Below are positions 1 to 64,000 of a stretch of 64,000 bases of DNA, piece by piece. The DNA is from Planctomycetales bacterium. Lineage in GTDB: Bacteria > Planctomycetota > Planctomycetia > Planctomycetales > Planctomycetaceae. Position numbers and translations under genes: made by a program. The stretch spans positions 62,001 to 126,000 of the forward strand of contig JAPLOA010000100.1 in the NCBI GenBank assembly GCA_026400835.1, written 5' to 3'. The notes under the pieces are model-generated. The model saw only the letters and a list, made by a program, of their open reading frames with translations. It did no database searches and was not told the origin of the DNA. Each line of letters opens with the position of its first letter. The first letter of the stretch is position 1.

Positions 1-2
1 GT

Positions 3-1673
3 GGAGAATTAGGAGATACTCTGACCGGAAACACGCTGGCCAACGTGCTTACTGGAGGTCCGGGCAATGATACTCTGACTGGAGGTGCCGGTGATGACTC
101 CTATGTGTTTGCCGCCAATGTCAATCTGGGCTCGGACACCATTAACGAAGCGGGAGGAGGCGTTGATACGCTCGATTTCAGCAGCACGACGACTCAATCT
201 GTTTCTTTGAATCTTTCGAATGCGGCATCGCAGGTTGTCAATCCGACTCTGTCGTTGACACTGTCAGCGGGCAATACGATCGAGAAACTGATCGGCGGAT
301 CTCAGGGCGACACTCTGACAGGAAACACGCTGGACAATGTTCTGACTGGCGGTGGAGGGAACGATACGCTCACCGGGGCCGCTGGAAATGATACTTATCT
401 TTTCAATACTGATCTTGTTCTTGGAGGCGATACGATCAACGAATCGGGAGGTGGTGTTGACACACTGGATTTCAGCAGCACCCTGAACAGTTCGGTCAAC
501 GTGAACCTCGCAACGGCCGGTCTCCAGACGGTGACTTCCGGACGACTCACGCTGACACTATCGGCCGTCGATACGCTGGACAGTGTCATCGGCGGAGCTC
601 TGGGTGATACGCTGACGGGCAATGCCTTAAGCAACCGCTTCACAGGTGGAGGAGGAAATGACCTTCTGACTGGTCGCGCGGGCAATGACGTCTACGTTTT
701 TGATACAGATGTGAGTTTAGGCAGCGACATGATTAATGAAGCTGACGGTGGGGTTGACATCCTGGACTTTCGGCCAACGAGCACGCGTGCGGTTGTCGTT
801 GATCTTTCGCTTGCAGTCGCTCAGACCGTGAACGCAGGTCTGATTCTGAATCTCAGTTCGAGCAGCACGATTGAGAACGTCCTTGGAGGAACCCTCAACG
901 ATCTCCTGACGGGAAATACGCTGAGCAATAACCTGACAGGAGGTAGTGGCGATGATGTGCTGAAAGGCGGATCTGGTAATGATGTTTATGTGTTCGATAC
1001 GGACCTTGCACTTGGGAGTGACACGATTGTTGAGTCTGGTGTTGGCGTCGATACGCTGGATTTCGCTTCGACAACCACGCAACGCATCGAAGTCGATTTG
1101 TCTCTTGCAACATCGCAGGTGATTAACTCGGAACTGTCTCTGACACTCTCTGCTGCTAACACAATTGAGAATGTGATCGGCGGATCGCTCAGTGACATCC
1201 TGGTTGGAAACTCGCTGGCCAACACGCTGACAGGAAACAGCGGAGACGATGTTCTGTCAGGCCGTGCTGGCAATGACACATTGGTTGATAGTGCGGGAAA
1301 GAACATCCTGATCGGCGGTGACGGAGCCGACACCTTGACAGGGGGAAGTGGTGAAGATCTGTTGCTGGGTGCCAGATACATCTCCGAAAACGATTTCACG
1401 GCCCTGGATTCTCTTCTGAGCGAATGGACTTCGGCGAGTTCCTTCACTGATCGAGTCGGCCATCTGCAGGGGACCGTAGCCGGCGGCGTTCATAACGGGT
1501 TTACGCTGACACGAAGTACGGTGAAGGAGGACAGTTCAGCCGATGCGCTGATCGGCGGGAATGGCCAGGACTGGTATCTGCGAAATAGTCTGGGATCGCC
1601 TTCGATCTTCCGAGACACGACAACGGAATCGAACGTCGACAGTGTGTTCACGGAGATTGATACGTGGTTTTAG
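3..1673 (+). CDS. RTX-type calcium-binding repeat surface protein, 5'-truncated by the window edge
   Basis: The frame is open from base 3, so the N-terminus lies upstream; 556 residues are visible. They consist of hemolysin-type nonapeptide rows (for example GGPGNDTLTGGAGDD) alternating with a beta-rich segment carrying the motif GGVDTLDFSST. The composite unit repeats every 294-297 bp: the valine codons of VDTLDF lie at 162, 456, 753 and 1047. After the fourth unit come plain nonapeptide rows, then about 100 non-repetitive residues ending in EIDTWF. In this family such rows bind calcium and fold as a parallel beta-roll outside the cell, usually after type I export. No export genes are in the window. 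The family call is firm; the biological role (adhesion, matrix or enzyme carrier) cannot be told from the C-terminal part alone. Confidence 0.85.
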   Translation, partial: GELGDTLTGNTLANVLTGGPGNDTLTGGAGDDSYVFAANVNLGSDTINEAGGGVDTLDFSSTTTQSVSLNLSNAASQVVNPTLSLTLSAGNTIEKLIGGSQGDTLTGNTLDNVLTGGGGNDTLTGAAGNDTYLFNTDLVLGGDTINESGGGVDTLDFSSTLNSSVNVNLATAGLQTVTSGRLTLTLSAVDTLDSVIGGALGDTLTGNALSNRFTGGGGNDLLTGRAGNDVYVFDTDVSLGSDMINEADGGVDILDFRPTSTRAVVVDLSLAVAQTVNAGLILNLSSSSTIENVLGGTLNDLLTGNTLSNNLTGGSGDDVLKGGSGNDVYVFDTDLALGSDTIVESGVGVDTLDFASTTTQRIEVDLSLATSQVINSELSLTLSAANTIENVIGGSLSDILVGNSLANTLTGNSGDDVLSGRAGNDTLVDSAGKNILIGGDGADTLTGGSGEDLLLGARYISENDFTALDSLLSEWTSASSFTDRVGHLQGTVAGGVHNGFTLTRSTVKEDSSADALIGGNGQDWYLRNSLGSPSIFRDTTTESNVDSVFTEIDTWF

Positions 1674-2234
1674 TCGACCGACGTTGGCGGGGCCTGATGT
1701 TATGGGATGCGTTTAACATGTCGGTAGTGGAGTATTTCGATCAAACGGGCTCTCGGCGAAGAGGTGTCGACCGAAAGATTTTGTGAGGCTCTTGGCGACA
1801 TTGCGGCGTCGTTGGAGCTGATGATGTGAGATGCGTTTAATCTTTCGGTCTTCGAATCTTTCGGTCAAATTGTCCCCGGCGCGAAGAAGTTTCGACTGAA
1901 AAAGTTTGTGACCGAAAGAATTCAGTATGAGCGACAGGGAGTTCGGTTCCGTCGATTGATTGACGGTTCGAAAGGGATCGAATCAATGTCTTCACCCATA
2001 GCTTGAGCAAACGATTCGGATCGTTGGTTTTGTCGGCACCGTTGCAAGCCAATACTCCACGGACTTGTAGAGAATTGGCTTCCATGATTAGTAGATTGGG
2101 TGGATGGCGTGCTTTCTGATGTTGGCTGGATTGTCATGCTGAGTTTGTCGCAGCATGCTTTCGAGTGGAAATCCTGAACGGAGACCGTCACAATGCCGAC
2201 ACGTAAACGTTGGTGTCTTTGATTCAGGGGCGTC
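1674..2234. repeat. 561-bp gap holding a degenerate 124-bp direct repeat and a REP-like hairpin
   Basis: No convincing gene is visible. Two similar 93-bp blocks, 1695-1787 and 1819-1911, align without gaps at an offset of 124 bp: GATGCGTTTAA is shared at 1706-1716 and 1830-1840, and TCGACCGAAAG at 1768-1778 corresponds to TCGACTGAAAA at 1892-1902. The box GACCGAAAG and its complement CTTTCGGTC recur at 1769, 1842, 1858 and 1910. At 2135-2157 lies a hairpin with stem CATGCTG/CAGCATG, which looks like a REP-type element. Its function is unknown; it could be decayed repeat DNA or an operator region for the gene downstream. Confidence 0.55.
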
Positions 2235-3560
2235 ATGTCCAGCCTGCTTGCAAAACTCGCGAAAGCGAAATCCAGACTGTTCGGCTCTGCCCCGGAATGC
2301 ATCGCGGTCCCATTTGAAGTGCCGTGTGACTGTGGGCATCGGGTGACCGGGATTCGCAGAACCAGCTATCAGATAGCGGTCTGCTCGGCATGTCAAAACA
2401 GTATTTACGTGCTTCCGGTCAATGTCTACCCGACAACCAAACGAATTCGCAGTGAAGTTGTTGATGGCCCTGTTCTGGAACGCGTCGGGACGGTTGTTCG
2501 AGATCTTGTTCGAGGAGATACGCCTCCGGCAACGGATGATTCTCAGGAGCCACGATCTGTCAGAAAGCCGCAGGAATCCGAGGGCCTGCGAGATTATGGA
2601 GCTGCCGTTGATTTGAAGCCGAAGGGGCGCAAGTCGAAGCGGTCTTCCGACGAAGACGGTTCCTCAACTGGCGGCGGTGCTGAAGTCAACGCCCAGGAAC
2701 CCGTAGCCGAGATTCCCGTGGTGCAGGTCCCTCGACTGAGTTTTGCCACGCGAATGCGGCGAGTGTTTTCTCCGACGCGAGTCCTTGCTTTGGCAGGATG
2801 TGTGCTCCTGTTTTCCACCGGATTCTGGACAATTCATCAGCGGAAACTGGAACAAGCACGCAAAGTCTGGCGACTTGAAATGGACCGTGCGGAGACGGCA
2901 CTCAAGCAGCGTGATCTGACTGCGCTGAGCGAGTCATTGACCCTGGCAGTCAGGGCTGCGAAAACGTTGAGTCGAACGGATGAAGAGTCTCGAGTTGCGG
3001 AGTCGCTTCTTCGGCAGACGGAAGCGGTGCAACAGCTGACATCAATTGATCTTGTCTCGCAATTCAGCAATGTGATTCGGGATGATGGTTCGCCGGATGT
3101 TGCCAGGGCTGGCAATGTCGCTGAAGGGCTCAAGGGCCAGCGTTTTGTGTTCGAGCTGATTTTGAAACGTCGGATGGCAGGGGAAACAGCTTTTCAACTG
3201 GATTTTCCCCTTATCGTTGAAGACGTGGCAATCGATGTGTTTGTGTCGTCGTCTGTGCTGTCCGGTTGTGTTGTTGGCGATAGTGAACCCAACGTTTTGT
3301 TTACGGCCTGTGTTCGTGAATGTCAGCCACCGGGCCCTGCCAATCGCCGATGGAAAATTGTACTGGATGGTCCGTCATGCACGCTGGTCACCACAGAGTT
3401 CCATGCGGAGCAGTTAGGTTTCGATTTGAAGACATTCGCATCATTGCAGTCAGTGCTGGAGAACCAGTCAAAGATTGTCAGGTCAGTTCAAGACTCGGTA
3501 ATCGACAGCACGTTGCCTGCGAATGGCGGTGAAAAAACCGGGAAAGAGACCATCCGATGA
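2235..3560 (+). CDS. Hypothetical zinc-ribbon, single-pass membrane protein
   Basis: 441 residues, family not recognised. Near residues 35-56 there is a cysteine array CDCGH...CSAC that could form a zinc ribbon. A low-complexity charged stretch follows (about residues 85-155, rich in K, S, E and D). One hydrophobic segment, ALAGCVLLFSTGFWTIHQ, at about residues 185-200 should span the membrane. The remaining roughly 240 residues start with a helical stretch rich in R, A and E and end with a beta-rich part. The likely topology is a cytoplasmic zinc-ribbon head, one helix and an extracytoplasmic domain. The stop overlaps the next start by 4 bases (ATGA), so both proteins are probably translated together. 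The start is the ATG behind CAGGGG. Ribbon and membrane segment are seen; any role in envelope sensing is inference. Confidence 0.7.
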   Translation: MSSLLAKLAKAKSRLFGSAPECIAVPFEVPCDCGHRVTGIRRTSYQIAVCSACQNSIYVLPVNVYPTTKRIRSEVVDGPVLERVGTVVRDLVRGDTPPATDDSQEPRSVRKPQESEGLRDYGAAVDLKPKGRKSKRSSDEDGSSTGGGAEVNAQEPVAEIPVVQVPRLSFATRMRRVFSPTRVLALAGCVLLFSTGFWTIHQRKLEQARKVWRLEMDRAETALKQRDLTALSESLTLAVRAAKTLSRTDEESRVAESLLRQTEAVQQLTSIDLVSQFSNVIRDDGSPDVARAGNVAEGLKGQRFVFELILKRRMAGETAFQLDFPLIVEDVAIDVFVSSSVLSGCVVGDSEPNVLFTACVRECQPPGPANRRWKIVLDGPSCTLVTTEFHAEQLGFDLKTFASLQSVLENQSKIVRSVQDSVIDSTLPANGGEKTGKETIR

Positions 3561-5116
3561 GTGGACGAATCGTTCTTCTTTCGGCCTTGATGTTTCTGTT
3601 GATTGGAACGTCGGCCGTTGGGCAGACCATCACTGTTCCGGAGGTTTTGAAGTTAAAGCCTCAGTGGAAAAAACTGGCCGATGAGGGCCGAAAGTTGAAT
3701 TTTGAAGGTCGGTTCAACGGGCGAATTGGGGAGTCGTTTCGAGTTGAGAAACTGGATGTTGAATTTCGACTTCCCGGAAGTATTCGTCTTCCCGATCGCA
3801 TGCGTGAGCGGCAGCGACTGGATATCACCGGGAAGTTTGCTGTAAATGGTCAACGGATGACTTTTCTGGTCAGCGAATTGACGATCCGAGAAACAGATTT
3901 AGAAAGGTTGGTGAAACGTGTTGAGGCCGTGCCCAAAGATCAGCCGGATGCTTTGCTGACGTTGGCCGATGACTTTGCAGAGATTGCTGAATTCTATAGT
4001 GATGATGCGTTGTCATCAGAGCTGGAAGATATCCGCCTGAGCTCTGTGCAATTGATGAGACAAATGGCGTCCGGGGATGTTTCCCGATTGGCGAAGGTTG
4101 TCGACGTCGCGAAGGCTCAGAAGGTCAACAACGCCTTCCTGCAGGCGATCGGGTATGAGATTCTCCTGACGCAATGGAAGGCTCGAACGGCGCCTTTAGA
4201 GGTCGTTAAAAATATTCAGCAACTGAACGGATGGAACAAGCCCGAGATGGATGTCCCGGATCGACTCAAACAGGGCTTTCCGAAAGACGCTGTGAAGCTC
4301 TACGACGACGGCAATGTTCAGGATCGCGAGATTCTGCATCGTTTGTTGTATCGAACGGTTCGGGGTGAGCTGATTCAAGCGATGTTGAAGCCGGATGGGA
4401 GCAATGGATTGGAACTCGTGGGGCTTGTGCGAGATGAACTGCCGGAAGAAGTTGCGATGGCCGCCCGCTTTGAACAGCGTGAAGTTGATTATCGTCTCGA
4501 GCGAGTTGCAGAGTTGTCGCGCCGCGAGATGCAACAGCTGATTGAATTGCTGGATGGACTGAGACGCAGCGAAGGACGAGAAACGATTATTGCCGACTGG
4601 TTGGCAGCTCAGGAAAAGCGATTCGGGAAATCCGAACTGGCCGGCGTTCTGCGAGTATCGGATGAATACCTGTTTGCGTTTGAACAATGGAGCAATCCTG
4701 CTCATCGGCAGAAAGGAATTGATCTCCTGAAATCCGCATGGGCCATCGCCACTGTGGAATCTCCCGGCGATGCTGTTCAGATCGCAGAGCGTCTCAAAGT
4801 GCTCGGCTGGGAACATTTGAATGGAAAATGGCTGACGACGCAGCAGATGGAGACGTTGCCGAAGGATGATATTCAGATTGCGATTCGAGATGGACGGGTG
4901 GTCAAAGGTATGACGGCTCAGCAAGTGATGCAGACTTTAGGTCAGCCGGCGCGAGTTTCACGATTTGGATCATCGAAAGTAATGCGAGAGTTATGGACAT
5001 TTGACGGCACTGGTTCGGCCGGTTTGGTCGTGCGACTTCGGAAAAGTCTGTTGAACCGTACGGATCAGTTTCTGGTGGAAGATGTTTCTCGAACTTCCGC
5101 AACGGCGACGCCCTGA
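3557..5116 (+). CDS. Hypothetical secreted protein, coupled to the upstream membrane protein
   Basis: 519 residues with an N-terminal signal peptide (IVLLSALMFLLIGTSAVGQ). The mature part is highly charged and mostly helical, with no family recognised for the first 430 residues. The C-terminal stretch, around residues 450-505 (MTAQQVMQTLGQPARV followed by a W-F-D-G strand), resembles the small BamE/SmpA fold: a helix with 'VxxxLGxP' followed by beta strands. That similarity is by eye only. The start ATG overlaps the preceding stop (ATGA), which argues for one operon and possibly one complex with the single-pass protein encoded before it. Probably periplasmic. Alternative: a TPR-like scaffold, since several helix pairs are seen but no clear repeat consensus. 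Confidence 0.7.
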   Translation: MSGRIVLLSALMFLLIGTSAVGQTITVPEVLKLKPQWKKLADEGRKLNFEGRFNGRIGESFRVEKLDVEFRLPGSIRLPDRMRERQRLDITGKFAVNGQRMTFLVSELTIRETDLERLVKRVEAVPKDQPDALLTLADDFAEIAEFYSDDALSSELEDIRLSSVQLMRQMASGDVSRLAKVVDVAKAQKVNNAFLQAIGYEILLTQWKARTAPLEVVKNIQQLNGWNKPEMDVPDRLKQGFPKDAVKLYDDGNVQDREILHRLLYRTVRGELIQAMLKPDGSNGLELVGLVRDELPEEVAMAARFEQREVDYRLERVAELSRREMQQLIELLDGLRRSEGRETIIADWLAAQEKRFGKSELAGVLRVSDEYLFAFEQWSNPAHRQKGIDLLKSAWAIATVESPGDAVQIAERLKVLGWEHLNGKWLTTQQMETLPKDDIQIAIRDGRVVKGMTAQQVMQTLGQPARVSRFGSSKVMRELWTFDGTGSAGLVVRLRKSLLNRTDQFLVEDVSRTSATATP

Positions 5117-5216
5117 TTTGAGCTGCCGTGGGCTTCTCTGGCACAGTTGCAAAGCATCGACAATAATTGTGGCTGGCCTGTTACGGATTTGAATTGGATT
5201 TGATGAGGGATTTTCG

Positions 5217-6482
5217 ATGGCTTCTTTGTTGCGCGGACTGATCATTTCACTTGCTCTGCCTGGCTTGCTGCACGCGTCTGATTGGCCGCAATGGCGCGGA
5301 CCGGAACGGAATGCTCAGTCGGACGAAGTCCTGGCGTCGAAGGATTGGACGGCCGATCCACCGAAGCATCTTTGGACCGTCGGAGGATTTGGTGAAGGTT
5401 ACGCGAGCGTAGCGATTGTTGGTGGTGTGCTCTACACTCTGGGTGACACCGACGGCGGCCAATCAGTGATTGCGGCCAGCGCTGAGGACGGAAAGATTCT
5501 TTGGAAGAAGCCACTGACAGAAACGCGACCGGAGCACAAGTACGAAGGGTCTCGCTGTACTCCGTCCGTTGACGGAGATCGTCTCTATGTTGTTTCCTCT
5601 GATGGAGCTATCAGTTGCCTGAAGTCTGCTACCGGAGACATTGTCTGGCAGAGAAAATTCTCGGAGTGGAATGGCCGCATGATGTCCGGCTGGGGATTTT
5701 CAGAATCTCCGCTTGTCGATGGTGATCGCGTGTTGTGTACGCCAGGCGGCAATGATGCGATGGTTGTTTGTCTCGACAAGATGACCGGCAAAGACATCTG
5801 GGCGTGCAAAGCTTCCATCGAGGGCAGTGCTGGCAAGGATGGAGCGGGCTACTCATCGATCATGATTTCGAACGCTGTTGGGGTCAGGCAATATGTGCAG
5901 TTGGTGGGGCGAGGCCTGATCGGGATTCGAGCGAAAGACGGGAAACAGCTTTGGAGCTATAACCGCGTTGCCAACGGCGTGGCCAATATTCCAACTCCAA
6001 TCATTGATGGAAATCTGGTCTTTGCATCAACGAGCTACAAGACCGGGGCTGCTCTTGTGGAGTTGAAGAAGGATGGTGACGGAGTCGCCGTTGAAGAGAA
6101 GTATTTTCTGGAAGGTCAGGTCTTCAACAATCATCATGGCGGAATGATTTTGTTGGACGGGCATATCTATGCCGGGCATCAGCAGAATGAAGGATTTCCG
6201 ACCTGCGTGAATCTTCTGACGGGAGAAATCGTCTGGGGCGGAAAACTTCGTGGCGCTGGTAAGGGCTCAGCAGCAGTGCTGTTTATTGATGGCCATCTGA
6301 TCTTCCGTTATCAGGACGGCACCGTCGCGCTGATTGAAGCTGTGCCAACAGGATATAATCTGAAGGGCTCATTCGCGCCCGATTACCAGAAAGGTGCGAG
6401 CTGGTCTCATCCGGTTGTTGTTAATGGCAAGCTGTACCTGCGGGAACAGGACAAATTGATGTGCTACCAGGTCGGAAAATAG
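5217..6482 (+). CDS. Secreted PQQ-like beta-propeller protein
   Basis: 421 residues with a signal peptide (LLRGLIISLALPGLLHAS) followed by the typical planctomycete opening DWPQWRGPERNAQ. The rest is a run of PQQ/BamB-like blades: strands ending in DG.ILW, TGDIVWQRK, TGKDIWACK, DGKQLWSYN and TGEIVWGGK are spaced 45-60 residues apart and fit seven or eight blades. These domains fold as propellers and bind partners or, in dehydrogenases, the PQQ cofactor. No dehydrogenase residues or haem motif are visible, so an enzymatic role is not supported. The start follows GAGGGA at a good distance. It ends just before a strong terminator, so it may be the last gene of the transcription unit that begins at 2235, although the 100-bp gap could also hold its own promoter. 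Confidence 0.85.
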   Translation: MASLLRGLIISLALPGLLHASDWPQWRGPERNAQSDEVLASKDWTADPPKHLWTVGGFGEGYASVAIVGGVLYTLGDTDGGQSVIAASAEDGKILWKKPLTETRPEHKYEGSRCTPSVDGDRLYVVSSDGAISCLKSATGDIVWQRKFSEWNGRMMSGWGFSESPLVDGDRVLCTPGGNDAMVVCLDKMTGKDIWACKASIEGSAGKDGAGYSSIMISNAVGVRQYVQLVGRGLIGIRAKDGKQLWSYNRVANGVANIPTPIIDGNLVFASTSYKTGAALVELKKDGDGVAVEEKYFLEGQVFNNHHGGMILLDGHIYAGHQQNEGFPTCVNLLTGEIVWGGKLRGAGKGSAAVLFIDGHLIFRYQDGTVALIEAVPTGYNLKGSFAPDYQKGASWSHPVVVNGKLYLREQDKLMCYQVGK

Positions 6483-6554
6483 TTCTGGTAAACTGGCAGC
6501 CGCGCGGAGACATTCGTCTTGAGCGGCATCGGCTGTGCAGAAAGATCAAAGCAG

Positions 6555-6594
6555 GAAACCCCGCAGCAGCAATCTCTTCGGGGTTTCTTTTTTT
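6555..6594 (+). terminator. Rho-independent terminator after the PQQ-like gene
   Basis: A perfect 9-bp stem GAAACCCCG (6555-6563) and CGGGGTTTC (6579-6587) with a 15-nt loop is followed at once by seven T residues (6588-6594). It lies between convergent genes and should stop transcription from the left; there is no matching A-tract on the other side for the kinase gene. Confidence 0.85.
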
Positions 6595-6599
6595 GTCTG

Positions 6600-8045
6600 C
6601 TAATTTACGTCTCTCCCTGTCAGTTGCTTTTCCACAGAGTCGGCTCGTGAGCCGAGTTCGATGGCACTGCGGCGGATATCTTCGCCGCTGACAGTCGCTC
6701 TTGAATAGGTGTCGACCATCACAAAGTATGGGCGACCACCGATGTCGCGGATTGAGATGCCGCCGTGATGCATCAGTGCGTTGAGTCGGAGAGCGTCCTC
6801 GTAAAAATCTGCTCGAGCTTCACAGCAAATGCTGAAGATCATCAGAAGGCGGTCGCCCGCTGAGTGCTCACTATTTTCGATGTAGACAGTCTGAGCCCGT
6901 TCGTCGCGGAGAGTGAGATGGACTTTGAAGCCATCGTCTCCATCAGACTCCCACTGGATATTGGGAAGACCGTTGAATGCATCGTAGATGAGATTGTCGA
7001 GATCACGCGTCGAACCCAGTACCGCCTGCAGCAACTGCGAAGCGGCCGCTGCGTCGCGAGGACGGCTTTTAGGATCTCTGTTCAGCATCAGTGAAACGCA
7101 CTCCGCAATATCCAGCGGGATGTCTTCATTAATCCGGCGAACACTGGTATACCGCGCCGTCAGGATTGCTTTCATCAGCGTATTTACAGAGTCCCCTTCG
7201 AACGGGAATTTTCCGGTCAGCATCAGGTAATAGCAGACGCCCAGGGCATACACATCGCTTTGAGTTGTTGCCGAGTCACCTTCAAACAGTTCTGGTGCCA
7301 TGAAATAAGGAGTGCCGGCCAGATTCGTGTTGGGAAGATCATTGCCCACAACTCGTTTGGCGAGGCCGAAGTCTACGATCTTCGGAACGCCGCCTGGTGT
7401 CACTAAAACATTGTCAGGTTTAAGATCGCGGTGAACAATTCCAAGGCGATGTGCCATCGCGAGTCCGCTCGCAATGCCAACGGCCATCGCAGTAGAACGG
7501 ATTGGTCCGATCGCTCCTCCTTCGTCAATTTCGCATTGCAGTGAATGGCCCGGGACGTATTCCATTTCGAGGAAGTGATAGTCTCCTGTTCGACCGATCG
7601 CGTGCGTTGTCACGACATTCGGATGAACCATCGCCGCCGCAGCCCGGCCCTCGTTCTCGAATCGCTCCACATAATCGACTTCTCGAGAGACCTTGCGCGG
7701 AGACAACAGCTTCAGTGCACACAGACGCTGCAGGCTTGTATTCCGCGCGAGGTAGACGACCCCCATGCCGCCGCGTCCCAGAAGTTTCTGGCACTGATAA
7801 ATGTCCAGAACCTGTCCCGGCAGCAGTAGTTGGTCAAGTTCCATTTCAAGGGAAGCGGGAGCAGACTCGACGGCACCAGTATTCAGCAGCAGTGTGTCTT
7901 TTTGCCAAATATTCTCCTGCGCGGTGAGTTTCATTCCGCAGCGAGGGCATGCGGCGAGACTACCGGAGAAAAGTTGGTTGCAGGCGGTGCAGTACAAGTT
8001 AGCCAAGTCATCGTTCCGTTTTGAATCAGTGGAATATCGGGCCAC
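6600..8045 (-). CDS. Soluble serine/threonine protein kinase with N-terminal zinc ribbon and extra C-terminal domain
   Basis: 481 residues. A zinc ribbon (C19-x2-C22, C33-x2-C36) precedes a complete Hanks-type kinase domain: glycine loop LGRGGMGVVY at 89-98, ATP lysine K112, catalytic HRDLKPDN with D207, DFG with D225, then GTPYFMAPE and DVYALGVCYYLMLTGKFPF. All catalytic residues are present, so it should be active. About 130 residues follow the kinase and have no kinase motifs; their alternating strands and helices recall the YbjN/secretion-chaperone fold, a guess. There is no transmembrane segment, unlike PknB-type receptors, so it is probably cytosolic. The start is GTG with a poor ribosome site; the first ATG-like alternatives would remove the ribbon. 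It faces the PQQ gene tail to tail, and its substrate is unknown. Confidence 0.9.
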   Translation of the reverse strand: MARYSTDSKRNDDLANLYCTACNQLFSGSLAACPRCGMKLTAQENIWQKDTLLLNTGAVESAPASLEMELDQLLLPGQVLDIYQCQKLLGRGGMGVVYLARNTSLQRLCALKLLSPRKVSREVDYVERFENEGRAAAAMVHPNVVTTHAIGRTGDYHFLEMEYVPGHSLQCEIDEGGAIGPIRSTAMAVGIASGLAMAHRLGIVHRDLKPDNVLVTPGGVPKIVDFGLAKRVVGNDLPNTNLAGTPYFMAPELFEGDSATTQSDVYALGVCYYLMLTGKFPFEGDSVNTLMKAILTARYTSVRRINEDIPLDIAECVSLMLNRDPKSRPRDAAAASQLLQAVLGSTRDLDNLIYDAFNGLPNIQWESDGDDGFKVHLTLRDERAQTVYIENSEHSAGDRLLMIFSICCEARADFYEDALRLNALMHHGGISIRDIGGRPYFVMVDTYSRATVSGEDIRRSAIELGSRADSVEKQLTGRDVN

Positions 8046-8424
8046 TTTGAAGCCAAGTGGGCTGACCGACAGTTAGTCCCCAAAAACAGGCAAATTCCCC
8101 CCCGACACGCCGATCATAACAAATAGGGCTTAAAAGATGCGACTTTGAAGCCGGACTGTCAGAGTTCCGGCGGCCATTCAACTGACGGTCCCGAGCCACT
8201 GGACAGAAATTCGCTGATTTCACGTGAGGCAGATTGTCGCAGCCTCGGCTATGCTGTGAAATAGACGGTGTTTCAGCGTCGCGGTTCGAGCGAAGCCGAA
8301 AAATCTTTCAGGATGGCAGCTCAGGGCGGGCTGTATTCCCACCTATGTGAATTGATTCGGGGTTACATCAGTATTTCTGCTATTCATCTGAATTGTCTCA
8401 GATATTGAGTCCAGGAGTTTGGAA
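8046..8424. promoter_or_regulatory. Divergent intergenic region between the kinase and TPR-protein genes
   Basis: 379 bp without a gene. It must hold the promoters of both flanking genes because they point away from each other. I see no convincing -35/-10 pair, repeat or long hairpin. The ribosome site AGGAG of the right-hand gene is at 8413-8417. Confidence 0.4.
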
Positions 8425-10509
8425 ATGAAGTGTCGTTTAGTCCTCCAATGTTGTCTGTTAGCGTTGTGTTCGCTGGGTTCGGTCGCTTTCGCCGCTGATC
8501 GGGCATCGAATGACAGCCTGTTGAATAATGCTTTGAGTGTCTGGAGAGCTGGAGATTTCGCTTCAGCAGAAAAGATGCTGAGCGAAATCATCGAGAACGG
8601 AACAGATGACCCTCGCCCATTGTATTTTCGTGGAATTCTTGCGGAGCAGATGGGCCATGATGGTACGGCCGACCTGAAGGCCGCAGCGAAGCTGGAAGCG
8701 GAAACAAGCACAGCCTCACTCGTGAATCGTTCGATCGAGCGAACGCAGGGACCGTTACGTGTTCGGATCGAACGATATCGACTTGAGGCACGCAACGCCC
8801 TGAAGGCTGATCCTGAAAACGAGCGACTGAAGTTGGTTTATCGTGATGCTCTCGAAGCACGGCGGCAGGGAGATTCCCTGACTGCCATTCAGCTCCTGAA
8901 AGAAGTGGCGGCCGGTGGTTCCGATCCACGATATTTTTATATGCTCGGAGTTACTCTGGCAGAAGCCGGAGAGAATGAAGAAGCAAGAGCGTTCTTCGTT
9001 GAAGGTTTGAAACATGAACAGACTCCTCAGCAGTCTCGGTCGGTCAGCGAAGCATTGTCTGGTGTTCAGGGAGATATTCGCCGGATGATTGAAGAGCAGA
9101 CTTCGATCGAGATTGCTGGCCGGCAGATTACTCGTCAGGCAAATGTTCGCGAGATTCAACGGCGATCTTTGATGACTCAGGATCAGTTGTTGGCCGATGC
9201 GAGTGCAGCTACGGAAATGGCTGCGGCTCGTGAAGAGGCGGAAGACGCAGCTCGTCGTAAGGCCGCCGCTGATAAAATTCTGGCAGAGAACAAAGCTCGC
9301 GATGCCGTTGCTGAAAGGATGAAAGAAAATGCCGTAGCGGCCACGGAGAAACCCGCTGCACCAAACAAAACAGAAATGCCTGAAGAGCCAGCGGTTGCAG
9401 CCGCAGAGCCAATGCCTGCTGATCCGAATGCACCCGTCAACCCATTTCTGACCGGCGGTGCCGGAGCCGGGGCAGCGATGGCTCCGAAGTCCAGTGTTAC
9501 GGCAGGCCCGATTGATACGTCCTATCTGCCGGCCGCGACAGAATACTTGATGTATGTTCGGCCCGGCGATCTGCTGGAGAGTGGATTTGCGAAACCGCTG
9601 ACAGACATGCCTCAGTTTCAGCAAGCAATGACGGAGATGTCCGCTCAGACAGGATTTGTCCCTGGTGATATCGACTCAGTCACGATAGGAATGGGTAATC
9701 TGATTGCCACCATGATTCCCTTAATCGGTCAGGGGATGGCAGGAGGACCGCCGGATCCAGCCGCAATCTCGAAGCAGCTGATGGGCGGTGAAAATGCCAT
9801 GATCGTTGTTCGAACGAACAAGGATGTTGACATCACAGCTCTCATGAAACAGGGGAATGCGACTGAATCGACCCACAATGGCAAGGCCTATTATTTGCTG
9901 CCAAATCCTGATCCAAATGCTCCTGTGATGGCTCTGCATGCGGTCGATTCAAAGACGTTCCTGATGGCATCCGAGCCCGGCCTCAAAGCCGCCATTACGA
10001 ACGGTCCTGGTGCAGCTGCGAATGAGCAGTTTGCGTTTGTATCCAGAAGCAGCCACCTTGTTCAGGCGTTCTCCAGTCCACTGCTGGCTGGCATGAGTGC
10101 TGGAATTCCTGATCCTCCGCCAAACGTGCCGCAACAGGTTGTACAACTGGTGGGTGCAATCAAAGGTCGGATCTCAGGTGGTGCGATTGTTATGGACGCC
10201 GGCAGTGATCTGGCTCTGAATATAAAGTTGAATCTGACGGAAGAGAGTGCTGCCGATGAAGCCAATCAGGCTCTGACTGGCCTCGTGATGATGGGCAAGC
10301 AGATGGCTCCGTTGGCATTGGGACAGGCACCTCCGCCGCTGCAGCCATCGCTTGGCCAGGCTGTTAATAGTCTTGCATCAAACTCTGCTGATTCGTCAGT
10401 GGCTGTGAGCATTACGATTCCCGCATCAATCGTGCAGGTCCTCAAGGATAATCCCGGGCTATTCGGGACACCGGCTGAAGGTCTTCCGTCCGGGGATGAA
10501 ATTCGCTAG
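8425..10509 (+). CDS. Secreted TPR-containing protein with an alanine-rich linker and a conserved C-terminal domain
   Basis: 694 residues from the ATG at 8425, chosen over a TTG six bases upstream because AGGAG at 8413-8417 is well spaced for it and the signal peptide (MKCRLVLQCCLLALCSLG) then starts cleanly. Residues 30-200 carry tetratricopeptide-like helix pairs (WRAGDFASAEKMLSEII; GDSLTAIQLLKEV; GVTLAEAGENEEARAFFVEG). A helical segment rich in A, E and K (about 245-345) links these to the C-terminal half, which begins near TSYLPAATEYLMYVRPGDLL and has the alternating pattern of a secreted alpha/beta domain common in planctomycete proteins. TPRs mediate protein contacts; no catalytic motif was found. 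It is monocistronic, between a divergent promoter region and a strong terminator. Confidence 0.8.
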   Translation: MKCRLVLQCCLLALCSLGSVAFAADRASNDSLLNNALSVWRAGDFASAEKMLSEIIENGTDDPRPLYFRGILAEQMGHDGTADLKAAAKLEAETSTASLVNRSIERTQGPLRVRIERYRLEARNALKADPENERLKLVYRDALEARRQGDSLTAIQLLKEVAAGGSDPRYFYMLGVTLAEAGENEEARAFFVEGLKHEQTPQQSRSVSEALSGVQGDIRRMIEEQTSIEIAGRQITRQANVREIQRRSLMTQDQLLADASAATEMAAAREEAEDAARRKAAADKILAENKARDAVAERMKENAVAATEKPAAPNKTEMPEEPAVAAAEPMPADPNAPVNPFLTGGAGAGAAMAPKSSVTAGPIDTSYLPAATEYLMYVRPGDLLESGFAKPLTDMPQFQQAMTEMSAQTGFVPGDIDSVTIGMGNLIATMIPLIGQGMAGGPPDPAAISKQLMGGENAMIVVRTNKDVDITALMKQGNATESTHNGKAYYLLPNPDPNAPVMALHAVDSKTFLMASEPGLKAAITNGPGAAANEQFAFVSRSSHLVQAFSSPLLAGMSAGIPDPPPNVPQQVVQLVGAIKGRISGGAIVMDAGSDLALNIKLNLTEESAADEANQALTGLVMMGKQMAPLALGQAPPPLQPSLGQAVNSLASNSADSSVAVSITIPASIVQVLKDNPGLFGTPAEGLPSGDEIR

Positions 10510-10574
10510 TGCAGCCATCGGGATGAGCCAGGATCGACGAATTCTTCTCGTGCCGTATCCTTAACTCGCAAGGC

Positions 10575-10640
10575 GGCACACTCCGCGATGTCCCAATTAA
10601 GTCAGGGACCTTCCACGGAGTGTGCCTGCTGTTCTTTTTT
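10575..10640 (+). terminator. Strong terminator with nested hairpin after the TPR-protein gene
   Basis: A perfect 11-bp outer stem, GGCACACTCCG (10575-10585) with CGGAGTGTGCC (10616-10626), encloses a second 5-bp stem GTCCC/GGGAC (10590-10594, 10605-10609). A T-rich tail, TGCTGTTCTTTTTT, follows. It lies between convergent genes. Confidence 0.8.
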
Positions 10641-10650
10641 GATTTTCAGC

Positions 10651-11595
10651 TTAGACGTCCGTTACCATCGCGGCATGGCGGAATGCGAGCACTGGATCGC
10701 TCCATGTCGGAATGAATTCCTGAGCGACAAATCCTGTGTATCCCGTCGCGATGATTGCTCGCAGGACCGCCGGGTAGTTAATCTCCTGCTTGTCATCCAG
10801 TTCGCGTCGTCCGGGGTTCCCTGCGGTGTGATAATGCCCGATCAGCGGATGATACATCTGGATTCGACGAATCACGTCGCCATGCATAATCTGTACGTGA
10901 TAAACATCGAACAGCAGCTTGAAGTAAGGCGAATCCATGCGCTTCACAAGTTCGATGCAACGTTCGACGTTGTCGCCAAAATATCCCGGATGTCCCTTCA
11001 TTGGATGAGAACTGTCGCGAGTATTCAGATGCTCCAGAACCAGCGTAATCTTTTTTGACTCCGCATACTCAATCGCCTGCTTCCAGCAGTCGATGCAGTT
11101 TTGCTCAGCCGTTTTGTTATCCATGCCATCGACACGCATTCCCGTGAAAGTGATCACGCTGGGACTTTGAAACTCAGCGGCAATGTCGATGGATTTTTTC
11201 AGCTTCTGGATACACTCCTGATGATTGGCAGGGTCGACCGGCCCTTTGGCAAATCCATGACTGCTGACGAGTGCGATCCTCAGGCCTTTCGCCCTGGCTT
11301 CCGGGTAAAACTTCGGGTCAACTCCTTCGATGGCCTCAACTCCAACGTCGACGCAATGCTGGATCAATTCCGGCACCGGCATTGGGTTGAAACACCAGCC
11401 CATGACCGACTGATGAATTCTCTTCTTCGTGATTCGAAAGTCCGCCGGAATCTCCGGCAAAGATAGGCCGGCTTGTGATGCGCCGCCTGCGAAGCTCGTC
11501 GCTCCCGAGAGCAGCGTGACCGATGCGGCTGTCGCGGAAGCCAATACGCTGCGGCGTGTGCATTTTTCCGGGGCAAATTCTGTCGCATCTGACAT
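10651..11595 (-). CDS. Hydroxypyruvate isomerase-like TIM-barrel protein with Tat-type signal
   Basis: 314 residues. The N-terminus holds a twin-arginine stretch (TRRSVLASATAASVTLLSG), so export in folded form is likely. The rest is a xylose-isomerase-like TIM barrel. The motifs match the hydroxypyruvate isomerase branch: IALVSSHG, a glutamate in LVLEHLNTRDSSHP, LLFDVYHVQIMHGD, and HYHTAGNPGRRELDDKQEINY. In that family two acidic residues and histidines bind a divalent metal and interconvert hydroxypyruvate and tartronate semialdehyde. The export signal makes that pathway doubtful here, and a periplasmic sugar or inosose substrate is just as likely. ATG start with GGAG further upstream. It faces the TPR gene tail to tail; the neighbour at 11689 is on the same strand 93 bp upstream. 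Confidence 0.8.
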   Translation of the reverse strand: MSDATEFAPEKCTRRSVLASATAASVTLLSGATSFAGGASQAGLSLPEIPADFRITKKRIHQSVMGWCFNPMPVPELIQHCVDVGVEAIEGVDPKFYPEARAKGLRIALVSSHGFAKGPVDPANHQECIQKLKKSIDIAAEFQSPSVITFTGMRVDGMDNKTAEQNCIDCWKQAIEYAESKKITLVLEHLNTRDSSHPMKGHPGYFGDNVERCIELVKRMDSPYFKLLFDVYHVQIMHGDVIRRIQMYHPLIGHYHTAGNPGRRELDDKQEINYPAVLRAIIATGYTGFVAQEFIPTWSDPVLAFRHAAMVTDV

Positions 11596-11688
11596 AGAAC
11601 ACGAACTCCATCTGTTGATGATGTAAGACTGTTGATTCAGGCGAGCGTGCCATCAGTGAGGGAAGCATGCAGGCTTCTGACCGTCATG

Positions 11689-12825
11689 TCAATTCGATGG
11701 CGGTTCCAGCGTCTTTGCACGAACATCTGATGTGATACGGTTCGACAGCCGTTGAATCACCGTCTGGCTTACTTCATACGGCTGATTGGTCAGGATCACG
11801 CACCAAATTTGTGTCTTCGGGTCAATCCACATCAGGGTTCCGGTCGCACCCCAGTGACCGTAGGCTTCAGGCGAAACAAAGTCGCTGAAACAAGTCGCAT
11901 GGTCAGGCCAGTTAAATCTCCATCCCAGTCCCCATGGACGATGGAGACGATCTGACTCCACCAGTCCCGACATGTGACAAGTCTGATTCCGCGTCGAACT
12001 GGAAATCGCCAGCGGATGAATGATTGTTTGATGATCGGGCGACGTCCCCTGATTCAGCATGCAAACGGCCAGACGCCCCAGATCATTTGAAGTGGAAGTC
12101 ATCCCTCCCCACGGCGCGCCGAGGCATCGCCAGTAGCGACTATTCCAGTTCCAGTCCGCGGCCTGCTGCTGCCAGAGAGGTAGTTCGCACGGCACGAGCG
12201 TACTCTGTAGTTCTTCGAACTCAGCAGACGGAATTCCGAGCCACGAATCCTGCATTTGAAGCGGGTCCAATAAGTCCCGTCGCAGCAGTTCAGGAAGTGG
12301 TGTCTCTGAGATTTGTTCTATGATCTCCGCCAGTACGGCGAATCCCATGCTCGAATAGCGACATCCGGTCCCCGCCGGAAACTCCGGAGTTGCCCGAGCG
12401 GTTTCGCCGACGAACTCGGCCAGTGAAGCATGTCGGGCGCGGAGGTCATTGTTATTCAGCAGCATGTCAGGCAGTCCGCTGCTATGAGTCAGCAGGTGGC
12501 GGATCGTGATCGCTCTCAGAGGCCCCCTGTTGAATCCGTCGACAAATTCTCTGACTGGTTCATTCAGGGAAAGTCGCCCGGCTGATGCGAGTTGCACCGC
12601 GAGCATGCCAACAATGGGTTTGGTAATCGATGCGATCAGATAGCGGCGGCCGGAATCATTCTGAGTTCCCGCAGCCGCAGTTTCGGTCGCGGAATACTCC
12701 ATATGAAGGGATCGCCCGGCTGCGGTTCCGGCCGAGAGATCCGCGAATTGGACAGAACTTCCAGCCAAAATTGTCGTCAAATCACGGATAAGTCTGCTTT
12801 CGATCGAATCGGGCTTGCCGTTCAA
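11689..12825 (-). CDS. Beta-lactamase-fold serine hydrolase (class C / esterase family)
   Basis: 378 residues. The class C beta-lactamase-like signature is visible: the nucleophile motif S-x-x-K in IASITKPIVG (about residue 66), the second motif Y-S-S in CRYSSMGFAVLAE where penicillin-binding relatives have Y-x-N, and the third motif HWGATG near residue 325 in place of K-T-G. This pattern fits the esterase and D-aminopeptidase-like branch better than true antibiotic resistance enzymes. No signal peptide is visible, so it may be cytosolic. The start is TTG: GAAGGAG lies nine bases before it and no ATG is suitably placed. Transcribed in the same direction as the isomerase gene that follows. Confidence 0.85.
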   Translation of the reverse strand: MNGKPDSIESRLIRDLTTILAGSSVQFADLSAGTAAGRSLHMEYSATETAAAGTQNDSGRRYLIASITKPIVGMLAVQLASAGRLSLNEPVREFVDGFNRGPLRAITIRHLLTHSSGLPDMLLNNNDLRARHASLAEFVGETARATPEFPAGTGCRYSSMGFAVLAEIIEQISETPLPELLRRDLLDPLQMQDSWLGIPSAEFEELQSTLVPCELPLWQQQAADWNWNSRYWRCLGAPWGGMTSTSNDLGRLAVCMLNQGTSPDHQTIIHPLAISSSTRNQTCHMSGLVESDRLHRPWGLGWRFNWPDHATCFSDFVSPEAYGHWGATGTLMWIDPKTQIWCVILTNQPYEVSQTVIQRLSNRITSDVRAKTLEPPSN

Positions 12826-13205
12826 AATGCGACACTCCTTCGGGTGGCTGTGCGATTGTGCGACAGCCGATTGAACACTCGGCGAGCGGGATGAGGAATT
12901 TTTCGGATTCTAATGATTTTTTGCAGATTGGCACACAGGATGCCGAACGGAAACGCGTTTGAATCCCAGGCTGGTGTTTCCTGACCTCAGATTCGATTCT
13001 CCGTCGGTTCTGGGAAGTGTTGCAAGTGGCTGGATGGATATCTGCGGCAAGATCTGGCGTTCCGCTTATTGACGCTGGGGATTAAACCGTTGATACTTGC
13101 GACACAGGATGGTTTTGACACGGATCGTGGAGTGGTTCGGCTGTGGCCTTTGTCTCGGCTGACTACTAAAGAAGCGGGTTTCTCCCGTACCGGGTACGTT
13201 TCGAT
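12826..13205. other. 380-bp divergent gap
   Basis: Between divergent genes. Apart from a possible promoter at 13069-13097 I see no gene, strong hairpin or repeat. The left end carries the GAAGGAG ribosome site of the hydrolase gene. Confidence 0.4.
13069..13097 (+). promoter_or_regulatory. Possible sigma70-like promoter
   Basis: TTGACG (13069-13074), 17 bases, GATACT (13092-13097), about 109 bp before the start of the propeller gene. It matches the general consensus at 5 of 6 and 4 of 6 positions. Planctomycete promoters are poorly known, so this is tentative. Confidence 0.25.
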
Positions 13206-14195
13206 ATGCCTCGACAGTTCTCTCTAAGTGCTTCACTTTGCCGTTTCGCCTTGGGCGCTGCGTTCGTCGTCGCGCCGGCGGGGTTTGCGGACGAGGTTCC
13301 TCCATTAGGGGCCATCGCCAACCATGACCACGCTCCGGTACGTGTGCAGTCGAAACCTGTCATCGAGCGGTTGCCGGTGAAGGTTGTGGAACCTGTGGAT
13401 CTCGTTGTGTCCGGGGAGTCGCGAATCTTCGTGGCTGATCGAAAAGCGGAATGTGTGTTTCGACTTGATGAGCATGGCTCGGTGAGTCTTGCAATCGAGC
13501 ATTTGTCGGGGATTCAGCGAATTCAGGTCGATGCCGATGGTTCTCTTTACGTTCTGACATCCAGTGGCGGGGAATCGTCGTTGCATCAGATTACCGAGTC
13601 TGGGCAGCACGTAATTCTGGAGACCTTTTCGTTTCCTGCATCAGGTTTTGTTCGTAACGAGTTAGGTCGGTTTGTGTTTTCGGTCAAGCAATCGGGACGA
13701 CTTGTGTCGCTTGATGCCGAAGGTCAGATCGCCGACCTCGCCCAACTGAATCAGTCCGTGCAGGATTTGATTTTTAACGCCGGTGGTCAGCTTGAAGCCC
13801 TGTTGCCTTCAGGTCACATCGTGCGAATCGACGAAGAAGGTGCTGTATCGCACTCCGGTTTTGCAGAAGTCGGGTCGACTCGACTGGCTTCGCTTAGCGA
13901 CGGCAGCTTGTTGACGCTTGTCGATTCCGCCAGTGGTCGCTCGCAGGTTCTGAAGATTTCTCGTGAGGCGGATCGCCCGACGCAATTCGATGTCGCAGCC
14001 ACAGTGCCTGTTGGTACCAGGGCTGTCGGTTTTGACTCGCTCGGAAATCTGTGTCTTGCGAATCCGGATCTTCGTGCCGTCACGAAGGTCACAAGCCATT
14101 TCGAAATCGCCTGTCCGCACTGTGGTAAGCCGACTCGAATGATCTTCAGCTCCGAGCCTCAGCCGGGTGCTGCCGATTCTGTTCGAAGCTTTTAG
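13206..14195 (+). CDS. Secreted NHL/SMP-30-like beta-propeller with a C-terminal cysteine motif
   Basis: 329 residues with a signal peptide (FALGAAFVVAPAGFADE). Six or so propeller blades follow, each a 'D..G.l.v....GrV..ld..G' unit (SRIFVADRKAECVFRLDEHG; ADGSLYVLTSSGGES; SGRLVSLDAEGQ; SGHIVRIDEEG; SLGNLCLANPDLRAVTKV). At the very end, residues 301-310, it carries ACPHCGKPTR, a CxxC knuckle of the zinc-ribbon type, rare for an exported protein. It may bind metal, take part in thiol chemistry, or simply contact a partner. No enzyme motif seen. ATG start without a good ribosome site. It faces the next gene tail to tail across a long hairpin. Confidence 0.7.
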   Translation: MPRQFSLSASLCRFALGAAFVVAPAGFADEVPPLGAIANHDHAPVRVQSKPVIERLPVKVVEPVDLVVSGESRIFVADRKAECVFRLDEHGSVSLAIEHLSGIQRIQVDADGSLYVLTSSGGESSLHQITESGQHVILETFSFPASGFVRNELGRFVFSVKQSGRLVSLDAEGQIADLAQLNQSVQDLIFNAGGQLEALLPSGHIVRIDEEGAVSHSGFAEVGSTRLASLSDGSLLTLVDSASGRSQVLKISREADRPTQFDVAATVPVGTRAVGFDSLGNLCLANPDLRAVTKVTSHFEIACPHCGKPTRMIFSSEPQPGAADSVRSF

Positions 14196-14225
14196 CGAAC
14201 GGTCACAAATGTTCTGGTAGATGTG

Positions 14226-14303
14226 GGCCGAACCGAGCGGAGCGAGTTCCGGCTTGTTTATGGCTCACTTAGTTGCCGGAACTCGCAGGCGCTCAGTCCG
14301 GCC
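14226..14303. repeat. Long imperfect inverted repeat between convergent genes
   Basis: Arms 14226-14253 and 14275-14303 are near-complementary over about 28 bp (both contain GCCGGAACTCGC or its complement) around a 21-nt loop. It fills the gap between two convergent genes and lacks a T-tract. It is probably a REP-like element that may also act as a transcription stop. Confidence 0.65.
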
Positions 14304-14358
14304 TACTATAAGCAATCCCTCTGTTTCGGTTCGTTAAGCCCCCTCTCCCAACCGGTTG

Positions 14359-15294
14359 CTACGCCTGGCTCAAGCTTCGGACAGGGACATAGTTCCTGAG
14401 ATACGTGTGGCTTTGGGTCAGCGATGCGGCTCGATCGTTCAGTGATCCCTCGTAGGCCCGATCTTCAACCTCGACGCAAACCGGGCCTTTATACTTCGTA
14501 TCCGTGAGCACTGAGAAGAATTTCCCCCAATTTACGTCGCCCATGCCGGGCAACTTTGGCGTGTGATATTTATTGGGATGAGCCATGATGCCCACGTGGT
14601 TCAGTCGATCCTGATCCAGTCTGACATCCTTCGCGTGGATGTGAAACAGCTTGTCAGAAAAGTCACGCATGGGACGCAGGTAGTCCATGTGCTGCCAGAT
14701 CATATGCGATGGATCGTAGTTCAATCCAAAGTTGTCTGACGGAATGTCGCTGAACATCCGCGTCCAGATCTCAGGACTTGTGGCCAGGTTCTTTCCTCCC
14801 GGCCATTCGTCCGCGGTGAACAGCATCGGGCAGTTCTCAATTCCGACGCGAACGCCACGGTCTTCGGCCAACTGGATGATGGGCTTCCAGGTGCTCAGAA
14901 ATCGTGGCCAGTTATCATCGACTGACTTCGTCCAGTCGCGGCCAACGAAACTATTGACGCGTTCAATACCCAGGCGATACGCCGCATCGATCACAACGTG
15001 AAGATGCGCGACTGCATTGTCCGCTTCCGCTTGATTCGGACTCAGGGGATTGGGATAGTAGCCCAGTCCGCTGATTTGCACTCCGGTCTCTTCCACGCAG
15101 TGCCGAATCTCATGAACAAGATGCTCAGACAGATTTGACACATCAATATGAGTCACCCCCGCATATCGCCGCTCAGCTTTTCCCGTCGGCCAGCAGCAGA
15201 CTTCTACACAGTCAAACCCAATGCGTTTCGCCGTCTCAAAGACTTCGCGAAAGGAAAGATCAGGAAGAATGGCACTAACGAAACCGAGCTGCAT
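14359..15294 (-). CDS. Sugar phosphate isomerase/epimerase-like TIM-barrel protein
   Basis: 311 residues without a signal peptide, so probably cytosolic. It is a xylose-isomerase-like TIM barrel (AP endonuclease 2 superfamily). Typical metal-site positions are visible: [17 protein letters not shown] (glutamate), [13 protein letters not shown] (aspartate and histidine), [13 protein letters not shown] (histidine) and [14 protein letters not shown] (glutamate). The family includes inosose dehydratases, tagatose and psicose epimerases and IolE/IolI enzymes; the length fits. The motif HIHAKD and a conserved W-G-K after a G-D-V turn are frequent in planctomycete copies of unknown substrate. ATG start with AAGGA ten bases upstream. 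It follows the FG-GAP gene on the same strand, 80 bp downstream, with a small hairpin in between. Confidence 0.85.
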
Positions 15295-15325
15295 TGAGGT
15301 ATTTCCTTGTGAATTTGAGTGACTA

Positions 15326-15343
15326 TGCCGACTGAAGTCGGCA
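15326..15343. repeat. Short perfect hairpin, REP-like
   Basis: TGCCGAC and GTCGGCA form a 7-bp stem with loop TGAA in the 80-bp gap downstream of the FG-GAP gene. The sequence is of the same style as the longer inverted repeat at 14226-14303. Confidence 0.45.
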
Positions 15344-15374
15344 CTACGAGCTACATCAATGTTCTGGCGGCGGA

Positions 15375-17783
15375 TTACTTCTGGTCTGCGGTGGCCGTTT
15401 TCGGAGCGGACGCATCACCTGAATCCTGTGGATACAGGATCAGTCGATCGTGGCACAGCAGAATCAGATCGAATCGACCGTCAGATGTGACGTCGGCAAC
15501 GATTCCTTCACGTGGTTCTGTCCCGCGATCCGTATCAGAACTGACAAGGCGCTTCTCCTCGAAGACTCGAAAATGCGTTGCCTCACGGATTCCTTTTGTC
15601 GCATCAAAGTTCAGAATTTCCAGACCGTCGATGCTGGTGTCAATAACGCTCAGGTCGACCTTGCCGTCACCGTTGATATCGCCTGCGATCACATCAGCCG
15701 GATACGAGTCATCTCGGTCTGATTCGAATGAGGCGATCTCCTTCAGTTCTGAATCGGATCGACCTGTGTACAGCACCGAGAAATGCTGAGCCCCAACCAG
15801 CAGCAGATCTTCCAGCTTATCACCATTCAGATCGGCGACGATGCTTGAGGTGAACTGCAGTCCTCCGAGTTCAACCTCCTTCCATGGACGATACACTCCA
15901 TCCTGTTTCCGCAGGACTCGTAGTTTTCGAACGCCAGTGTCGACCAGTACGATTTCGTCGCCTTCTGTGCCGTCCAGATTCAGCAGAGCCACACCTTCGA
16001 GACTGGCTGAGGTTTCGCCCGCGTTGAACTGATCTTCCACCTTCCAGCCGTTGGCACCAAATGACATTGCTCTGGCGAAGGAGTCTCGAGCCACCAGGAG
16101 TCGGTCTTTGCTGACGAACGTTCTTCCGGCTGCAGACACACCAAGGTCCAGTTGGCTTGTCTGTTTCGCAACTTCCAGAGTGCCATCTTCCAGCTGTAGC
16201 AAAACCTGGACACCATTCTTTGACGTGCCACTGGGGACAGAAAGAACGTCCGGTCGACCATCCTGATTCACGTCCATTTTCACCATGCGAACACCCCTCG
16301 CTCCAACGGCTCCGGTGAGTTCAATCTTCTTGTCACTCTCAGCGCGAACCCATTCGCCGGACTCCGCTCGAGTCAGACGCTGGAATTCAAGCTTCATCGA
16401 GTTGCCAGTACCCACAGTGAGAGCCAGCACGATCTGCGGCTTCCCGTTGTTTTCGATAATCGTTATGGCAGCCAACTCTGCTCCATCGGGCTTCTTAAAG
16501 ATGCTTTCCGGAAATGTGATTCGACCTTCGGCGAAACGGCTAAGCGCGACAACACCTTCTTTGCTGCTGAGCAATACGATGTCCTGGTTTGAGTCCGCAT
16601 CGATGTCGGCCACTGCGAGATCCGTTACACCCAGAAGTCCCGGAAAGACCTCAGCCATTCCGAGGCCATCAATCCCATTCTGTCGATAAAGCAGAACCTG
16701 AGCCTGCTCCGGGTCAGACACAACCACATCGCTCAGTGAGTCGCCATCGATATCGGCCGCTGCAATCGCACGTTCTCTCGTTGCTCCGGCAGCGCCGATT
16801 CCGTACTGGAGAAGGCGAGACGGAAGGCTTTCCGGACTGGCCTCGGACGGCTGCATAGCTGACACAACAATCCGGCCTGTCCGCGACTCGACAGTAACGA
16901 CTTCATGTCCTGGCTGTTGATCGACATTAGCAAGAGTTACGCTTCTTGGTTGTTGCAGTCCGAAACAGATCTCCGGTCCCGGGCGTCCATCATTGGTTTG
17001 CAGACGAGCACACAGGCCACGCGTTGTTCCCTCGTTTGCCAGGTAACAGAGATCGTTCTTCCCATCGCCGTTCAGATCCGCAATCTGAATCATTGAGAGT
17101 TGCGCAGAAGTATTGATCAGCGGTTTGGGAGTGTCCATTTCTCCTTTGTTGTTCTGATAGATGACGTAAGTGACTTCTTTACCAAGTACGACAAGATCGT
17201 CACGTTTGTCTGAATTAATGTCGCCCGCAGAAAGCATCCAGGCGACCGGCTCCAACCCCGGCAACCGAGTGACCCATTTGTTGTTCCATTCCTTCTGACC
17301 GGGGTCTGGCTGATATCGGATCGAAAGCTGGTCCGGCGTTCCAATGCAGGCTACGTCCAGACGACCATCGCTGTTGAAGTCTCCCGTCGCAATCCCCGCC
17401 AGTGCTTTGTCGACAGGAATCGTCCGTTCGTCGAATCTCCAGTCCGAGGCCAGATCATTGACCTTGGCGCCCTGCCGAGATTTTATCTGGTCATCAACGC
17501 TGCGTTGAACCATCAGCCTGAGGCAACTTTCTCGGTTGTCGACGAGCATCACATCTGTTACGCCGTCGCCAGTAAAATCTCCCGCCTGAAGATTGAATCC
17601 TCGGCCATCGACCTTAAACAATTCAACGCCCGAGAAACCATAAAACTGTGCCAGGGTGTTGACGGTTTTTTCGTCGTCCCCGATAGCGGAGGAATTCGTA
17701 ATACACGATTCGAGAAATACGAAGCAGGCAAATAAGGGCAGAAAGGCACGAAAGGTGGCTGTCCACGAGGCAAAGAACAACAT
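15375..17783 (-). CDS. Large secreted FG-GAP/VCBS repeat protein
   Basis: 802 residues from the ATG at 17783, preferred to one 63 bases further upstream because GGAG lies eight bases before it and the signal peptide ([20 protein letters not shown]) then starts at residue 1. The body is a chain of FG-GAP/VCBS units with calcium-binding-like loops of the type D-x-N-x-D-x-x-D-L: [134 protein letters not shown] and [14 protein letters not shown]. That is enough for one seven-bladed propeller plus part of a second. Such proteins are extracellular and bind ligands or polysaccharide; no catalytic domain is seen. Confidence 0.88.
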
Positions 17784-17983
17784 TGACTGGGCTCCGAAAT
17801 CGGATCGCATGCAGGGCAAGATCAGGGATGCAGGGGAAAACGGCATTCTCAGGGGCTTGCGTCAGACATTCAAGCGCAGGGCTACCTTCCGACTGCGCAA
17901 ACGAGCATCGAAATTCAGAATTCCCACTGCGGCAAGCCTGTGCACTGCCGGACTGTGATTTCTGGTGAGCGAGCCCTGGTGAA

Positions 17984-18907
17984 TCACACGGCACTCTTTG
18001 CTGTGCTACGGCAGACTTCCACGTCATTGCGAATTTGAAAGATCAACTCATCGATAGAACTAAACGACTGCAGTGCTCGCACTTCCTTGAGCAGGTCAAT
18101 GGCCAGTTTCTGGTCGTAAAGATTTCCGCTGAAACCATCGATATGACACTCGATTTTTTCACGATGCTCGCCAAACGTCGGATTCGGACCGATGCTCACG
18201 GCCACTGGGTACCGATTCCCGTTGATCTCTGTTGCCCCCGCGTAGACGCCGTGAGCGGGAAGCAGGGTTTGGATCTCGGCCAGATTTGCCGTCGGAAAGC
18301 CGATGGTCCTGCCTCGCCCCGCGCCATGTCTGACGATGCCCGAAAGTCGATAGGGATGGCCCAGTAATTCCACGGCACCAGCCATTGCTCGAGCACCGAT
18401 CAGTTCGCGGATTCGGCTGGAGGAGACCATACTGCCGGCCTCATCAAAAGACTTTGCGATATGGCATTGGATTCCACGACTCCGACAGAGTTCCTGCAGA
18501 AGGTTGACGTCTCCGCGTCGATCCTTTCCAAAATGAAAATTGGGGCCTTCGACGACACCTCGAGCCTTAAACTTTCCGACCACGACGTCACGAAAAAACT
18601 GCTCCGCCGTCATCTCCAGCAGACCGCTTGTAACGGGCAGCACAATCACCTCATCAGCCCCGGCCTGACGCAACAAAGCTTTGCGATCTTCAATTGTGGT
18701 CAGAACTGGCGGTGTGAATTCCGGACGCAGGACTGCAATCGGGTGCGGATCAAAAGTAATCGCGACCGCAGGCCCTGCAATTTCTTGCCCCAAAGATCGT
18801 AACTGTTGCAGCATCACCGCGTGGCCGCGATGGACTCCATCAAAATTGCCGATCGCAATGCAGCCTTCGCATGCACTTCCGGGGACATGAAAATCAAGAA
18901 TGGTCAT
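17984..18907 (-). CDS. ribF: Bifunctional riboflavin kinase / FAD synthetase
   Basis: 307 residues, normal length for prokaryotic RibF. The N-terminal FMN adenylyltransferase domain shows IGNFDGVHRGHAVMLQQL (nucleotidyltransferase HxGH-type loop), ITFDPHP, VEGPNFHFGKDRRGD and SSSRIRELI. The C-terminal riboflavin kinase domain shows HGAGRGRTIGFPTANL, LLPAHGVYAG, SIGPNPTFGEH and the catalytic glutamate in KIECHIDGFSGNLYDQKL. It makes FMN from riboflavin and ATP, then FAD, in the cytosol. In many bacteria ribF neighbours truB or rpsO; neither is here. ATG start. The gene is separated from its neighbours by about 200 bp on both sides and may have its own promoter. Confidence 0.95.
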   Translation of the reverse strand: MTILDFHVPGSACEGCIAIGNFDGVHRGHAVMLQQLRSLGQEIAGPAVAITFDPHPIAVLRPEFTPPVLTTIEDRKALLRQAGADEVIVLPVTSGLLEMTAEQFFRDVVVGKFKARGVVEGPNFHFGKDRRGDVNLLQELCRSRGIQCHIAKSFDEAGSMVSSSRIRELIGARAMAGAVELLGHPYRLSGIVRHGAGRGRTIGFPTANLAEIQTLLPAHGVYAGATEINGNRYPVAVSIGPNPTFGEHREKIECHIDGFSGNLYDQKLAIDLLKEVRALQSFSSIDELIFQIRNDVEVCRSTAKSAV

Positions 18908-19143
18908 GGATCAAAGACTATTCCACTGAGATGCAGGGACATTCTCGGTGAGCGTTAAAGACAGGCCGTAGAGGACGAAGGAGTCGATCTGTCCCTGCTT
19001 GGCCCCGTCAACAAAGCCTCATCGCGACCAATCGAATTGTCATCGATTGATTCGGACGCAGAAGAGGCCCTGTTGCCGAACGCCGCGTGGACTCCCGCCG
19101 CATGAATCTGAGTCCATCAGGGGCAATTACCGACCGAACCCAA

Positions 19144-19554
19144 TCACTGAACCTGCCCGAGCAGCTCTGGCAGCTTTGCCGCCAACTTGGCGAAAAGTTC
19201 ATTCCCCAGTTTGCTCTTCAGGAAGTCTACCAGCATCTTCAGGTATTGAGGAATCTTGTCGACGCTGACACCGGCTTTGGTGAGTGCTGCGGTGACATCT
19301 GCGATACCTTTGGCTTTGTCGCCAAGCAAAGAACCGGCAAGCGACGTAAGTGATCCCATCAGCCCGCCTTCATTGGCACTTCCCTCTGCGTCGGAAATCA
19401 GTCCCTGAACTCCCGGCAGCTTCTCGCTGATCTGAGCAAATAAGGCAGGATCGAGATGACTCTGAATAAGTTTCAGAATATTACCTGTTGCTGACTGACC
19501 ATCTGTAGTGCTTAGACCAAGTTGCTTCGTGAGCAGTTGAATGAACTCATCCAT
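19144..19554 (-). CDS. DUF2780 (VcgC/VcgE) family protein
   Basis: 136 residues, with no signal peptide. The sequence is helical with glycine and serine turns (LTKQLGLSTTDGQSATG; GGLMGSLTSLAGSLLGDKAKG; LAKLPELLGQ) and matches the pattern of DUF2780, described first from a Vibrio cassette. The family starts with a 'QLG(V/L)s..QA.gg...L' helix and ends with a 'GL....ip.....ll.f....G' helix, as here. Function unknown. It lies 47 bp after a 96-residue gene in the same direction, so both are probably one small operon. Confidence 0.75.
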   Translation of the reverse strand: MDEFIQLLTKQLGLSTTDGQSATGNILKLIQSHLDPALFAQISEKLPGVQGLISDAEGSANEGGLMGSLTSLAGSLLGDKAKGIADVTAALTKAGVSVDKIPQYLKMLVDFLKSKLGNELFAKLAAKLPELLGQVQ

Positions 19555-19601
19555 TAGAGAGCTTTCTTTTTGTTAATTCTGTTGCAAGATCCAGTCGGGG
19601 G

Positions 19602-19892
19602 CTACTCCGAGACACCCATGATTTCTTTTGTTTCACGCTCAATGCTGTGAAGATACAGCGTCAGTTTTTCAAAAATGTCTGCGGCAAAGTCCTCTGCGCT
19701 GAGAACGGCCGTCATTTTGTCGAGCATCGTTTTGTCTGTGACCTCAGTGGCATCTGCAATCTTGCTGGCATGCCGAAGCTCCGAAAGCTTCGGGAGAAAT
19801 GCCTGACGCAAATGCTCACTGAGCTCTCTCGCAAGGTGCTCAGCTTTGTGAAATCGCTCAACCAGTGGAAAATTCTCAGGGTCTTCGTTCAT
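19602..19892 (-). CDS. Small hypothetical helical protein
   Basis: 96 residues, not recognised. It is mostly amphipathic helix with many charged residues (LVERFHKAEHLARELSEHL; MLDKMTAVLSAEDFAADIF; YLHSIERETKEIMG). There is no signal peptide or membrane segment. AGAAGGAC sits eight bases before the ATG, which supports translation. It is the first gene of a probable pair with the DUF2780 gene. Confidence 0.65.
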   Translation of the reverse strand: MNEDPENFPLVERFHKAEHLARELSEHLRQAFLPKLSELRHASKIADATEVTDKTMLDKMTAVLSAEDFAADIFEKLTLYLHSIERETKEIMGVSE

Positions 19893-19998
19893 CCGAAAGT
19901 CCTTCTGGAATGAAAAGCAATTCCATCATGTCTGTTGAGGACAATTAGACCCGGATAACGAAACGCTTTCAAGCAGTAACCCTGCATCGGATGCAATC

Positions 19999-21156
19999 TC
20001 AGAGCTTGACCATGCGAATGCAAACGGGTCGACCCACGGTAACAAAGTCGCCGGTCGGCTTCAGTGCACCGGTTTGCTGGTCGATTGAGAAAACGTAGAC
20101 CGTGTCACTGTTCTGGTTTTCAGCCAACAGCCATTTGCCTGATGGGTCAATGAAGAAGTTGCGTGGTTCTTTTCCGCCGGTTGGTTCGTTCTCTACGTAA
20201 GTCAACAAGCCTGTTTCCTGGTCAATCGTGTAGGCCGTGATCGTCTCATGTCCACGATTGCTCACGTAGAGAAACTTGCCACTGGGATGCACCACACACT
20301 CGGCCGTACTTTTTCGACCATCAAAACCAGCGGGAATTGTGGAGATCTCCTGAATGGCTTTCAGACTGCCGTCTTCAGAATTGCGACTGAATCCAGTCAC
20401 CACCATCGTCATTTCATTGTTGGTGTAAGCAAACTTGCCGGACGGATGGATTGAAAAGTGACGTGGGCCGCCGCCTGGAGTGACCAAGGCGGCTGGCTGG
20501 TTGGCCGGTGACAGAGTATGAGCGTCCGCGTCCAGCTTGTAGATCATGATTTTGTCGAGACCCAGATCCGCAGCATACGCAAACTTGTTATCGCTGCTGA
20601 CGTTGATTGAGTGCGCGTGTGGTGCTTCCTGGCGAGATTTATCAACGCTGCTGCCTTCGTGCTGAATATTGCAGGAGACAGGCTTCAGTGAGCCATCTTC
20701 GGAGATCGGATAAACGGCCACGTTGCCGCCGCCATAGTTTGCAATCAATAGATTGGTTCCGGTGGCATCGACGTTACAGTGGCACGGCGCTCCTCCTTCA
20801 GATGCCTGATGATTGATCTTCGTCAAGGTTCCGTCCGCGTTGATGGTCAATGCTGTGACGGCTCCGTTGCCTCGGCCTGGTCCTTCGCTGACTTCATTGA
20901 CAGCATAGAGATACTTCCCGCTGGGATGAATGGCCAGAAACGATGGATTGATCAGTTCTGCCGCCAGAACAGGATCTGAAAGCTTGCCGGTTTCCGCATC
21001 AAACTCGCAGGAGTAAACGCCTTTGCTGATGCTGTCACCACCGGTGTAAGTTCCCACGAAGACGCGATAACGCTCCGCCTGGGCCGTATCAGAAAATAAC
21101 AGGATTGCAGCAAACAACATGGTGGATCTCAGAAGGTAAGAATGAATGCAGAACAT
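19999..21156 (-). CDS. Secreted lactonase-family seven-bladed propeller (6-phosphogluconolactonase-like)
   Basis: 385 residues. A signal peptide (STMLFAAILLFSDTAQAE) is followed by the lactonase (YbhE/Pgl) propeller. Repeated family motifs are visible: FVGTYTGGDSISKGVYSC at the start, NPSFLAIHPSGKYLYAVNE, GGAPCHCNVDATGTNLLIANY, PHAHSINVSSDNKFAYAADL, GGGPRHFSIHPSGKFAYTNNE, AECVVHPSGKFLYVSNRGH and EPRNFFIDPSGKWLLAENQ. Cytosolic members hydrolyse 6-phosphogluconolactone; export makes that substrate unlikely here, and planctomycete homologues are usually only named by fold. The first ATG has AGGAG 11 bases before it; a second ATG at 21120 is also possible. The start lies 117 bp downstream of the end of the giant uvrA gene. 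Confidence 0.88.
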   Translation of the reverse strand: MFCIHSYLLRSTMLFAAILLFSDTAQAERYRVFVGTYTGGDSISKGVYSCEFDAETGKLSDPVLAAELINPSFLAIHPSGKYLYAVNEVSEGPGRGNGAVTALTINADGTLTKINHQASEGGAPCHCNVDATGTNLLIANYGGGNVAVYPISEDGSLKPVSCNIQHEGSSVDKSRQEAPHAHSINVSSDNKFAYAADLGLDKIMIYKLDADAHTLSPANQPAALVTPGGGPRHFSIHPSGKFAYTNNEMTMVVTGFSRNSEDGSLKAIQEISTIPAGFDGRKSTAECVVHPSGKFLYVSNRGHETITAYTIDQETGLLTYVENEPTGGKEPRNFFIDPSGKWLLAENQNSDTVYVFSIDQQTGALKPTGDFVTVGRPVCIRMVKL

Positions 21157-21273
21157 GTCGTTGGAACTCCTGGACAGCGAGAGTCAAAATTATGGGCGAT
21201 CGAGTGTTCACGAGCTGCAAAACTCGACACTCCGAGGTTCGCAGCGTATCGGCATCAGTATCACAGATGCAAA

Positions 21274-24200
21274 TCAGGTCCCGTTCAGCTTCCGAATCGT
21301 CGACAGAAATTCGCTCAATGCTTTGACGGCAGTCTGAGCTTCCGTCGTGAAGCGAATTCGAATCTGATCACGTTCGCCTTTGTGCGGTTCAATTTCCTGC
21401 ATGGATCCGATGGATGCAATTGAACCCACGGTGACTTTTCCCGCCGGAGCATAGGCGATCAGGTCGGCTCCATCGGATCGTTTGGTATGGAGTTCGGCAA
21501 TTGTCTGTCCATCCTTCGGATGCATCCAGTTGATCTTACTGCGGATGCCAAAGTCGACTTCGCAGTCGTCGAATGCCGTTTCCATGATGGGCAGCAGTTT
21601 TTCCAAAAGTCCAAACTCCCACGGAACGCGTCCCGTCCCCGGCAGCCCCTTGCGCATCAAATGCCATTTACGTCCCAACTGCTTCCACGGCATCAGATCT
21701 TCTGGATTTGCTGCGTCAGCCTTGGCTTGTTTCAGATAACTGCTTAACGCCTGCTTAACGAATTTCCGAAACGCCTCGGTATCGATCTCGGACTTTGTCC
21801 AGACCTTAATCGTCACCTCCTGCCAAGCTGATTTCAGATCCCGCGCTTTGACACGAGGCTCACGGCCGTAAACAGGAATCTCTTCCATATCATCCAACGG
21901 AATCAGGCCCAGCTTGCCGTCGAGATCTTCGGTTGTGAACTCCCCTTTCTTCACTCGGAAGCACAGCGACAACAACCACTCGCCGCCCGTACGAGCATGC
22001 AGGAACCAGCCAAGCCCCTTGCTGGCTTTGACTTCAACCGTCGCTCTGTCGTTCCAATTGGTCGGAGACAGGTCTTCATGATCCTCCAGCAGGCCGATGA
22101 CATAGTCCAATGCCTTTCCGTCCCAACGGCATGGCTGGCCGGTATGAGCAATGCGTTCGATCGTATGCCACTTGCGGCCATCGGTTTCCCACGGAAGCTT
22201 CGCGGATTTACCAAGCTGTTCGATGCTGACATCGCCCTGCTTTTTCGCACTCACAGATTCGGCATCAAATGTTTCGATAACCCCGCGCCGCGATTCTTCC
22301 AGAACCGGAGCCAGCAATTCGCCAGTCCATGATCGCGGCACACTTCCCTGTGTTGCGTAGCTGACAACATCTTCAGGAGTGCCCTGAACGACAATCTGAC
22401 CTCCACCAGCTCCGGCCTCTGGCCCCAGATCAATGATCCAGTCGGCAGTTTTGATGACATCAAGATTATGCTCAATCACAACGACGGTGTTGCCCTGCTC
22501 GACAAGACTATTCAGCACACTCAACAGCTTCAGGATATCGTCAAAATGCAGTCCCGTTGTTGGCTCATCCAGAAGATACAACGTCCGCCCTCGGTTTGGA
22601 CGACACAGCTCTGCCGCCAGCTTAATGCGTTGAGCTTCCCCGCCGCTGAGTGTTGGTGCCGACTGTCCCAGAGTCAGATAACCCAACCCGATGGCATCCA
22701 GCGTCGCCAGCGGACCACGAATCTTCGGCACGTTGGAGAATAGCTCGAGCGCTTTGTTGATGGGCATTTCCAGCACGTCGGCGATGCTGCAGTTGTTGAA
22801 TCGAACCGTCAGCGTCTCTGCATTGAATCGTCGACCACGACACGTCGGGCATTCCACCCAAACGTCGGGGAGAAAGTGCATTTCAATCTTCTGCTGGCCC
22901 ATGCCTTCGCAGTCTTCGCAACGTCCGCCCGCACGGTTAAAGCTAAATCGTCCTGGCCGATAGCCTCGAACTTTGGCCTCCGGCATGCGGCAGAACAACT
23001 CCCGAATCTCATCGAACACGCCCGTGTAGGTTGCAGGATTCGATGCCGGAGTTGACCCGATCGGATTCTGATCCACCAGCACAATCTTGCTCAGATGCTC
23101 AACCCCCCGGAGATCTCGAAAAGCTCCCGGAGCTTCGGCCGCCATGTTCAGCTTGCGAGCCACGGCCGGCGCGAGCGTGTCCATGATCAGCGAACTTTTC
23201 CCCGAACCACTGACGCCAGTGATACACACAAACGTCTTGAGAGGAATTCGCAGGTCGACGTTTCGCAGGTTATGTTGCGACGCGCCGGTCAGTTCCAGAA
23301 AGTCCTGTGTTGTGGCAATACTTTTTGCGGGAGTTGTCTCGACAGCTGTTTTCGTCGTCGACTTCTTGCCGCGTTTGGCTGCGGCGGGAGGTTTTGCAGA
23401 TTTCGAATCCGTCTCAGTAACGCTCGCAGGAGCCGAAGCAACAACGGACGGTGCGATCGATGCAATACGCCTGACCATTGGCACGGGAATCTGTCGCGAT
23501 CCGCCCAGATAACCGCCGGTTAGCGACGCTTTGTTTTTTCGCATCTCGCGAGGCGTCCCCTGCGCGACGACGGTTCCACCCAGTCGACCAGCGCCGGGGC
23601 CGAAATCAAAAAGTCGATCGGCCGCGTCCAGAACTTCTCGATCATGTTCCACAAGCAGAACCGTGTTGCCGAGATCTCGCAGGCGTTTTAAGGCAGTCAA
23701 CAATCGGCCATTGTCGCGCGGGTGCAATCCAATGGTTGGTTCATCAAGAACATACAAAATTCCCGTAAGCGATCGTCCAGCCTGTCCAGCCAGTCGAATT
23801 CGCTGCGACTCTCCTCCGGAAAGCGTCGGCATTGAACGATCCAGCGTCAGATAGTCCAGTCCGACTTCGACCAGGAAATTCAGGCGATGAGTCGCCTCAT
23901 TCAACAGATCTCCCGCGATCTTCTTTTCTTCTTTGTTCAGCCGCAGGCCATTCAGAAACTTCAGAGCTTCCGACAGCGGCATGCGACAAAGCTGCGGCAG
24001 TGTAACGTTGCGAAGTCGAACAGCCGCCGCTTCTGCTTCGAGTCGGCTGCCATTACACATCGAACAGTCGCGTTCCCCCGCCATTTCAATCAGCGATTTA
24101 CGATGCGAAAACGAAAGTCGTGATGCCTCTTCAATCGCCGGATACAAGCCTTTGTAGCGAAATCGAAAAGCTCGACACGATGCTGAGGTCGTGTTTGAAC

Positions 24201-27200
24201 TGCCCGATCGTGATTCCTTGCGAGCCTTCCCGGCACCAGATGTATCTTCCGACGCTCGCGAATCGTCAACCGCGACCCACTTCTCACTGTCGCCGTACAG
24301 TATGAGTCGTTGTTGTGTCGGGCTCAACAAGTACCAGGGCTGATCCAGCGGAAGCTCAAACGTTGTCGACAGAGCTTGCAGAATCATTCGAAACGAGGCA
24401 TTTGTCTTCGGATCCGGCCAGGCTCCGATGGCTCCATCCAACAGAGTTCGCTCCGGACTTGTCACCAGCATCGCCTGGTTGGCACCGAACTCCTTTCCCA
24501 GACCTTCACAGACATGGCACCAGCCCAGCGGGCTGTTAAACGAAAACTTTTGCGGCGTTTGTCGGTCAAACGACCGCTGACATTTGCTGCAGGATAAGTG
24601 AAGACTGAATCGCTGCTGGCTCCACTTCGGCTCTTCTTTATTTGGGTCGGCGATGGCCACGTGAATCACGCCCTTGCCCAGATCCAGCGCGGCCTCGATG
24701 GAATCGGCGATTCTTGTACGCTGTTTCTTGTCGACCGAGATTCGATCGACAACAACCGCCACGGTGTGTGCCCGGCGATGATCGATCTCCGGAACATCTT
24801 CCAGATTGTATGTGGTCCCGTCGATACGAACTCGAGCGAATCCGTTGGCCCGCAAACGATCCCAGACTTTCGTGAACGGAGTCGAACGATCCACCTCAAT
24901 CGGCGACAACAGCAGCAGCTTTGTGCCGGCTTCCATATTCAGAATGCTGTCCACAATCTGATCGGTTGTCTGTTGCACCGCCGGAATCTGACACTTGGGG
25001 CAATGCATCATACCCAGCCGCGCGTAGAGCACTCGCAGATAGTCGTAAACTTCGGTCACAGTGCCGACAGTCGATCGCGGCGTTGAGCCGACAGTTTTCT
25101 GTTCGATCGCGATCGCCGGGCTGAGTCCCTGGATACTTTCGACGCGGGGTTTCGGCATCTGTCCCAGAAACTGGCGAGCATATGCCGACAAGCTTTCGAC
25201 ATAACGACGTTGTCCTTCGGCATACAACGTGTCCATCGCCAGCGATGTCTTTCCGCTGCCACTGGGGCCGCAGAACACGCTCATTTGTTCTCGCGGGACT
25301 TCCAGATTAATCGACTGCAGATTGTGCTGCCCCGCTCCGGTGATCCGAATCGAGGTCGTGTTGGAGAACGGAGTCTCAGCCGAAAGTTGCGAAAGCGTTT
25401 TAGTGCTCGGAGGGCTGACGCCCTGTCTCTCGCTGGCGCGAAGTTTGAGATCCGGCAGGACTGAACGAAGTGCGATCCCCGTATGTGATCTAACACAGCG
25501 AGCCACATCTTCCGGAGTTCCCTCCACGACAACGCGACCGCCCCCTGCTCCGCCTTCGGGACCGATGTCGATGACCCAGTCGGACGTCTTGATCACATCG
25601 AGATTATGCTCGATCACAATCACCGTGTTGCCCGCTTCCACGAAGCCCTGCAGCACCTCAATCAACTTCTTGACGTCGGCAAAGTGCAGGCCTGTTGTGG
25701 GTTCGTCCAGCAGATACAAAGTTCGCCCGGTCGAACGTTTCCCCAGTTCTCGCGCGAGTTTCACGCGCTGAGCTTCCCCGCCGGAAAGAGTGGGCGAAGC
25801 CTGACCGAGCTGCATGTACTCCAGACCAACATCGCAAAGCGTCTTCAGCAGTTGTTTGATCTTTGGAAAGCTTTCGAAGAGCTTCACCGCATCCCGAATC
25901 TCCAGGTTGAGCACATCAGCGATGCTGTGATCCCGAAACTTCACTTCCAGCGTTTCGTGATTGAATCGTCGTCCCTCACACACCGTGCAGGGGATCCAGA
26001 TATCGGCCAGAAAATCCATTTCCAGCTTCGTCGCACCGTGGCCTTCACACGCTTCGCAACGACCATCTTCAACATTGAAGCTGAAACGTCCCTCTTTGTA
26101 GCCTCGCAATTTTGACTGCGGCAACTGAGTAAACAGCTTGCGAATTTCGTCGAACACTTTGACGTAAGTCGCTGGGTTGGAACGAGGTGTTCTGCCGATC
26201 GGAGACTGATCGATGTCGATGGCTTTGTCGATCAGTTCCAGTCCCTCGATCGATCCGTGAACGCCCGGATCGCCGACACCCTTGTTGACATCGCGGTTCA
26301 CAACCTGCCACAGAATGTCGTTGACAATGGAGCTTTTTCCCGACCCGCTGACGCCCGTCACGCTGATCAGACGTCCCAGCGGAAAACGAACTGTGACATC
26401 TTTCAGGTTATTATGAGTCGCACTCTTTACCGTGATCGCGCCGCGGTCCGGATTGCGACGAACCTTCGGGATCTCAATCTTCTGTCGTCCCGAAAGAAAT
26501 GCTCCGGTAATGCTGCGTTCGTTTTTCAGGATGTCATCAACCGATCCTTCCACGACAACTTCACCGCCCAGCACGCCCGGCCCTGGTCCGAAGTCGACGA
26601 CGTGATCCGCGGCGCGCATGGTTTCTTCATCATGCTCGACGACGATCACGGTGTTGCCTTGATCGCGAAGCCGCTGCAAGCTGCCCAGCAGCATCGTGTT
26701 GTCGCGCGGGTGAAGACCGATGCTGGGTTCGTCCAGAATGTAGACGACTCCCACAAGTCCGCAGCCGATTTGTCCCGCAAGGCGAATACGCTGAGATTCA
26801 CCACCAGACAAAGTCGGCGCTGAACGATCGAGTGACAAATAATTCAAACCGCACTGCAACAGAAAACCGAGGCGACCTCGAATCTCCTTGAGTGCTTCTT
26901 CGGCGATGAGTGTCTGTGTCGGGTCGAGCACCAGGGAGTCGAAGAACTCCGTTGCCTCTTCAATGGATAACGAGCAGAGCTGTGGCAGACTGAGTTCGAT
27001 GCCGTCCTGTGTCGAAACGGGTTTCTTCGCACTATCTGATTTCAAATTTGAAATTTGAGATTTGAGATTCGCCGTCGCCGACTTTCTGCGCGCGATGAAT
27101 CGTGGACTGTTCGTTTTCAGTAGCACGTTTCGAGCCTGCCGATTCAGTCGTTCGCCGTTACAGGAGCTGCACGGCACAACCTCCATGTACTTTTCCAGCT

Positions 27201-28668
27201 GTCGTCGACGCATCGGATTGACGGCCGTGCGATAGCTTTCCAGCAGTCGATTCACCCAGCCTTCCCACTTGCCGCCATGCTTCCACGCGCCGGCTCGGGT
27301 CTTCCATGTAAATGTGACGTGGCGTTCGCCAGTGCCGTAGAGCCACAGTTGTTTGGCCTGCTCCGGAATGTCCCTCCATTTCATCTTCAGCAAGGAGTCC
27401 ACCGGCAGACCGCAGTCCTGCTCGATGGCGTTGGCAGCTCCGGCCAGAATGTGTCGCGGCCAGCGTCCGATTTTGGTCCATGCCGGCAGCAACAGCGTCG
27501 CGCCTTTCTGGATCGACTTGTCTTCGTCCACAATCAACTGATGCATCGGAAATCCGTGACGCATTCCCAGACCGTTGCAGTCCATGCACATTCCCAGCGG
27601 ACTATTGAAGCTGAACAGCTGCGGACTTGGCGGCTCATAGCTCATCCCGCTCTCAGCACAGGCGTAATGAGAGCTATAAAGACGATCCGATGATTGCAGA
27701 GCCAGTGCCGTCGGGCCTGATCCTTCGGGCCCGTCGGAATCTCCATCAAAGCCGTCTGCGTCCGACTCCAGCTCGAGGCCGTCTTCGGCCACCAGATCCG
27801 CATCACCCGGAGTTTTCGCAGCCGCAGCTCGTTTTGCCGACTTCGCGCTTCGAACGGATCGAGGCGGCGCGGCGAGACTTTGCAGGCTTTCTACTTCGCC
27901 TGGTGCTGTTGCGTTTTCGCCAGAACTTTTGCCGGATACGCTGCCGGTTCGTTCGACACTGCAGATCAACTGTCCGTCGGCCAGCTTTAAGGCCTGCTCG
28001 ACCGCTTCGGCCACGCGGGTCCGTTGAGTTCCCCCGGCCACAAGGCGATCGATCACCACTTCGATATTGTGCTTATGGTGTTTTCGCAGAATCGGCGCGT
28101 CGCTCAGGTTGATCACCTCGCCGTCGACGCGAGCACGCAGATAACCTTTCTTCAGCAGGTCTTCGAAGAGATCTCGAAACTCACCTTTTTGATTCTGCAC
28201 GATGGGAGCCAGAATCTGATACTTCGTGCTGGCTGGTTGATTCAACAGGCTATCAACAATCTGATCGGTCGACTGAGCTTTAATCGGCTTGCCGGAAACA
28301 TAGCAATAGCCCTGCCCGACTCGCGCGTAGAGCACTCGCAGGTAATCAAAAATCTCCGTGATCGTCCCCACCGTACTGCGCGGATTGCGACTGGTGGATT
28401 TCTGCTGAATCGAAATCGATGGAGCGAGCCCGGAGATCGAATCCACATCGGGCTTGGGCATTTGTCCGAGGAACTGGCGAGCATACGTCGACAGTGATTC
28501 CACGTAGCGACGCTGACCTTCGGCATACAGAGTGTCGAACGCCAGAGAACTCTTGCCGGAGCCGCTGACTCCAGTCATTACGATCAGCTTGTTGCGCGGC
28601 AGTGACAGGCTGATGTTGCGAAGGTTATGTTCGCGAGCCCCTCGAATCACAATATCTGAACTGGCCAT
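21274..28668 (-). CDS. uvrA: Giant tandem UvrA (two fused UvrA copies) with an unrecognised duplicated C-terminal module
   Basis: 2464 residues in one frame; ordinary UvrA has about 940. Half 1 covers about 1-1100 and half 2 about 1105-2120. Each half has both ABC ATPase domains: Walker [10 protein letters not shown] (K39), [27 protein letters not shown]; signatures [62 protein letters not shown]; Walker B with [48 protein letters not shown]. All four nucleotide sites look intact. The DNA-binding zinc module CEAC..CTVC / CEDC..CPTC is complete in both halves; the first zinc module is complete only in half 2 (half 1 has ACAES). An acidic insert follows about residue 270, and a lysine- and alanine-rich linker lies near 1735-1785. 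About 340 further residues hold two copies of an unknown module. UvrA dimerises and loads UvrB on damaged DNA; here one chain can form the dimer. Confidence 0.95.
25400..25445. repeat. REP-like sequence inside the UvrA inter-half linker
   Basis: The 18 bases at 25406-25423 (CTCGGAGGGCTGACGCCC) are the exact complement of 39793-39810 in an intergenic gap. Five bases further, CTCGCT (25430-25435 region) also matches the complement of AGCGAG at 39783-39788. The segment encodes part of the linker between the two UvrA halves ([12 protein letters not shown]). Confidence 0.6.
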
Positions 28669-28798
28669 GAATCCTGGTACACCGACAAAGGCAGCGGAAT
28701 GCGGTTGTGGAATCTCCCGAAGAAGGTGCGGGAGTACGCGGGATTATAGACCACAACGGCAAACTTACCCGTCATGAGCAAGCTCAGTTGCCCAAAGC

Positions 28799-28886
28799 GC
28801 AGAAAAGGGTTCAGGAACCCATAGTGCGAAGCACCCTTTGGGCCAACTGGCTATTGGCTCCTGGCCCCTGGCCCCGTTTCTGAGTC
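28799..28886. repeat. Palindromic repeat element, copy 1
   Basis: Left arm 28799-28824, loop 28825-28850, right arm 28851-28886. The arms are imperfectly complementary (AGAAAAGGG...CCCCGTTTCT) with an extra CTGGCCCC duplication on the right. The loop matches the reverse complement of the loop of the copy at 42408-42493 at 22 of 26 positions. It lies just downstream of the BON-domain gene and upstream of uvrA, so it may also act as a terminator. Confidence 0.75.
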
Positions 28887-28891
28887 AATGC

Positions 28892-29188
28892 TCACAATAT
28901 GTCGTCTTCAGTAACCTGCGGCCCGGGTTCCGGGCAATTCCAGCAAACCACGAGGTGGTTCAGAATTTCGCCGACACCGTCCAGTTTCCGGATGGCTCGA
29001 CAAACATCCACGTCGTCACCGTGTACGTGGATGACTCCCTCAAGGCAGACACCATTGGGAATGCGGCGAACGACCAGCGAGGCAATATCCAGGCCGTCCT
29101 CGGTCATTAAGGCCTTCCGGACGTCGGTGGCCAACTGATGTGACGAATCGGCCTGCGGCGCGCGAGTCGCCGGGATAAGAGCAGCCAT
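28892..29188 (-). CDS. Small BON-domain protein
   Basis: 98 residues. The middle part, LATDVRKALMTEDGLDIASL, then the strands of VVRRIPNGVCLEGVIHVHG, the helix DVDVCRAIRKLDGVGEILNHL and the strand VVCW, follows the alpha-beta-beta-alpha-beta order of a single BON domain, with the conserved glycine in 'v.L.G.v'. BON domains usually bind phospholipid or a partner; most are exported, but no signal peptide is visible here, so it may be cytosolic. A perfect AGGAGG stands six bases before the ATG, arguing for good expression. It could be read into uvrA, but the palindromic element between them makes this doubtful. Confidence 0.75.
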   Translation of the reverse strand: MAALIPATRAPQADSSHQLATDVRKALMTEDGLDIASLVVRRIPNGVCLEGVIHVHGDDVDVCRAIRKLDGVGEILNHLVVCWNCPEPGPQVTEDDIL

Positions 29189-29756
29189 GAAATCCTCCTT
29201 GCGTGATTGAGAAAAACTGCCAGCTCAGAAATTGAGACCACGGGCAGAACCGATCGCTGGGATCAATCCTCGAGCGAATCTTTCGTGGGGTCCGGTTTCT
29301 ATCCCTTGGCCAGGCGGCGTTGAGTTTACCCGTGCAAAACTGGTCTACCAGAGCGGATTTCTTCCGGAGAATGATTTTGCCGCAACTCCACCCAAGTATT
29401 TCCGCCATCGAATTGCCCTGCTTTCCCCGCTTATCGTTTTCGGATTGATCCCACGGGCCCAATCATTCTCCGGCAAATCACGGATCACGTGAGATTGGAT
29501 TCTTGCCTGAAGCGCGGGACTTGAAACGTCTGAGCTGAACGCGGCCTGAAGTACTTCAGGTGTTGGTTACAACCGCGAATTGCCGGGATTCGTCGCTTTG
29601 TTGGTTGATGCTCCAGAAGATAGTTCACTCTCGCATTGGGGCGAATCTTGTGAATCGACTTGCTACAAACGTCTGAGAAGAAAACAATCCGTTGACGTTG
29701 AACTGATCTTCGGCTTCAACGGAAAACTCTCCTTCTGTGAATTGAGCTGTCGCGTT
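29189..29756. promoter_or_regulatory. 568-bp divergent gap with two inverted repeat pairs
   Basis: No gene is convincing here. Two perfect inverted repeats are visible: GGGATCAATCC (29259-29269) with GGATTGATCCC (29442-29452), and CCGGAGAATGATT (29364-29376) with AATCATTCTCCGG (29461-29473). They interlock rather than nest, so they are not one simple hairpin. They could be operator-like sites or remnants of a repeat. Confidence 0.4.
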
Positions 29757-30794
29757 ATGGCAAACAGAACATGTCGATGGGCGATCATTCTGGCAGGTGT
29801 CTTCGGATATCTGACTGTGACGATTGCGTCGGCTCCCGCCCAGGCCGATGTAGAGATCGATACGGCTGTTGAGGAGTCCCTGGATTACCTTGCAGGTCTC
29901 CAGAAGCGACAGGGATATTGGGAAGCCAATGGCGGTCAGTATCGTGTGGCGATGACTGCTCTGGCAGGAACCGCAATGCTGGCAGAAGGGTCTACGACGA
30001 CTTCCGGCAAGTACTCACGACAAATTCGCCTCGCCGTGGATTATCTCTTGTCCATGAGCCGCCCCAATGGACTCATCGGATACCGCGAAGATTATCACTA
30101 CACCTACGGTCACGGTTTCTCCATGCTGTTCCTGAGCCAGGTCTATGGCGAAGAAGAAGACGTACAGCGGCGTGAAGAAATACGAGGCGTCCTGACCAGC
30201 GCGGTCCAATTCTGCGCGGATGCTCAGACGCCCGATGGCGGCTGGGGTTATGTGTCGGCGAAAGAAGGCAGCAACTTCGATGAAGGTTCAACCTGTATTA
30301 CTCAGGTGCAGGGATTGCGAGCCTGCCGCAATGCTGGCATCCCGGTTTCCAAAGAGATCATCGATCGAGCCAAGGTGTATATCGAGAAATGCACGACAAC
30401 TGACGGAGGCGTGCAGTACAGCATTCGAGGTGGTGGTGCTCGACCGCCGATTACAGCGGCGTCATTGGCGGCGATGTTTAACGCGGGCGAGTATGACACT
30501 GAGTTAACTCTCCGCATGAGGAACTTCTGCAAGACGCATATCTGGCCAGACAAATCTGTCGCCAGCAACAATGGTCACTGGCACTATATGCATTTCTACT
30601 TCGCACAGGTTGTGTATCGAACGGGCGGAGAAGAATGGAAAAAGTATCGTGATGAACTGAACTCGAAGCTGGTTCGTGAAATGCAGGCTGGTGGCGGCTG
30701 GCCGGATCCTCAGGTCGGCACAGTTTATGTGACCGCTCTGAGTTGCATCATGCTGCAACTGGATAAAGGCTTCCTGCCGATTTATCAGCGATAG
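29757..30794 (+). CDS. Secreted squalene-cyclase/prenyltransferase-repeat (alpha-alpha barrel) protein
   Basis: 345 residues from the ATG at 29757. The frame is open a further 59 codons upstream, but that part is not protein-like and the signal peptide (WAIILAGVFGYLTVTIASAPAQA) begins only after this ATG. The body carries repeats of the prenyltransferase/squalene oxidase type with QW-like turns: VEESLDYLAGLQKRQGYWE, MSRPNGLIGYRED, CADAQTPDGGWGYVSAKEG and CTTTDGGVQYSIRGGG, each before a helix pair. The acid motif DxDD of true squalene-hopene cyclases is absent, so cyclisation is not supported. In planctomycetes such exported proteins are common and unassigned; the same fold occurs in complement and polysaccharide-binding proteins. 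Confidence 0.8.
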   Translation: MANRTCRWAIILAGVFGYLTVTIASAPAQADVEIDTAVEESLDYLAGLQKRQGYWEANGGQYRVAMTALAGTAMLAEGSTTTSGKYSRQIRLAVDYLLSMSRPNGLIGYREDYHYTYGHGFSMLFLSQVYGEEEDVQRREEIRGVLTSAVQFCADAQTPDGGWGYVSAKEGSNFDEGSTCITQVQGLRACRNAGIPVSKEIIDRAKVYIEKCTTTDGGVQYSIRGGGARPPITAASLAAMFNAGEYDTELTLRMRNFCKTHIWPDKSVASNNGHWHYMHFYFAQVVYRTGGEEWKKYRDELNSKLVREMQAGGGWPDPQVGTVYVTALSCIMLQLDKGFLPIYQR

Positions 30795-30877
30795 CCGCGT
30801 TGCTGACGAATGCTAAGTGGCTGATGGAGCTGCACTTAGGATTTGCCGTGATCCCTTGATTCACTCAATGCGTTTCT

Positions 30878-31750
30878 ATGGGCTTCAGTTCTGCACGCCC
30901 GCGGCATCTTGGGTTGTCGTTGATTCGTGTGCTGAGGCCCGCAGTGAGATCTGCCGTGTTTACCGTAATGTTGCATGAAGTCAGTGGTCGAGGTTTGGGT
31001 GTTTTGCTGGGTATGGCCGTTGGTACCCTGACCACCGCATTTATTGCGCGCCGTCGCAGGATGAAGGAGCGGCAGTCAATTCTGAAAGGTGATGCTCGCG
31101 ATACCATCGTGATTCATCAGCATGTGCTGGAGCCGAAACAGATTATGACGGCTTGCGGTGAGTTAAAATCCGTGACTGCGCTTCGAGTTCGAACGCTGGG
31201 ACAGTCGGAACTGAAGCGAGTTGTCCCCAACGGTCACCTTGCTGAAATCCTCCTGAAGCGAGCTCAACATGTGACTGCGCGGCAGACGCTGATTTCGATG
31301 GACGGCGCGGAGGGGTCGTATCTTCTGGAGACGTTAACGAACTTTGTCTGTGACCGTGCTTCGCATGGTCAGTTTGCTCACGATGTCTACGTGATGACGG
31401 CTTGTTGCGAACCTGCGGCGTTGTCTCATCACCAGCCCATCACGATCATGCTGGTCAGAAAACAGGATCTGTCACAGTTCGAAGACTGGTCGAAGGCTTG
31501 CCAGATTCACGTGGAGCACGGCTCCGATGGTCCGCGGATTCTGTCCCTGATGGAAATGGCCAGTCGCTTCCGCAGGGAGCAGGTCAATATTCAAAGCCTC
31601 CGTGCTGCCGGGAAACGTACGGCCTTTGCGGAGACAATGTATGTGCTCGACCTTTCACTTGACTCTCGCTGCGCGGAACTGCCGATCAAACCTGTTCCGT
31701 GGGATCGGTACGCAGACGTGTTGAAAGATCTGAATCTTGCAGCCGCCTGA
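30878..31750 (+). CDS. Hypothetical membrane-anchored protein
   Basis: 290 residues, not recognised. One hydrophobic segment GLGVLLGMAVGTLTTAFIA (about residues 38-58) is followed by the positive stretch ARRRRMKER, which suggests an N-out/C-in anchor with a cytoplasmic domain of some 225 residues. That domain alternates strands and helices, is rich in H, R and E, and has no motif I know. The start is uncertain: the ATG at 30878 has no ribosome site, and another ATG at 30968 would still leave the membrane segment intact. It follows the squalene-cyclase-like gene by 83 bp in the same direction, so the two may be co-transcribed. Confidence 0.55.
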   Translation: MGFSSARPRHLGLSLIRVLRPAVRSAVFTVMLHEVSGRGLGVLLGMAVGTLTTAFIARRRRMKERQSILKGDARDTIVIHQHVLEPKQIMTACGELKSVTALRVRTLGQSELKRVVPNGHLAEILLKRAQHVTARQTLISMDGAEGSYLLETLTNFVCDRASHGQFAHDVYVMTACCEPAALSHHQPITIMLVRKQDLSQFEDWSKACQIHVEHGSDGPRILSLMEMASRFRREQVNIQSLRAAGKRTAFAETMYVLDLSLDSRCAELPIKPVPWDRYADVLKDLNLAAA

Positions 31751-31809
31751 GGCGGTGGAATATGAGATTTGAAATTGGAGAAGTGCGATGCGATCGTTGA
31801 GCGGTCTCG

Positions 31810-33222
31810 TTACAGAATCGCGTGGATTGGTTCGCCGTCACAGACTTGAAATGGTCGGCCCTGCAGGTCCTGGATCATTCTTGAAGAATCCAGACCGCAG
31901 GCATGGCAGACGGTTGCCAGATAATCGCCGGGCGTCACAGGATTCTCTCTGACGTAAGCCGCCTGTTTGTCGCTGCTGCCATACGTCGATCCGCCCTGAA
32001 CTCCGCCACCGGCGAGCACTGCGGAGTAGCAAAACGGCCAGTGGTCTCGACCATTGGCCGGGTTGATTTTCGGCGTGCGACCGAATTCTCCGGCACACGC
32101 CACCAGTGTTTCGTCCAGCATGTTTCGGAGGGACAAATCTTCCAGCAACGCGGAGAAAGCTCGATCAAATGCCGGCAGGCAGTAGTGAGCTTTCAGCATG
32201 CCGTAGCCCGTGGCACCATGTTCAAGGTCATTCAGGCCGCCGTGAGTATCCCAGACGTTATAAACTTTGGCCGCCGGAGTGATGAACATCCAGTTGACCG
32301 TCACCAGACGAACGCCCGCTTCAATCATACGGCGAGCTGTCAGGAAGCTGTCGCCGTACTCATTGCGGCCGTAGCGATCACGATTTTCCGGTGATTCAGA
32401 ACTCAAGTCGAGAGACGCTGCGACGGCTGTGGAATTGATCAGACGGTAAGCATCTTCATAAATGCCCTGCTGGGCCGCGATCATTGGGTCGTGTTGGAGA
32501 GCTCTGTCCTGCGACTCCATCACGCTCAACAGTCCGCGTCGTGCCTTCAGGCGAGCAATCGAAACACCATCCGGAGGAGTCAGTGGCAGTCGATCTTCTT
32601 CGACATCCTTCCTCGGCCCAATCTCCACATGATTGTAGACCTGCCCGAGTTCCACGGGATCATGAGGCGACCCCAGAAAGCCCGCGTGAGTCCCCGCATA
32701 ACGAAGTCCGTCATGTGCGACGGGACGAGGGATACTAAAGCTGGCCGGAATTTCGCCCTTCTCGCCCAGGTATGAAAACATGGAACCGATGGAGGGGAAA
32801 TCGGTGCGTCGGCGACCGTTGGAGGGGAATGTTCTGGGCGGGACCATCGGGCGTCCCGTCAATGTGTGATAGACGGAAACTCCGTGATCGGTTGTTGAGT
32901 GATTCAGTGAGCGAATGATGGACATCTTGTCCGCGTGCTGAGACAGCATCGGCATTTGATCGCTGAATATGATGCCCGGGACATTTGTCGCAATCGGAGC
33001 GAAGGGACTACGGACGCCTTCAGGAGCATCCGGCTTCAGATCCCACATATCCTGCTGCGGCTGTCCGCCCCACATGAAGAGGAAGATGCAGGATTTGGCT
33101 TTGCGTGGCTTCGCGGGAGACGTTTCCGCGCAGGCGGTTTTCTCGGACTTCAGCAACTGTGGAAGCGTCAGCGCACCGCAAGCGGAACCCAGCTGCAGCA
33201 TGGCATCTCGACGATGTAACAT
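31810..33222 (-). CDS. DUF1501 protein, Tat-exported (stand-alone copy)
   Basis: 470 residues. The twin-arginine segment LHRRDAMLQLGSACGALTLP opens the protein. The DUF1501 landmarks follow: FLFMWGGQPQQDMWDLKPD, IRSLNHSTTDHGV, YHTLTGRP, GTHAGFLGSPHDP, VNWMFITPAAKVYNVWDTHG, ACAGEFGRTPKINPANGRDHWPF and TVCHACGLD. The family shares the alkaline phosphatase/sulfatase fold but its reaction is unknown; it is a planctomycete hallmark. AGGAGG five bases before the ATG at 33222 decides the start against a GTG one codon earlier. Most DUF1501 genes follow a DUF1549/DUF1553 gene in an operon; this one has none nearby. Confidence 0.92.
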   Translation of the reverse strand: MLHRRDAMLQLGSACGALTLPQLLKSEKTACAETSPAKPRKAKSCIFLFMWGGQPQQDMWDLKPDAPEGVRSPFAPIATNVPGIIFSDQMPMLSQHADKMSIIRSLNHSTTDHGVSVYHTLTGRPMVPPRTFPSNGRRRTDFPSIGSMFSYLGEKGEIPASFSIPRPVAHDGLRYAGTHAGFLGSPHDPVELGQVYNHVEIGPRKDVEEDRLPLTPPDGVSIARLKARRGLLSVMESQDRALQHDPMIAAQQGIYEDAYRLINSTAVAASLDLSSESPENRDRYGRNEYGDSFLTARRMIEAGVRLVTVNWMFITPAAKVYNVWDTHGGLNDLEHGATGYGMLKAHYCLPAFDRAFSALLEDLSLRNMLDETLVACAGEFGRTPKINPANGRDHWPFCYSAVLAGGGVQGGSTYGSSDKQAAYVRENPVTPGDYLATVCHACGLDSSRMIQDLQGRPFQVCDGEPIHAIL

Positions 33223-33666
33223 CACGTCCTCCTTCGAAGCTTTGACGGACTTCCGTCTACCGGGAGGATAGCATTCTTTACGTCAGATTGACACGACTTC
33301 CGGCGGTTCGCAGGCCGATTTCCATTGAAGCATCCGCCCTGCCCGATCTGGCAAAACGCATGTTGGTTTGTTCAGCCGCGAATCTGCAGGAAGTGGGCTG
33401 GGCGTACCATGGGTCAAAGAACAAGACCAAAACTCATCCTGAAGGGATGACAGAAGCCACGATTCTGGCACCCAATTCAGGGCGCGGTCGCAGATTTCGA
33501 TATGTTTCGGTGGTGGCGCTGCTCTGACCACCGGCTAATTTCTCAAACCGCTTCGCGGGTAATTGCAACAGTCATCACGAAAGACAGAAAACAGCAACGA
33601 CACCTGGAATGCGGGCTCACGCATTTGGTCTACGCGGAGCCCTCGATCTCACGGGTGTCCAGCCGA
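33223..33666. other. 444-bp gap without a gene
   Basis: Only the AGGAGG ribosome site of the DUF1501 gene at the left end and a small hairpin (CGGTGGT 33508-33514, ACCACCG 33527-33533) are recognisable. No protein-like frame is seen. Confidence 0.4.
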
Positions 33667-35088
33667 TCAGCGCACGACTGCTTCGAACGTAATCGTTCCG
33701 CCGGTGTGACCTTTGAGCGGCTTGTCCAGTTTGAAGGTCAGAATTTCGCTGCCTTCGCCATTGGGTTCGACGGACACTTCGCCGGGGTGCTTTTCGTCAA
33801 TCTCCGCGGAACCGCTGACGTAGGCCAGACGAGGCGTGAGATTGTCGACGATGCTGACATCGTAAACATCGAAGTCGCCGGTGTTCTGGAAGTTGATCGT
33901 GAAGGTAATCGTATCGCCTGGTCGAGCTTCATCGCGGTCGGCCAGTTTAACGATTCGCACGTTGCCCCTGGTTTCTCGCTCATCCTTGACGCCAACCTTC
34001 TGCTGCACCTTAAATCTGGCGGAGATCTCAGATGCGTTGGTTGTTGTCGCTGTGATGACCGGAAACTGATCTCGGGTCCAGGTGATTGCATTCTGCATTT
34101 GTTCGGCAATCTCGATGCCATCCTTGCGATGGAAGATGCCCGGAGATTTAACGTCACGCCCTTCGTGCCCTTCGTCCACTTTGCGATTTTGACCGGCAAT
34201 CTCCATACGCTTGTTCTGCATTGGAGGGAGGGCACCCTTCATGCCATCCACACGATCTCGAGTTTCGAGACCGGACAAAGAGGTGTCGTGGACATTCTCC
34301 TGCGCGGCGTTGCCTGTCTTAAGGTTGCCGACCGTAATGTTGTCCTTCGCACCAATCGCCTTGTCAACTTTGACGTCGGCCACAAGCCCGGTCACGGTAC
34401 GGACGGAACCGAAGCGAGGTGCATAAACGGCAACTCGATTGGACGCTGTTGTTCGAAGCTCACCGGTATGGTCTGCGAACGCGGCCACGGTGTCTTCGGT
34501 GTCGAGGCCACTGCGATTGGTATGCATCGCTGCGGACAGATCACGGTCACCACCGTCGAAAACATATTCATCCGGAAACAGATCGGCCAGCGGGGCCGGA
34601 GCAATCGTTTCCATTTGATTTCGTGGGAAGCATTTGTCTCCCGTTTCGAGGCGCGGGTCGGCCTGCGTAAAGACAGGTTCTCCCGGGTGTGATGAATTTG
34701 CGTCGTCAGGCTGATAGCTGGCCAGAACGAATTCGCTGTGCTGCGCTGATGGTTTAGCGGCGTTTGATTTCGAGTTGGCGATGGCGGTTCGGCTTAATTC
34801 ACCAGCCGTCGACGGTTGTTGCTTACCACCAAGACGAACCACACCATCCGGTTGAGCACCAGAGCCGGTGGCTGACATCGTTTCATTCTCGTCCGGATAA
34901 TGAGCTCGAGCCGGCAACGGCTGAACACCGGGCTGCTGCTGGAGCATCGGCGGAGTCGTATCGGAATACACATGATCGGGTTCACGGTGCAGTCCTGAAG
35001 AGAGACCACAACCGGGAGCGATAATGAGGCCGAATCCAAGCAGACTCCAGGCCATGAGACGGCGAGATGACAGATGGCGTGATTTCAT
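33667..35088 (-). CDS. Envelope lipoprotein with a C-terminal DUF11 domain
   Basis: 473 residues from the ATG at 35088, with AGGA upstream. A hydrophobic start, LMAWSLLGFGLIIAPGCG, ends in a cysteine that fits a lipobox loosely, so a lipoprotein is likely. A long low-complexity middle (P, Q, S, D and N rich) follows. The C-terminal 125 residues are a DUF11-type beta-sandwich: DRDEARPGDTITFTINFQNT, GDFDVYDVSIVDNLTPRLAY, then EILTFKLDKPLKGHTGGTI. DUF11 domains are found in large surface and outer-membrane proteins. It is the last gene of a three-gene minus-strand cluster (36022-37194, 35127-35891, this gene), 38 bp after its neighbour. The role is probably structural in the envelope. Confidence 0.75.
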   Translation of the reverse strand: MKSRHLSSRRLMAWSLLGFGLIIAPGCGLSSGLHREPDHVYSDTTPPMLQQQPGVQPLPARAHYPDENETMSATGSGAQPDGVVRLGGKQQPSTAGELSRTAIANSKSNAAKPSAQHSEFVLASYQPDDANSSHPGEPVFTQADPRLETGDKCFPRNQMETIAPAPLADLFPDEYVFDGGDRDLSAAMHTNRSGLDTEDTVAAFADHTGELRTTASNRVAVYAPRFGSVRTVTGLVADVKVDKAIGAKDNITVGNLKTGNAAQENVHDTSLSGLETRDRVDGMKGALPPMQNKRMEIAGQNRKVDEGHEGRDVKSPGIFHRKDGIEIAEQMQNAITWTRDQFPVITATTTNASEISARFKVQQKVGVKDERETRGNVRIVKLADRDEARPGDTITFTINFQNTGDFDVYDVSIVDNLTPRLAYVSGSAEIDEKHPGEVSVEPNGEGSEILTFKLDKPLKGHTGGTITFEAVVR

Positions 35089-35126
35089 GAGTGTCGTCCT
35101 GTTCCTCGTTGCGATCTGTATTCGTC

Positions 35127-35891
35127 TCAATCGTTGCCGCGAGCGAGACTCTCAACAGCTCGCTTCCTGTCGGAAAGTTTCACGACCCCGGACCCTGCTG
35201 GAACTGAGTCGCCTGGATCAACGGTGCCGCCGGAACCAAAGTACGACAGAGGCATGTTTGGTCCTGAGGGAATTCGACCACCGATGCGAACGATCATCAT
35301 CGGGCGGCCATACATGCCAGCTTCCTGCAGTGCGTTGTCCGTTGGATCCAGAGTGGCTCGCGGATTTCGTCGCAACGGATCCTTCTGAGCCGCTGAGCGA
35401 GGGTTTTCGAGATAGATGACGCGAGTCACCATTCGACCGGACAGAGCTTCTTTAAGATCCGCTTCCGTCAACACGACTGGAATTGGGTAGTTGGCCGCGG
35501 AACCGGCAGGTGGATGCAGTCGATCAAGAATCTCAATCGAAGGATAGATTTCTTCGCCCGGGAATTCAGGCATATCAGCAATTCGAAGCCGATAGAAATG
35601 GCCTGTGCTCGCGGAGAACTGAGCTGGAGCACTTGTTGTCACGATCGGGACCGGTGTTGCTGAGTAGACCGAAACAGTTCCAGCGGTTGGCAATTCGACT
35701 CGAACAGGCTGCAGCCAGAACATATCGTCATGGCGAACTCTGGCCATGATGTCCGCAGTGAAGCCCGGCGGCAGCTTCTCGTTGAGCGGCTCATAGTAGG
35801 CTCCGGACTGAGCAAAAGCTGTCGGACCAGTCAGCAGGAATGCGAGAGTGATGATCGCAGTCCGCAGAGATGATTCATGAGCGATAGGCAT
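35127..35891 (-). CDS. Secreted envelope protein, paralogue of the next gene
   Basis: 254 residues with a signal peptide (TAIITLAFLLTGPTAFAQ). No named family recognised. It shares a series of landmarks in the same order with the protein of 36022-37194: a strand ending in FYRLRIADMP / IYQLVYSNIS, EIYPSIEIL / DLFPTLEV, VVLTEADLKEALSGRMVTRV / VEITDEDLEHVRSNNMVTKV, VIYLENP / VIYLPDP, then TLDPTDNALQEAGMYGRPMM / TLDPGIDPIEQAERMGTIMV. The two are therefore paralogues with one shared domain of about 150 residues. It lacks the glycine- and methionine-rich N-terminus of its sister. Middle gene of the cluster; probably an outer-layer component. Confidence 0.7.
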   Translation of the reverse strand: MPIAHESSLRTAIITLAFLLTGPTAFAQSGAYYEPLNEKLPPGFTADIMARVRHDDMFWLQPVRVELPTAGTVSVYSATPVPIVTTSAPAQFSASTGHFYRLRIADMPEFPGEEIYPSIEILDRLHPPAGSAANYPIPVVLTEADLKEALSGRMVTRVIYLENPRSAAQKDPLRRNPRATLDPTDNALQEAGMYGRPMMIVRIGGRIPSGPNMPLSYFGSGGTVDPGDSVPAGSGVVKLSDRKRAVESLARGND

Positions 35892-36021
35892 GATGAATAT
35901 TTCCGATCGAATGACTCGGAGGGCCGCTAAGTGATTTTCGGCCTGAGCGAGAATTCACGAAGCAAGGGCGATTGAAGCTGATGCTTCGAATCGCCCCTGC
36001 GGTCATAGTTCATTCAGGAGA

Positions 36022-37194
36022 TTAGTATCCGCCCGGCGGACCGTAAGCACCCTGACCTTGCGGAGTTGACACATCACCAGGACCGAAGACCGGATGAGTT
36101 TCCTTGTACTGGATGTGCTTCACAGGGGCTGGCACGCTGTAGCCAGGACTGTGTTCCACATCGATCAGCATATGGTCAACAGGTTCAGGCATGTTGTTCT
36201 GGCTCAGGTTTCGAATCGTGTGAGACTTCAGACCAGCCGGACCACCCAGAGGCAGGTGAGGAGGACCAGGCAGACCGATCGGAGTCGCCGTCATTGGCAT
36301 CCCCCAGACTGGTGTTGGACCCATACCTGACACCGGTACATTCTGACCGGGGAAGCCACCACCGGCGGCAATCATCGCTCCTGGCACACCCTGGATATCA
36401 GAAGGGATCAGAGTCACAGGTGAGGGTGGCAGGTACTCGCCATTGTCACCGTTTGCTGAGGAGAAGCTGACCGGAGCAATGGTTCCGTTCGGCTGAATCT
36501 GAGCCTCGTCAAACTGCATCCGTTTGTTACCCATTCGCAGAACCACCATGATGGTTCCCATTCGTTCCGCCTGTTCGATGGGGTCGATGCCTGGATCAAG
36601 AGTTGTGGAAACCAGAGTTTCCACACCCGCGATCGCACGGGCCTGGAACTTCGGGTCCGGCAGATAGATGACCTTCGTCACCATGTTGTTGCTGCGGACA
36701 TGTTCCAGATCTTCGTCGGTGATTTCGACGGGAACAGTGTTGTGAGTCAGATAAGCGATCGTGTTCGGATGCGCTGATCGCACTTCCAGCGTCGGGAAGA
36801 GGTCTTCTCCAGCCCAGCCTTCGCCGGAAATGTTGGAGTAAACCAGTTGATAGATGGCTCCCTGCGGGAAGTCCGCTCGTCCCGGGACCACCTGCTGATT
36901 GCGGGCGATCACGTTTCCGGACAACCAGCCCACAGACATGTCATGGCCAATAAACTTGACCTGAGTCGACATCTGTGGCATTCCCATCCCGGGACCCATG
37001 CCCATGCCGCCTGGCTGAGCCAGGACTCCCATGACGCCGGGACCCGGACCGTCGACCATTGGGCCCGGATGCTGCATCATGGCAGCCGGAGGTGCGACGT
37101 ACTCGTTTGATTTCAGGACACTCTGGCCGTCTACTCCGGCACAGCCCATGCAGACGACCACAAGGGCGCCCAGGGCCAGAAAGTAATATCTCAT
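36022..37194 (-). CDS. Gly/Pro/Met-rich envelope lipoprotein, paralogue of 35127-35891
   Basis: 390 residues. The hydrophobic start YFLALGALVVVCMGCAG suggests lipid attachment at C18. Residues 35-75 are rich in G, P and M (GPGMGMPQM), and the C-terminal 150 residues again are P- and G-rich with HPVFGPGDVSTPQGQ. Between them lies the domain shared with the next protein: GWLSGNVIARNQQVVPGRAD, IYQLVYSN, LFPTLEVRSAHP, EDLEHVRSNNMVTKVIYLPD, and STTLDPGIDPIEQAERMG. It looks like an extended envelope protein whose low-complexity ends anchor or cross the cell wall region. First gene of the three-gene cluster; a 130-bp gap separates it from the second. Confidence 0.7.
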   Translation of the reverse strand: MRYYFLALGALVVVCMGCAGVDGQSVLKSNEYVAPPAAMMQHPGPMVDGPGPGVMGVLAQPGGMGMGPGMGMPQMSTQVKFIGHDMSVGWLSGNVIARNQQVVPGRADFPQGAIYQLVYSNISGEGWAGEDLFPTLEVRSAHPNTIAYLTHNTVPVEITDEDLEHVRSNNMVTKVIYLPDPKFQARAIAGVETLVSTTLDPGIDPIEQAERMGTIMVVLRMGNKRMQFDEAQIQPNGTIAPVSFSSANGDNGEYLPPSPVTLIPSDIQGVPGAMIAAGGGFPGQNVPVSGMGPTPVWGMPMTATPIGLPGPPHLPLGGPAGLKSHTIRNLSQNNMPEPVDHMLIDVEHSPGYSVPAPVKHIQYKETHPVFGPGDVSTPQGQGAYGPPGGY

Positions 37195-37546
37195 CGCTAC
37201 CCCTTCCTTGAGATGCTGAGTTGACCTAACAGCAACTCGCGTGTTCGATCCAACAGCAACCCGCAGATGACCGTACCTTCAACTGCAAAACTGACTGTGC
37301 CCGACCGTTTCCAGTTTGCCGTCGACCCCGATGAGGGCGCCTCGGTACACTGTGGTCAGCAGCCTCGAAACGCTCGAGACTGCTTCGAATCGCCGGTAAT
37401 TCCGCTGGTTCGATTGACGCGGCACACTAAAGTTCCGCACCATGTGAACTAAGACGGTTGAATTCACCTGCGATCCGTCGGTCCTTCTCTCCTGTTTTTC
37501 GGGTCTGCAGAACTCGAATCTTTGGCAAATCCATCAAAATCAGCAC
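37195..37546. promoter_or_regulatory. 352-bp divergent gap
   Basis: It must carry promoters for the envelope cluster to the left and the LolA-like gene to the right. I see no clear promoter boxes, repeat or hairpin. Confidence 0.35.
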
Positions 37547-38680
37547 ATGAATTACAAACCTCAAACCTTTCCACACTTCGCAGCCCTGACCGTGATGGCT
37601 GCGTTCCTGCTGAGCATTGGGGGCTTGACGCGCGCAAAGTCGGCAGTTTTTGCTGATGAGTCTGCGGCCGCGGCTACTCCGGCAGCAACAGATTCGCAAC
37701 CACCTGCCGAAACGCCGGCTCCGGCCAAAGCTGCCGCCCCGGATCCGAATCTTCCTGCAGCAGATGAGATTATGACGCAGCTTCGGACCAAACTTGAGGG
37801 ACTGGATTCATTGCGATGCGAGCTGCATCAGACGTCTCTGATTTCCGGCATGAAGCTTACGGCTCGCGGAAAGTATCTGGAGGCATCAGGAAACCGTGTG
37901 AACCTCCAGTTCATGATCTTTCCGATGGTGGCGGAAAAGGCCGACGATGCGAAGCAGCTTGCTCTTGATGCTGAGGCTGCGCCGGTTGATGAAACTCAGA
38001 ATCGCGGAATCCTGAATCAGGTCAGCGATGGCAGTGTGCTGTCCACGCTCTGGAAGAACGGAGATATGCAGCGAGTCTCACGTCGCAATATCACAAGTAT
38101 TCTCGCTGCGGCCGAAGCGACAAAAGCATACGACGTCAAGAATGCGGCGATGGATCTGGGTGTCGGTGGACTGCGTGGTCTTGTTTCACGATTGCAGACC
38201 ATGATGGAGTTCGCTCCGGTGAAGTCCATTACTGTTGGTGATCGAAAAGTCTATGAGGTGACTGGTCGCTGGAGTGAACGAATTCGTAAAGACGTCTTCA
38301 AGGTTCCTGAAGGTTCGGTTGTCGATCCTCGACCACATGTTCCGGAATACACGCGGGTCTATGTTGATGCAGAGACAATGCTGCCACGGCGCATTCAGTT
38401 TCTGAAACGCAGTATGGATCCAACGGCGAAGATGGTTCGTCCCTTGATTACGCTCGATTTCAGAAACCTTGTGATTAATGAACCTGTTGACGATCAGGCA
38501 TTTGTGTTCAAGACACCCGAAAAGGCCGTGGAAGTCGATGAAACAGAGAACGTGATTCAAATGATTCAGCAAAGCCTGAAGCCTGCATCTGCCGATGGTG
38601 GAACTCCGGCTGCTGCGGGGGCAGCGGGAGCAGCGGGAACTCCCGCAACGCCGACACCGCCTGCGGAACCCGGGAAATAA
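37547..38680 (+). CDS. Secreted LolA/LppX-like lipoprotein-carrier-fold protein
   Basis: 377 residues. A signal peptide (ALTVMAAFLLSIGGLTRA) and an A/P-rich linker (about residues 40-70) precede a domain of roughly 270 residues. It has the order of a LolA-type half-barrel: helix DEIMTQLRTKLEGLDSLRCE, strand HQTSLISGMKLTARGKYLE, strand RVNLQFMIF, strand GSVLSTLWKNGDMQRVS, strand KVYEVTGRWSE, strand RVYVDAETMLPRRIQFL, and LITLDFRNLVINEPVDDQAF. LolA-like proteins shuttle lipids or lipoproteins through the periplasm. The tail is an Ala/Gly/Pro repeat. It is read together with the VWA gene that begins 13 bp later. Similarity to LolA is by pattern only. Confidence 0.7.
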   Translation: MNYKPQTFPHFAALTVMAAFLLSIGGLTRAKSAVFADESAAAATPAATDSQPPAETPAPAKAAAPDPNLPAADEIMTQLRTKLEGLDSLRCELHQTSLISGMKLTARGKYLEASGNRVNLQFMIFPMVAEKADDAKQLALDAEAAPVDETQNRGILNQVSDGSVLSTLWKNGDMQRVSRRNITSILAAAEATKAYDVKNAAMDLGVGGLRGLVSRLQTMMEFAPVKSITVGDRKVYEVTGRWSERIRKDVFKVPEGSVVDPRPHVPEYTRVYVDAETMLPRRIQFLKRSMDPTAKMVRPLITLDFRNLVINEPVDDQAFVFKTPEKAVEVDETENVIQMIQQSLKPASADGGTPAAAGAAGAAGTPATPTPPAEPGK

Positions 38681-38693
38681 GGGATTGCCAAAG

Positions 38694-39764
38694 ATGAAGC
38701 CTGCTCTGTCTCATCTGGAGTTCAGCCGAAGCTCGTTGCTGACGGGCGGGATCGGGTCGTTGTTGATTCACCTCAGCATTCTGCTGATTGCCGGTTTGTC
38801 GTTGCGAGGATGCCAGACGGTTGGCTCAGGTGCACCCGGAGGCGAAGTCTTTCGTGAAATTGGACTGGTTGTCTCCGAAGGCGTTGACGGGGGTTCTGCC
38901 GAAGAGGGAATGGCGCCCGGTGCTGGCGATGATAACCATGATCAGATCTCCCAGGATCCATCAACACAGCAGACCAACCAGAATACGCCCGCCGACGGCC
39001 AGGCACCAACACTGGAGCGGCTTCCTTCCGAAGTGCCCGAAGTCGCAAACCTGTTGACCTCGTCTGAAGAGACTTCCGAAGGCGAAGGAGATAGTTCGGC
39101 GAAGTTTCCGGCCCTGATCGGACCGGGGCAGCCGATTGGAGGAACCAAGCGGTCGGCTCAGGGAGGCGGAAGTCAGATGATTCAGCCTGCAGAAGCGGGC
39201 GGCGCATCGAAACTTGGCGGAGTTGGCGGGCCCGGTGATACCACGTTTATGGATGTCTCTGCAATTGGCAAGACATTCGTGTACGTGATTGATACCAGCA
39301 GCAGTATGTCGGGCGGTCGATTGAAGCTTGCTCAAAGTCAGCTAAAGAAGAGTCTGCGTTTACTGCAGCCAAATCAGCAATTCGGCGTAATCTTTTACAA
39401 TGAGTATCGCACACCTCTGATGTTGCCTCGCCAGGGGGATCGTGTGATGCATTATGCTACCGAATTCAACAAGCTGGCCGCTTCACACAGTATCGATCGC
39501 ATCCGCTCGGACGCCGGCACTGAGCACAAGTCTGCACTTCTGGAAGCGCTGCGATTGAAGCCGGATGTGATCTATTTTTTGACGGACGGTGATGAGCCGG
39601 AATTGTCTCCGGCCGATCTTCGCGAGATTGCGAAGCAGACGGGGAAGACGATCATTCATGTTATTAAATTTGGTGACAGTGCGGTCGAGTCGCGGCAAAT
39701 GACGTGGCTGGAGAAACTCGCCAAACAGTCTTACGGCGAATATCGTCCGATCAAGGCCGAGTAA
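38694..39764 (+). CDS. Membrane-anchored von Willebrand factor A (VWA) domain protein
   Basis: 356 residues from the ATG at 38694, just 13 bp after the LolA-like gene. The hydrophobic stretch IGSLLIHLSILLIAGLSL anchors it. A low-complexity linker (about residues 60-180; G, S, E, P, Q) follows. The VWA domain starts at FVYVIDTSSSMSGGRLKLA: the MIDAS motif DxSxS has D200, a threonine lies in RSDAGTEHKSALLEALRL, and the third acid lies in IYFLTDGDEPELS near residue 297. All metal-site positions are present, so binding of a divalent cation and a protein ligand is likely. The domain probably lies outside the cytoplasm. Operon-mate of the LolA-like gene, perhaps a joint envelope function. Confidence 0.85.
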   Translation: MKPALSHLEFSRSSLLTGGIGSLLIHLSILLIAGLSLRGCQTVGSGAPGGEVFREIGLVVSEGVDGGSAEEGMAPGAGDDNHDQISQDPSTQQTNQNTPADGQAPTLERLPSEVPEVANLLTSSEETSEGEGDSSAKFPALIGPGQPIGGTKRSAQGGGSQMIQPAEAGGASKLGGVGGPGDTTFMDVSAIGKTFVYVIDTSSSMSGGRLKLAQSQLKKSLRLLQPNQQFGVIFYNEYRTPLMLPRQGDRVMHYATEFNKLAASHSIDRIRSDAGTEHKSALLEALRLKPDVIYFLTDGDEPELSPADLREIAKQTGKTIIHVIKFGDSAVESRQMTWLEKLAKQSYGEYRPIKAE

Positions 39765-39782
39765 TCTTCCCCACGCGCAATA

Positions 39783-39856
39783 GCGAGCTGCTGGGCGTCA
39801 GCCCTCCGAGTGCGATTCCATGGCTTCATTTTGTGACTACATCATTTTGTGACTAC
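39783..39856. repeat. REP-like sequence and 16-bp tandem duplication in a convergent gap
   Basis: AGCGAG (39783-39788), five bases, then GGGCGTCAGCCCTCCGAG (39793-39810) matches the complement of the UvrA linker DNA. Next, TCATTTTGTGACTAC occurs twice, at 39826-39840 and 39842-39856, separated by one base. Confidence 0.65.
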
Positions 39857-39935
39857 CGCAGTCAAGCAATTGCCTGACAAGAATCCCGTAATTCTGCACA
39901 CCTCGACCTTGATCGCCGGCACTTGGGACTGTTTC

Positions 39936-40883
39936 TTAACGTCGGTCTATGATGGATTCATTACTGCGGACGTAATAATCGATCGTCTTCTGCACTCCTT
40001 CCAGCAAAGTTGTCGTCCGCCAGTCAGGGAACAGCTCCGAAATGTAGTATGGATTCGGCGGGATATTAGCCGGGATCTCCGGGCCTTCGATCGTGATGTG
40101 CGATGAGGCTCCGGGAACACATCGCAGAATCGCCGCACGAAATTCCTCGGTGGTCGCAATCTCGCCAGGAAGATCCGCAACGGTTGCACCCGGAGGACAT
40201 TCAGTGGCAGCTCTCACGAAAGCCCTTGCCACGTCTTCAACATAATCGTAGCCAACACGCCCGGTGTAGCCGATCGCATAGTTCTCCTGCAGCGCGGCAG
40301 CTCGACAGGCCAAAGACGGGCCCGCCGTCAAACCCACTTCGCGCTCCGGTCCGAAGACAACGTGCGGACGAATGGCGACAGAAGCGATCTGAAAATGACG
40401 CCAATACTGTTCGGCAATCATGTCGACCGCTTGCTTAAAGGCCCCATAAAATGATGGCGGTCGGTTTGGATTGGCTTCGTCATGGCCGGATTCCGGTCCG
40501 TAGACAGCAAATGAGCTGGCATAAGACAAAGATTTGATGCGGCCAGATCGGCGAGCGGCTTCGAATACTGCGGTACTGCCAAGCACATTAACCTGACAGC
40601 CCAGAAACGGATCCTGCTGACACGCTGGTGTCAATAATGCCGCCAGATGAATCAGATGAGTGACCTGATATTCTTCGATCACGGAATGCAGTGCCGTGCA
40701 GTCCATGAGCGAAGCTTCGGCCGAGATCACTTCGGACGATCGACTGCCAAGAACTCTCGCCCATCTTTCAGGAGCCTTCTGACTATCGACCACGACGGCC
40801 CGCGCGCCCCGTTCCAGAAGTTCGCGGAGGACCCAGGTTCCGATAAATCCGGAACCACCGGTGACAAGAAAGCGATCAGACAT
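39936..40883 (-). CDS. NAD-dependent epimerase/dehydratase (extended SDR)
   Basis: 315 residues. The Rossmann start VTGGSGFIGTWVLRELLERG carries the GxxGxxG nucleotide loop. Further landmarks are the acidic strand-2 end (VVVDSQKAPE), LIHLAALLTP, the active-site tyrosine and lysine in FYGAFKQAVD (YxxxK), and an early serine in LSYASSFAVYG. Length and motifs fit nucleotide-sugar epimerases and related dehydratases of the extended short-chain dehydrogenase family. The substrate cannot be told; UDP-sugar or dTDP-sugar chemistry is typical. It probably acts in the cytosol. The radical SAM gene lies 114 bp upstream on the same strand, so they may form one operon. ATG start. Confidence 0.88.
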   Translation of the reverse strand: MSDRFLVTGGSGFIGTWVLRELLERGARAVVVDSQKAPERWARVLGSRSSEVISAEASLMDCTALHSVIEEYQVTHLIHLAALLTPACQQDPFLGCQVNVLGSTAVFEAARRSGRIKSLSYASSFAVYGPESGHDEANPNRPPSFYGAFKQAVDMIAEQYWRHFQIASVAIRPHVVFGPEREVGLTAGPSLACRAAALQENYAIGYTGRVGYDYVEDVARAFVRAATECPPGATVADLPGEIATTEEFRAAILRCVPGASSHITIEGPEIPANIPPNPYYISELFPDWRTTTLLEGVQKTIDYYVRSNESIIDRR

Positions 40884-40997
40884 CGGAAGCCAATCGAATG
40901 TGGGGGGAGACTTGAAGCGGCAGGGACGAACCCCGGATAGTCAACAGTCGATAGTACAGGATCAGGTTTTACGGCAATGCCACATCACCGAGGTTCT

Positions 40998-42368
40998 TCA
41001 GGACTTACGCTCGGTCGGAGCAATGCCCAGTTCCACGACTTGCCCGGCAGAACCGCAACCGCCCGGTTCTGCACAGCAACTTTGTGAAGACGCGTTTCCT
41101 GTCACGGACAGTTTTGGCTCTGCCTGTGTAATGTAAGGGGCGGCCGTTTTTGAATGATCTCGACCGTTATAAACACCGAAGTCGTTGAATAAAAATCGCT
41201 TGGCGATGCGATAGTACCAGTTCTTCTCCGGGATCTCGTGGCCAGGATGATACTGTGATGTTCTGGGAATCATTGACTTCAGTTCCTGCATCGCAGTGCC
41301 TCGAGCCGTCGAATCCTTCGCTCCATGCTTTTCAACAAGCTGAGCCAGCAATTCCGGACGTTCCAGAACGATGCAGCCGCGAGTCGTCTGCTGAGCCAGC
41401 TCACGGAAGTCTGCGAGATATTCAGACTGCGTAAACTTATCGAACAAATGCCTGTCGTCTTTTTCGTGATGAATAGACTCTTTGGAGAACTGCACGATCG
41501 GACAAGGTTCGATGTCGCCCCACGGATTGATGTGATGGCTGATGCCGTTCGCTGCGGGACACAGGGCTTTGCCTTCGCCATCGTAGTAGGCGTCGATAAT
41601 GATGATTGGCTTCTTTGCTCGCATGTCGACCACGAACTGTCGAGCACGTCGTTGCTGTTCCGGAGTCAGACACAATTCCGTCTGAGCATCAGGGCCCATG
41701 GGACGATACACATGAAACCAGGTGTAGAGCACACCCATTTCGACAAGGCGATCGATCCAGGCTTCGGTCAGGAGATGATCGATGTTGGACTTGGCAAGGC
41801 TGGTGCAGACTCCCGTCATCACATTGTGCTTCAGGCAGTTTTCGATACCGGCCAGCGTCTTGCTGTAAACTCCGGACCGACCACGTCGCTCGTCACTGAC
41901 GATTTCATTGCCTTCCACGCTGATGAGTGGCGTGACATTGCCCAGTTCGAACAACCGTCGAGCTTTCTCGTCAGTAATGAACTGTCCGTTCGTGAAAATC
42001 TGGAAGTAGCAGTCGGGGTGGCCTTCCAGAATCTCAAAGAGTTCCGGATGCATGAACGGTTCCCCGCCCACGATTCCGAAGAACGTGTTGCCGTGCTCTT
42101 TCGCTTCATTGATCAGCCGGTTCATCGCCGGAACATCAATCGTCTGTTGCTTGTGAGCCACGTCGACCCAGCAACCCTGGCAGCGAAGATTGCAACTGTT
42201 GATAATGGAGACGTACAGGAACGGAGGAAAGAACTGGCCTTTCTTCATCCGACTGCGATGCTTCATCACGGAAAGAGACCCTTTAACGCCCATATTCCAG
42301 ATGAGTTTCCACAGCAGTCGCTTGTTCGTTTCGAACAGCACGCGTTTTGCCATGCGAAGGGTGTACAT
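40998..42368 (-). CDS. Radical SAM protein with a cysteine-rich tail
   Basis: 456 residues. The radical SAM cluster motif is SIINSCNLRCQGCWVD (CxxxCxxC). It is followed by the glycine-rich SAM contact IVGGEPFMHPELFEIL and by FQIFTNGQFIT and LISVEGNE, normal for the barrel. After the barrel come ALCPAANGISHHINPWGDIE and PCPIVQFSKES, a short SPASM/twitch-like cysteine region that could hold another cluster. The last 25 residues hold SSQSCCAEPGGCGSAG, a mobile cysteine cluster. Reaction unknown; such proteins modify lipids, cofactors or peptides. The start is the first ATG; another, five codons later, is possible. The epimerase downstream suggests sugar or lipid tailoring. Confidence 0.85.
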   Translation of the reverse strand: MYTLRMAKRVLFETNKRLLWKLIWNMGVKGSLSVMKHRSRMKKGQFFPPFLYVSIINSCNLRCQGCWVDVAHKQQTIDVPAMNRLINEAKEHGNTFFGIVGGEPFMHPELFEILEGHPDCYFQIFTNGQFITDEKARRLFELGNVTPLISVEGNEIVSDERRGRSGVYSKTLAGIENCLKHNVMTGVCTSLAKSNIDHLLTEAWIDRLVEMGVLYTWFHVYRPMGPDAQTELCLTPEQQRRARQFVVDMRAKKPIIIIDAYYDGEGKALCPAANGISHHINPWGDIEPCPIVQFSKESIHHEKDDRHLFDKFTQSEYLADFRELAQQTTRGCIVLERPELLAQLVEKHGAKDSTARGTAMQELKSMIPRTSQYHPGHEIPEKNWYYRIAKRFLFNDFGVYNGRDHSKTAAPYITQAEPKLSVTGNASSQSCCAEPGGCGSAGQVVELGIAPTERKS

Positions 42369-42407
42369 GTCGGGTCTCGGTATAAAAAATGTCCGAAAAA
42401 TCTGGAA

Positions 42408-42493
42408 GGCTCAGAAAAGGGGGTCAGGAACCAATAGCCAAATGGCCCGAAGGGTGCTCCGCACTATTGGTTCCTGACCCCCTTTTCTGAGCC
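42408..42493. repeat. Palindromic repeat element, copy 2 (perfect 30-bp arms)
   Basis: Left arm 42408-42437 and right arm 42464-42493 are perfectly complementary over 30 bp; the loop is 42438-42463. It lies between divergent genes. Relative to the copy at 28799-28886 the loop is inverted. Confidence 0.9.
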
Positions 42494-42618
42494 GCAATCG
42501 CGAGCAAGGCCCCGGTAACTCCGGATTCCTGTCCGCTCGGCAGCCCTGAGTTTACACTGCAGCGCCACCACAATTCTACACACCGACTTCTCTACTCGCT
42601 CTTCTCCCAGGGACCACA

Positions 42619-44160
42619 ATGGCCATGATGGTTGAAAAACAGTCACCTCGGCGTTTCAGAATTCTGCAGTTCTGCGTTGCGATGGCCGCGTTTTGCGGAT
42701 CGTTGCACGTTTTCGGGGCGCGAACCGTGGCGGCCGCCGATCCGATCACTCTGGGAACGCGACGAGAGTTGTTCGTCGATCGTTTCTTGATTGAACGTTT
42801 GTCGAATGCCAACCTGCAGCTTCATACGCCGCATGATGAAGGGGCTGTGCTGCGTTTTGATGCTCGTTGGGAGGGCCCGCAGGCCGGCTACGTGACGATG
42901 ATTCAGGACGGTGCCAAGCTGCGGATGTACTATCGAGGAATCTCTGAACAGGGTCTCGATGGCAGCGAACACGAACGGGCCTGCGTGGCTGAGTCCGAAG
43001 ATGGCATCACGTGGACGAAGCCGCAACTGGGACTCTTCGAATACGGCGGCACGTCAGCCAACAATATCGTGCTGGCCGATGCCGCTCCCGTGACTCACAA
43101 CTTCTGTCCCATGCTCGATGCTCGCCCGGGAGTTCCCCCCGAAGAACGCTACAAGGCTGTGGGAGGAACCGGCAAAGAGTTGTTCGCGTATACCTCCGCA
43201 GACGGTTTGAAATGGACAAAGATGCAGAATGAACCCATTCTGTCCGGTCAACAGATGCCGTTTCGATTCGACCATCTCTTCGATTCTCAGAATCTTGTGT
43301 TTTGGTCTGCCGCTGAAAACTGTTACGTTTGCTACTTTCGAGTTTGGGACGGACTTCGTCGAATTGCTCGCTCAACAAGCAACGATTTTCGAACATGGTC
43401 GCAGGCCGTGATGATGAAGCAGGTTCACGACGATGGAGTCGCAGTGACCGATGCACCGGCCGAGAATCTCTACACAAATCAAACCTCACCGTACCCTCGA
43501 GCACCACATATTTACCTGGCAATTGCCGCCAGGTTTTTCGAAGGTCGCCAGGTACTGAATGAACAGCAGGCCGCGGCGCTGCAGGTGAATCCTGGATACT
43601 TCAAAGATACGTCCGATGCTGTTTTGTTGTCATCGCGCGGAGGTCACATCTATGATCGAACGTACCTTGAAGGATTTCTGCGCCCGGGGATTGGGCCACA
43701 GAACTGGGTCTCACGAACCAATTATCCCGCGCTGAATCTGGTGCAGACCGGACCGACGGAGTTATCTCTGTATGTCAGTCAGGACTATGCTCAGCCGACG
43801 TCCCATGTTCGACGCTATAGTCTGAGACTGGATGGATTTGCCTCGGTGCGTGCCGGTGTTCAAGAAGGTGAATTGCTGACGAAGCCATTCACCTTTCAGG
43901 GCGACGCTCTCGAGATCAACTTCTGCACTTCGGCTGGCGGAGGACTTCGCTTTGAACTCCAGAGTCCCGACGGCACTGCCCTGCCCGGCTTTGCACTGGC
44001 CGATTGTCAGGAACAGATTGGCAACGAACTCGATCGCGTCGTCACGTGGAAATCGGGCACCTCTCTGAAAGAGCTTGCGGGCAAACTGGTGCGAATGCGT
44101 GTTGTTCTGCGGGATGCAGATTTCTTTTCATTTTGCTTCCGTGAATCTGCCACTCCGTAG
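42619..44160 (+). CDS. Secreted glycosidase-like five-bladed propeller (GH32/43/sialidase style)
   Basis: 513 residues. A signal peptide (ILQFCVAMAAFCGSLHVFG) precedes the typical start of a planctomycete family: LGTRRELFVDRFLIERL. The propeller is indicated by Asp-box-like turns, SEDGITWTKP and SADGLKWTKM, each after a beta strand, and by the aspartate-containing strand pairs RMYYRGIS and CYVCYFRVWDGLRRI. Around residues 395-500 lies a beta-sandwich (LLTKPFTFQGDALEINFCTS). This arrangement, a GH32/GH43/GH33-type propeller plus a sandwich, fits an exported glycosidase or glycan-binding protein. The catalytic acids cannot be fixed by eye. ATG start with CAGGGA upstream. Confidence 0.7.
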   Translation: MAMMVEKQSPRRFRILQFCVAMAAFCGSLHVFGARTVAAADPITLGTRRELFVDRFLIERLSNANLQLHTPHDEGAVLRFDARWEGPQAGYVTMIQDGAKLRMYYRGISEQGLDGSEHERACVAESEDGITWTKPQLGLFEYGGTSANNIVLADAAPVTHNFCPMLDARPGVPPEERYKAVGGTGKELFAYTSADGLKWTKMQNEPILSGQQMPFRFDHLFDSQNLVFWSAAENCYVCYFRVWDGLRRIARSTSNDFRTWSQAVMMKQVHDDGVAVTDAPAENLYTNQTSPYPRAPHIYLAIAARFFEGRQVLNEQQAAALQVNPGYFKDTSDAVLLSSRGGHIYDRTYLEGFLRPGIGPQNWVSRTNYPALNLVQTGPTELSLYVSQDYAQPTSHVRRYSLRLDGFASVRAGVQEGELLTKPFTFQGDALEINFCTSAGGGLRFELQSPDGTALPGFALADCQEQIGNELDRVVTWKSGTSLKELAGKLVRMRVVLRDADFFSFCFRESATP

Positions 44161-44217
44161 AAAGTGGCAGTTTGTGTTGCAAATGTCTCTTGGCTAACCG
44201 CGTATTGATTTAATCCT

Positions 44218-44288
44218 AACCCACTGCGTCAGCGAGGGATTGTTTTTGAAAACGCGGCAACATTTATCCCTCGCTGACGCGTCGGGTT
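44218..44288. repeat. Palindromic repeat between convergent genes (core shared with 49294-49622)
   Basis: Arms 44218-44241 and 44266-44288 pair over about 22 bp with a perfect 15-bp core GCGTCAGCGAGGGAT (44226-44240). The left arm matches 49430-49453 at 23 of 24 positions. It sits in the convergent gap at 44161-44315 and may double as a terminator. Confidence 0.8.
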
Positions 44289-44315
44289 GTGAAAACCCAT
44301 TAAGCCAATAGCTTG

Positions 44316-45530
44316 CTAAGGCTGCAGATCGCCTGGTGCATCAATCAGCAGGTTATCGGTGAACTTCACGTTCTCGCTCGCGGCTCCTCGTGCTTCCACG
44401 GCTTTGGGGACGCTGGAGAACGTGTTGCCGTTGATGTTCACGTCACGAGTTCCCTCAAGAACGATGCCACCCGCCAACTGATCATTCAGTTTCCTCTGAA
44501 CGGCCCCTTCACCAATATAGCTGTCACAGAAACTGTTGCCGCTGACGGTAATGCGACTGCTGTCTTTGCCAATTCGCAGGCAACGAGTTTCCAGTTGCGA
44601 TGGCTGAGTGCCATCTTTGGCTTTAGGTGGCATCTTCAGCAATGGAAACGTGTTGGCGGAAACGGCGCAGCCGTGAGCATCAATCAGGTCGATTCCACCA
44701 CCGTTGTGAGCAATCACGTTGGAGGACAACGTGATGCCGTAACAGTCGCGAGCCAATACGATGGCTCGCCCATCGCATTCTTCAATCATGTTTCCGGAGA
44801 CGACTGAACCGTACGTGTTTTCGATCACTATGCCATCTCCCAGATGATCATCGACACAGTTTCCGGTCATGCACAGATTGAACGCATCGAAGCAGTGCAG
44901 AGCATCACGGTTCTCCTCAAACTGATTGGCAGAGACCACAATGTCATGACAACCGGGCAGATTTAGTCCGGTCTGTTTATTGTAAGTCATCAGGCACGCG
45001 TTGACTCGAGCATCTTCATAGCAACGATCCAGCTTGATTCCGTCGCCGCCGTGATAGCTGACGGTGAGTCCTTGCAGGAAGATTTCGTTGACGAGAATAG
45101 CTTCAATTCCGTTCCCACTTTTTTCCTGACCGGTGATACGAAATTGGCTCAGCATGACTCGCCAAAGTTGATCGGCCGATTTGACCTTTTCACCATCCGG
45201 GTGCTTCACCAACAGAGCCGGCTGACCGTCCATGTTCATGTTTTTGATATGCGTCGCCCCTCCGGCTCCCTGGATCAGCACATCACCGCGCGAAACAATG
45301 AGTGGCTCAGTGATTTCAAAGGTCCCCGGCGGAATTTTTACGACTCCGCCTTCCGGAGGTATCGCATCAAATGCAGCCTGAAGCGAAGGAAAATTAGCCG
45401 CATCAATTTCAATTCGTGCTCCCGGCAGGATTGTTGTTGACAGATTCGTCACAGGGGATGATTCCTGCGCCGTGACTATCCATGCCATACCTGTTGAAAT
45501 CACGGCCAAAAGAATAATCGCTCGGAACAT
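44316..45530 (-). CDS. Secreted right-handed parallel beta-helix protein
   Basis: 404 residues. A signal peptide (FRAIILLAVISTGMAWIVTA) is followed by the pectate-lyase-like opening FPSLQAAFDAIPPEGGVVKI and PPGTFEITEPLIV. Then beta-helix coils of about 22-24 residues follow: FLQGLTVSYHGGDGIKLDRC, DIVVSANQFEENRDALHC, LCMTGNCVDDHLGDGIVIEN, GSVVSGNMIEECDGRAIVLA, GITLSSNVIAHNGGGIDLID and ITVSGNSFCD. The repeated 'G..v.gN.i......gi.l' pattern is that of NosD/pectate lyase 3-type helices, which act on or bind polysaccharides. No lyase catalytic residues can be assigned by eye. GGAG lies nine bases before the ATG. It runs towards the glycosidase-like gene across a palindromic element. Confidence 0.85.
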   Translation of the reverse strand: MFRAIILLAVISTGMAWIVTAQESSPVTNLSTTILPGARIEIDAANFPSLQAAFDAIPPEGGVVKIPPGTFEITEPLIVSRGDVLIQGAGGATHIKNMNMDGQPALLVKHPDGEKVKSADQLWRVMLSQFRITGQEKSGNGIEAILVNEIFLQGLTVSYHGGDGIKLDRCYEDARVNACLMTYNKQTGLNLPGCHDIVVSANQFEENRDALHCFDAFNLCMTGNCVDDHLGDGIVIENTYGSVVSGNMIEECDGRAIVLARDCYGITLSSNVIAHNGGGIDLIDAHGCAVSANTFPLLKMPPKAKDGTQPSQLETRCLRIGKDSSRITVSGNSFCDSYIGEGAVQRKLNDQLAGGIVLEGTRDVNINGNTFSSVPKAVEARGAASENVKFTDNLLIDAPGDLQP

Positions 45531-45686
45531 TTCTTTTTCTCCGTCCAGTAGTGTCGATTTATCGTTCGAGTGCGTTCGTGGACCTTTGGTTAAGAAAAGG
45601 ACGTAGCTGAAATCGTGCGAGTTCAGAGGCTCGCCCGAATTCTCACGAATCCGGCTACGGACGTGATTCTTTGTCGGAAGCCAAAC

Positions 45687-46733
45687 TCAGATGGCGACTT
45701 CAGCTTCCGGAACCAGTTTGATCTCGATGTTGGAGCCCTTCAGATACTTGTCGAAGAAGTTCTGCATCAGCAACACAATCTGAGGCTTGCCAAAACCTCC
45801 GCCGCCATGCCCTGAACCGGGCAGCGTCTGCAGCCAGACGGGGACACCTTTGGCCTTCAATGCCGCAGCCAGCTCTTCGCTCTGAGCATACGGAACCAGC
45901 GTGTCATGAGTTCCATGCAGAATCAAGGTAGGCGGGTTATCTTCGCTGATATAAGTGACCGGGCTGACAGCATCAGTCCTGGCTTTGTCTTCGTTCAATG
46001 CGACTCCGATCAGGGATGAATAAGGATCACCGGGAGTATTAAATTTGAAGATGTTTCGCACGTTCTTGTCGTTCTCGGCCTGCTCTATCACCGTGGCGAA
46101 GTTTGTCGGCCCAAAGATATCGATAACGCACTGCACACGGTCTGATTGATCATCGTTGCCGCCAATTTTTGAAAACGCGTTTTTTCCACCAGCCGTTGCG
46201 ACAATCGCGGAAAGGTGTCCGCCGGCGGAGCCGCCAACAACCCCAACATGCTCCGTATCGATGTTGTAAGTTTTCGCGTTGGCTCGCAGCCAGCGAATTG
46301 CCGCCTGACAATCCTGAATCTGAGCCGGGAAGAGAGCTTTCTGACTGAAACGATATTCAATGCTCGCAACGACATAGCCTTTAGCAGCCATGTTTGCCAC
46401 TGGACAAGGAAACTTGCTGCCGCCCTGCCAGCCACCACCATGAATGTGGACGACGAGCGGAAGTGGTTTTTCAGTAGCTTTCTCTGGCAGGTAAATGTCC
46501 AACCGCTGAGCTTCATCGCCGTTGGGGATATAGGAGATGTCTCGTTCCAGCTTTACGCCAGCAGGCAGCTTCACTTCGGCCTGACCAGCCGCAGAAGCTT
46601 TGGTGGCAGACTTTGGTTTACTTTTTTCATCGGCGTTTGTTGAGGACAGCAAGACGAGCGAAGCAAACAGAGCCACAGCATTGCCTGAAACGAATAACCG
46701 ATGACAAATGCAGGCTTTGTTGCGAAAAGGCAT
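45687..46733 (-). CDS. Secreted alpha/beta-hydrolase (esterase, BD-FAE/acetyl-esterase type)
   Basis: 348 residues from the ATG at 46733, chosen because GGAG stands eight bases upstream and a signal peptide (RLFVSGNAVALFASLVLLSS) begins close behind it; an ATG 57 bases earlier lacks this. The oxyanion-hole motif is HIHGGGWQGGSK, the nucleophile elbow is GVVGGSAGGHLSAIVA (GxSxG), the acid is in LILHGTHDTLVPYAQS, and the histidine is in LPGSGHGGGGF. The catalytic triad is complete. The HGGGW type resembles carbohydrate or feruloyl esterases that remove acyl groups from polysaccharides. It lies next to the beta-helix and glycosidase-like genes, which fits that use. Confidence 0.88.
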   Translation of the reverse strand: MPFRNKACICHRLFVSGNAVALFASLVLLSSTNADEKSKPKSATKASAAGQAEVKLPAGVKLERDISYIPNGDEAQRLDIYLPEKATEKPLPLVVHIHGGGWQGGSKFPCPVANMAAKGYVVASIEYRFSQKALFPAQIQDCQAAIRWLRANAKTYNIDTEHVGVVGGSAGGHLSAIVATAGGKNAFSKIGGNDDQSDRVQCVIDIFGPTNFATVIEQAENDKNVRNIFKFNTPGDPYSSLIGVALNEDKARTDAVSPVTYISEDNPPTLILHGTHDTLVPYAQSEELAAALKAKGVPVWLQTLPGSGHGGGGFGKPQIVLLMQNFFDKYLKGSNIEIKLVPEAEVAI

Positions 46734-46948
46734 TTCAATTCTCCAGAGTTTCAACAGGACTGAGAGTATTCCAGCTGCAGGCGGCATCATGATGCAGGAT
46801 CATCAGTCTGATGCTGCTGAGCAAGTCTCGCACTGCAGCGACATCGAAAACTCTTTCGTTTTGTTTTCGTCAGCGGCACGCACTCCGTTCTGTCACGACT
46901 CTGCTACACTCAGAGGTCAATCCTGCTTTCTACCTTAGGACGACCTGA

Positions 46949-47629
46949 ATGACGAAGTACCGCGTTGGAGTGGACGAGTTTGAAGAGCTGACTGAACTTG
47001 AGCAAAGCTGGATGCCGAAGGACTACGTGTCCATTCTGACATTGCTCGATATTGCCGACGCCGCGAAGATGGATATTGGCGAGTTGCGAGACATGTCTCT
47101 CTTCGCATTGCAGGACCTGAATCCTCCTGACGCAGCAGCTGTGTTGTTGAAGTACAAGGTGGGGAAAAAACTCAGCGGGGGGCAGATCAGGAACTACAGC
47201 ATTGACAGCCAGCACGAACGTCTCTGGGAGCAGTCTGCGGACCTTTCGCTGCATCAGGACATGTTTGCTGTCGCCAGTATGCTGAACTCCGTCAATTCCA
47301 TGGCGTTTCCTGTTCCGGATGCTCTGCGAGTCACTTTCAGTATTCAATGCGACGATGCATCAAAGTTGGCATTGTTCAATAACGAAATGGATCGCGCGAT
47401 TCTGGTACGGATGATCTCGGCGGGAATGAATGAGTCTGCCATTTTGAATCGACTGTTTGGTGATCAGATCACCACTGGAATAGTCGCGGATGCCGACTCG
47501 ATTATCTGGCAGATTGCCGTTGAGCAACCGGATCCGGCGCAGTTGCAGATTCGAATCACCAGCTCCGCCTATTGGTTGAGGGCACTTCGCGAGACTGAGT
47601 CATTTGAATGGGATTCAGGGACTGATTGA
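46949..47629 (+). CDS. Hypothetical soluble protein
   Basis: 226 residues, not recognised. There is no signal peptide or membrane segment. The first half is helical and acidic (ELTELEQSWMPKDYVSILTL; IADAAKMDIGELRDMSLFAL; PDAAAVLLKYKVGKK); the second half has strands (DALRVTFSIQCDDAS; IIWQIAVEQPDPAQLQIRIT). AGGA lies eight bases before the ATG. The nearest same-direction gene, a DUF1501 gene, begins 174 bp downstream. I cannot suggest a function. Confidence 0.6.
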   Translation: MTKYRVGVDEFEELTELEQSWMPKDYVSILTLLDIADAAKMDIGELRDMSLFALQDLNPPDAAAVLLKYKVGKKLSGGQIRNYSIDSQHERLWEQSADLSLHQDMFAVASMLNSVNSMAFPVPDALRVTFSIQCDDASKLALFNNEMDRAILVRMISAGMNESAILNRLFGDQITTGIVADADSIIWQIAVEQPDPAQLQIRITSSAYWLRALRETESFEWDSGTD

Positions 47630-47803
47630 TACTTGTCTGACGGCGAAGGAATGCGGCGCCGTTGATTCGACACATTGTTTGATCCGCCCAAAAATCCGAA
47701 TTTGCAGAGGTCGAGGGCGAGAGATTTCTTTACACTATCGGAAGTGTCTGCGTCGAAAAAGACGGATTTGCTTGTGCGGGAAATGTGATCGAGGAGCGGG
47801 TGA

Positions 47804-49276
47804 ATGTCAGCTATGAATCCTCAACAATCGAACCCGCAGCATTCGGGTATGAAACGTCGAACAATGCTTCAGGCAGGTTCGGTGGGGCTGCTGGGGCTTG
47901 GCATGAATCACGTGCAGGCCTTGCGCGCGTCGGACGTTGTTTCTCAACCGGGCACTGGTCGCACGGCCAAGTCTGTAATCTTTGTTTTTCTCTCCGGCGG
48001 ACTCACACAGCACGACAGCTTCGACCCCAAGCCCGACGCGCCGGCTGATATTCGAGGTGAGTTTTCCGCCATCGCGACTCAGACGCCGGGAGTCTTCGTC
48101 ACAGAACATCTGCCGATGCTGGCCGCTCGCAGTCAGAACTGGAGCTTAATCCGTTCACTGACAACTCCGCACAATGAACATTCTCAGGGGCATACGTGCA
48201 TCCTGACCGGCCGAACGCCGATGCCTCCGAATTATAGTCCGGTCAAACCGCAGTCGACCGACTGGCCTTCCATCGCGTCCATTGTGGGTGATGCTGTCCC
48301 AAAGCGAATCAACAACTTGCCACCGGCCGTCGTGCTTCCTGAGCGACTCATTCATAACACCGGGAGAACTCTGCCAGGTCAGTTTGGTGGCCTGATGGGA
48401 AGTCAGCGTGATCCATGGTTTATCGAAGCATCACCGTACAATCCGAAATCCTACGGTGCGTATCCGGACTATGAATTTCATTTTGTCCGTGGGCGAGAAC
48501 GCAGCAAAGATCTGAAGTTTCAATCGCCCAATCTGAGTCTCCCGGAAGGACTCAGCCGAAGTCGTCTCTCTGATCGCGACAGTCTGCGGTCGATGCTGGA
48601 TTTGCAGCGACGTGATCTTGAACAGGCGGCGACGATCGAATCATTTGATCGTCATCGACAGTCGGCCATTTCGCTACTCACGGATGCTGGTGTTCAGCAA
48701 GCCTTTGATGTTCACAATGCTGACTCTGAGACACAGGATCGCTACGGTCGAAATGCGTTCGGGTGGTCATTGCTGATGGCTCGACAACTGGTTCAGGCCG
48801 GAGTCAATCTGGTTCAGGTGAACCTGGGGAATAATGAAGCGTGGGATACTCACGACAATAATTTTCCGTTGCTGCGAGATTGTTTGTTGCCGCCAACGGA
48901 CAGAGGCATGTCGGCCCTGCTCGATGATTTGCAGTCGCTCGGAATGCTGGAAGACACACTCGTTGTTATGGTTGGCGAAATGGGCCGTACGCCCAAAGTG
49001 AATGCTCAGAATCGTAGTCCTGGAGCCAAAGCGGGACGCGATCATTGGGGAGCTGTGCAAACGGTTTTCATCGCTGGCGGCGGGACTCGCGGTGGCACCG
49101 TGATCGGAGCTTCTGATCAAAACGGCGCCTATCCCGCATTCGATGCCCAGCAGCCGGAGAATCTGGCCGCCACCATTTATTCCGCCCTGGGAATTCCCGG
49201 AACTGCGGTCTGGAAGGACGAACTCAACCGTCCTCACAACATCTATCACGGCGATCCGATCGCCGGGCTGTTTTGA
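47804..49276 (+). CDS. DUF1501 protein, Tat-exported (stand-alone copy)
   Basis: 490 residues. A twin-arginine signal KRRTMLQAGSVGLLGLGMNH follows an unusual 13-residue N-terminal extension (ATG at 47804 with GAGGAG upstream; a later ATG at the KRRT segment is possible). The DUF1501 landmarks are IFVFLSGGLTQHDSFDPKPD, IRSLTTPHNEHSQGHTCIL, TGRTPMPPN, QVNLGNNEAWDTHDNN, MVGEMGRTPKVN, GRDHWGAVQTVFIAGGG and IYSALGIPG. The normal GEFGRTP reads GEMGRTP here. No DUF1549/DUF1553 partner is adjacent. It faces the YhcH gene tail to tail across a large foldback repeat. Confidence 0.92.
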   Translation: MSAMNPQQSNPQHSGMKRRTMLQAGSVGLLGLGMNHVQALRASDVVSQPGTGRTAKSVIFVFLSGGLTQHDSFDPKPDAPADIRGEFSAIATQTPGVFVTEHLPMLAARSQNWSLIRSLTTPHNEHSQGHTCILTGRTPMPPNYSPVKPQSTDWPSIASIVGDAVPKRINNLPPAVVLPERLIHNTGRTLPGQFGGLMGSQRDPWFIEASPYNPKSYGAYPDYEFHFVRGRERSKDLKFQSPNLSLPEGLSRSRLSDRDSLRSMLDLQRRDLEQAATIESFDRHRQSAISLLTDAGVQQAFDVHNADSETQDRYGRNAFGWSLLMARQLVQAGVNLVQVNLGNNEAWDTHDNNFPLLRDCLLPPTDRGMSALLDDLQSLGMLEDTLVVMVGEMGRTPKVNAQNRSPGAKAGRDHWGAVQTVFIAGGGTRGGTVIGASDQNGAYPAFDAQQPENLAATIYSALGIPGTAVWKDELNRPHNIYHGDPIAGLF

Positions 49277-49293
49277 TCCGGCGTTGCATCTGC

Positions 49294-49622
49294 TTAGGAA
49301 CAGTCCCGAAATAACATCCTGTTTCTACTGCAGCTAAAAATCACAACCCGAAACATCATTGAGGGATTTCTCTGCAAGGCACCGATCCCTCGCTCACGCG
49401 TTTTGAAGTTGCGTGTTTGCAGCTATCCCAACCCGCTGCGTCAGCGAGGGATTGTGCTTTTGCGTTTTACGCAGTGTTTAGGGAAATCCCTCGCTGACGC
49501 GTCGGGTTGTGATAATCCCCTGTGTTTTTGTCCGCTTGATCTACCGCAATCCGGAAACTCGCAACTTCAAAACTTACGCGTTGGGTTGTGATTTAGGGAA
49601 CTTACTTCGGGACTGGTCCTTA
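49294..49622. mobile_element. Foldback/MITE-like element filling a convergent gap
   Basis: Terminal inverted repeats 49294-49314 and 49602-49622 match at 18 of 21 positions. Inside, further inverted pairs nest: AAATCACAACCC (49338-49349) with 49583-49594, TTTTGAAGTTGCG (49401-49413) with 49560-49572, and the core 49430-49453 with 49484-49508. No coding frame and no clear target-site duplication. The core recurs at 44218-44288. Confidence 0.7.
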
Positions 49623-49649
49623 GTGCTTGCAAGTAGCTCCGATGCAGTC

Positions 49650-50105
49650 TCAATCGACAGCAACCTTCACCACAATCTTTCGCACAGCCGACGGTTGATC
49701 GTTAACGGCGACCCCGGGGATGTGTCCATCCTGCGGAAAGAAGATCGCAAAGCTTCCTGCCGGCACAGTCAGGAAATCGCCGGGGCCGTCGAACAAGGCA
49801 TAGTCGGCATCAGCGTCGTAGGGTTTCTTGACCGTGAGCGTGTCCACTTTCGACCATCCCATCTGCTCAACGCCGGCCGCGACGAACTGCACATCAATGT
49901 ACTTGCGATGCGCTTCCCACACACCTTCCGCTTTTGGCTTGGTCGTGTTGTCCTGAACCAGTGCGAAAATCTGATCGCCGTCGATAGGCGTTTTTCCGAG
50001 CGGCAAACGGGTGCCATCATGCTCCTGAAGATATTGCAGTGCCTTCGCAATACGCTCCCCGAGACCGTAATACATCTTTGCGTTTGTCAGGGAGTCAGTG
50101 ACCAT
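49650..50105 (-). CDS. YhcH/YjgK/YiaL family protein
   Basis: 151 residues, the usual family length, one cupin-like domain. Landmarks are GKTPIDGDQIFALVQDNTTK, EAHRKYIDVQFVAAGVEQMG (the conserved E-x-H-xxxxD-hQ metal site) and YDADADYALFDGPGD, then FAIFFPQDGHIPGVAV with the conserved histidine and V(R)KIVVKV at the end. Members are linked to sialic acid and other sugar catabolism (relatives of the EbgC and NanQ/YhcH anomerases). It probably acts in the cytosol on a free sugar acid. A sialidase-type gene lies in the same region, at 62533. ATG start with AGGA ten bases upstream. Confidence 0.9.
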   Translation of the reverse strand: MVTDSLTNAKMYYGLGERIAKALQYLQEHDGTRLPLGKTPIDGDQIFALVQDNTTKPKAEGVWEAHRKYIDVQFVAAGVEQMGWSKVDTLTVKKPYDADADYALFDGPGDFLTVPAGSFAIFFPQDGHIPGVAVNDQPSAVRKIVVKVAVD

Positions 50106-50272
50106 GAATCGTTGTTCCTGCGGCGTTAAGGTTGGCTGAAGTTGGTGAGCAGAGTATGAAACGGGCTCAGGAAAGTCAGCGGAGATTGTCGTATTTTCCG
50201 CAACGTGCGAATCGACGTCGAGTGTCCGCGGGATGCGATCAACATGAACATTGCCTAAGACGTAGCTTGGCT

Positions 50273-51610
50273 CTAAACCAATTCCCGAATCGGCTCATGC
50301 GTCTCCGTGAGATACATCGGGCGGCCCGTGAGATCGGGAATCGTTGTGTTTCCGAGATCAATCCCCAGATTGTGATACAACGTGGCGAACACTTCGGGAT
50401 ATCCGATCGGCCGCGAAATGGCCTCTTCGCCCAATCGATTCGTTTCGCCGATCACCTGACCTGCTCTCATTCCACCACCAGCCATCATGGCAAAGGTAAC
50501 CTTCGGCCAGTGATCTCGGCCAGCGTCTTTGTTGATGACCGGAGTACGGCTGAATTCGCCCCAGACAACGACCGACACATCTTTGTCCAGTCCTCGTTCA
50601 TGGAGATCGCTCACCAGTGCAGCAAGGCCCTGATCGAGCAACGGAATCACCTTTCGTCCATTGGCGAAGTTTGCCCCATGCCAGTCAAAATCCGCAAAAG
50701 CAACGGTCACACATCGAGCCCCCGCTTCGACGAGTCGACGTGCGGCCAGGAACTTGGACATATGTGCCTGATAGCCCTTTGACGAATACGGCAGACAGTT
50801 CGGATCATCCTGACCATATCGTGCGCGAACCTGTGGGTCTTCTCGAGTCAGGTCCAGAGCCTCCACAAGTCGACTGGAACTCAGAATCCCCAGGGCCTGC
50901 TGAGCAAAGCTACTGTCCAGCAGTCCTGCTCTCTGGTCAGCTTCGCGCCGGAACCGATCCAGTCCCGCGAGCAATGATCCACGATCGGTCAGTCGCGTGG
51001 TGTCGATCCCGTTGAGCACCATGTTCTGCAGCGCATCGCCTGATGGTTTGAATGGCGTGTGCGCCATTCCCAGAAACCCGGCGCCGGGCAGATTGTACGG
51101 CTGATGTTCCATCGCCATCGACAGATCAATGGCAGGCGGTACTGCGGGATCCACTGAGCCGCGCAAACGAGATAACACGGAACCAATCTCGGGCCAGCCG
51201 CCCAGAGGTTGCGAACGAAACATGCGACCTGTCACGCACTGAAACGAAGAGTGACGTTCTTCGGCACCAACCAGCGAACGAATGATAGAGAATTTGTCCA
51301 TCATCGACGCCACTCGCGGCATCAGTTCAGAAATCTGAATGCCCGGAACGTTGGTCGAGATCGGCTGAAACTCACCACGAATCTCCGACGGAGCGCCCGG
51401 CTTCAGATCAACCATATCCAGATGCGGAGGACCGCCAGTGAGATAGATCATGATCACCGACTTATGCGACGAACGTACCCCGGCGCGATCTTCCGCCTGC
51501 AGCAACTGAGGCAGGGATAATCCCCCAAGAGCCAGCGAACCGACCGTCAGAAAATCCCGACGAGGTCTCTTGTTACACAGTTGCACTGATCGTCCTGTCA
51601 TCGTGAGCAT
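50273..51610 (-). CDS. DUF1501 protein, Tat-exported (stand-alone copy)
   Basis: 445 residues. The twin-arginine signal RPRRDFLTVGSLALGGLSLP opens the protein. Family landmarks: IYLTGGPPHLDMVDLKPG, IRSLVGAEERHSSFQCVTGR, FLGMAHTPFKPSG, CVTVAFADFDWHGANFANG, VWGEFSRTPVINKDAGRDHWPK, FAMMAGGGMRAGQVIGETN and TLYHNLGIDLGN. GEFSRTP replaces the more common GEFGRTP. Like the other stand-alone copies it lacks a DUF1549/DUF1553 partner. The YhcH gene follows on the same strand after 167 bp. The role is unknown; the alkaline-phosphatase-like fold suggests hydrolysis of a sulfate, phosphate or related ester outside the cytoplasm. Confidence 0.92.
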   Translation of the reverse strand: MLTMTGRSVQLCNKRPRRDFLTVGSLALGGLSLPQLLQAEDRAGVRSSHKSVIMIYLTGGPPHLDMVDLKPGAPSEIRGEFQPISTNVPGIQISELMPRVASMMDKFSIIRSLVGAEERHSSFQCVTGRMFRSQPLGGWPEIGSVLSRLRGSVDPAVPPAIDLSMAMEHQPYNLPGAGFLGMAHTPFKPSGDALQNMVLNGIDTTRLTDRGSLLAGLDRFRREADQRAGLLDSSFAQQALGILSSSRLVEALDLTREDPQVRARYGQDDPNCLPYSSKGYQAHMSKFLAARRLVEAGARCVTVAFADFDWHGANFANGRKVIPLLDQGLAALVSDLHERGLDKDVSVVVWGEFSRTPVINKDAGRDHWPKVTFAMMAGGGMRAGQVIGETNRLGEEAISRPIGYPEVFATLYHNLGIDLGNTTIPDLTGRPMYLTETHEPIRELV

Positions 51611-51937
51611 TGCGTTATCGCTCCGCTGAAGTATGGCTTCTCAACCAGACGGCTGCCCGGCGAGATCGCCCTACTTTAGTCTCCGAACCCGGCAAGTGTC
51701 GACTTCTGGTCTGGAAAAGTCGCATACTTTACACCAGAGTGCCGCTTGCCAAGAGTTCAGCCTGAACACACAGATCGCAGGATCTGACTCAGAGGTAACC
51801 AGCCGCGTGGCGGAGCGAGAATCGTTTGGAAGCTTGAGTGCAGTGTGATTTCCGGATTCATGGCACGGCCGTTTGTCGAACTGTGCCTGACGCAGGGATC
51901 GCAGAAATCTTTCGGCCCTCCTCTTATGGGTCGCTCT
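51611..51937. other. 327-bp gap between the DUF1501 and regulator genes
   Basis: Located upstream of the DUF1501 gene and downstream of the broken regulator. I see no gene, repeat or clear terminator. Confidence 0.35.
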
Positions 51938-52909
51938 TTAGGTTGCGTTTCTCCTTGCAGCAGTGTTTGTCATCACCCCCGGCAGAGTCTCTCGAAAGTC
52001 CGCTGGTTGTTGGCCGACGATGCGTTTGAAGGCCGCGTAGAACCGATTCGGAGAATTAAAGCCGCACGCACTGGCGATGTCTCGAATCTTCATTTGACTG
52101 GAGGTGAGAAGATGCTGAGCGTGCCAGATGCGGTGCATCGTAAGATACTCCAACACAGTCAGACCACACGACTGTCGGAACAATCGCATCGCAGAACTGG
52201 TGTGCATTCCCGCCGCTGCGGCGACCTGGGTGACGTCAATATCGCGAGTGTAGTTGCCGGCAATGAAGACGGTCATCCTTTCAAACTTGCCAAGATGCGT
52301 AGTCAGTCCGCTCGCACTCATGGACAGACCGGTGGGCGGTTGACGCAGTGCCAATCGCAGCAACCTCGCTTCGGCTTCCAGCAGGATCATGCGGTGCGCA
52401 TCGGCATCGCCCGACACGAAAGCGCTGTGCCAGCGGTGCATCATGGCCAGGTCAGAGCAGCCCGATTCGCTCTCTGTTTCAACGAGCATCTCCCCGCCGA
52501 GGAGTCTGCTGACGAGCGACTCGGGCAACCGCCAGTTCAGCAACCATGCCAGCGGAATCTTGAGGGAATAGTGAATTCTGCCAGGTTCGAAATCAACACT
52601 TTGGTGGGGAATTGCAGCCCAGCGGACGCACAGCTCACCGGCATGATTGCGTATCCGCCGACTACCAAACAGATAATCAATCTATCTGATTTCCAGAACC
52701 GTGATTTCAATTTCGTCGTGACGGTGAGCCCTTGCCATGCGGTTTGTCGGTGCATTACTCACATGGAATCCCAGCGAAACGAAATCCACATCACTGAAGG
52801 CTATAGGCAAATTTCCATCATCTGGATCACTCGTTTGACGAAGCGGGCCGACGGCTGCGAACAGATGATACGTGTTGATCAGATCGCAGCATGTTACAAA
52901 ATGGAGCAA
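51938..52909 (-). pseudogene. AraC-family regulator interrupted by one in-frame TAG
   Basis: Read through, the frame gives about 323 residues, normal for this family. The N-terminal cupin part is visible before the stop (RMARAHRHDEIEITVLEIR) and continues after it in the same frame (IDYLFGSRRIRNHAGELCV, then RWAAIPHQSVDFEPGRIHYS). The only interruption is the TAG whose complement CTA is at 52682-52684. The C-terminal double helix-turn-helix is intact: DIDVTQVAAAAGMHTSSAMR, RLFRQSCGLTVLEYL, and IRDIASACGFNSPNRFYAAF followed by KRIVGQQPADFRE. A shortened product could start from a later codon and keep the DNA-binding part. The start codon is uncertain. It is divergent from the four-gene operon at 53040 and was probably its regulator. 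Confidence 0.8.
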
Positions 52910-53039
52910 AATCGCGTATATAACGCCATTTCATTGCGGGAATATCATGGTAGACTCGCGGGCTGAAATCAAACCTCCCCTCCGATCCCACCCCGACTCT
53001 CGCGATTTCGAACCCGCCGTTACTGAGGTCTCTTTTCCC

Positions 53040-56000
53040 ATGCAGATCTCCCTTCAAAACCTCTTATGGACGAACCTGCTGTTGTCTCTTTTCGTTTGCG
53101 CTGAGATTACTGCAGCCAGAGCTGACGATCCTGGAAAAACAATCACATCGTCGTTGCGCGAAGAGTTCCTGATGGGAGCTGAGCGGGCGAACCCGAACAC
53201 AGATCGTGACGGGCATCCCGTCTGGCACTTCCTCCGGACCACACGCTCTGAGGGACCAACCGAATCGCGGCAGTGGCACCGTGACGGTCGATATGTGCCA
53301 CTGGCTGATTCAGGGGACAAGCTGTTTGGCTCTCCACTGAATGGTTGGATCTTTCGCGGGCAGGAATCACTCGCCCCGGCGATCGGCAAGCTCACTGCTG
53401 AATACGACATCGGGCTTAAGTTCGTGCCGGGCGACATTCTGATCGCGCCCGGGCCGGATCACGCCACCGTCGTCGGCTGGCGGAGTCCGGTCGGCGGCAA
53501 GCTGGAGATACAAGGATCGTTCGAGCACGGACAGTCGTGCTGCGGCGACAACTCAAAGATCCGTTGGTATGTGGAACGCGGAACGGCACCTGAAGAGTCA
53601 AATGGCTTTACTCCGACGTTGCTGGCTTCCGGAGAATCGGACTTCGGAACTCCGACACAGCTCGGTGTGTTTCATATTCGCGATCAGGTCGTGCAACCGA
53701 ACGACTACGTCTACTTCATCGTCGATGCGTCCACCGATGGAACTGCAACACCTCATCACGGAGACGCGACACGTTTGGAAGTGACGCTGACCGTGCGGGG
53801 TGCGATCGTGCCACCACCTCCGTCGTTTGAGACAGACATTCTCCCGCTGCTTGCATCAAAGTGCCAGGACTGCCATGGCGAAGATTTACGGGAAGCGAAA
53901 CTCGATCTGCGGACGCTTTCTGAAATCCTGCGCGGTGGTGAAAACGGCCCGGCTGTTGTTCGAGGGCAGCCTCATGATAGTTTACTGATTGATTTGGTGA
54001 CCACGGGACAGATGCCACCTGGAGAAGATGGCAAACTCAGCACAGACGAAATCGCACTGCTGCAACGCTGGGTCAAAGCGGGGGCTCCGGCCGAAGAACA
54101 GGTTGTTTCGCTGCCACCACATGCTCAGGTCACGGATGCTGACCGCAACTTCTGGGCGTTTCAGCCGCCTCGCAAATCCATAGAGCCGCCAGCAAGTAAT
54201 GAGGCCCGAGTTCGAACACCAATCGACAGGTTCCTGCTGGCACGGCTGGAAGAGAAAGGGCTGAGCTTTTCGCCCGATGCGGACAAAGTCGTGCTCCTCC
54301 GGCGGGCGTATCTGGATTTGATCGGGTTGCCCCCGGAACCAGCGGCAGTCGATGCGTTCCTCAAGGACGAGCGATCGAATGCTTATGAACTGTTGATTGA
54401 CGAGTTGCTGAAATCCCCGCATTACGGCGAACGATGGGGGCGGCATTGGCTCGATGCGGCGGGCTATGTTGATGGCAAGCTCGACAACGACCTCGGGACG
54501 ATCTACCCCAACAACGGCATCTGGCGGTATCGCGATTACGTCATTCAGGCGTTCAACGATGATATGCCGTTCGATCAGTTCCTCACTGAGCAGATTGCGG
54601 GAGATGAACTGGTCGACTGGCGGAAGGTTGAGTCCTTTGACGCACGGACAGTCTCGCTGCTGACCGCAACCGGTTTTCTGCGCAACGTCGACGATCACAC
54701 AGACTTCGATCAGTATGGGATCGAAAAACGGTACGAAGTCGTTAATGAAACGCTCGACATGTTTTCGACCGCGGTCCTTGGGCTGACGTTCGAGTGCTGC
54801 CGCTGCCACAACCATAAATACGATCCACTCCCGCAGCGCGATTATTACCGGCTGATGGCCTGCTTCGAACCGGCCTTGAATCCGCATGCCTGGAAGAAGC
54901 CGAAGGATCGCTATCTGACCGATGTCTCGCTCCGGGAGCGGGCCGCCATCGATCAGCAGAATTCGGAGATTGATCAGCAGGTCGCGGAACTAACGAAAAC
55001 GGAGACTTCTCTGCGGCAGCAGGTTCGGCAGCGCGTGTTCGAATCGCGATTGAACGCGCTGCCTGAAGAGATTCGCACAGACGTCAGGCAGGCGGTCGAA
55101 CTGGCGGCGGACAAGCGGGGCGAAGCTCAGAAGGTGCTCGCGGCGAATCACGAAGCGGGGCTGAAGATCGGCGACGCCGACGTCGAGGCCGCGCTGACTG
55201 ATGACGAAAAGGTAACGCTCAAGTCGACAGCCGAACAACGTGCGGCGTTGTCGGCACAAAAGAAGAGTTACGGTGTGATTCAAGCACTCTGGGATGTTGG
55301 TCCGCCGCCGGTATCGCATGTTCATCGTCGCGGCAACGTCAAGGCCCACGGCGTGCTTGTACAACCTGGGTTCCCTGAGATCCTGCAAGCAGTCGCCACT
55401 TCGGCGAACGCCACGGTTGAGAGCACTCAGGGTGAGACAAGCGGTCGCCGTCTGGCGCTGGCCCGCTGGTTGACTCAGCCCAACCATCCGCTCACCGCGC
55501 GGGTCTTCGTCAACCGCCTCTGGCATCATCACTTTGGCCGCGGAATCGTCGAAACATTGGGAAACTTTGGCCACTCGGGGAGTTTGCCATCGCATCCGGA
55601 GCTGCTGGATTGGCTCGCTGTCGACTTCATTGAGCACGGCTGGAGCGTTAAGCGGCTGCATCGACAAATCATGTTGTCGACCGCGTACCAGCAGTCGTCG
55701 CGTCGTCCCGGCTTTAACTCATTTGAGTCTGACCGTCAGGAAGCGGAACAGCAGACAGCGGAACAGCAGACAGCGAAGCGTGCTGAGCAAATCGATCCGG
55801 AGAATCGGCTGCTGTGGCGGATGAACATGCGGCGTCTTGAATCCGAAGTCATGCGAGATTCCATCCTGTCCGTTTCCGGCACCCTGGACCGAACTGCGGG
55901 GGGGCCTCCGGTCGAGATCACGAACCCGGCCGATGGTCTGTCCGAGGCTAAGCCTGCGCCGACGCCGACCAGTCCGAACCGGCGGAGTGTGTACCTCTTC

Positions 56001-56390
56001 GCGCGGCGAGTCTACCCGCTCAAGTTCCTGGAGATCTTCGACGCGCCCATCATGCCGGTGAATTGCACTCAGCGAATGAACTCGGCAACCGTACTTCAAT
56101 CGCTGGCTGTGCTGAACAGCGAGTTCCTGTTCTCACAGTCCGAAAACGTGGCGGCGCGGATCACTGAAACGACCGGGCCCGAGATAGAACCGCTGGTGAA
56201 GCTGGGATTCCAGATCGTGTTCGCGCGACAGCCGTCGGAGAGCGAACTGACAAAAAGCATTGCGTTTATGAATGAGCAGGAACAGGGTTACGTTTCAGCC
56301 GGGAATCCCGTCGACAAAGCACGACGATTGGCCGTGGCTGACTTCTGTCATATGCTGATGTCATCGAATGAGTTCCTGTATGTGGAGTAA
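53040..56390 (+). CDS. Planctomycete cytochrome C / DUF1549 / DUF1553 protein with N-terminal beta-sandwich
   Basis: 1116 residues from the ATG at 53040, where the signal peptide (LLWTNLLLSLFVCAEITAA) starts; the frame is open further upstream but overlaps the regulator. Residues 30-250 form a beta-rich domain of carbohydrate-binding style (VVGWRSPVGGKLEIQGSF). A haem c motif CQDCH is at 275-279, within a PSCyt1 domain with QMPPGEDGKLS as a likely methionine ligand region. DUF1549 starts near 390 (RTPIDRFLLARLEEKG; LIGLPPEP; HYGERWGRHWLDAAGYVDG). A coiled coil lies at about 640-760. DUF1553 spans 802-1116 (RVFVNRLWHHHFGRGIVET; QTQR-type CTQRMNSATVLQSLAVLN). First gene of the operon; the DUF1501 gene begins seven bases after its stop. 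Exported; reaction unknown. Confidence 0.92.
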   Translation: MQISLQNLLWTNLLLSLFVCAEITAARADDPGKTITSSLREEFLMGAERANPNTDRDGHPVWHFLRTTRSEGPTESRQWHRDGRYVPLADSGDKLFGSPLNGWIFRGQESLAPAIGKLTAEYDIGLKFVPGDILIAPGPDHATVVGWRSPVGGKLEIQGSFEHGQSCCGDNSKIRWYVERGTAPEESNGFTPTLLASGESDFGTPTQLGVFHIRDQVVQPNDYVYFIVDASTDGTATPHHGDATRLEVTLTVRGAIVPPPPSFETDILPLLASKCQDCHGEDLREAKLDLRTLSEILRGGENGPAVVRGQPHDSLLIDLVTTGQMPPGEDGKLSTDEIALLQRWVKAGAPAEEQVVSLPPHAQVTDADRNFWAFQPPRKSIEPPASNEARVRTPIDRFLLARLEEKGLSFSPDADKVVLLRRAYLDLIGLPPEPAAVDAFLKDERSNAYELLIDELLKSPHYGERWGRHWLDAAGYVDGKLDNDLGTIYPNNGIWRYRDYVIQAFNDDMPFDQFLTEQIAGDELVDWRKVESFDARTVSLLTATGFLRNVDDHTDFDQYGIEKRYEVVNETLDMFSTAVLGLTFECCRCHNHKYDPLPQRDYYRLMACFEPALNPHAWKKPKDRYLTDVSLRERAAIDQQNSEIDQQVAELTKTETSLRQQVRQRVFESRLNALPEEIRTDVRQAVELAADKRGEAQKVLAANHEAGLKIGDADVEAALTDDEKVTLKSTAEQRAALSAQKKSYGVIQALWDVGPPPVSHVHRRGNVKAHGVLVQPGFPEILQAVATSANATVESTQGETSGRRLALARWLTQPNHPLTARVFVNRLWHHHFGRGIVETLGNFGHSGSLPSHPELLDWLAVDFIEHGWSVKRLHRQIMLSTAYQQSSRRPGFNSFESDRQEAEQQTAEQQTAKRAEQIDPENRLLWRMNMRRLESEVMRDSILSVSGTLDRTAGGPPVEITNPADGLSEAKPAPTPTSPNRRSVYLFARRVYPLKFLEIFDAPIMPVNCTQRMNSATVLQSLAVLNSEFLFSQSENVAARITETTGPEIEPLVKLGFQIVFARQPSESELTKSIAFMNEQEQGYVSAGNPVDKARRLAVADFCHMLMSSNEFLYVE

Positions 56391-56397
56391 TCAAATC

Positions 56398-57831
56398 ATG
56401 TCTCCGAACCGACGGGAACTCCTGCAATCGCTGGGCAGTGGCTTTGGCTCGCTGGCTCTGGCGGGCGTGCTTGACAAGGCGGGCCTGCTGTCTTCTGCAC
56501 AAGCGGCGGAAATCTCGCGCGGAGTGAATCCGCTCTCTCCGCGGCCGGGACATTTTCCCGGCAAAGCAAAAGCGGTGATTCAATTGTGTCAGAACGGTGG
56601 TCCGTCGCAGATGGACCTGTTCGATCATAAGCCGGAGTTGTCGAAACGGAGTGGCCAGCCACATCCGGAACAGGTCGAAGTTTTTCAACTTGGCAACAAG
56701 AACGTCCTGCTGGGGACACCCTTCAAGTTCGCGAAACATGGCCAATGTGGAATGGAACTCTCAGAACTCATTCCGCATCTGGCAGGGGTCGCGGACGACC
56801 TGTGTCTTATCCGCTCGATGTTCACGGAGAACAATAACCATCCCTTCGCGCTGAACATGTTACAAACGGGCAAGACCTTCAATGGTCGCCCGGCGATGGG
56901 ATCGTGGATCGGTTACGCGCTGGGGACGGAGAATCAGGATCTGCCTTGCTATATCGTGCTCCGAGACCCGGCGGGATACAATACGTCGGGCAAGATGGTC
57001 TGGTCGAGCGGTTGGCTGCCGCCCGTGTATCAGGGCACAGAGTTTGGTTCGTCCGGTTCACCAGTGCTGCATCTCAACCCCGCCCGTGTCGTGTCGCCCG
57101 AGACTCAATCCCGCTCGCGCCGATTTCTGCAGGAACTCAACTCAACGCATCTCGAGAATCATCCCGGAGAATCCGAACTCGAAGCCCGCATCCAGAACTT
57201 CGAACTTGCGGCGCGGATGCAATTGACAGCCACACAGGTGCTCGACCTGAATTCGGAGACGGAAGCAACGCGAAAGATGTATGGACTCGATAACCCTGCC
57301 ACAACGGGATACGGGACACGCTGCCTGATGGCCCGGCGCTTGGTCGAGTCCGGCGTGCGATTCGTGCAGGTCTTCCCGCCGCTCGATCCTTCGTTTCAGC
57401 CGTGGGACAACCATTCCAATTTGAGAAACGGACTGCGGACGATCTGCGGTCACGTTGATCAGCCCAGCGCAGCATTGATCAAGGATCTGAAGCAGCGAGG
57501 TTTGCTCGACGACGTTATCGTGATGTGGACCGGCGAGTTCGGTCGCCTGCCGATCACCGAAGGAGCGGACGGCCGCGATCACAATCGCCACGCCTTCAGC
57601 ACGCTCATGGTCGGCGGCGGTTTTAAGCCTGGCCACATTCATGGAGCCACCGACGAGTTCGGCTACAAGTCGGTTGAAAATCGGGTCAGCGTCCCCGACC
57701 TGCATGCAACGATCCTGAACCAGTTGGGGATCGACCACACGAAGCTCAACTTCACCCACAGCGGCCGCCCGGAACGCCTGACTGATCCTGAAGTCACTGG
57801 GGCGCGAGTGGTTGAGGAGTTACTGGCATGA
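56398..57831 (+). CDS. DUF1501 protein, operon partner of the upstream DUF1549/DUF1553 protein
   Basis: 477 residues from the ATG at 56398, seven bases after the previous stop. Twin-arginine signal: NRRELLQSLGSGFGSLALAG. Landmarks: IQLCQNGGPSQMDLFDHKPE, LIRSMFTENNNHPFALNMLQ, GRPAMGSWIGYALGTENQ, MWTGEFGRLPITEGADGRDH, THSTLMVGGG-type segment FSTLMVGGGFKPGHIHGATD, and DLHATILNQLGIDHTKLNF. GEFGRLP replaces GEFGRTP. This is the longer 'GGPSQMDLFD' branch of the family, which normally sits directly after a cytochrome-C/DUF1549/DUF1553 gene, as here. The two proteins probably work together outside the cytoplasm. The stop overlaps the next start by four bases (ATGA). Confidence 0.93.
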   Translation: MSPNRRELLQSLGSGFGSLALAGVLDKAGLLSSAQAAEISRGVNPLSPRPGHFPGKAKAVIQLCQNGGPSQMDLFDHKPELSKRSGQPHPEQVEVFQLGNKNVLLGTPFKFAKHGQCGMELSELIPHLAGVADDLCLIRSMFTENNNHPFALNMLQTGKTFNGRPAMGSWIGYALGTENQDLPCYIVLRDPAGYNTSGKMVWSSGWLPPVYQGTEFGSSGSPVLHLNPARVVSPETQSRSRRFLQELNSTHLENHPGESELEARIQNFELAARMQLTATQVLDLNSETEATRKMYGLDNPATTGYGTRCLMARRLVESGVRFVQVFPPLDPSFQPWDNHSNLRNGLRTICGHVDQPSAALIKDLKQRGLLDDVIVMWTGEFGRLPITEGADGRDHNRHAFSTLMVGGGFKPGHIHGATDEFGYKSVENRVSVPDLHATILNQLGIDHTKLNFTHSGRPERLTDPEVTGARVVEELLA

Positions 57832-60800
57832 GGACATCACGACGATCATTTCACCGGGACATGTCGATAGCTTATCACCGGTCAAAGACATACCTGCTTT
57901 TATCGGCGGTGCTTGCTTTCTTCGTGTCGGCGATGCGAGCTTCGGGTGAAGACATGCCCGATCTTAATCGTGACATCCGCCCGTTATTCAGGGATTACTG
58001 CGTAAAGTGTCACGGGCCACTCCGGCAGGACGCGAAGCTGAATCTCAGCGTTCCGGTGGGGATCGCACGCGGCGGGGAAGGCGGTGCTGTGATCGTTCCG
58101 GGTCAGCCGAAGGACAGCCGGTTGTGGCAGCTTGTTGAACAGGATGAGATGCCGAAAGGAACGCCGCTGTCTGCCGACGAGAAGGACGTCCTGAAACGCT
58201 GGATCGCCGCGGGTGCGCCGGGTCTACCGCGGCCTGGCGATGCGATCGTCGCCGACGAAACGCACTGGGCTTTTCGGAAGTTGAGTCGCCCCGCAGCTGC
58301 AGTCGTCAATCAACCGGGACAAATACGAAATGCACTCGACGCTCATGTGGCCGTGCAACTGGAAGCGGCCGGTTTGACAATGAGCCCCGAAGCCACCCGC
58401 GAAACGCTGATCCGCCGCGTAGCGCTCGACCTGACTGGCGTGCCGCCATCGACAGAAGAGATCGACCAGTTCATTAACGATGCGAGCCCGTCAGCTTATG
58501 AGCAAATGGTCGAACGATATCTCGCTTCCCCAGGCTTTGGCGAACGCTGGGGCAAGCACTGGCTGGATGCCGCGGGATACGCGGATTCCAACGGTTACTT
58601 CAGCGCGGACACAGATCGGCCTCTGGCCTTCCGCTATCGCGATTACGTGATCCGCTCCATCAACACAGATAAGCCGTTCGACCGGTTCATTCGGGAACAG
58701 TTATGCGGCGACGAAATGGTCGGATTTCGTCCGGGCCAGCCGGTGAAGTCCGATGAGATCGACCTGCTTGAAGCGACCCACTTTCTTCGCAACGGACAGG
58801 ACGGTTCAGACATCGGCGTGCAGGAACCTGAGGCGTTCGAGATCGATCGCCGCGCCGCATTGGAGGCGGTCGTGCAGGTGACAGGGACTTCATTGCTGGG
58901 CCTGTCGTTTCATTGTGCCCGCTGTCACGATCACAAGTACGATCCGATCACGCAGAAGGAATACTACCAGCTGCAGGCGATCTTTTTTCCGGCCTTCAAT
59001 CCTCAGGACTGGATCAACCCCAGGGATAGGACGATTTACGCTTACTTGCCGGGTGAGAAGGAACAATGGGAAGAGCGGGATTCCGCGCTGAAGCAGCAAC
59101 TCGCGCAACTGAAGGCCGAGTACTCGGAATGGTTGGCAGCGAATCGCGAGCCTTCGGAACTGCTGTTCGAAGAAGCGTTCGGCGAAGGCTGGCAGTCGCG
59201 CTGGTCCGCGACGGCGCCAGGAGACGACAAGCCAAGCGCCGCGATTGTAATTGGTGCAGCCGAGGCGAATGCGGCCCGCGTACAGGAGGAAACTCTGCAA
59301 ATCATCGCTGGCTCGGGCGAGGCCTGGTTGTCGACAGCGCAAGCCTTCGACTGGACACCCGCTGAAAAAGGCGACTGGATCCAGGCCACATTCGACATTT
59401 TTGATAACAAGGTCTCAGGGGGACCGGCCGAGCGGATCGGGTACAACATCGCCGTGCATGACTTTGATGACTCAGGTTCACTGGAAGGCGGCAATATCCT
59501 CATCGACGGCAATCCATCCGCGGCAACCAGCATTTATCGCGACTACCCGGGCGTCGATCAGAAGGTCCTCGGGGCGATCGGATCGCAGGGCTATGTTGCC
59601 GGACGCAACTTCGGCGTTCGTGTCACAAACATCGGGGACGGTCAGTTTCGACTGGAACACTGCGTCGATGGTCTGCAGGACGGAGCATCGCTGAATCTGA
59701 CCGCAGCCGATCTGCCGGATGGCGGATTCTCCTTCTTCTACTGTGTGAATCGCAGCTTTGTCGTTGACAATGTCCGAATTGAACGGAGCGTCGCAGTAAC
59801 CAGTGCTGGCGTTGATGTGGCCGCAATCCGCAAGACGCTGGAGGAACGATTCGCCCAGTACGAAAAAGAGCGGAAAGAGCTGGAAGCTCAGCGATCCCCG
59901 GAACCGGGACGTCCCATCGCGTGGGTCAGTGACAAATCGGCCAAACCACCGGTTGTCCCGTTTCTGACTCGTGGGCAGTATCATCTGCGTGAAGGCGACC
60001 TGCCGCCGATGGCACCCGCGGCACTGAGTGAATCCGGCGAGGAATACCTGGCCCCTGTTATTGTCGCGGAAGCCGCCACAACAGGACGCCGTACCGCCTT
60101 CGCCGACTGGCTCCTGCGGCCGCACAGTCGACCTGCCGCACTGATGGCCCGAGTCCATGTCAATCGTGTTTGGCGTCAGTATTTCGGGCGAGGGATTGTT
60201 GAGACCACTGACAATCTCGGGATTGCTGGTTCACCTCCTTCCCACCCGGATCTGCTGGAGGAGCTTGCCGCAGGTTTTGTGGCAGATGGCTGGAGTCAAA
60301 AATCACTGCACCGGCGAATTGTCAATTCGGCCGTCTATCGCCAGTCGTCCGCAGCTCGTCCTGAAGGACTGGCAGCCGACAGCGATAACCGTCTTTGGTG
60401 GCGATGGTCCGTCCGACGACTGGAGGCAGAAGTCATTCGTGATTCCATGCTTTCCGTCGCAGGTCAGCTCGATCCAAAGGCTTCCGGTCCCTACGTGCCC
60501 ACCAAACAGACGGCCATTGGCGAAGTGGTTGCCGAAGAACAGACCCCCGGTGCATTGCGTCGCAGCGTTTATCTGCAGCAGCGACGGTCACAGATTCTGA
60601 GCTTCATGAAAGTCTTTGATGCGCCTGCAGTGGCCACCATCTGCACAACGCGGCCCTCGTCAACAGTTCCGCTGCAGTCACTGGCACTGCTCAATTCCGA
60701 TTTTGCAGTCGCGCGGGCCGAAGCGTTTGCCCGGCGACTGCTGTCGGAAACAACCGGGTCACCCGAAGAACTGGTCCACCAGGGATGGCGGATCGCAGCG

Positions 60801-60953
60801 GGGCGCGCTCCAACAGACAGGGAAGCCGCAATTGCTGCCGAGTTTCTCCAAACGCAGCAGGCCCAGTACAGTGGTGACGAAGCCAGACTCCGGGCCGTTT
60901 CCGATTTTTGCCAGATGCTGCTGGCAAGCAACGCATTCCTGTATGTGGAGTAG
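57828..60953 (+). CDS. Planctomycete cytochrome C / DUF1549 / DUF1553 protein, second copy
   Basis: 1041 residues, starting at the ATG of an ATGA overlap. A signal peptide (YLLLSAVLAFFVSAMRASGE) comes after about 20 charged residues. The haem c motif CVKCH is at 58-62, directly after the signal, so the N-terminal sandwich of the first copy is missing; DEMPKGTPLSADEKDVLKRW follows. DUF1549 starts near 168 (LTGVPPSTEEID; FGERWGKHWLDAAGYAD). A jelly-roll insertion lies between about 445 and 655 (GEGWQSRWSATAPGDD; DGGFSFFYCVNRSFVVDNVR). DUF1553 covers 751-1041 (HVNRVWRQYFGRGIVETTD; CTTRPSSTVPLQSLALLNSD). It resembles the gene at 53040 in order but not in accessory domains. Exported, partner of the DUF1501 gene that starts four bases later. 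Confidence 0.92.
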   Translation: MRTSRRSFHRDMSIAYHRSKTYLLLSAVLAFFVSAMRASGEDMPDLNRDIRPLFRDYCVKCHGPLRQDAKLNLSVPVGIARGGEGGAVIVPGQPKDSRLWQLVEQDEMPKGTPLSADEKDVLKRWIAAGAPGLPRPGDAIVADETHWAFRKLSRPAAAVVNQPGQIRNALDAHVAVQLEAAGLTMSPEATRETLIRRVALDLTGVPPSTEEIDQFINDASPSAYEQMVERYLASPGFGERWGKHWLDAAGYADSNGYFSADTDRPLAFRYRDYVIRSINTDKPFDRFIREQLCGDEMVGFRPGQPVKSDEIDLLEATHFLRNGQDGSDIGVQEPEAFEIDRRAALEAVVQVTGTSLLGLSFHCARCHDHKYDPITQKEYYQLQAIFFPAFNPQDWINPRDRTIYAYLPGEKEQWEERDSALKQQLAQLKAEYSEWLAANREPSELLFEEAFGEGWQSRWSATAPGDDKPSAAIVIGAAEANAARVQEETLQIIAGSGEAWLSTAQAFDWTPAEKGDWIQATFDIFDNKVSGGPAERIGYNIAVHDFDDSGSLEGGNILIDGNPSAATSIYRDYPGVDQKVLGAIGSQGYVAGRNFGVRVTNIGDGQFRLEHCVDGLQDGASLNLTAADLPDGGFSFFYCVNRSFVVDNVRIERSVAVTSAGVDVAAIRKTLEERFAQYEKERKELEAQRSPEPGRPIAWVSDKSAKPPVVPFLTRGQYHLREGDLPPMAPAALSESGEEYLAPVIVAEAATTGRRTAFADWLLRPHSRPAALMARVHVNRVWRQYFGRGIVETTDNLGIAGSPPSHPDLLEELAAGFVADGWSQKSLHRRIVNSAVYRQSSAARPEGLAADSDNRLWWRWSVRRLEAEVIRDSMLSVAGQLDPKASGPYVPTKQTAIGEVVAEEQTPGALRRSVYLQQRRSQILSFMKVFDAPAVATICTTRPSSTVPLQSLALLNSDFAVARAEAFARRLLSETTGSPEELVHQGWRIAAGRAPTDREAAIAAEFLQTQQAQYSGDEARLRAVSDFCQMLLASNAFLYVE

Positions 60954-60957
60954 TCCG

Positions 60958-62379
60958 ATGACTGGTTTCGCAGGCAGCAAATCGCCAGCTTCACCCCGCC
61001 GCACATTCCTTGGCCACACCTCCGGCGGCATGCTGGGCTCGATGGCCTTCAACTGGCTTCTGGCCGAACAGCAGGGACAGCTGCAGTCAGCCCACCATCC
61101 GCCCCGAGCTGAGCGGGTTGTTGTGCTTTTCCAGAACGGCGGTCCGAGCCAGATGGATCTGTTCGATCCCAAACCCGAACTGTCGAAGCTGCATGGTCAG
61201 CCGTATCCAGGCGGTGTTCGAGTGGAAACGCTTTCTCCTGCCGGATCGGGTAATCTGCTGGGATCCCCGTTCCAGTTTCACCCTGCCGGTCAGTCCGGCA
61301 TAGTGCTGTCGGAGCTGATCCCCCACATCGCTTCAATCGCTGACGATATTACGCTGGTCCGATCTATGACAACCGAATCGGTCTGCCACGAAGCAGCCCT
61401 GCGAATATCTCACAGCGGACACGCCATCGCCACCGACCGCCCCAGCTTCGGTTCTTGGCTGACCTACGGCCTCGGTTCGCTCAATCAGAATCTGCCAGCC
61501 TTTGTCGTCCTGCCCGATCCAGGCGGATTGCCCATCAACGGGACGCTCAACTGGTCCGCGGGCTGGCTGCCCGCGCAGTACCAGGGGACAGCCTTCAATT
61601 CCGGGGACCCGTCAACTGCGCCGGTGCTGAACCTGCGGACTCCGGGACGCGTCCCTGAAGCGGCCCGACGCCGGCAGCTGGATTTCATCCGCAGGCTGAA
61701 CGCCGAGCACCTGGCACGCTTTCCGGAAAACACCGATCTGGAGGCCCGCCTGAAAGACTTTGAAACCGCAGCCCGCATGCAGTCCGCCGTTCCCACCGTT
61801 GTCGATGTGACTGGGGAAACAGAAGCCACGCGGAAGCTCTACGGACTGGATCAGCCCGGCACCGCTCCCTACGGCACGCGCTGCCTGCTGGCCCGGAGGC
61901 TGCTGGAAGCGGGGGTCCGATTTGTTGGTGTCTATCTGAAGGGGCAGCCCTGGGATACACACGCCGACAATGCGAACGCGACGAAAGCCGTCGCGGCACA
62001 GCTTGACCAGCCATCAGCAGCGCTCGTAAAGGATCTCAAACAACGAGGATTGCTCGATTCCACGCTGGTTGTCTGGATGGGTGAATTTGGTCGCACTCCG
62101 GTCTCCCAGGGGGCCAATGGCCGCGACCATAGCCGCCGCGGCTTTTCGCTGTGGATGGCTGGCGGCGGCGTGAAGGGCGGGTACGCCCACGGCAATACTG
62201 ACGAGTTCGGTTACGAATCGATCGAGAAGGTCGTCAGCATGCACGACCTCCACGCCACAATGCTCCATTGCCTTGGCCTCGACCACCAGCGTCTCTCTTT
62301 TGAACACAACGGACGCCAGGAACGCCTGACTGATCCTGACGTTACCGCGGCGCGTATTGTGAAGGAGATTCTTGCATGA
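60958..62379 (+). CDS. DUF1501 protein, second operon copy
   Basis: 473 residues from the ATG at 60958; the frame is open upstream inside the preceding gene, but the twin-arginine signal SPRRTFLGHTSGGMLGSMAF fixes the start. Landmarks: VLFQNGGPSQMDLFDPKPEL, LVRSMTTESVCHEAALRISH, DRPSFGSWLTYGLGSLNQN, YLKGQPWDTHADN, VWMGEFGRTPVSQGANGRDH, LWMAGGGVKGGYAHGNTDEF and DLHATMLHCLGLDHQRL. The standard GEFGRTP is kept. It resembles the copy at 56398 along its whole length (for example 'AALKDLKQRGLLD' and 'TDPxVTxARxVxExLA'), so the two pairs arose by duplication or by joint acquisition. Last clear member of the four-gene operon; a sialidase gene begins 153 bp later. Confidence 0.93.
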   Translation: MTGFAGSKSPASPRRTFLGHTSGGMLGSMAFNWLLAEQQGQLQSAHHPPRAERVVVLFQNGGPSQMDLFDPKPELSKLHGQPYPGGVRVETLSPAGSGNLLGSPFQFHPAGQSGIVLSELIPHIASIADDITLVRSMTTESVCHEAALRISHSGHAIATDRPSFGSWLTYGLGSLNQNLPAFVVLPDPGGLPINGTLNWSAGWLPAQYQGTAFNSGDPSTAPVLNLRTPGRVPEAARRRQLDFIRRLNAEHLARFPENTDLEARLKDFETAARMQSAVPTVVDVTGETEATRKLYGLDQPGTAPYGTRCLLARRLLEAGVRFVGVYLKGQPWDTHADNANATKAVAAQLDQPSAALVKDLKQRGLLDSTLVVWMGEFGRTPVSQGANGRDHSRRGFSLWMAGGGVKGGYAHGNTDEFGYESIEKVVSMHDLHATMLHCLGLDHQRLSFEHNGRQERLTDPDVTAARIVKEILA

Positions 62380-62532
62380 ATTGGCCCGGGGTTCGTTATC
62401 TCACAGCGTCCCAACCTCACCGATGGCAAAGGCACTCACCAGTGACATAATGGACCAAAAGCGACGATCGAGTCAGAGATTCTGTGGACAGAATCGGTGC
62501 CCGCGTTGGTCGTATCGAGAGAGGAATCCATA

Positions 62533-64000
62533 ATGAAACGAGTTTCGTTGCTGCTTGTCTTTGGAGTTGTATGGAGCCTGAACTGTTGCTGGGCCAGCGC
62601 ACAGGATGCGGTGCCGGTTGGGACCGCGATGAAGATCTGGGATCAGGCCCCTCATAATGCTTTCACCGATCTTGTTCGGTTCAACGATCGCTGGTTCTGC
62701 GTGTTTCGCGAGGGGCAAGGGCATGTGTCGCCCGATGGTGCCCTGCGTGTTATTACGTCAGTCGATGGTGAGACGTGGGAATCTGCAGCACTGATCAAAT
62801 CAGGCAACTCGGACCTCCGCGATGCGAAGATCACCGTCACGCCGGACGGGCAACTCATGCTCTGCGGAGCGGAGGCGTTGCATGACAAGTCGCAGCACAC
62901 GCATCAGTCGCTGGCCTGGTTCTCGAAGGATGGTCGCACATGGAGTGAAAAGCACGCGATCGGCGATCCGGATTTTTGGCTGTGGCGCGTGACCTGGCAT
63001 AAGGGCACGGCGTATGGCATCGGATATGGCTGCGGCAAAGAGAAGTCGGTGCGACTCTATTCAAGTAAGGACGGGAAGAAGTTTGAGACGCTCGTCGAAC
63101 ACCTGCACGATGTCGGCTATCCGAATGAAACGTCGATCGTGTTCGATGGCGACACCGCGTACAGTCTGCTCAGACGTGATGGTCAGGCGAACGAACCGAA
63201 TACCGGACTGCTCGGCGTTTCGCAGGCTCCATTCACAAAGTGGGCATGGAAGGATCTCGGCACTCGCATCGGCGGGCCGCACATGACTCGCCTGCCCGAC
63301 GGCCGCTTCCTCGCTGCGGTGCGACTCTATGACAATCGGCAACGCACTTCGTTGTGTTGGCTCGATCCGCAAGCGGGAAAGCTGACCGAGTTCCACACGC
63401 TGCCCTCGGGCGGTGACACCAGCTACGCAGGACTCGTGAGACACGAAGAAAAGGTATGGATTAGTTATTACTCATCACATGAAGGCAAGACGAGCATTTA
63501 TCTCTCAACGATTCCGGTGCCTGTGCGGGCTGCAAGCGAAGGAGACCGCCAGTCGGGGCAGGCGAAGCCCGATTGGGAGATGACGAAAACCGTTGCGACA
63601 GGGGATCTCGATGTCTCGCTCTCGAAACCGCGGCTGGTGGCCCGCAGCAGTGGATACTTGTGGTTTCCCACGATGACGCGGCTCTCGGGTGGCGAGTTGT
63701 TTGCGAACTTCTCGACGAATCTCGATGCCGTCGTCGCCGATCGGACGTCTTCCGTCAGTTGGTCCGCGGACGATGGCCTGACATGGAGCGAACCCTCTTC
63801 CATCGCGCCCAAAGGCGACCTCTATGCGGAAACCATGTTGCGGCTGAAAAATGGTGATGAGATGTTGCTCCCGTTCAATCTCTATCCTGATGGCGAGGCG
63901 ATGCGCGGCTGGCATCAGATCGTCTCGGGAAGGAAGGGCCGGCGGAACGTCACCTTTACTGACAAGAGTCTCACCGTCTCCGGATGGCCCAGGCCCGATC
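62533..64000 (+). CDS. Secreted exo-alpha-sialidase-like protein (BNR repeats), 3'-truncated by the window edge
   Basis: 489 codons are visible and the frame is still open at the last base. A signal peptide (RVSLLLVFGVVWSLNCCWAS) starts at the ATG, which has GAGAGG at a good distance. Asp-box turns of the sialidase propeller are clear: SVDGETWES, SKDGRTWSE, SSKDGKKFE and SADDGLTWSEP. A first propeller ends near residue 325 (SIYLSTIPVP), and a second sialidase-like domain starts near residue 355 (KPRLVARSSGYLWFPTM). The sequence VRFNDRWFCVFREGQGHVSP holds an early arginine that could belong to the substrate triad. The substrate may be another acid sugar. It may be read from the operon before it or from its own promoter in the 153-bp gap. 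Confidence 0.85.
   Translation, partial: MKRVSLLLVFGVVWSLNCCWASAQDAVPVGTAMKIWDQAPHNAFTDLVRFNDRWFCVFREGQGHVSPDGALRVITSVDGETWESAALIKSGNSDLRDAKITVTPDGQLMLCGAEALHDKSQHTHQSLAWFSKDGRTWSEKHAIGDPDFWLWRVTWHKGTAYGIGYGCGKEKSVRLYSSKDGKKFETLVEHLHDVGYPNETSIVFDGDTAYSLLRRDGQANEPNTGLLGVSQAPFTKWAWKDLGTRIGGPHMTRLPDGRFLAAVRLYDNRQRTSLCWLDPQAGKLTEFHTLPSGGDTSYAGLVRHEEKVWISYYSSHEGKTSIYLSTIPVPVRAASEGDRQSGQAKPDWEMTKTVATGDLDVSLSKPRLVARSSGYLWFPTMTRLSGGELFANFSTNLDAVVADRTSSVSWSADDGLTWSEPSSIAPKGDLYAETMLRLKNGDEMLLPFNLYPDGEAMRGWHQIVSGRKGRRNVTFTDKSLTVSGWPRPD

Follow-up and report, generated by a model that had tools for sequence, protein, structure and literature searches.

A Nest of Two Non-Autonomous Transposons Probably Accounts for Nested Inverted Repeats in a Planctomycete Genome

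The nested inverted repeats at positions 49293-49623 of the window (the whole 64,000-nucleotide stretch of planctomycete DNA analyzed here) are best explained, with a probability of about 0.88, as a nest of two non-autonomous transposons, in which one MITE (denoted M) lies inside a REP, a 28-bp REP-like repeat, of another MITE (denoted T), both being small transposon remnants. In this explanation, the nested repeats are a by-product of the insertion of M into T. The M kind both targets and carries the REP and so builds Russian-doll nests throughout this planctomycete genome.

Structure of the Window Locus

Four nested inverted pairs had been described in an earlier note made from the sequence of the window, and these are present at 49338/49594 (12 of 12 identical), 49401/49572 (95% over 19 nt), 49430/49508 (90% over 30 nt), and 49294/49622, the last of which is identical at 18 of 21 positions when the flanking CTTAG repeat is counted. 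As also observed in that note, no transposase lies near the element in the window. The features of the locus, and of a third family elsewhere in the window, are as follows.

49293-49297, + strand: CTTAG, left copy of a putative 5-bp target duplication of T; a direct repeat at both ends, and the flanks joined over one copy are co-linear with the empty gap in two relatives (L081 and L061)
49298-49618, + strand: composite of 321 bp, in which M (172 bp) divides T (141 bp) and a duplication of 8 bp makes up the rest; indicated by the length sum and the restored T
49298-49314, + strand: left terminal inverted repeat of T (GAACAGTCCCGAAATAA); indicated by genome pattern counts
49602-49618, - strand: right terminal inverted repeat of T; 15 of 17 positions identical to the left one
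49340-49367, - strand: intact (left) REP of T; a 28-bp repeat in register with other T copies
49385-49400, + strand: left half of the T REP interrupted by M, including the left duplication CTCACGCG at 49393-49400
49401-49572, + strand: M, 172 bp, with ends TTTTGAAGTTGCG (left) and GCAACTTCAAAA (right) and two internal REPs; 65 copies of 168-174 bp in the fetched genome regions
49425-49452, - strand: left internal REP of M
49486-49513, + strand: right internal REP of M, the exact consensus ATCCCTCGCTGACGCGTCGGGTTGTGAT with zero mismatches
49573-49592, + strand: right half of the interrupted T REP, opening with the right duplication CTTACGCG at 49573-49580; 7 of 8 positions identical to the left 8-mer
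49619-49623, + strand: CTTAG, right copy of the putative target duplication of T
44203-44310, - strand: element of a third family (denoted N), about 108 bp, with ends TRTTGATTTAAT; similar ends and a 53-54-bp REP spacing occur at several other loci

The lengths of T, M, and the duplicated 8-mer (141, 172, and 8 bp) sum to the 321 bp of the composite at 49298-49618, and excision of M together with one 8-mer restores a full T, with 141 of 141 positions aligning to the T consensus (92%). The 8-mers that flank M in the window are identical at 7 of 8 positions rather than at all 8.

In two relatives, identified at L061 (DUF1501 protein 95% identical) and L081 (98%), the element is absent from the gap that separates the convergent DUF1501 and YhcH genes. 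When joined over a single CTTAG, the window flanks are co-linear with the gap in both relatives and have the same length. The empty gap shows that T and M are jointly absent from these relatives at this locus, not that T is present there without M. The orthologous gap of L081 (1050-1420) carries its own unrelated insert a few bases off; this insert has the ends GGGCGGATTC and GAATCCGCCC and shows CTCAGTACC as a 9-bp direct repeat. The DUF1501-YhcH gap seems to be a repeated landing place.

Distribution of T, M, and N in the Genome

A 381-bp query recovered 106 matching stretches in the genome of the window, marking the structure as a dispersed repeat, and the best full-length copy (L222, first labelled L002) was 89% identical. 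We fetched 110 regions of this genome and mapped three motifs on them; copy numbers reported here refer to fetched regions and pattern counts. The 28-bp REP (ATCCCTCGCTGACGCGTCGGGTTGTGAT) occurs 189 times in the genome within three mismatches, compared to no occurrence of the reversed control. The outer end, that of T (GAACAGTCCCGAAATAA), has 128 matches within three mismatches (13 for the reversed control), and the inner end, that of M (TTTTGAAGTTGCGC), has 276 within two mismatches (96 for reversed controls).

Three families can be distinguished. T (141 bp) comprises the outer ends and a REP pair spaced 44-45 bp apart, M (172 bp) comprises the inner ends and a REP pair spaced 60-61 bp apart, and N (about 108 bp) comprises the ends TRTTGATTTAAT and a REP pair spaced 53-54 bp apart. 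These families have only the REP arms in common; their ends and loops differ. The earlier note had identified a second occurrence of the core in the window, and the core does recur at 44213-44293, but this copy belongs to N and shares only the 28-bp REP arms. REPs are arranged in inverted pairs in 226 of 244 cases. In both M and T, the REP arms are more conserved (91-95%) than the loops and other arms (72-82%), which is compatible with function, with gene conversion, or in part with how loci were chosen.

T without M (141 bp) and M without T (172 bp) both exist as simple copies. M has terminal inverted repeats and dispersed, non-coding copies (65 of 168-174 bp, with 14-bp ends) and qualifies as a MITE; T likewise has terminal repeats, multiple copies, and an empty site. 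T is flanked by CTNAG-like pentamers. The two pentamers are equal in the window (CTTAG) and in a number of other copies, but many copies have unequal ones; the putative CTTAG duplication is in part a palindrome and differs from one T copy to another. No transposase with T ends was found, including within long T-end pairs in the fetched regions and among the genus loci read, and none was found for N. The loci read in search of an autonomous T partner in the genus contain short elements only, some with other palindromic cores. T ends enclose different palindromic cores in other species and M ends do likewise; for both, ends stay constant and cores get swapped.

Further arrangements of these ends were observed. 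T ends lie beside unrelated palindromic cores (e.g., those beginning GTACGACGGACA or GTGTGCCTGCGTTCGC) in other species of the genus, at L306 (G001), L295 and L307 (G004), L296 (G015), L298 (G017), and L301 (G012). Longer M-end elements with other palindromic interiors were identified at L226 (1060-1297), L194 (9467-9738), L236 (826-1052), and L249-L266 (G014), some of them nested with further palindromes such as CGGCAAGCCGCAGGCG. M-end elements with the palindromic interior GGGCTGGAAGCCCGGCACATC are interrupted by contig breaks (L158, L179, L201, and L223; L167 and L237; L173 and L221), and three distinct multi-copy sequences, which are probably insertion sequences, have inserted there.

Insertion of M Into REPs

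The fetched regions contain 65 copies of M (168-174 bp), of which 50 interrupt a REP, always at one fixed position. Once M is removed, the host can be recognized as T for 26 of these 50, as another M for 15, and as N for 3. The flanking 8-mers match perfectly in 24 of the 50 REP insertions and at 7 or more of 8 positions in 39. Permutation of the right flanks (10,000 trials) yielded a mean of 5.1 and a maximum of 14 perfect matches, compared to the 24 observed; the agreement therefore exceeds what the REP consensus alone would give. The target duplication of M has a constant length of 8 bp, as is characteristic of MITEs. Since M carries two REPs, every insertion adds two new targets.

M copies with an 8-bp duplication were also detected outside of REPs (L203, GATTGACT; L244; L246; L219). 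Such copies also sit in a different palindrome (CCCCAG-GCTGAAGC-CTGGGG) at L143 and L192, and in a palindrome at L244. A general preference of M or its mobilizer for the centers of palindromes was considered and rejected: such insertion is clear at L143, L192, L244, and L281 but not at L205, L246, L178, and L273, indicating that a REP or palindrome is preferred and not required.

Four M copies are flanked by two REP halves of the same side (L140:5622, L144:15432, L171:1328, and L200:4561). Recombination between nests therefore does occur.

A Probable Mobilizer of M

In a genome of the same genus (G014), M ends enclose 226-bp elements with a different palindromic interior, and at one locus of that genome (L262) an M end adjoins a transposase-like reading frame. 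Use of the L262 fragment as a query revealed intact elements in genomes of the same family, at L273 (1526 bp), L274 (1507 bp), and L276 (1506 bp). In each, the M ends are identical at 14 of 14 positions on both sides, an intact reading frame of 474-490 aa lies between the ends, and the duplications are identical at 8 of 8 positions. A further copy, located in a palindrome (L281), has ends identical at 13 of 14 positions, an intact frame, and an 8 of 8 duplication. M therefore has transposase-bearing relatives with the same ends at all four loci. Two of these four copies, L274 (CGCGCCAG) and L276 (CGCGCAAG), occupy the REP position used by M, being inserted between AACCCGA or AGCCCGA and CGAGGGAT.

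The transposase matches DDE_Tnp_1 in Pfam (PF01609, E 1.9e-18), and its translation includes the IS4 signature Y-(2)-R-(3)-E-(6)-K (YSLRWQIELFFKELK). All curated NCBIfam cut-offs were missed (best IS701, 80 of 150 bits; IS4, 64 of 115 bits), and the transposase is accordingly placed, on its sequence, in an IS4/IS701-like group and no finer. Searches by sequence returned no relative with a solved structure. At the start of one G014 contig, an ISNCY-family transposase (L271:93-1568; NCBIfam NF033593, above cut-off) adjoins sequence that is shared with the transposase relic in L262.

The IS4-like transposase was detected in 5 of 150 genomes of the family. It was absent among the matches in the genome of the window, where assembly gaps could hide a copy, and the long M-end pairs within the fetched regions contain no transposase. 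Searches of a plasmid collection with the M consensus and with the transposase gave no match. M thus appears to be an orphan in this genome. Because the transposase was not found there, we infer mobilization of M in trans from the shared ends, the duplication length, and the target, which suggest that the 1.5-kb IS4-like element probably mobilizes M.

Alternative Explanations

The earlier note had proposed a foldback MITE-like element. The identification as non-autonomous MITE material is borne out by the many copies, conserved ends, duplications, empty site, and a transposase-bearing relative with M ends, but the locus comprises two MITE families and not one foldback unit. Transposition of the whole structure, as one foldback-type element of about 330 bp, would account for the same 320-322-bp layout at the window copy (W), L150, L155, L203, L222, L224, L229, L231, L234, and L245, and for the best full-length match of 89%. 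However, the copies of T at W, L222, and L234 are closely related (92-95% identical), and the M copies that they carry are not: the nearest M relatives lie at unrelated loci, W being closest to L213 (90%), L222 to L203 (98%), and L234 to L233 (96.5%). M is found in either orientation (opposite in L234) and the interrupted REP varies between loci (M interrupts the other REP of T in L224); moreover, T alone and M alone both occur. Since close T hosts carry unrelated M copies, the composite did not spread as a unit, and these separate histories contradict a role of the 321-bp composite as the mobile unit. We regard movement as a single foldback-type element as very unlikely. Recombination or gene conversion between REPs, rather than transposition, could also generate the M-in-REP layout, and the four M copies flanked by same-side REP halves fit this. 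We nevertheless consider it improbable to nearly the same degree, given that the flanking 8-mers agree far better than permuted pairs, that M has 8-bp duplications outside of REPs (L203, L244, L246, and L219), and that the transposase-bearing element exhibits the same pattern.

The arrangement of 226 of 244 REPs in inverted pairs resembles REPINs, and the genome encodes 19 Y1 (RAYT-like) transposase genes (L031-L049), which together raise the prospect that a RAYT (Y1) transposase spread the repeats as a REPIN cluster. Yet no pair of this REP flanks any of the 19 Y1 genes, apart from a single weak pair at a distance of 1.1 kb, and the REP pairs lie within elements with terminal repeats of their own and with target duplications, which are not produced by HUH transposases. 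There is accordingly little to recommend this explanation. The hairpin potential of the locus is very strong and lies within a convergent gap, as would be expected of a structured RNA or bidirectional terminator selected in place between convergent genes, the former having been offered as an alternative in the earlier note. In the folding that it had suggested, here compared to shuffles, the strand folds far better than dinucleotide shuffles, both as DNA (-84.5 kcal/mol versus -41.4 +/- 4.0, z -10.9) and as RNA (-143.4 versus -92.7 +/- 5.7, z -9.0). However, compensatory or double changes in the M and T alignments are no more frequent than in shuffled alignments, which is evidence against selection of an RNA or DNA hairpin as such; a scan of the window against Rfam gave no match, and two close relatives lack the element in the orthologous gap. 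Selection as an RNA or terminator is therefore extremely unlikely, although the nest may act as an accidental terminator.

Proposed Mechanism and Significance

The insertion of M into T, which we favor, can be placed in a sequence of events built on the families, ends, duplications, fixed insertion point, independent insertions, empty sites, and matching insertion sequence in relatives that the analysis demonstrates. T, moved by a presumed mobilizer, would have entered the gap that separates the convergent genes for DUF1501 and YhcH, with duplication of about 5 bp (CTTAG). M would then have entered one of the two REPs of T, duplicating 8 bp. M would be moved in trans by an IS4-like DDE transposase, the product of a 1.5-kb insertion sequence whose 14-bp ends are those of M, and this transposase would prefer the REP hairpin and some other palindromes as targets; at the window locus, we infer that it moved M although it is now apparently absent from the genome. 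Each M insertion would consume one REP target and supply two, and this feedback of its own REPs on the spread of M would let M accumulate inside T, N, and other M copies because it carries two REPs.

More tentatively, and with less than even odds, these elements may constitute a self-feeding system: a REP-seeking IS4-like element together with its MITE, in which the target is built in as a conserved functional module, so that the family grows by inserting into its own members and into unrelated MITE families that have acquired this landing pad. If true, such a system would direct most insertions away from genes. The elements described here provide a testable account of why nested palindromes fill some bacterial genomes, and they illustrate how a transposase that seems to be missing from a genome can have left its mark throughout it. 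That T, M, and N have the REP arms in common but differ in their ends raises the question of how the module is exchanged.

Comparison With Known Systems

Each component has been described before, namely bacterial MITEs, insertion sequences that seek REPs, and the REP repeats themselves; here they are joined in one traceable system in a planctomycete genus. In the open-licence literature searched, we found no description of a bacterial MITE for which a REP is both the target sought and part of its own sequence, so that it nests in itself. ISRm22 of Sinorhizobium meliloti is an IS4-family insertion sequence that inserts into REPs (PMC1525189). It shares with the element described here an IS4-type transposase and a preference for REPs; here, however, the host is a planctomycete, the 8-bp duplication occurs at one fixed point of the REP, and the non-coding derivatives themselves contain the REP, giving rise to recursive nests.

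Like the bacterial MITEs Correia/NEMIS, RUP, Nezha, and MITEAba12, the elements described here are short, non-coding, and bounded by terminal inverted repeats and target duplications, the latter putative in T, and are probably moved in trans by a transposase. They differ in that the REP pair that they carry is the target of their own family and in that interiors are swapped between families and species while the ends are kept. REPINs and the GTAG- and CGTC-tagged REPs (PMC3116915, PMC3733652) are similar in being short palindromic repeats in inverted pairs that are intergenic and of high copy number, whereas here no RAYT flanks the REPs, which are nearly always within MITEs that have their own ends. 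REP dimers within longer palindromes have been reported previously, without the mechanism of a REP-seeking MITE (PMC3733652). Finally, foldback elements share the long nested inverted repeats that are able to fold back, but here the nesting reflects one family inserted in another and not movement as a unit.
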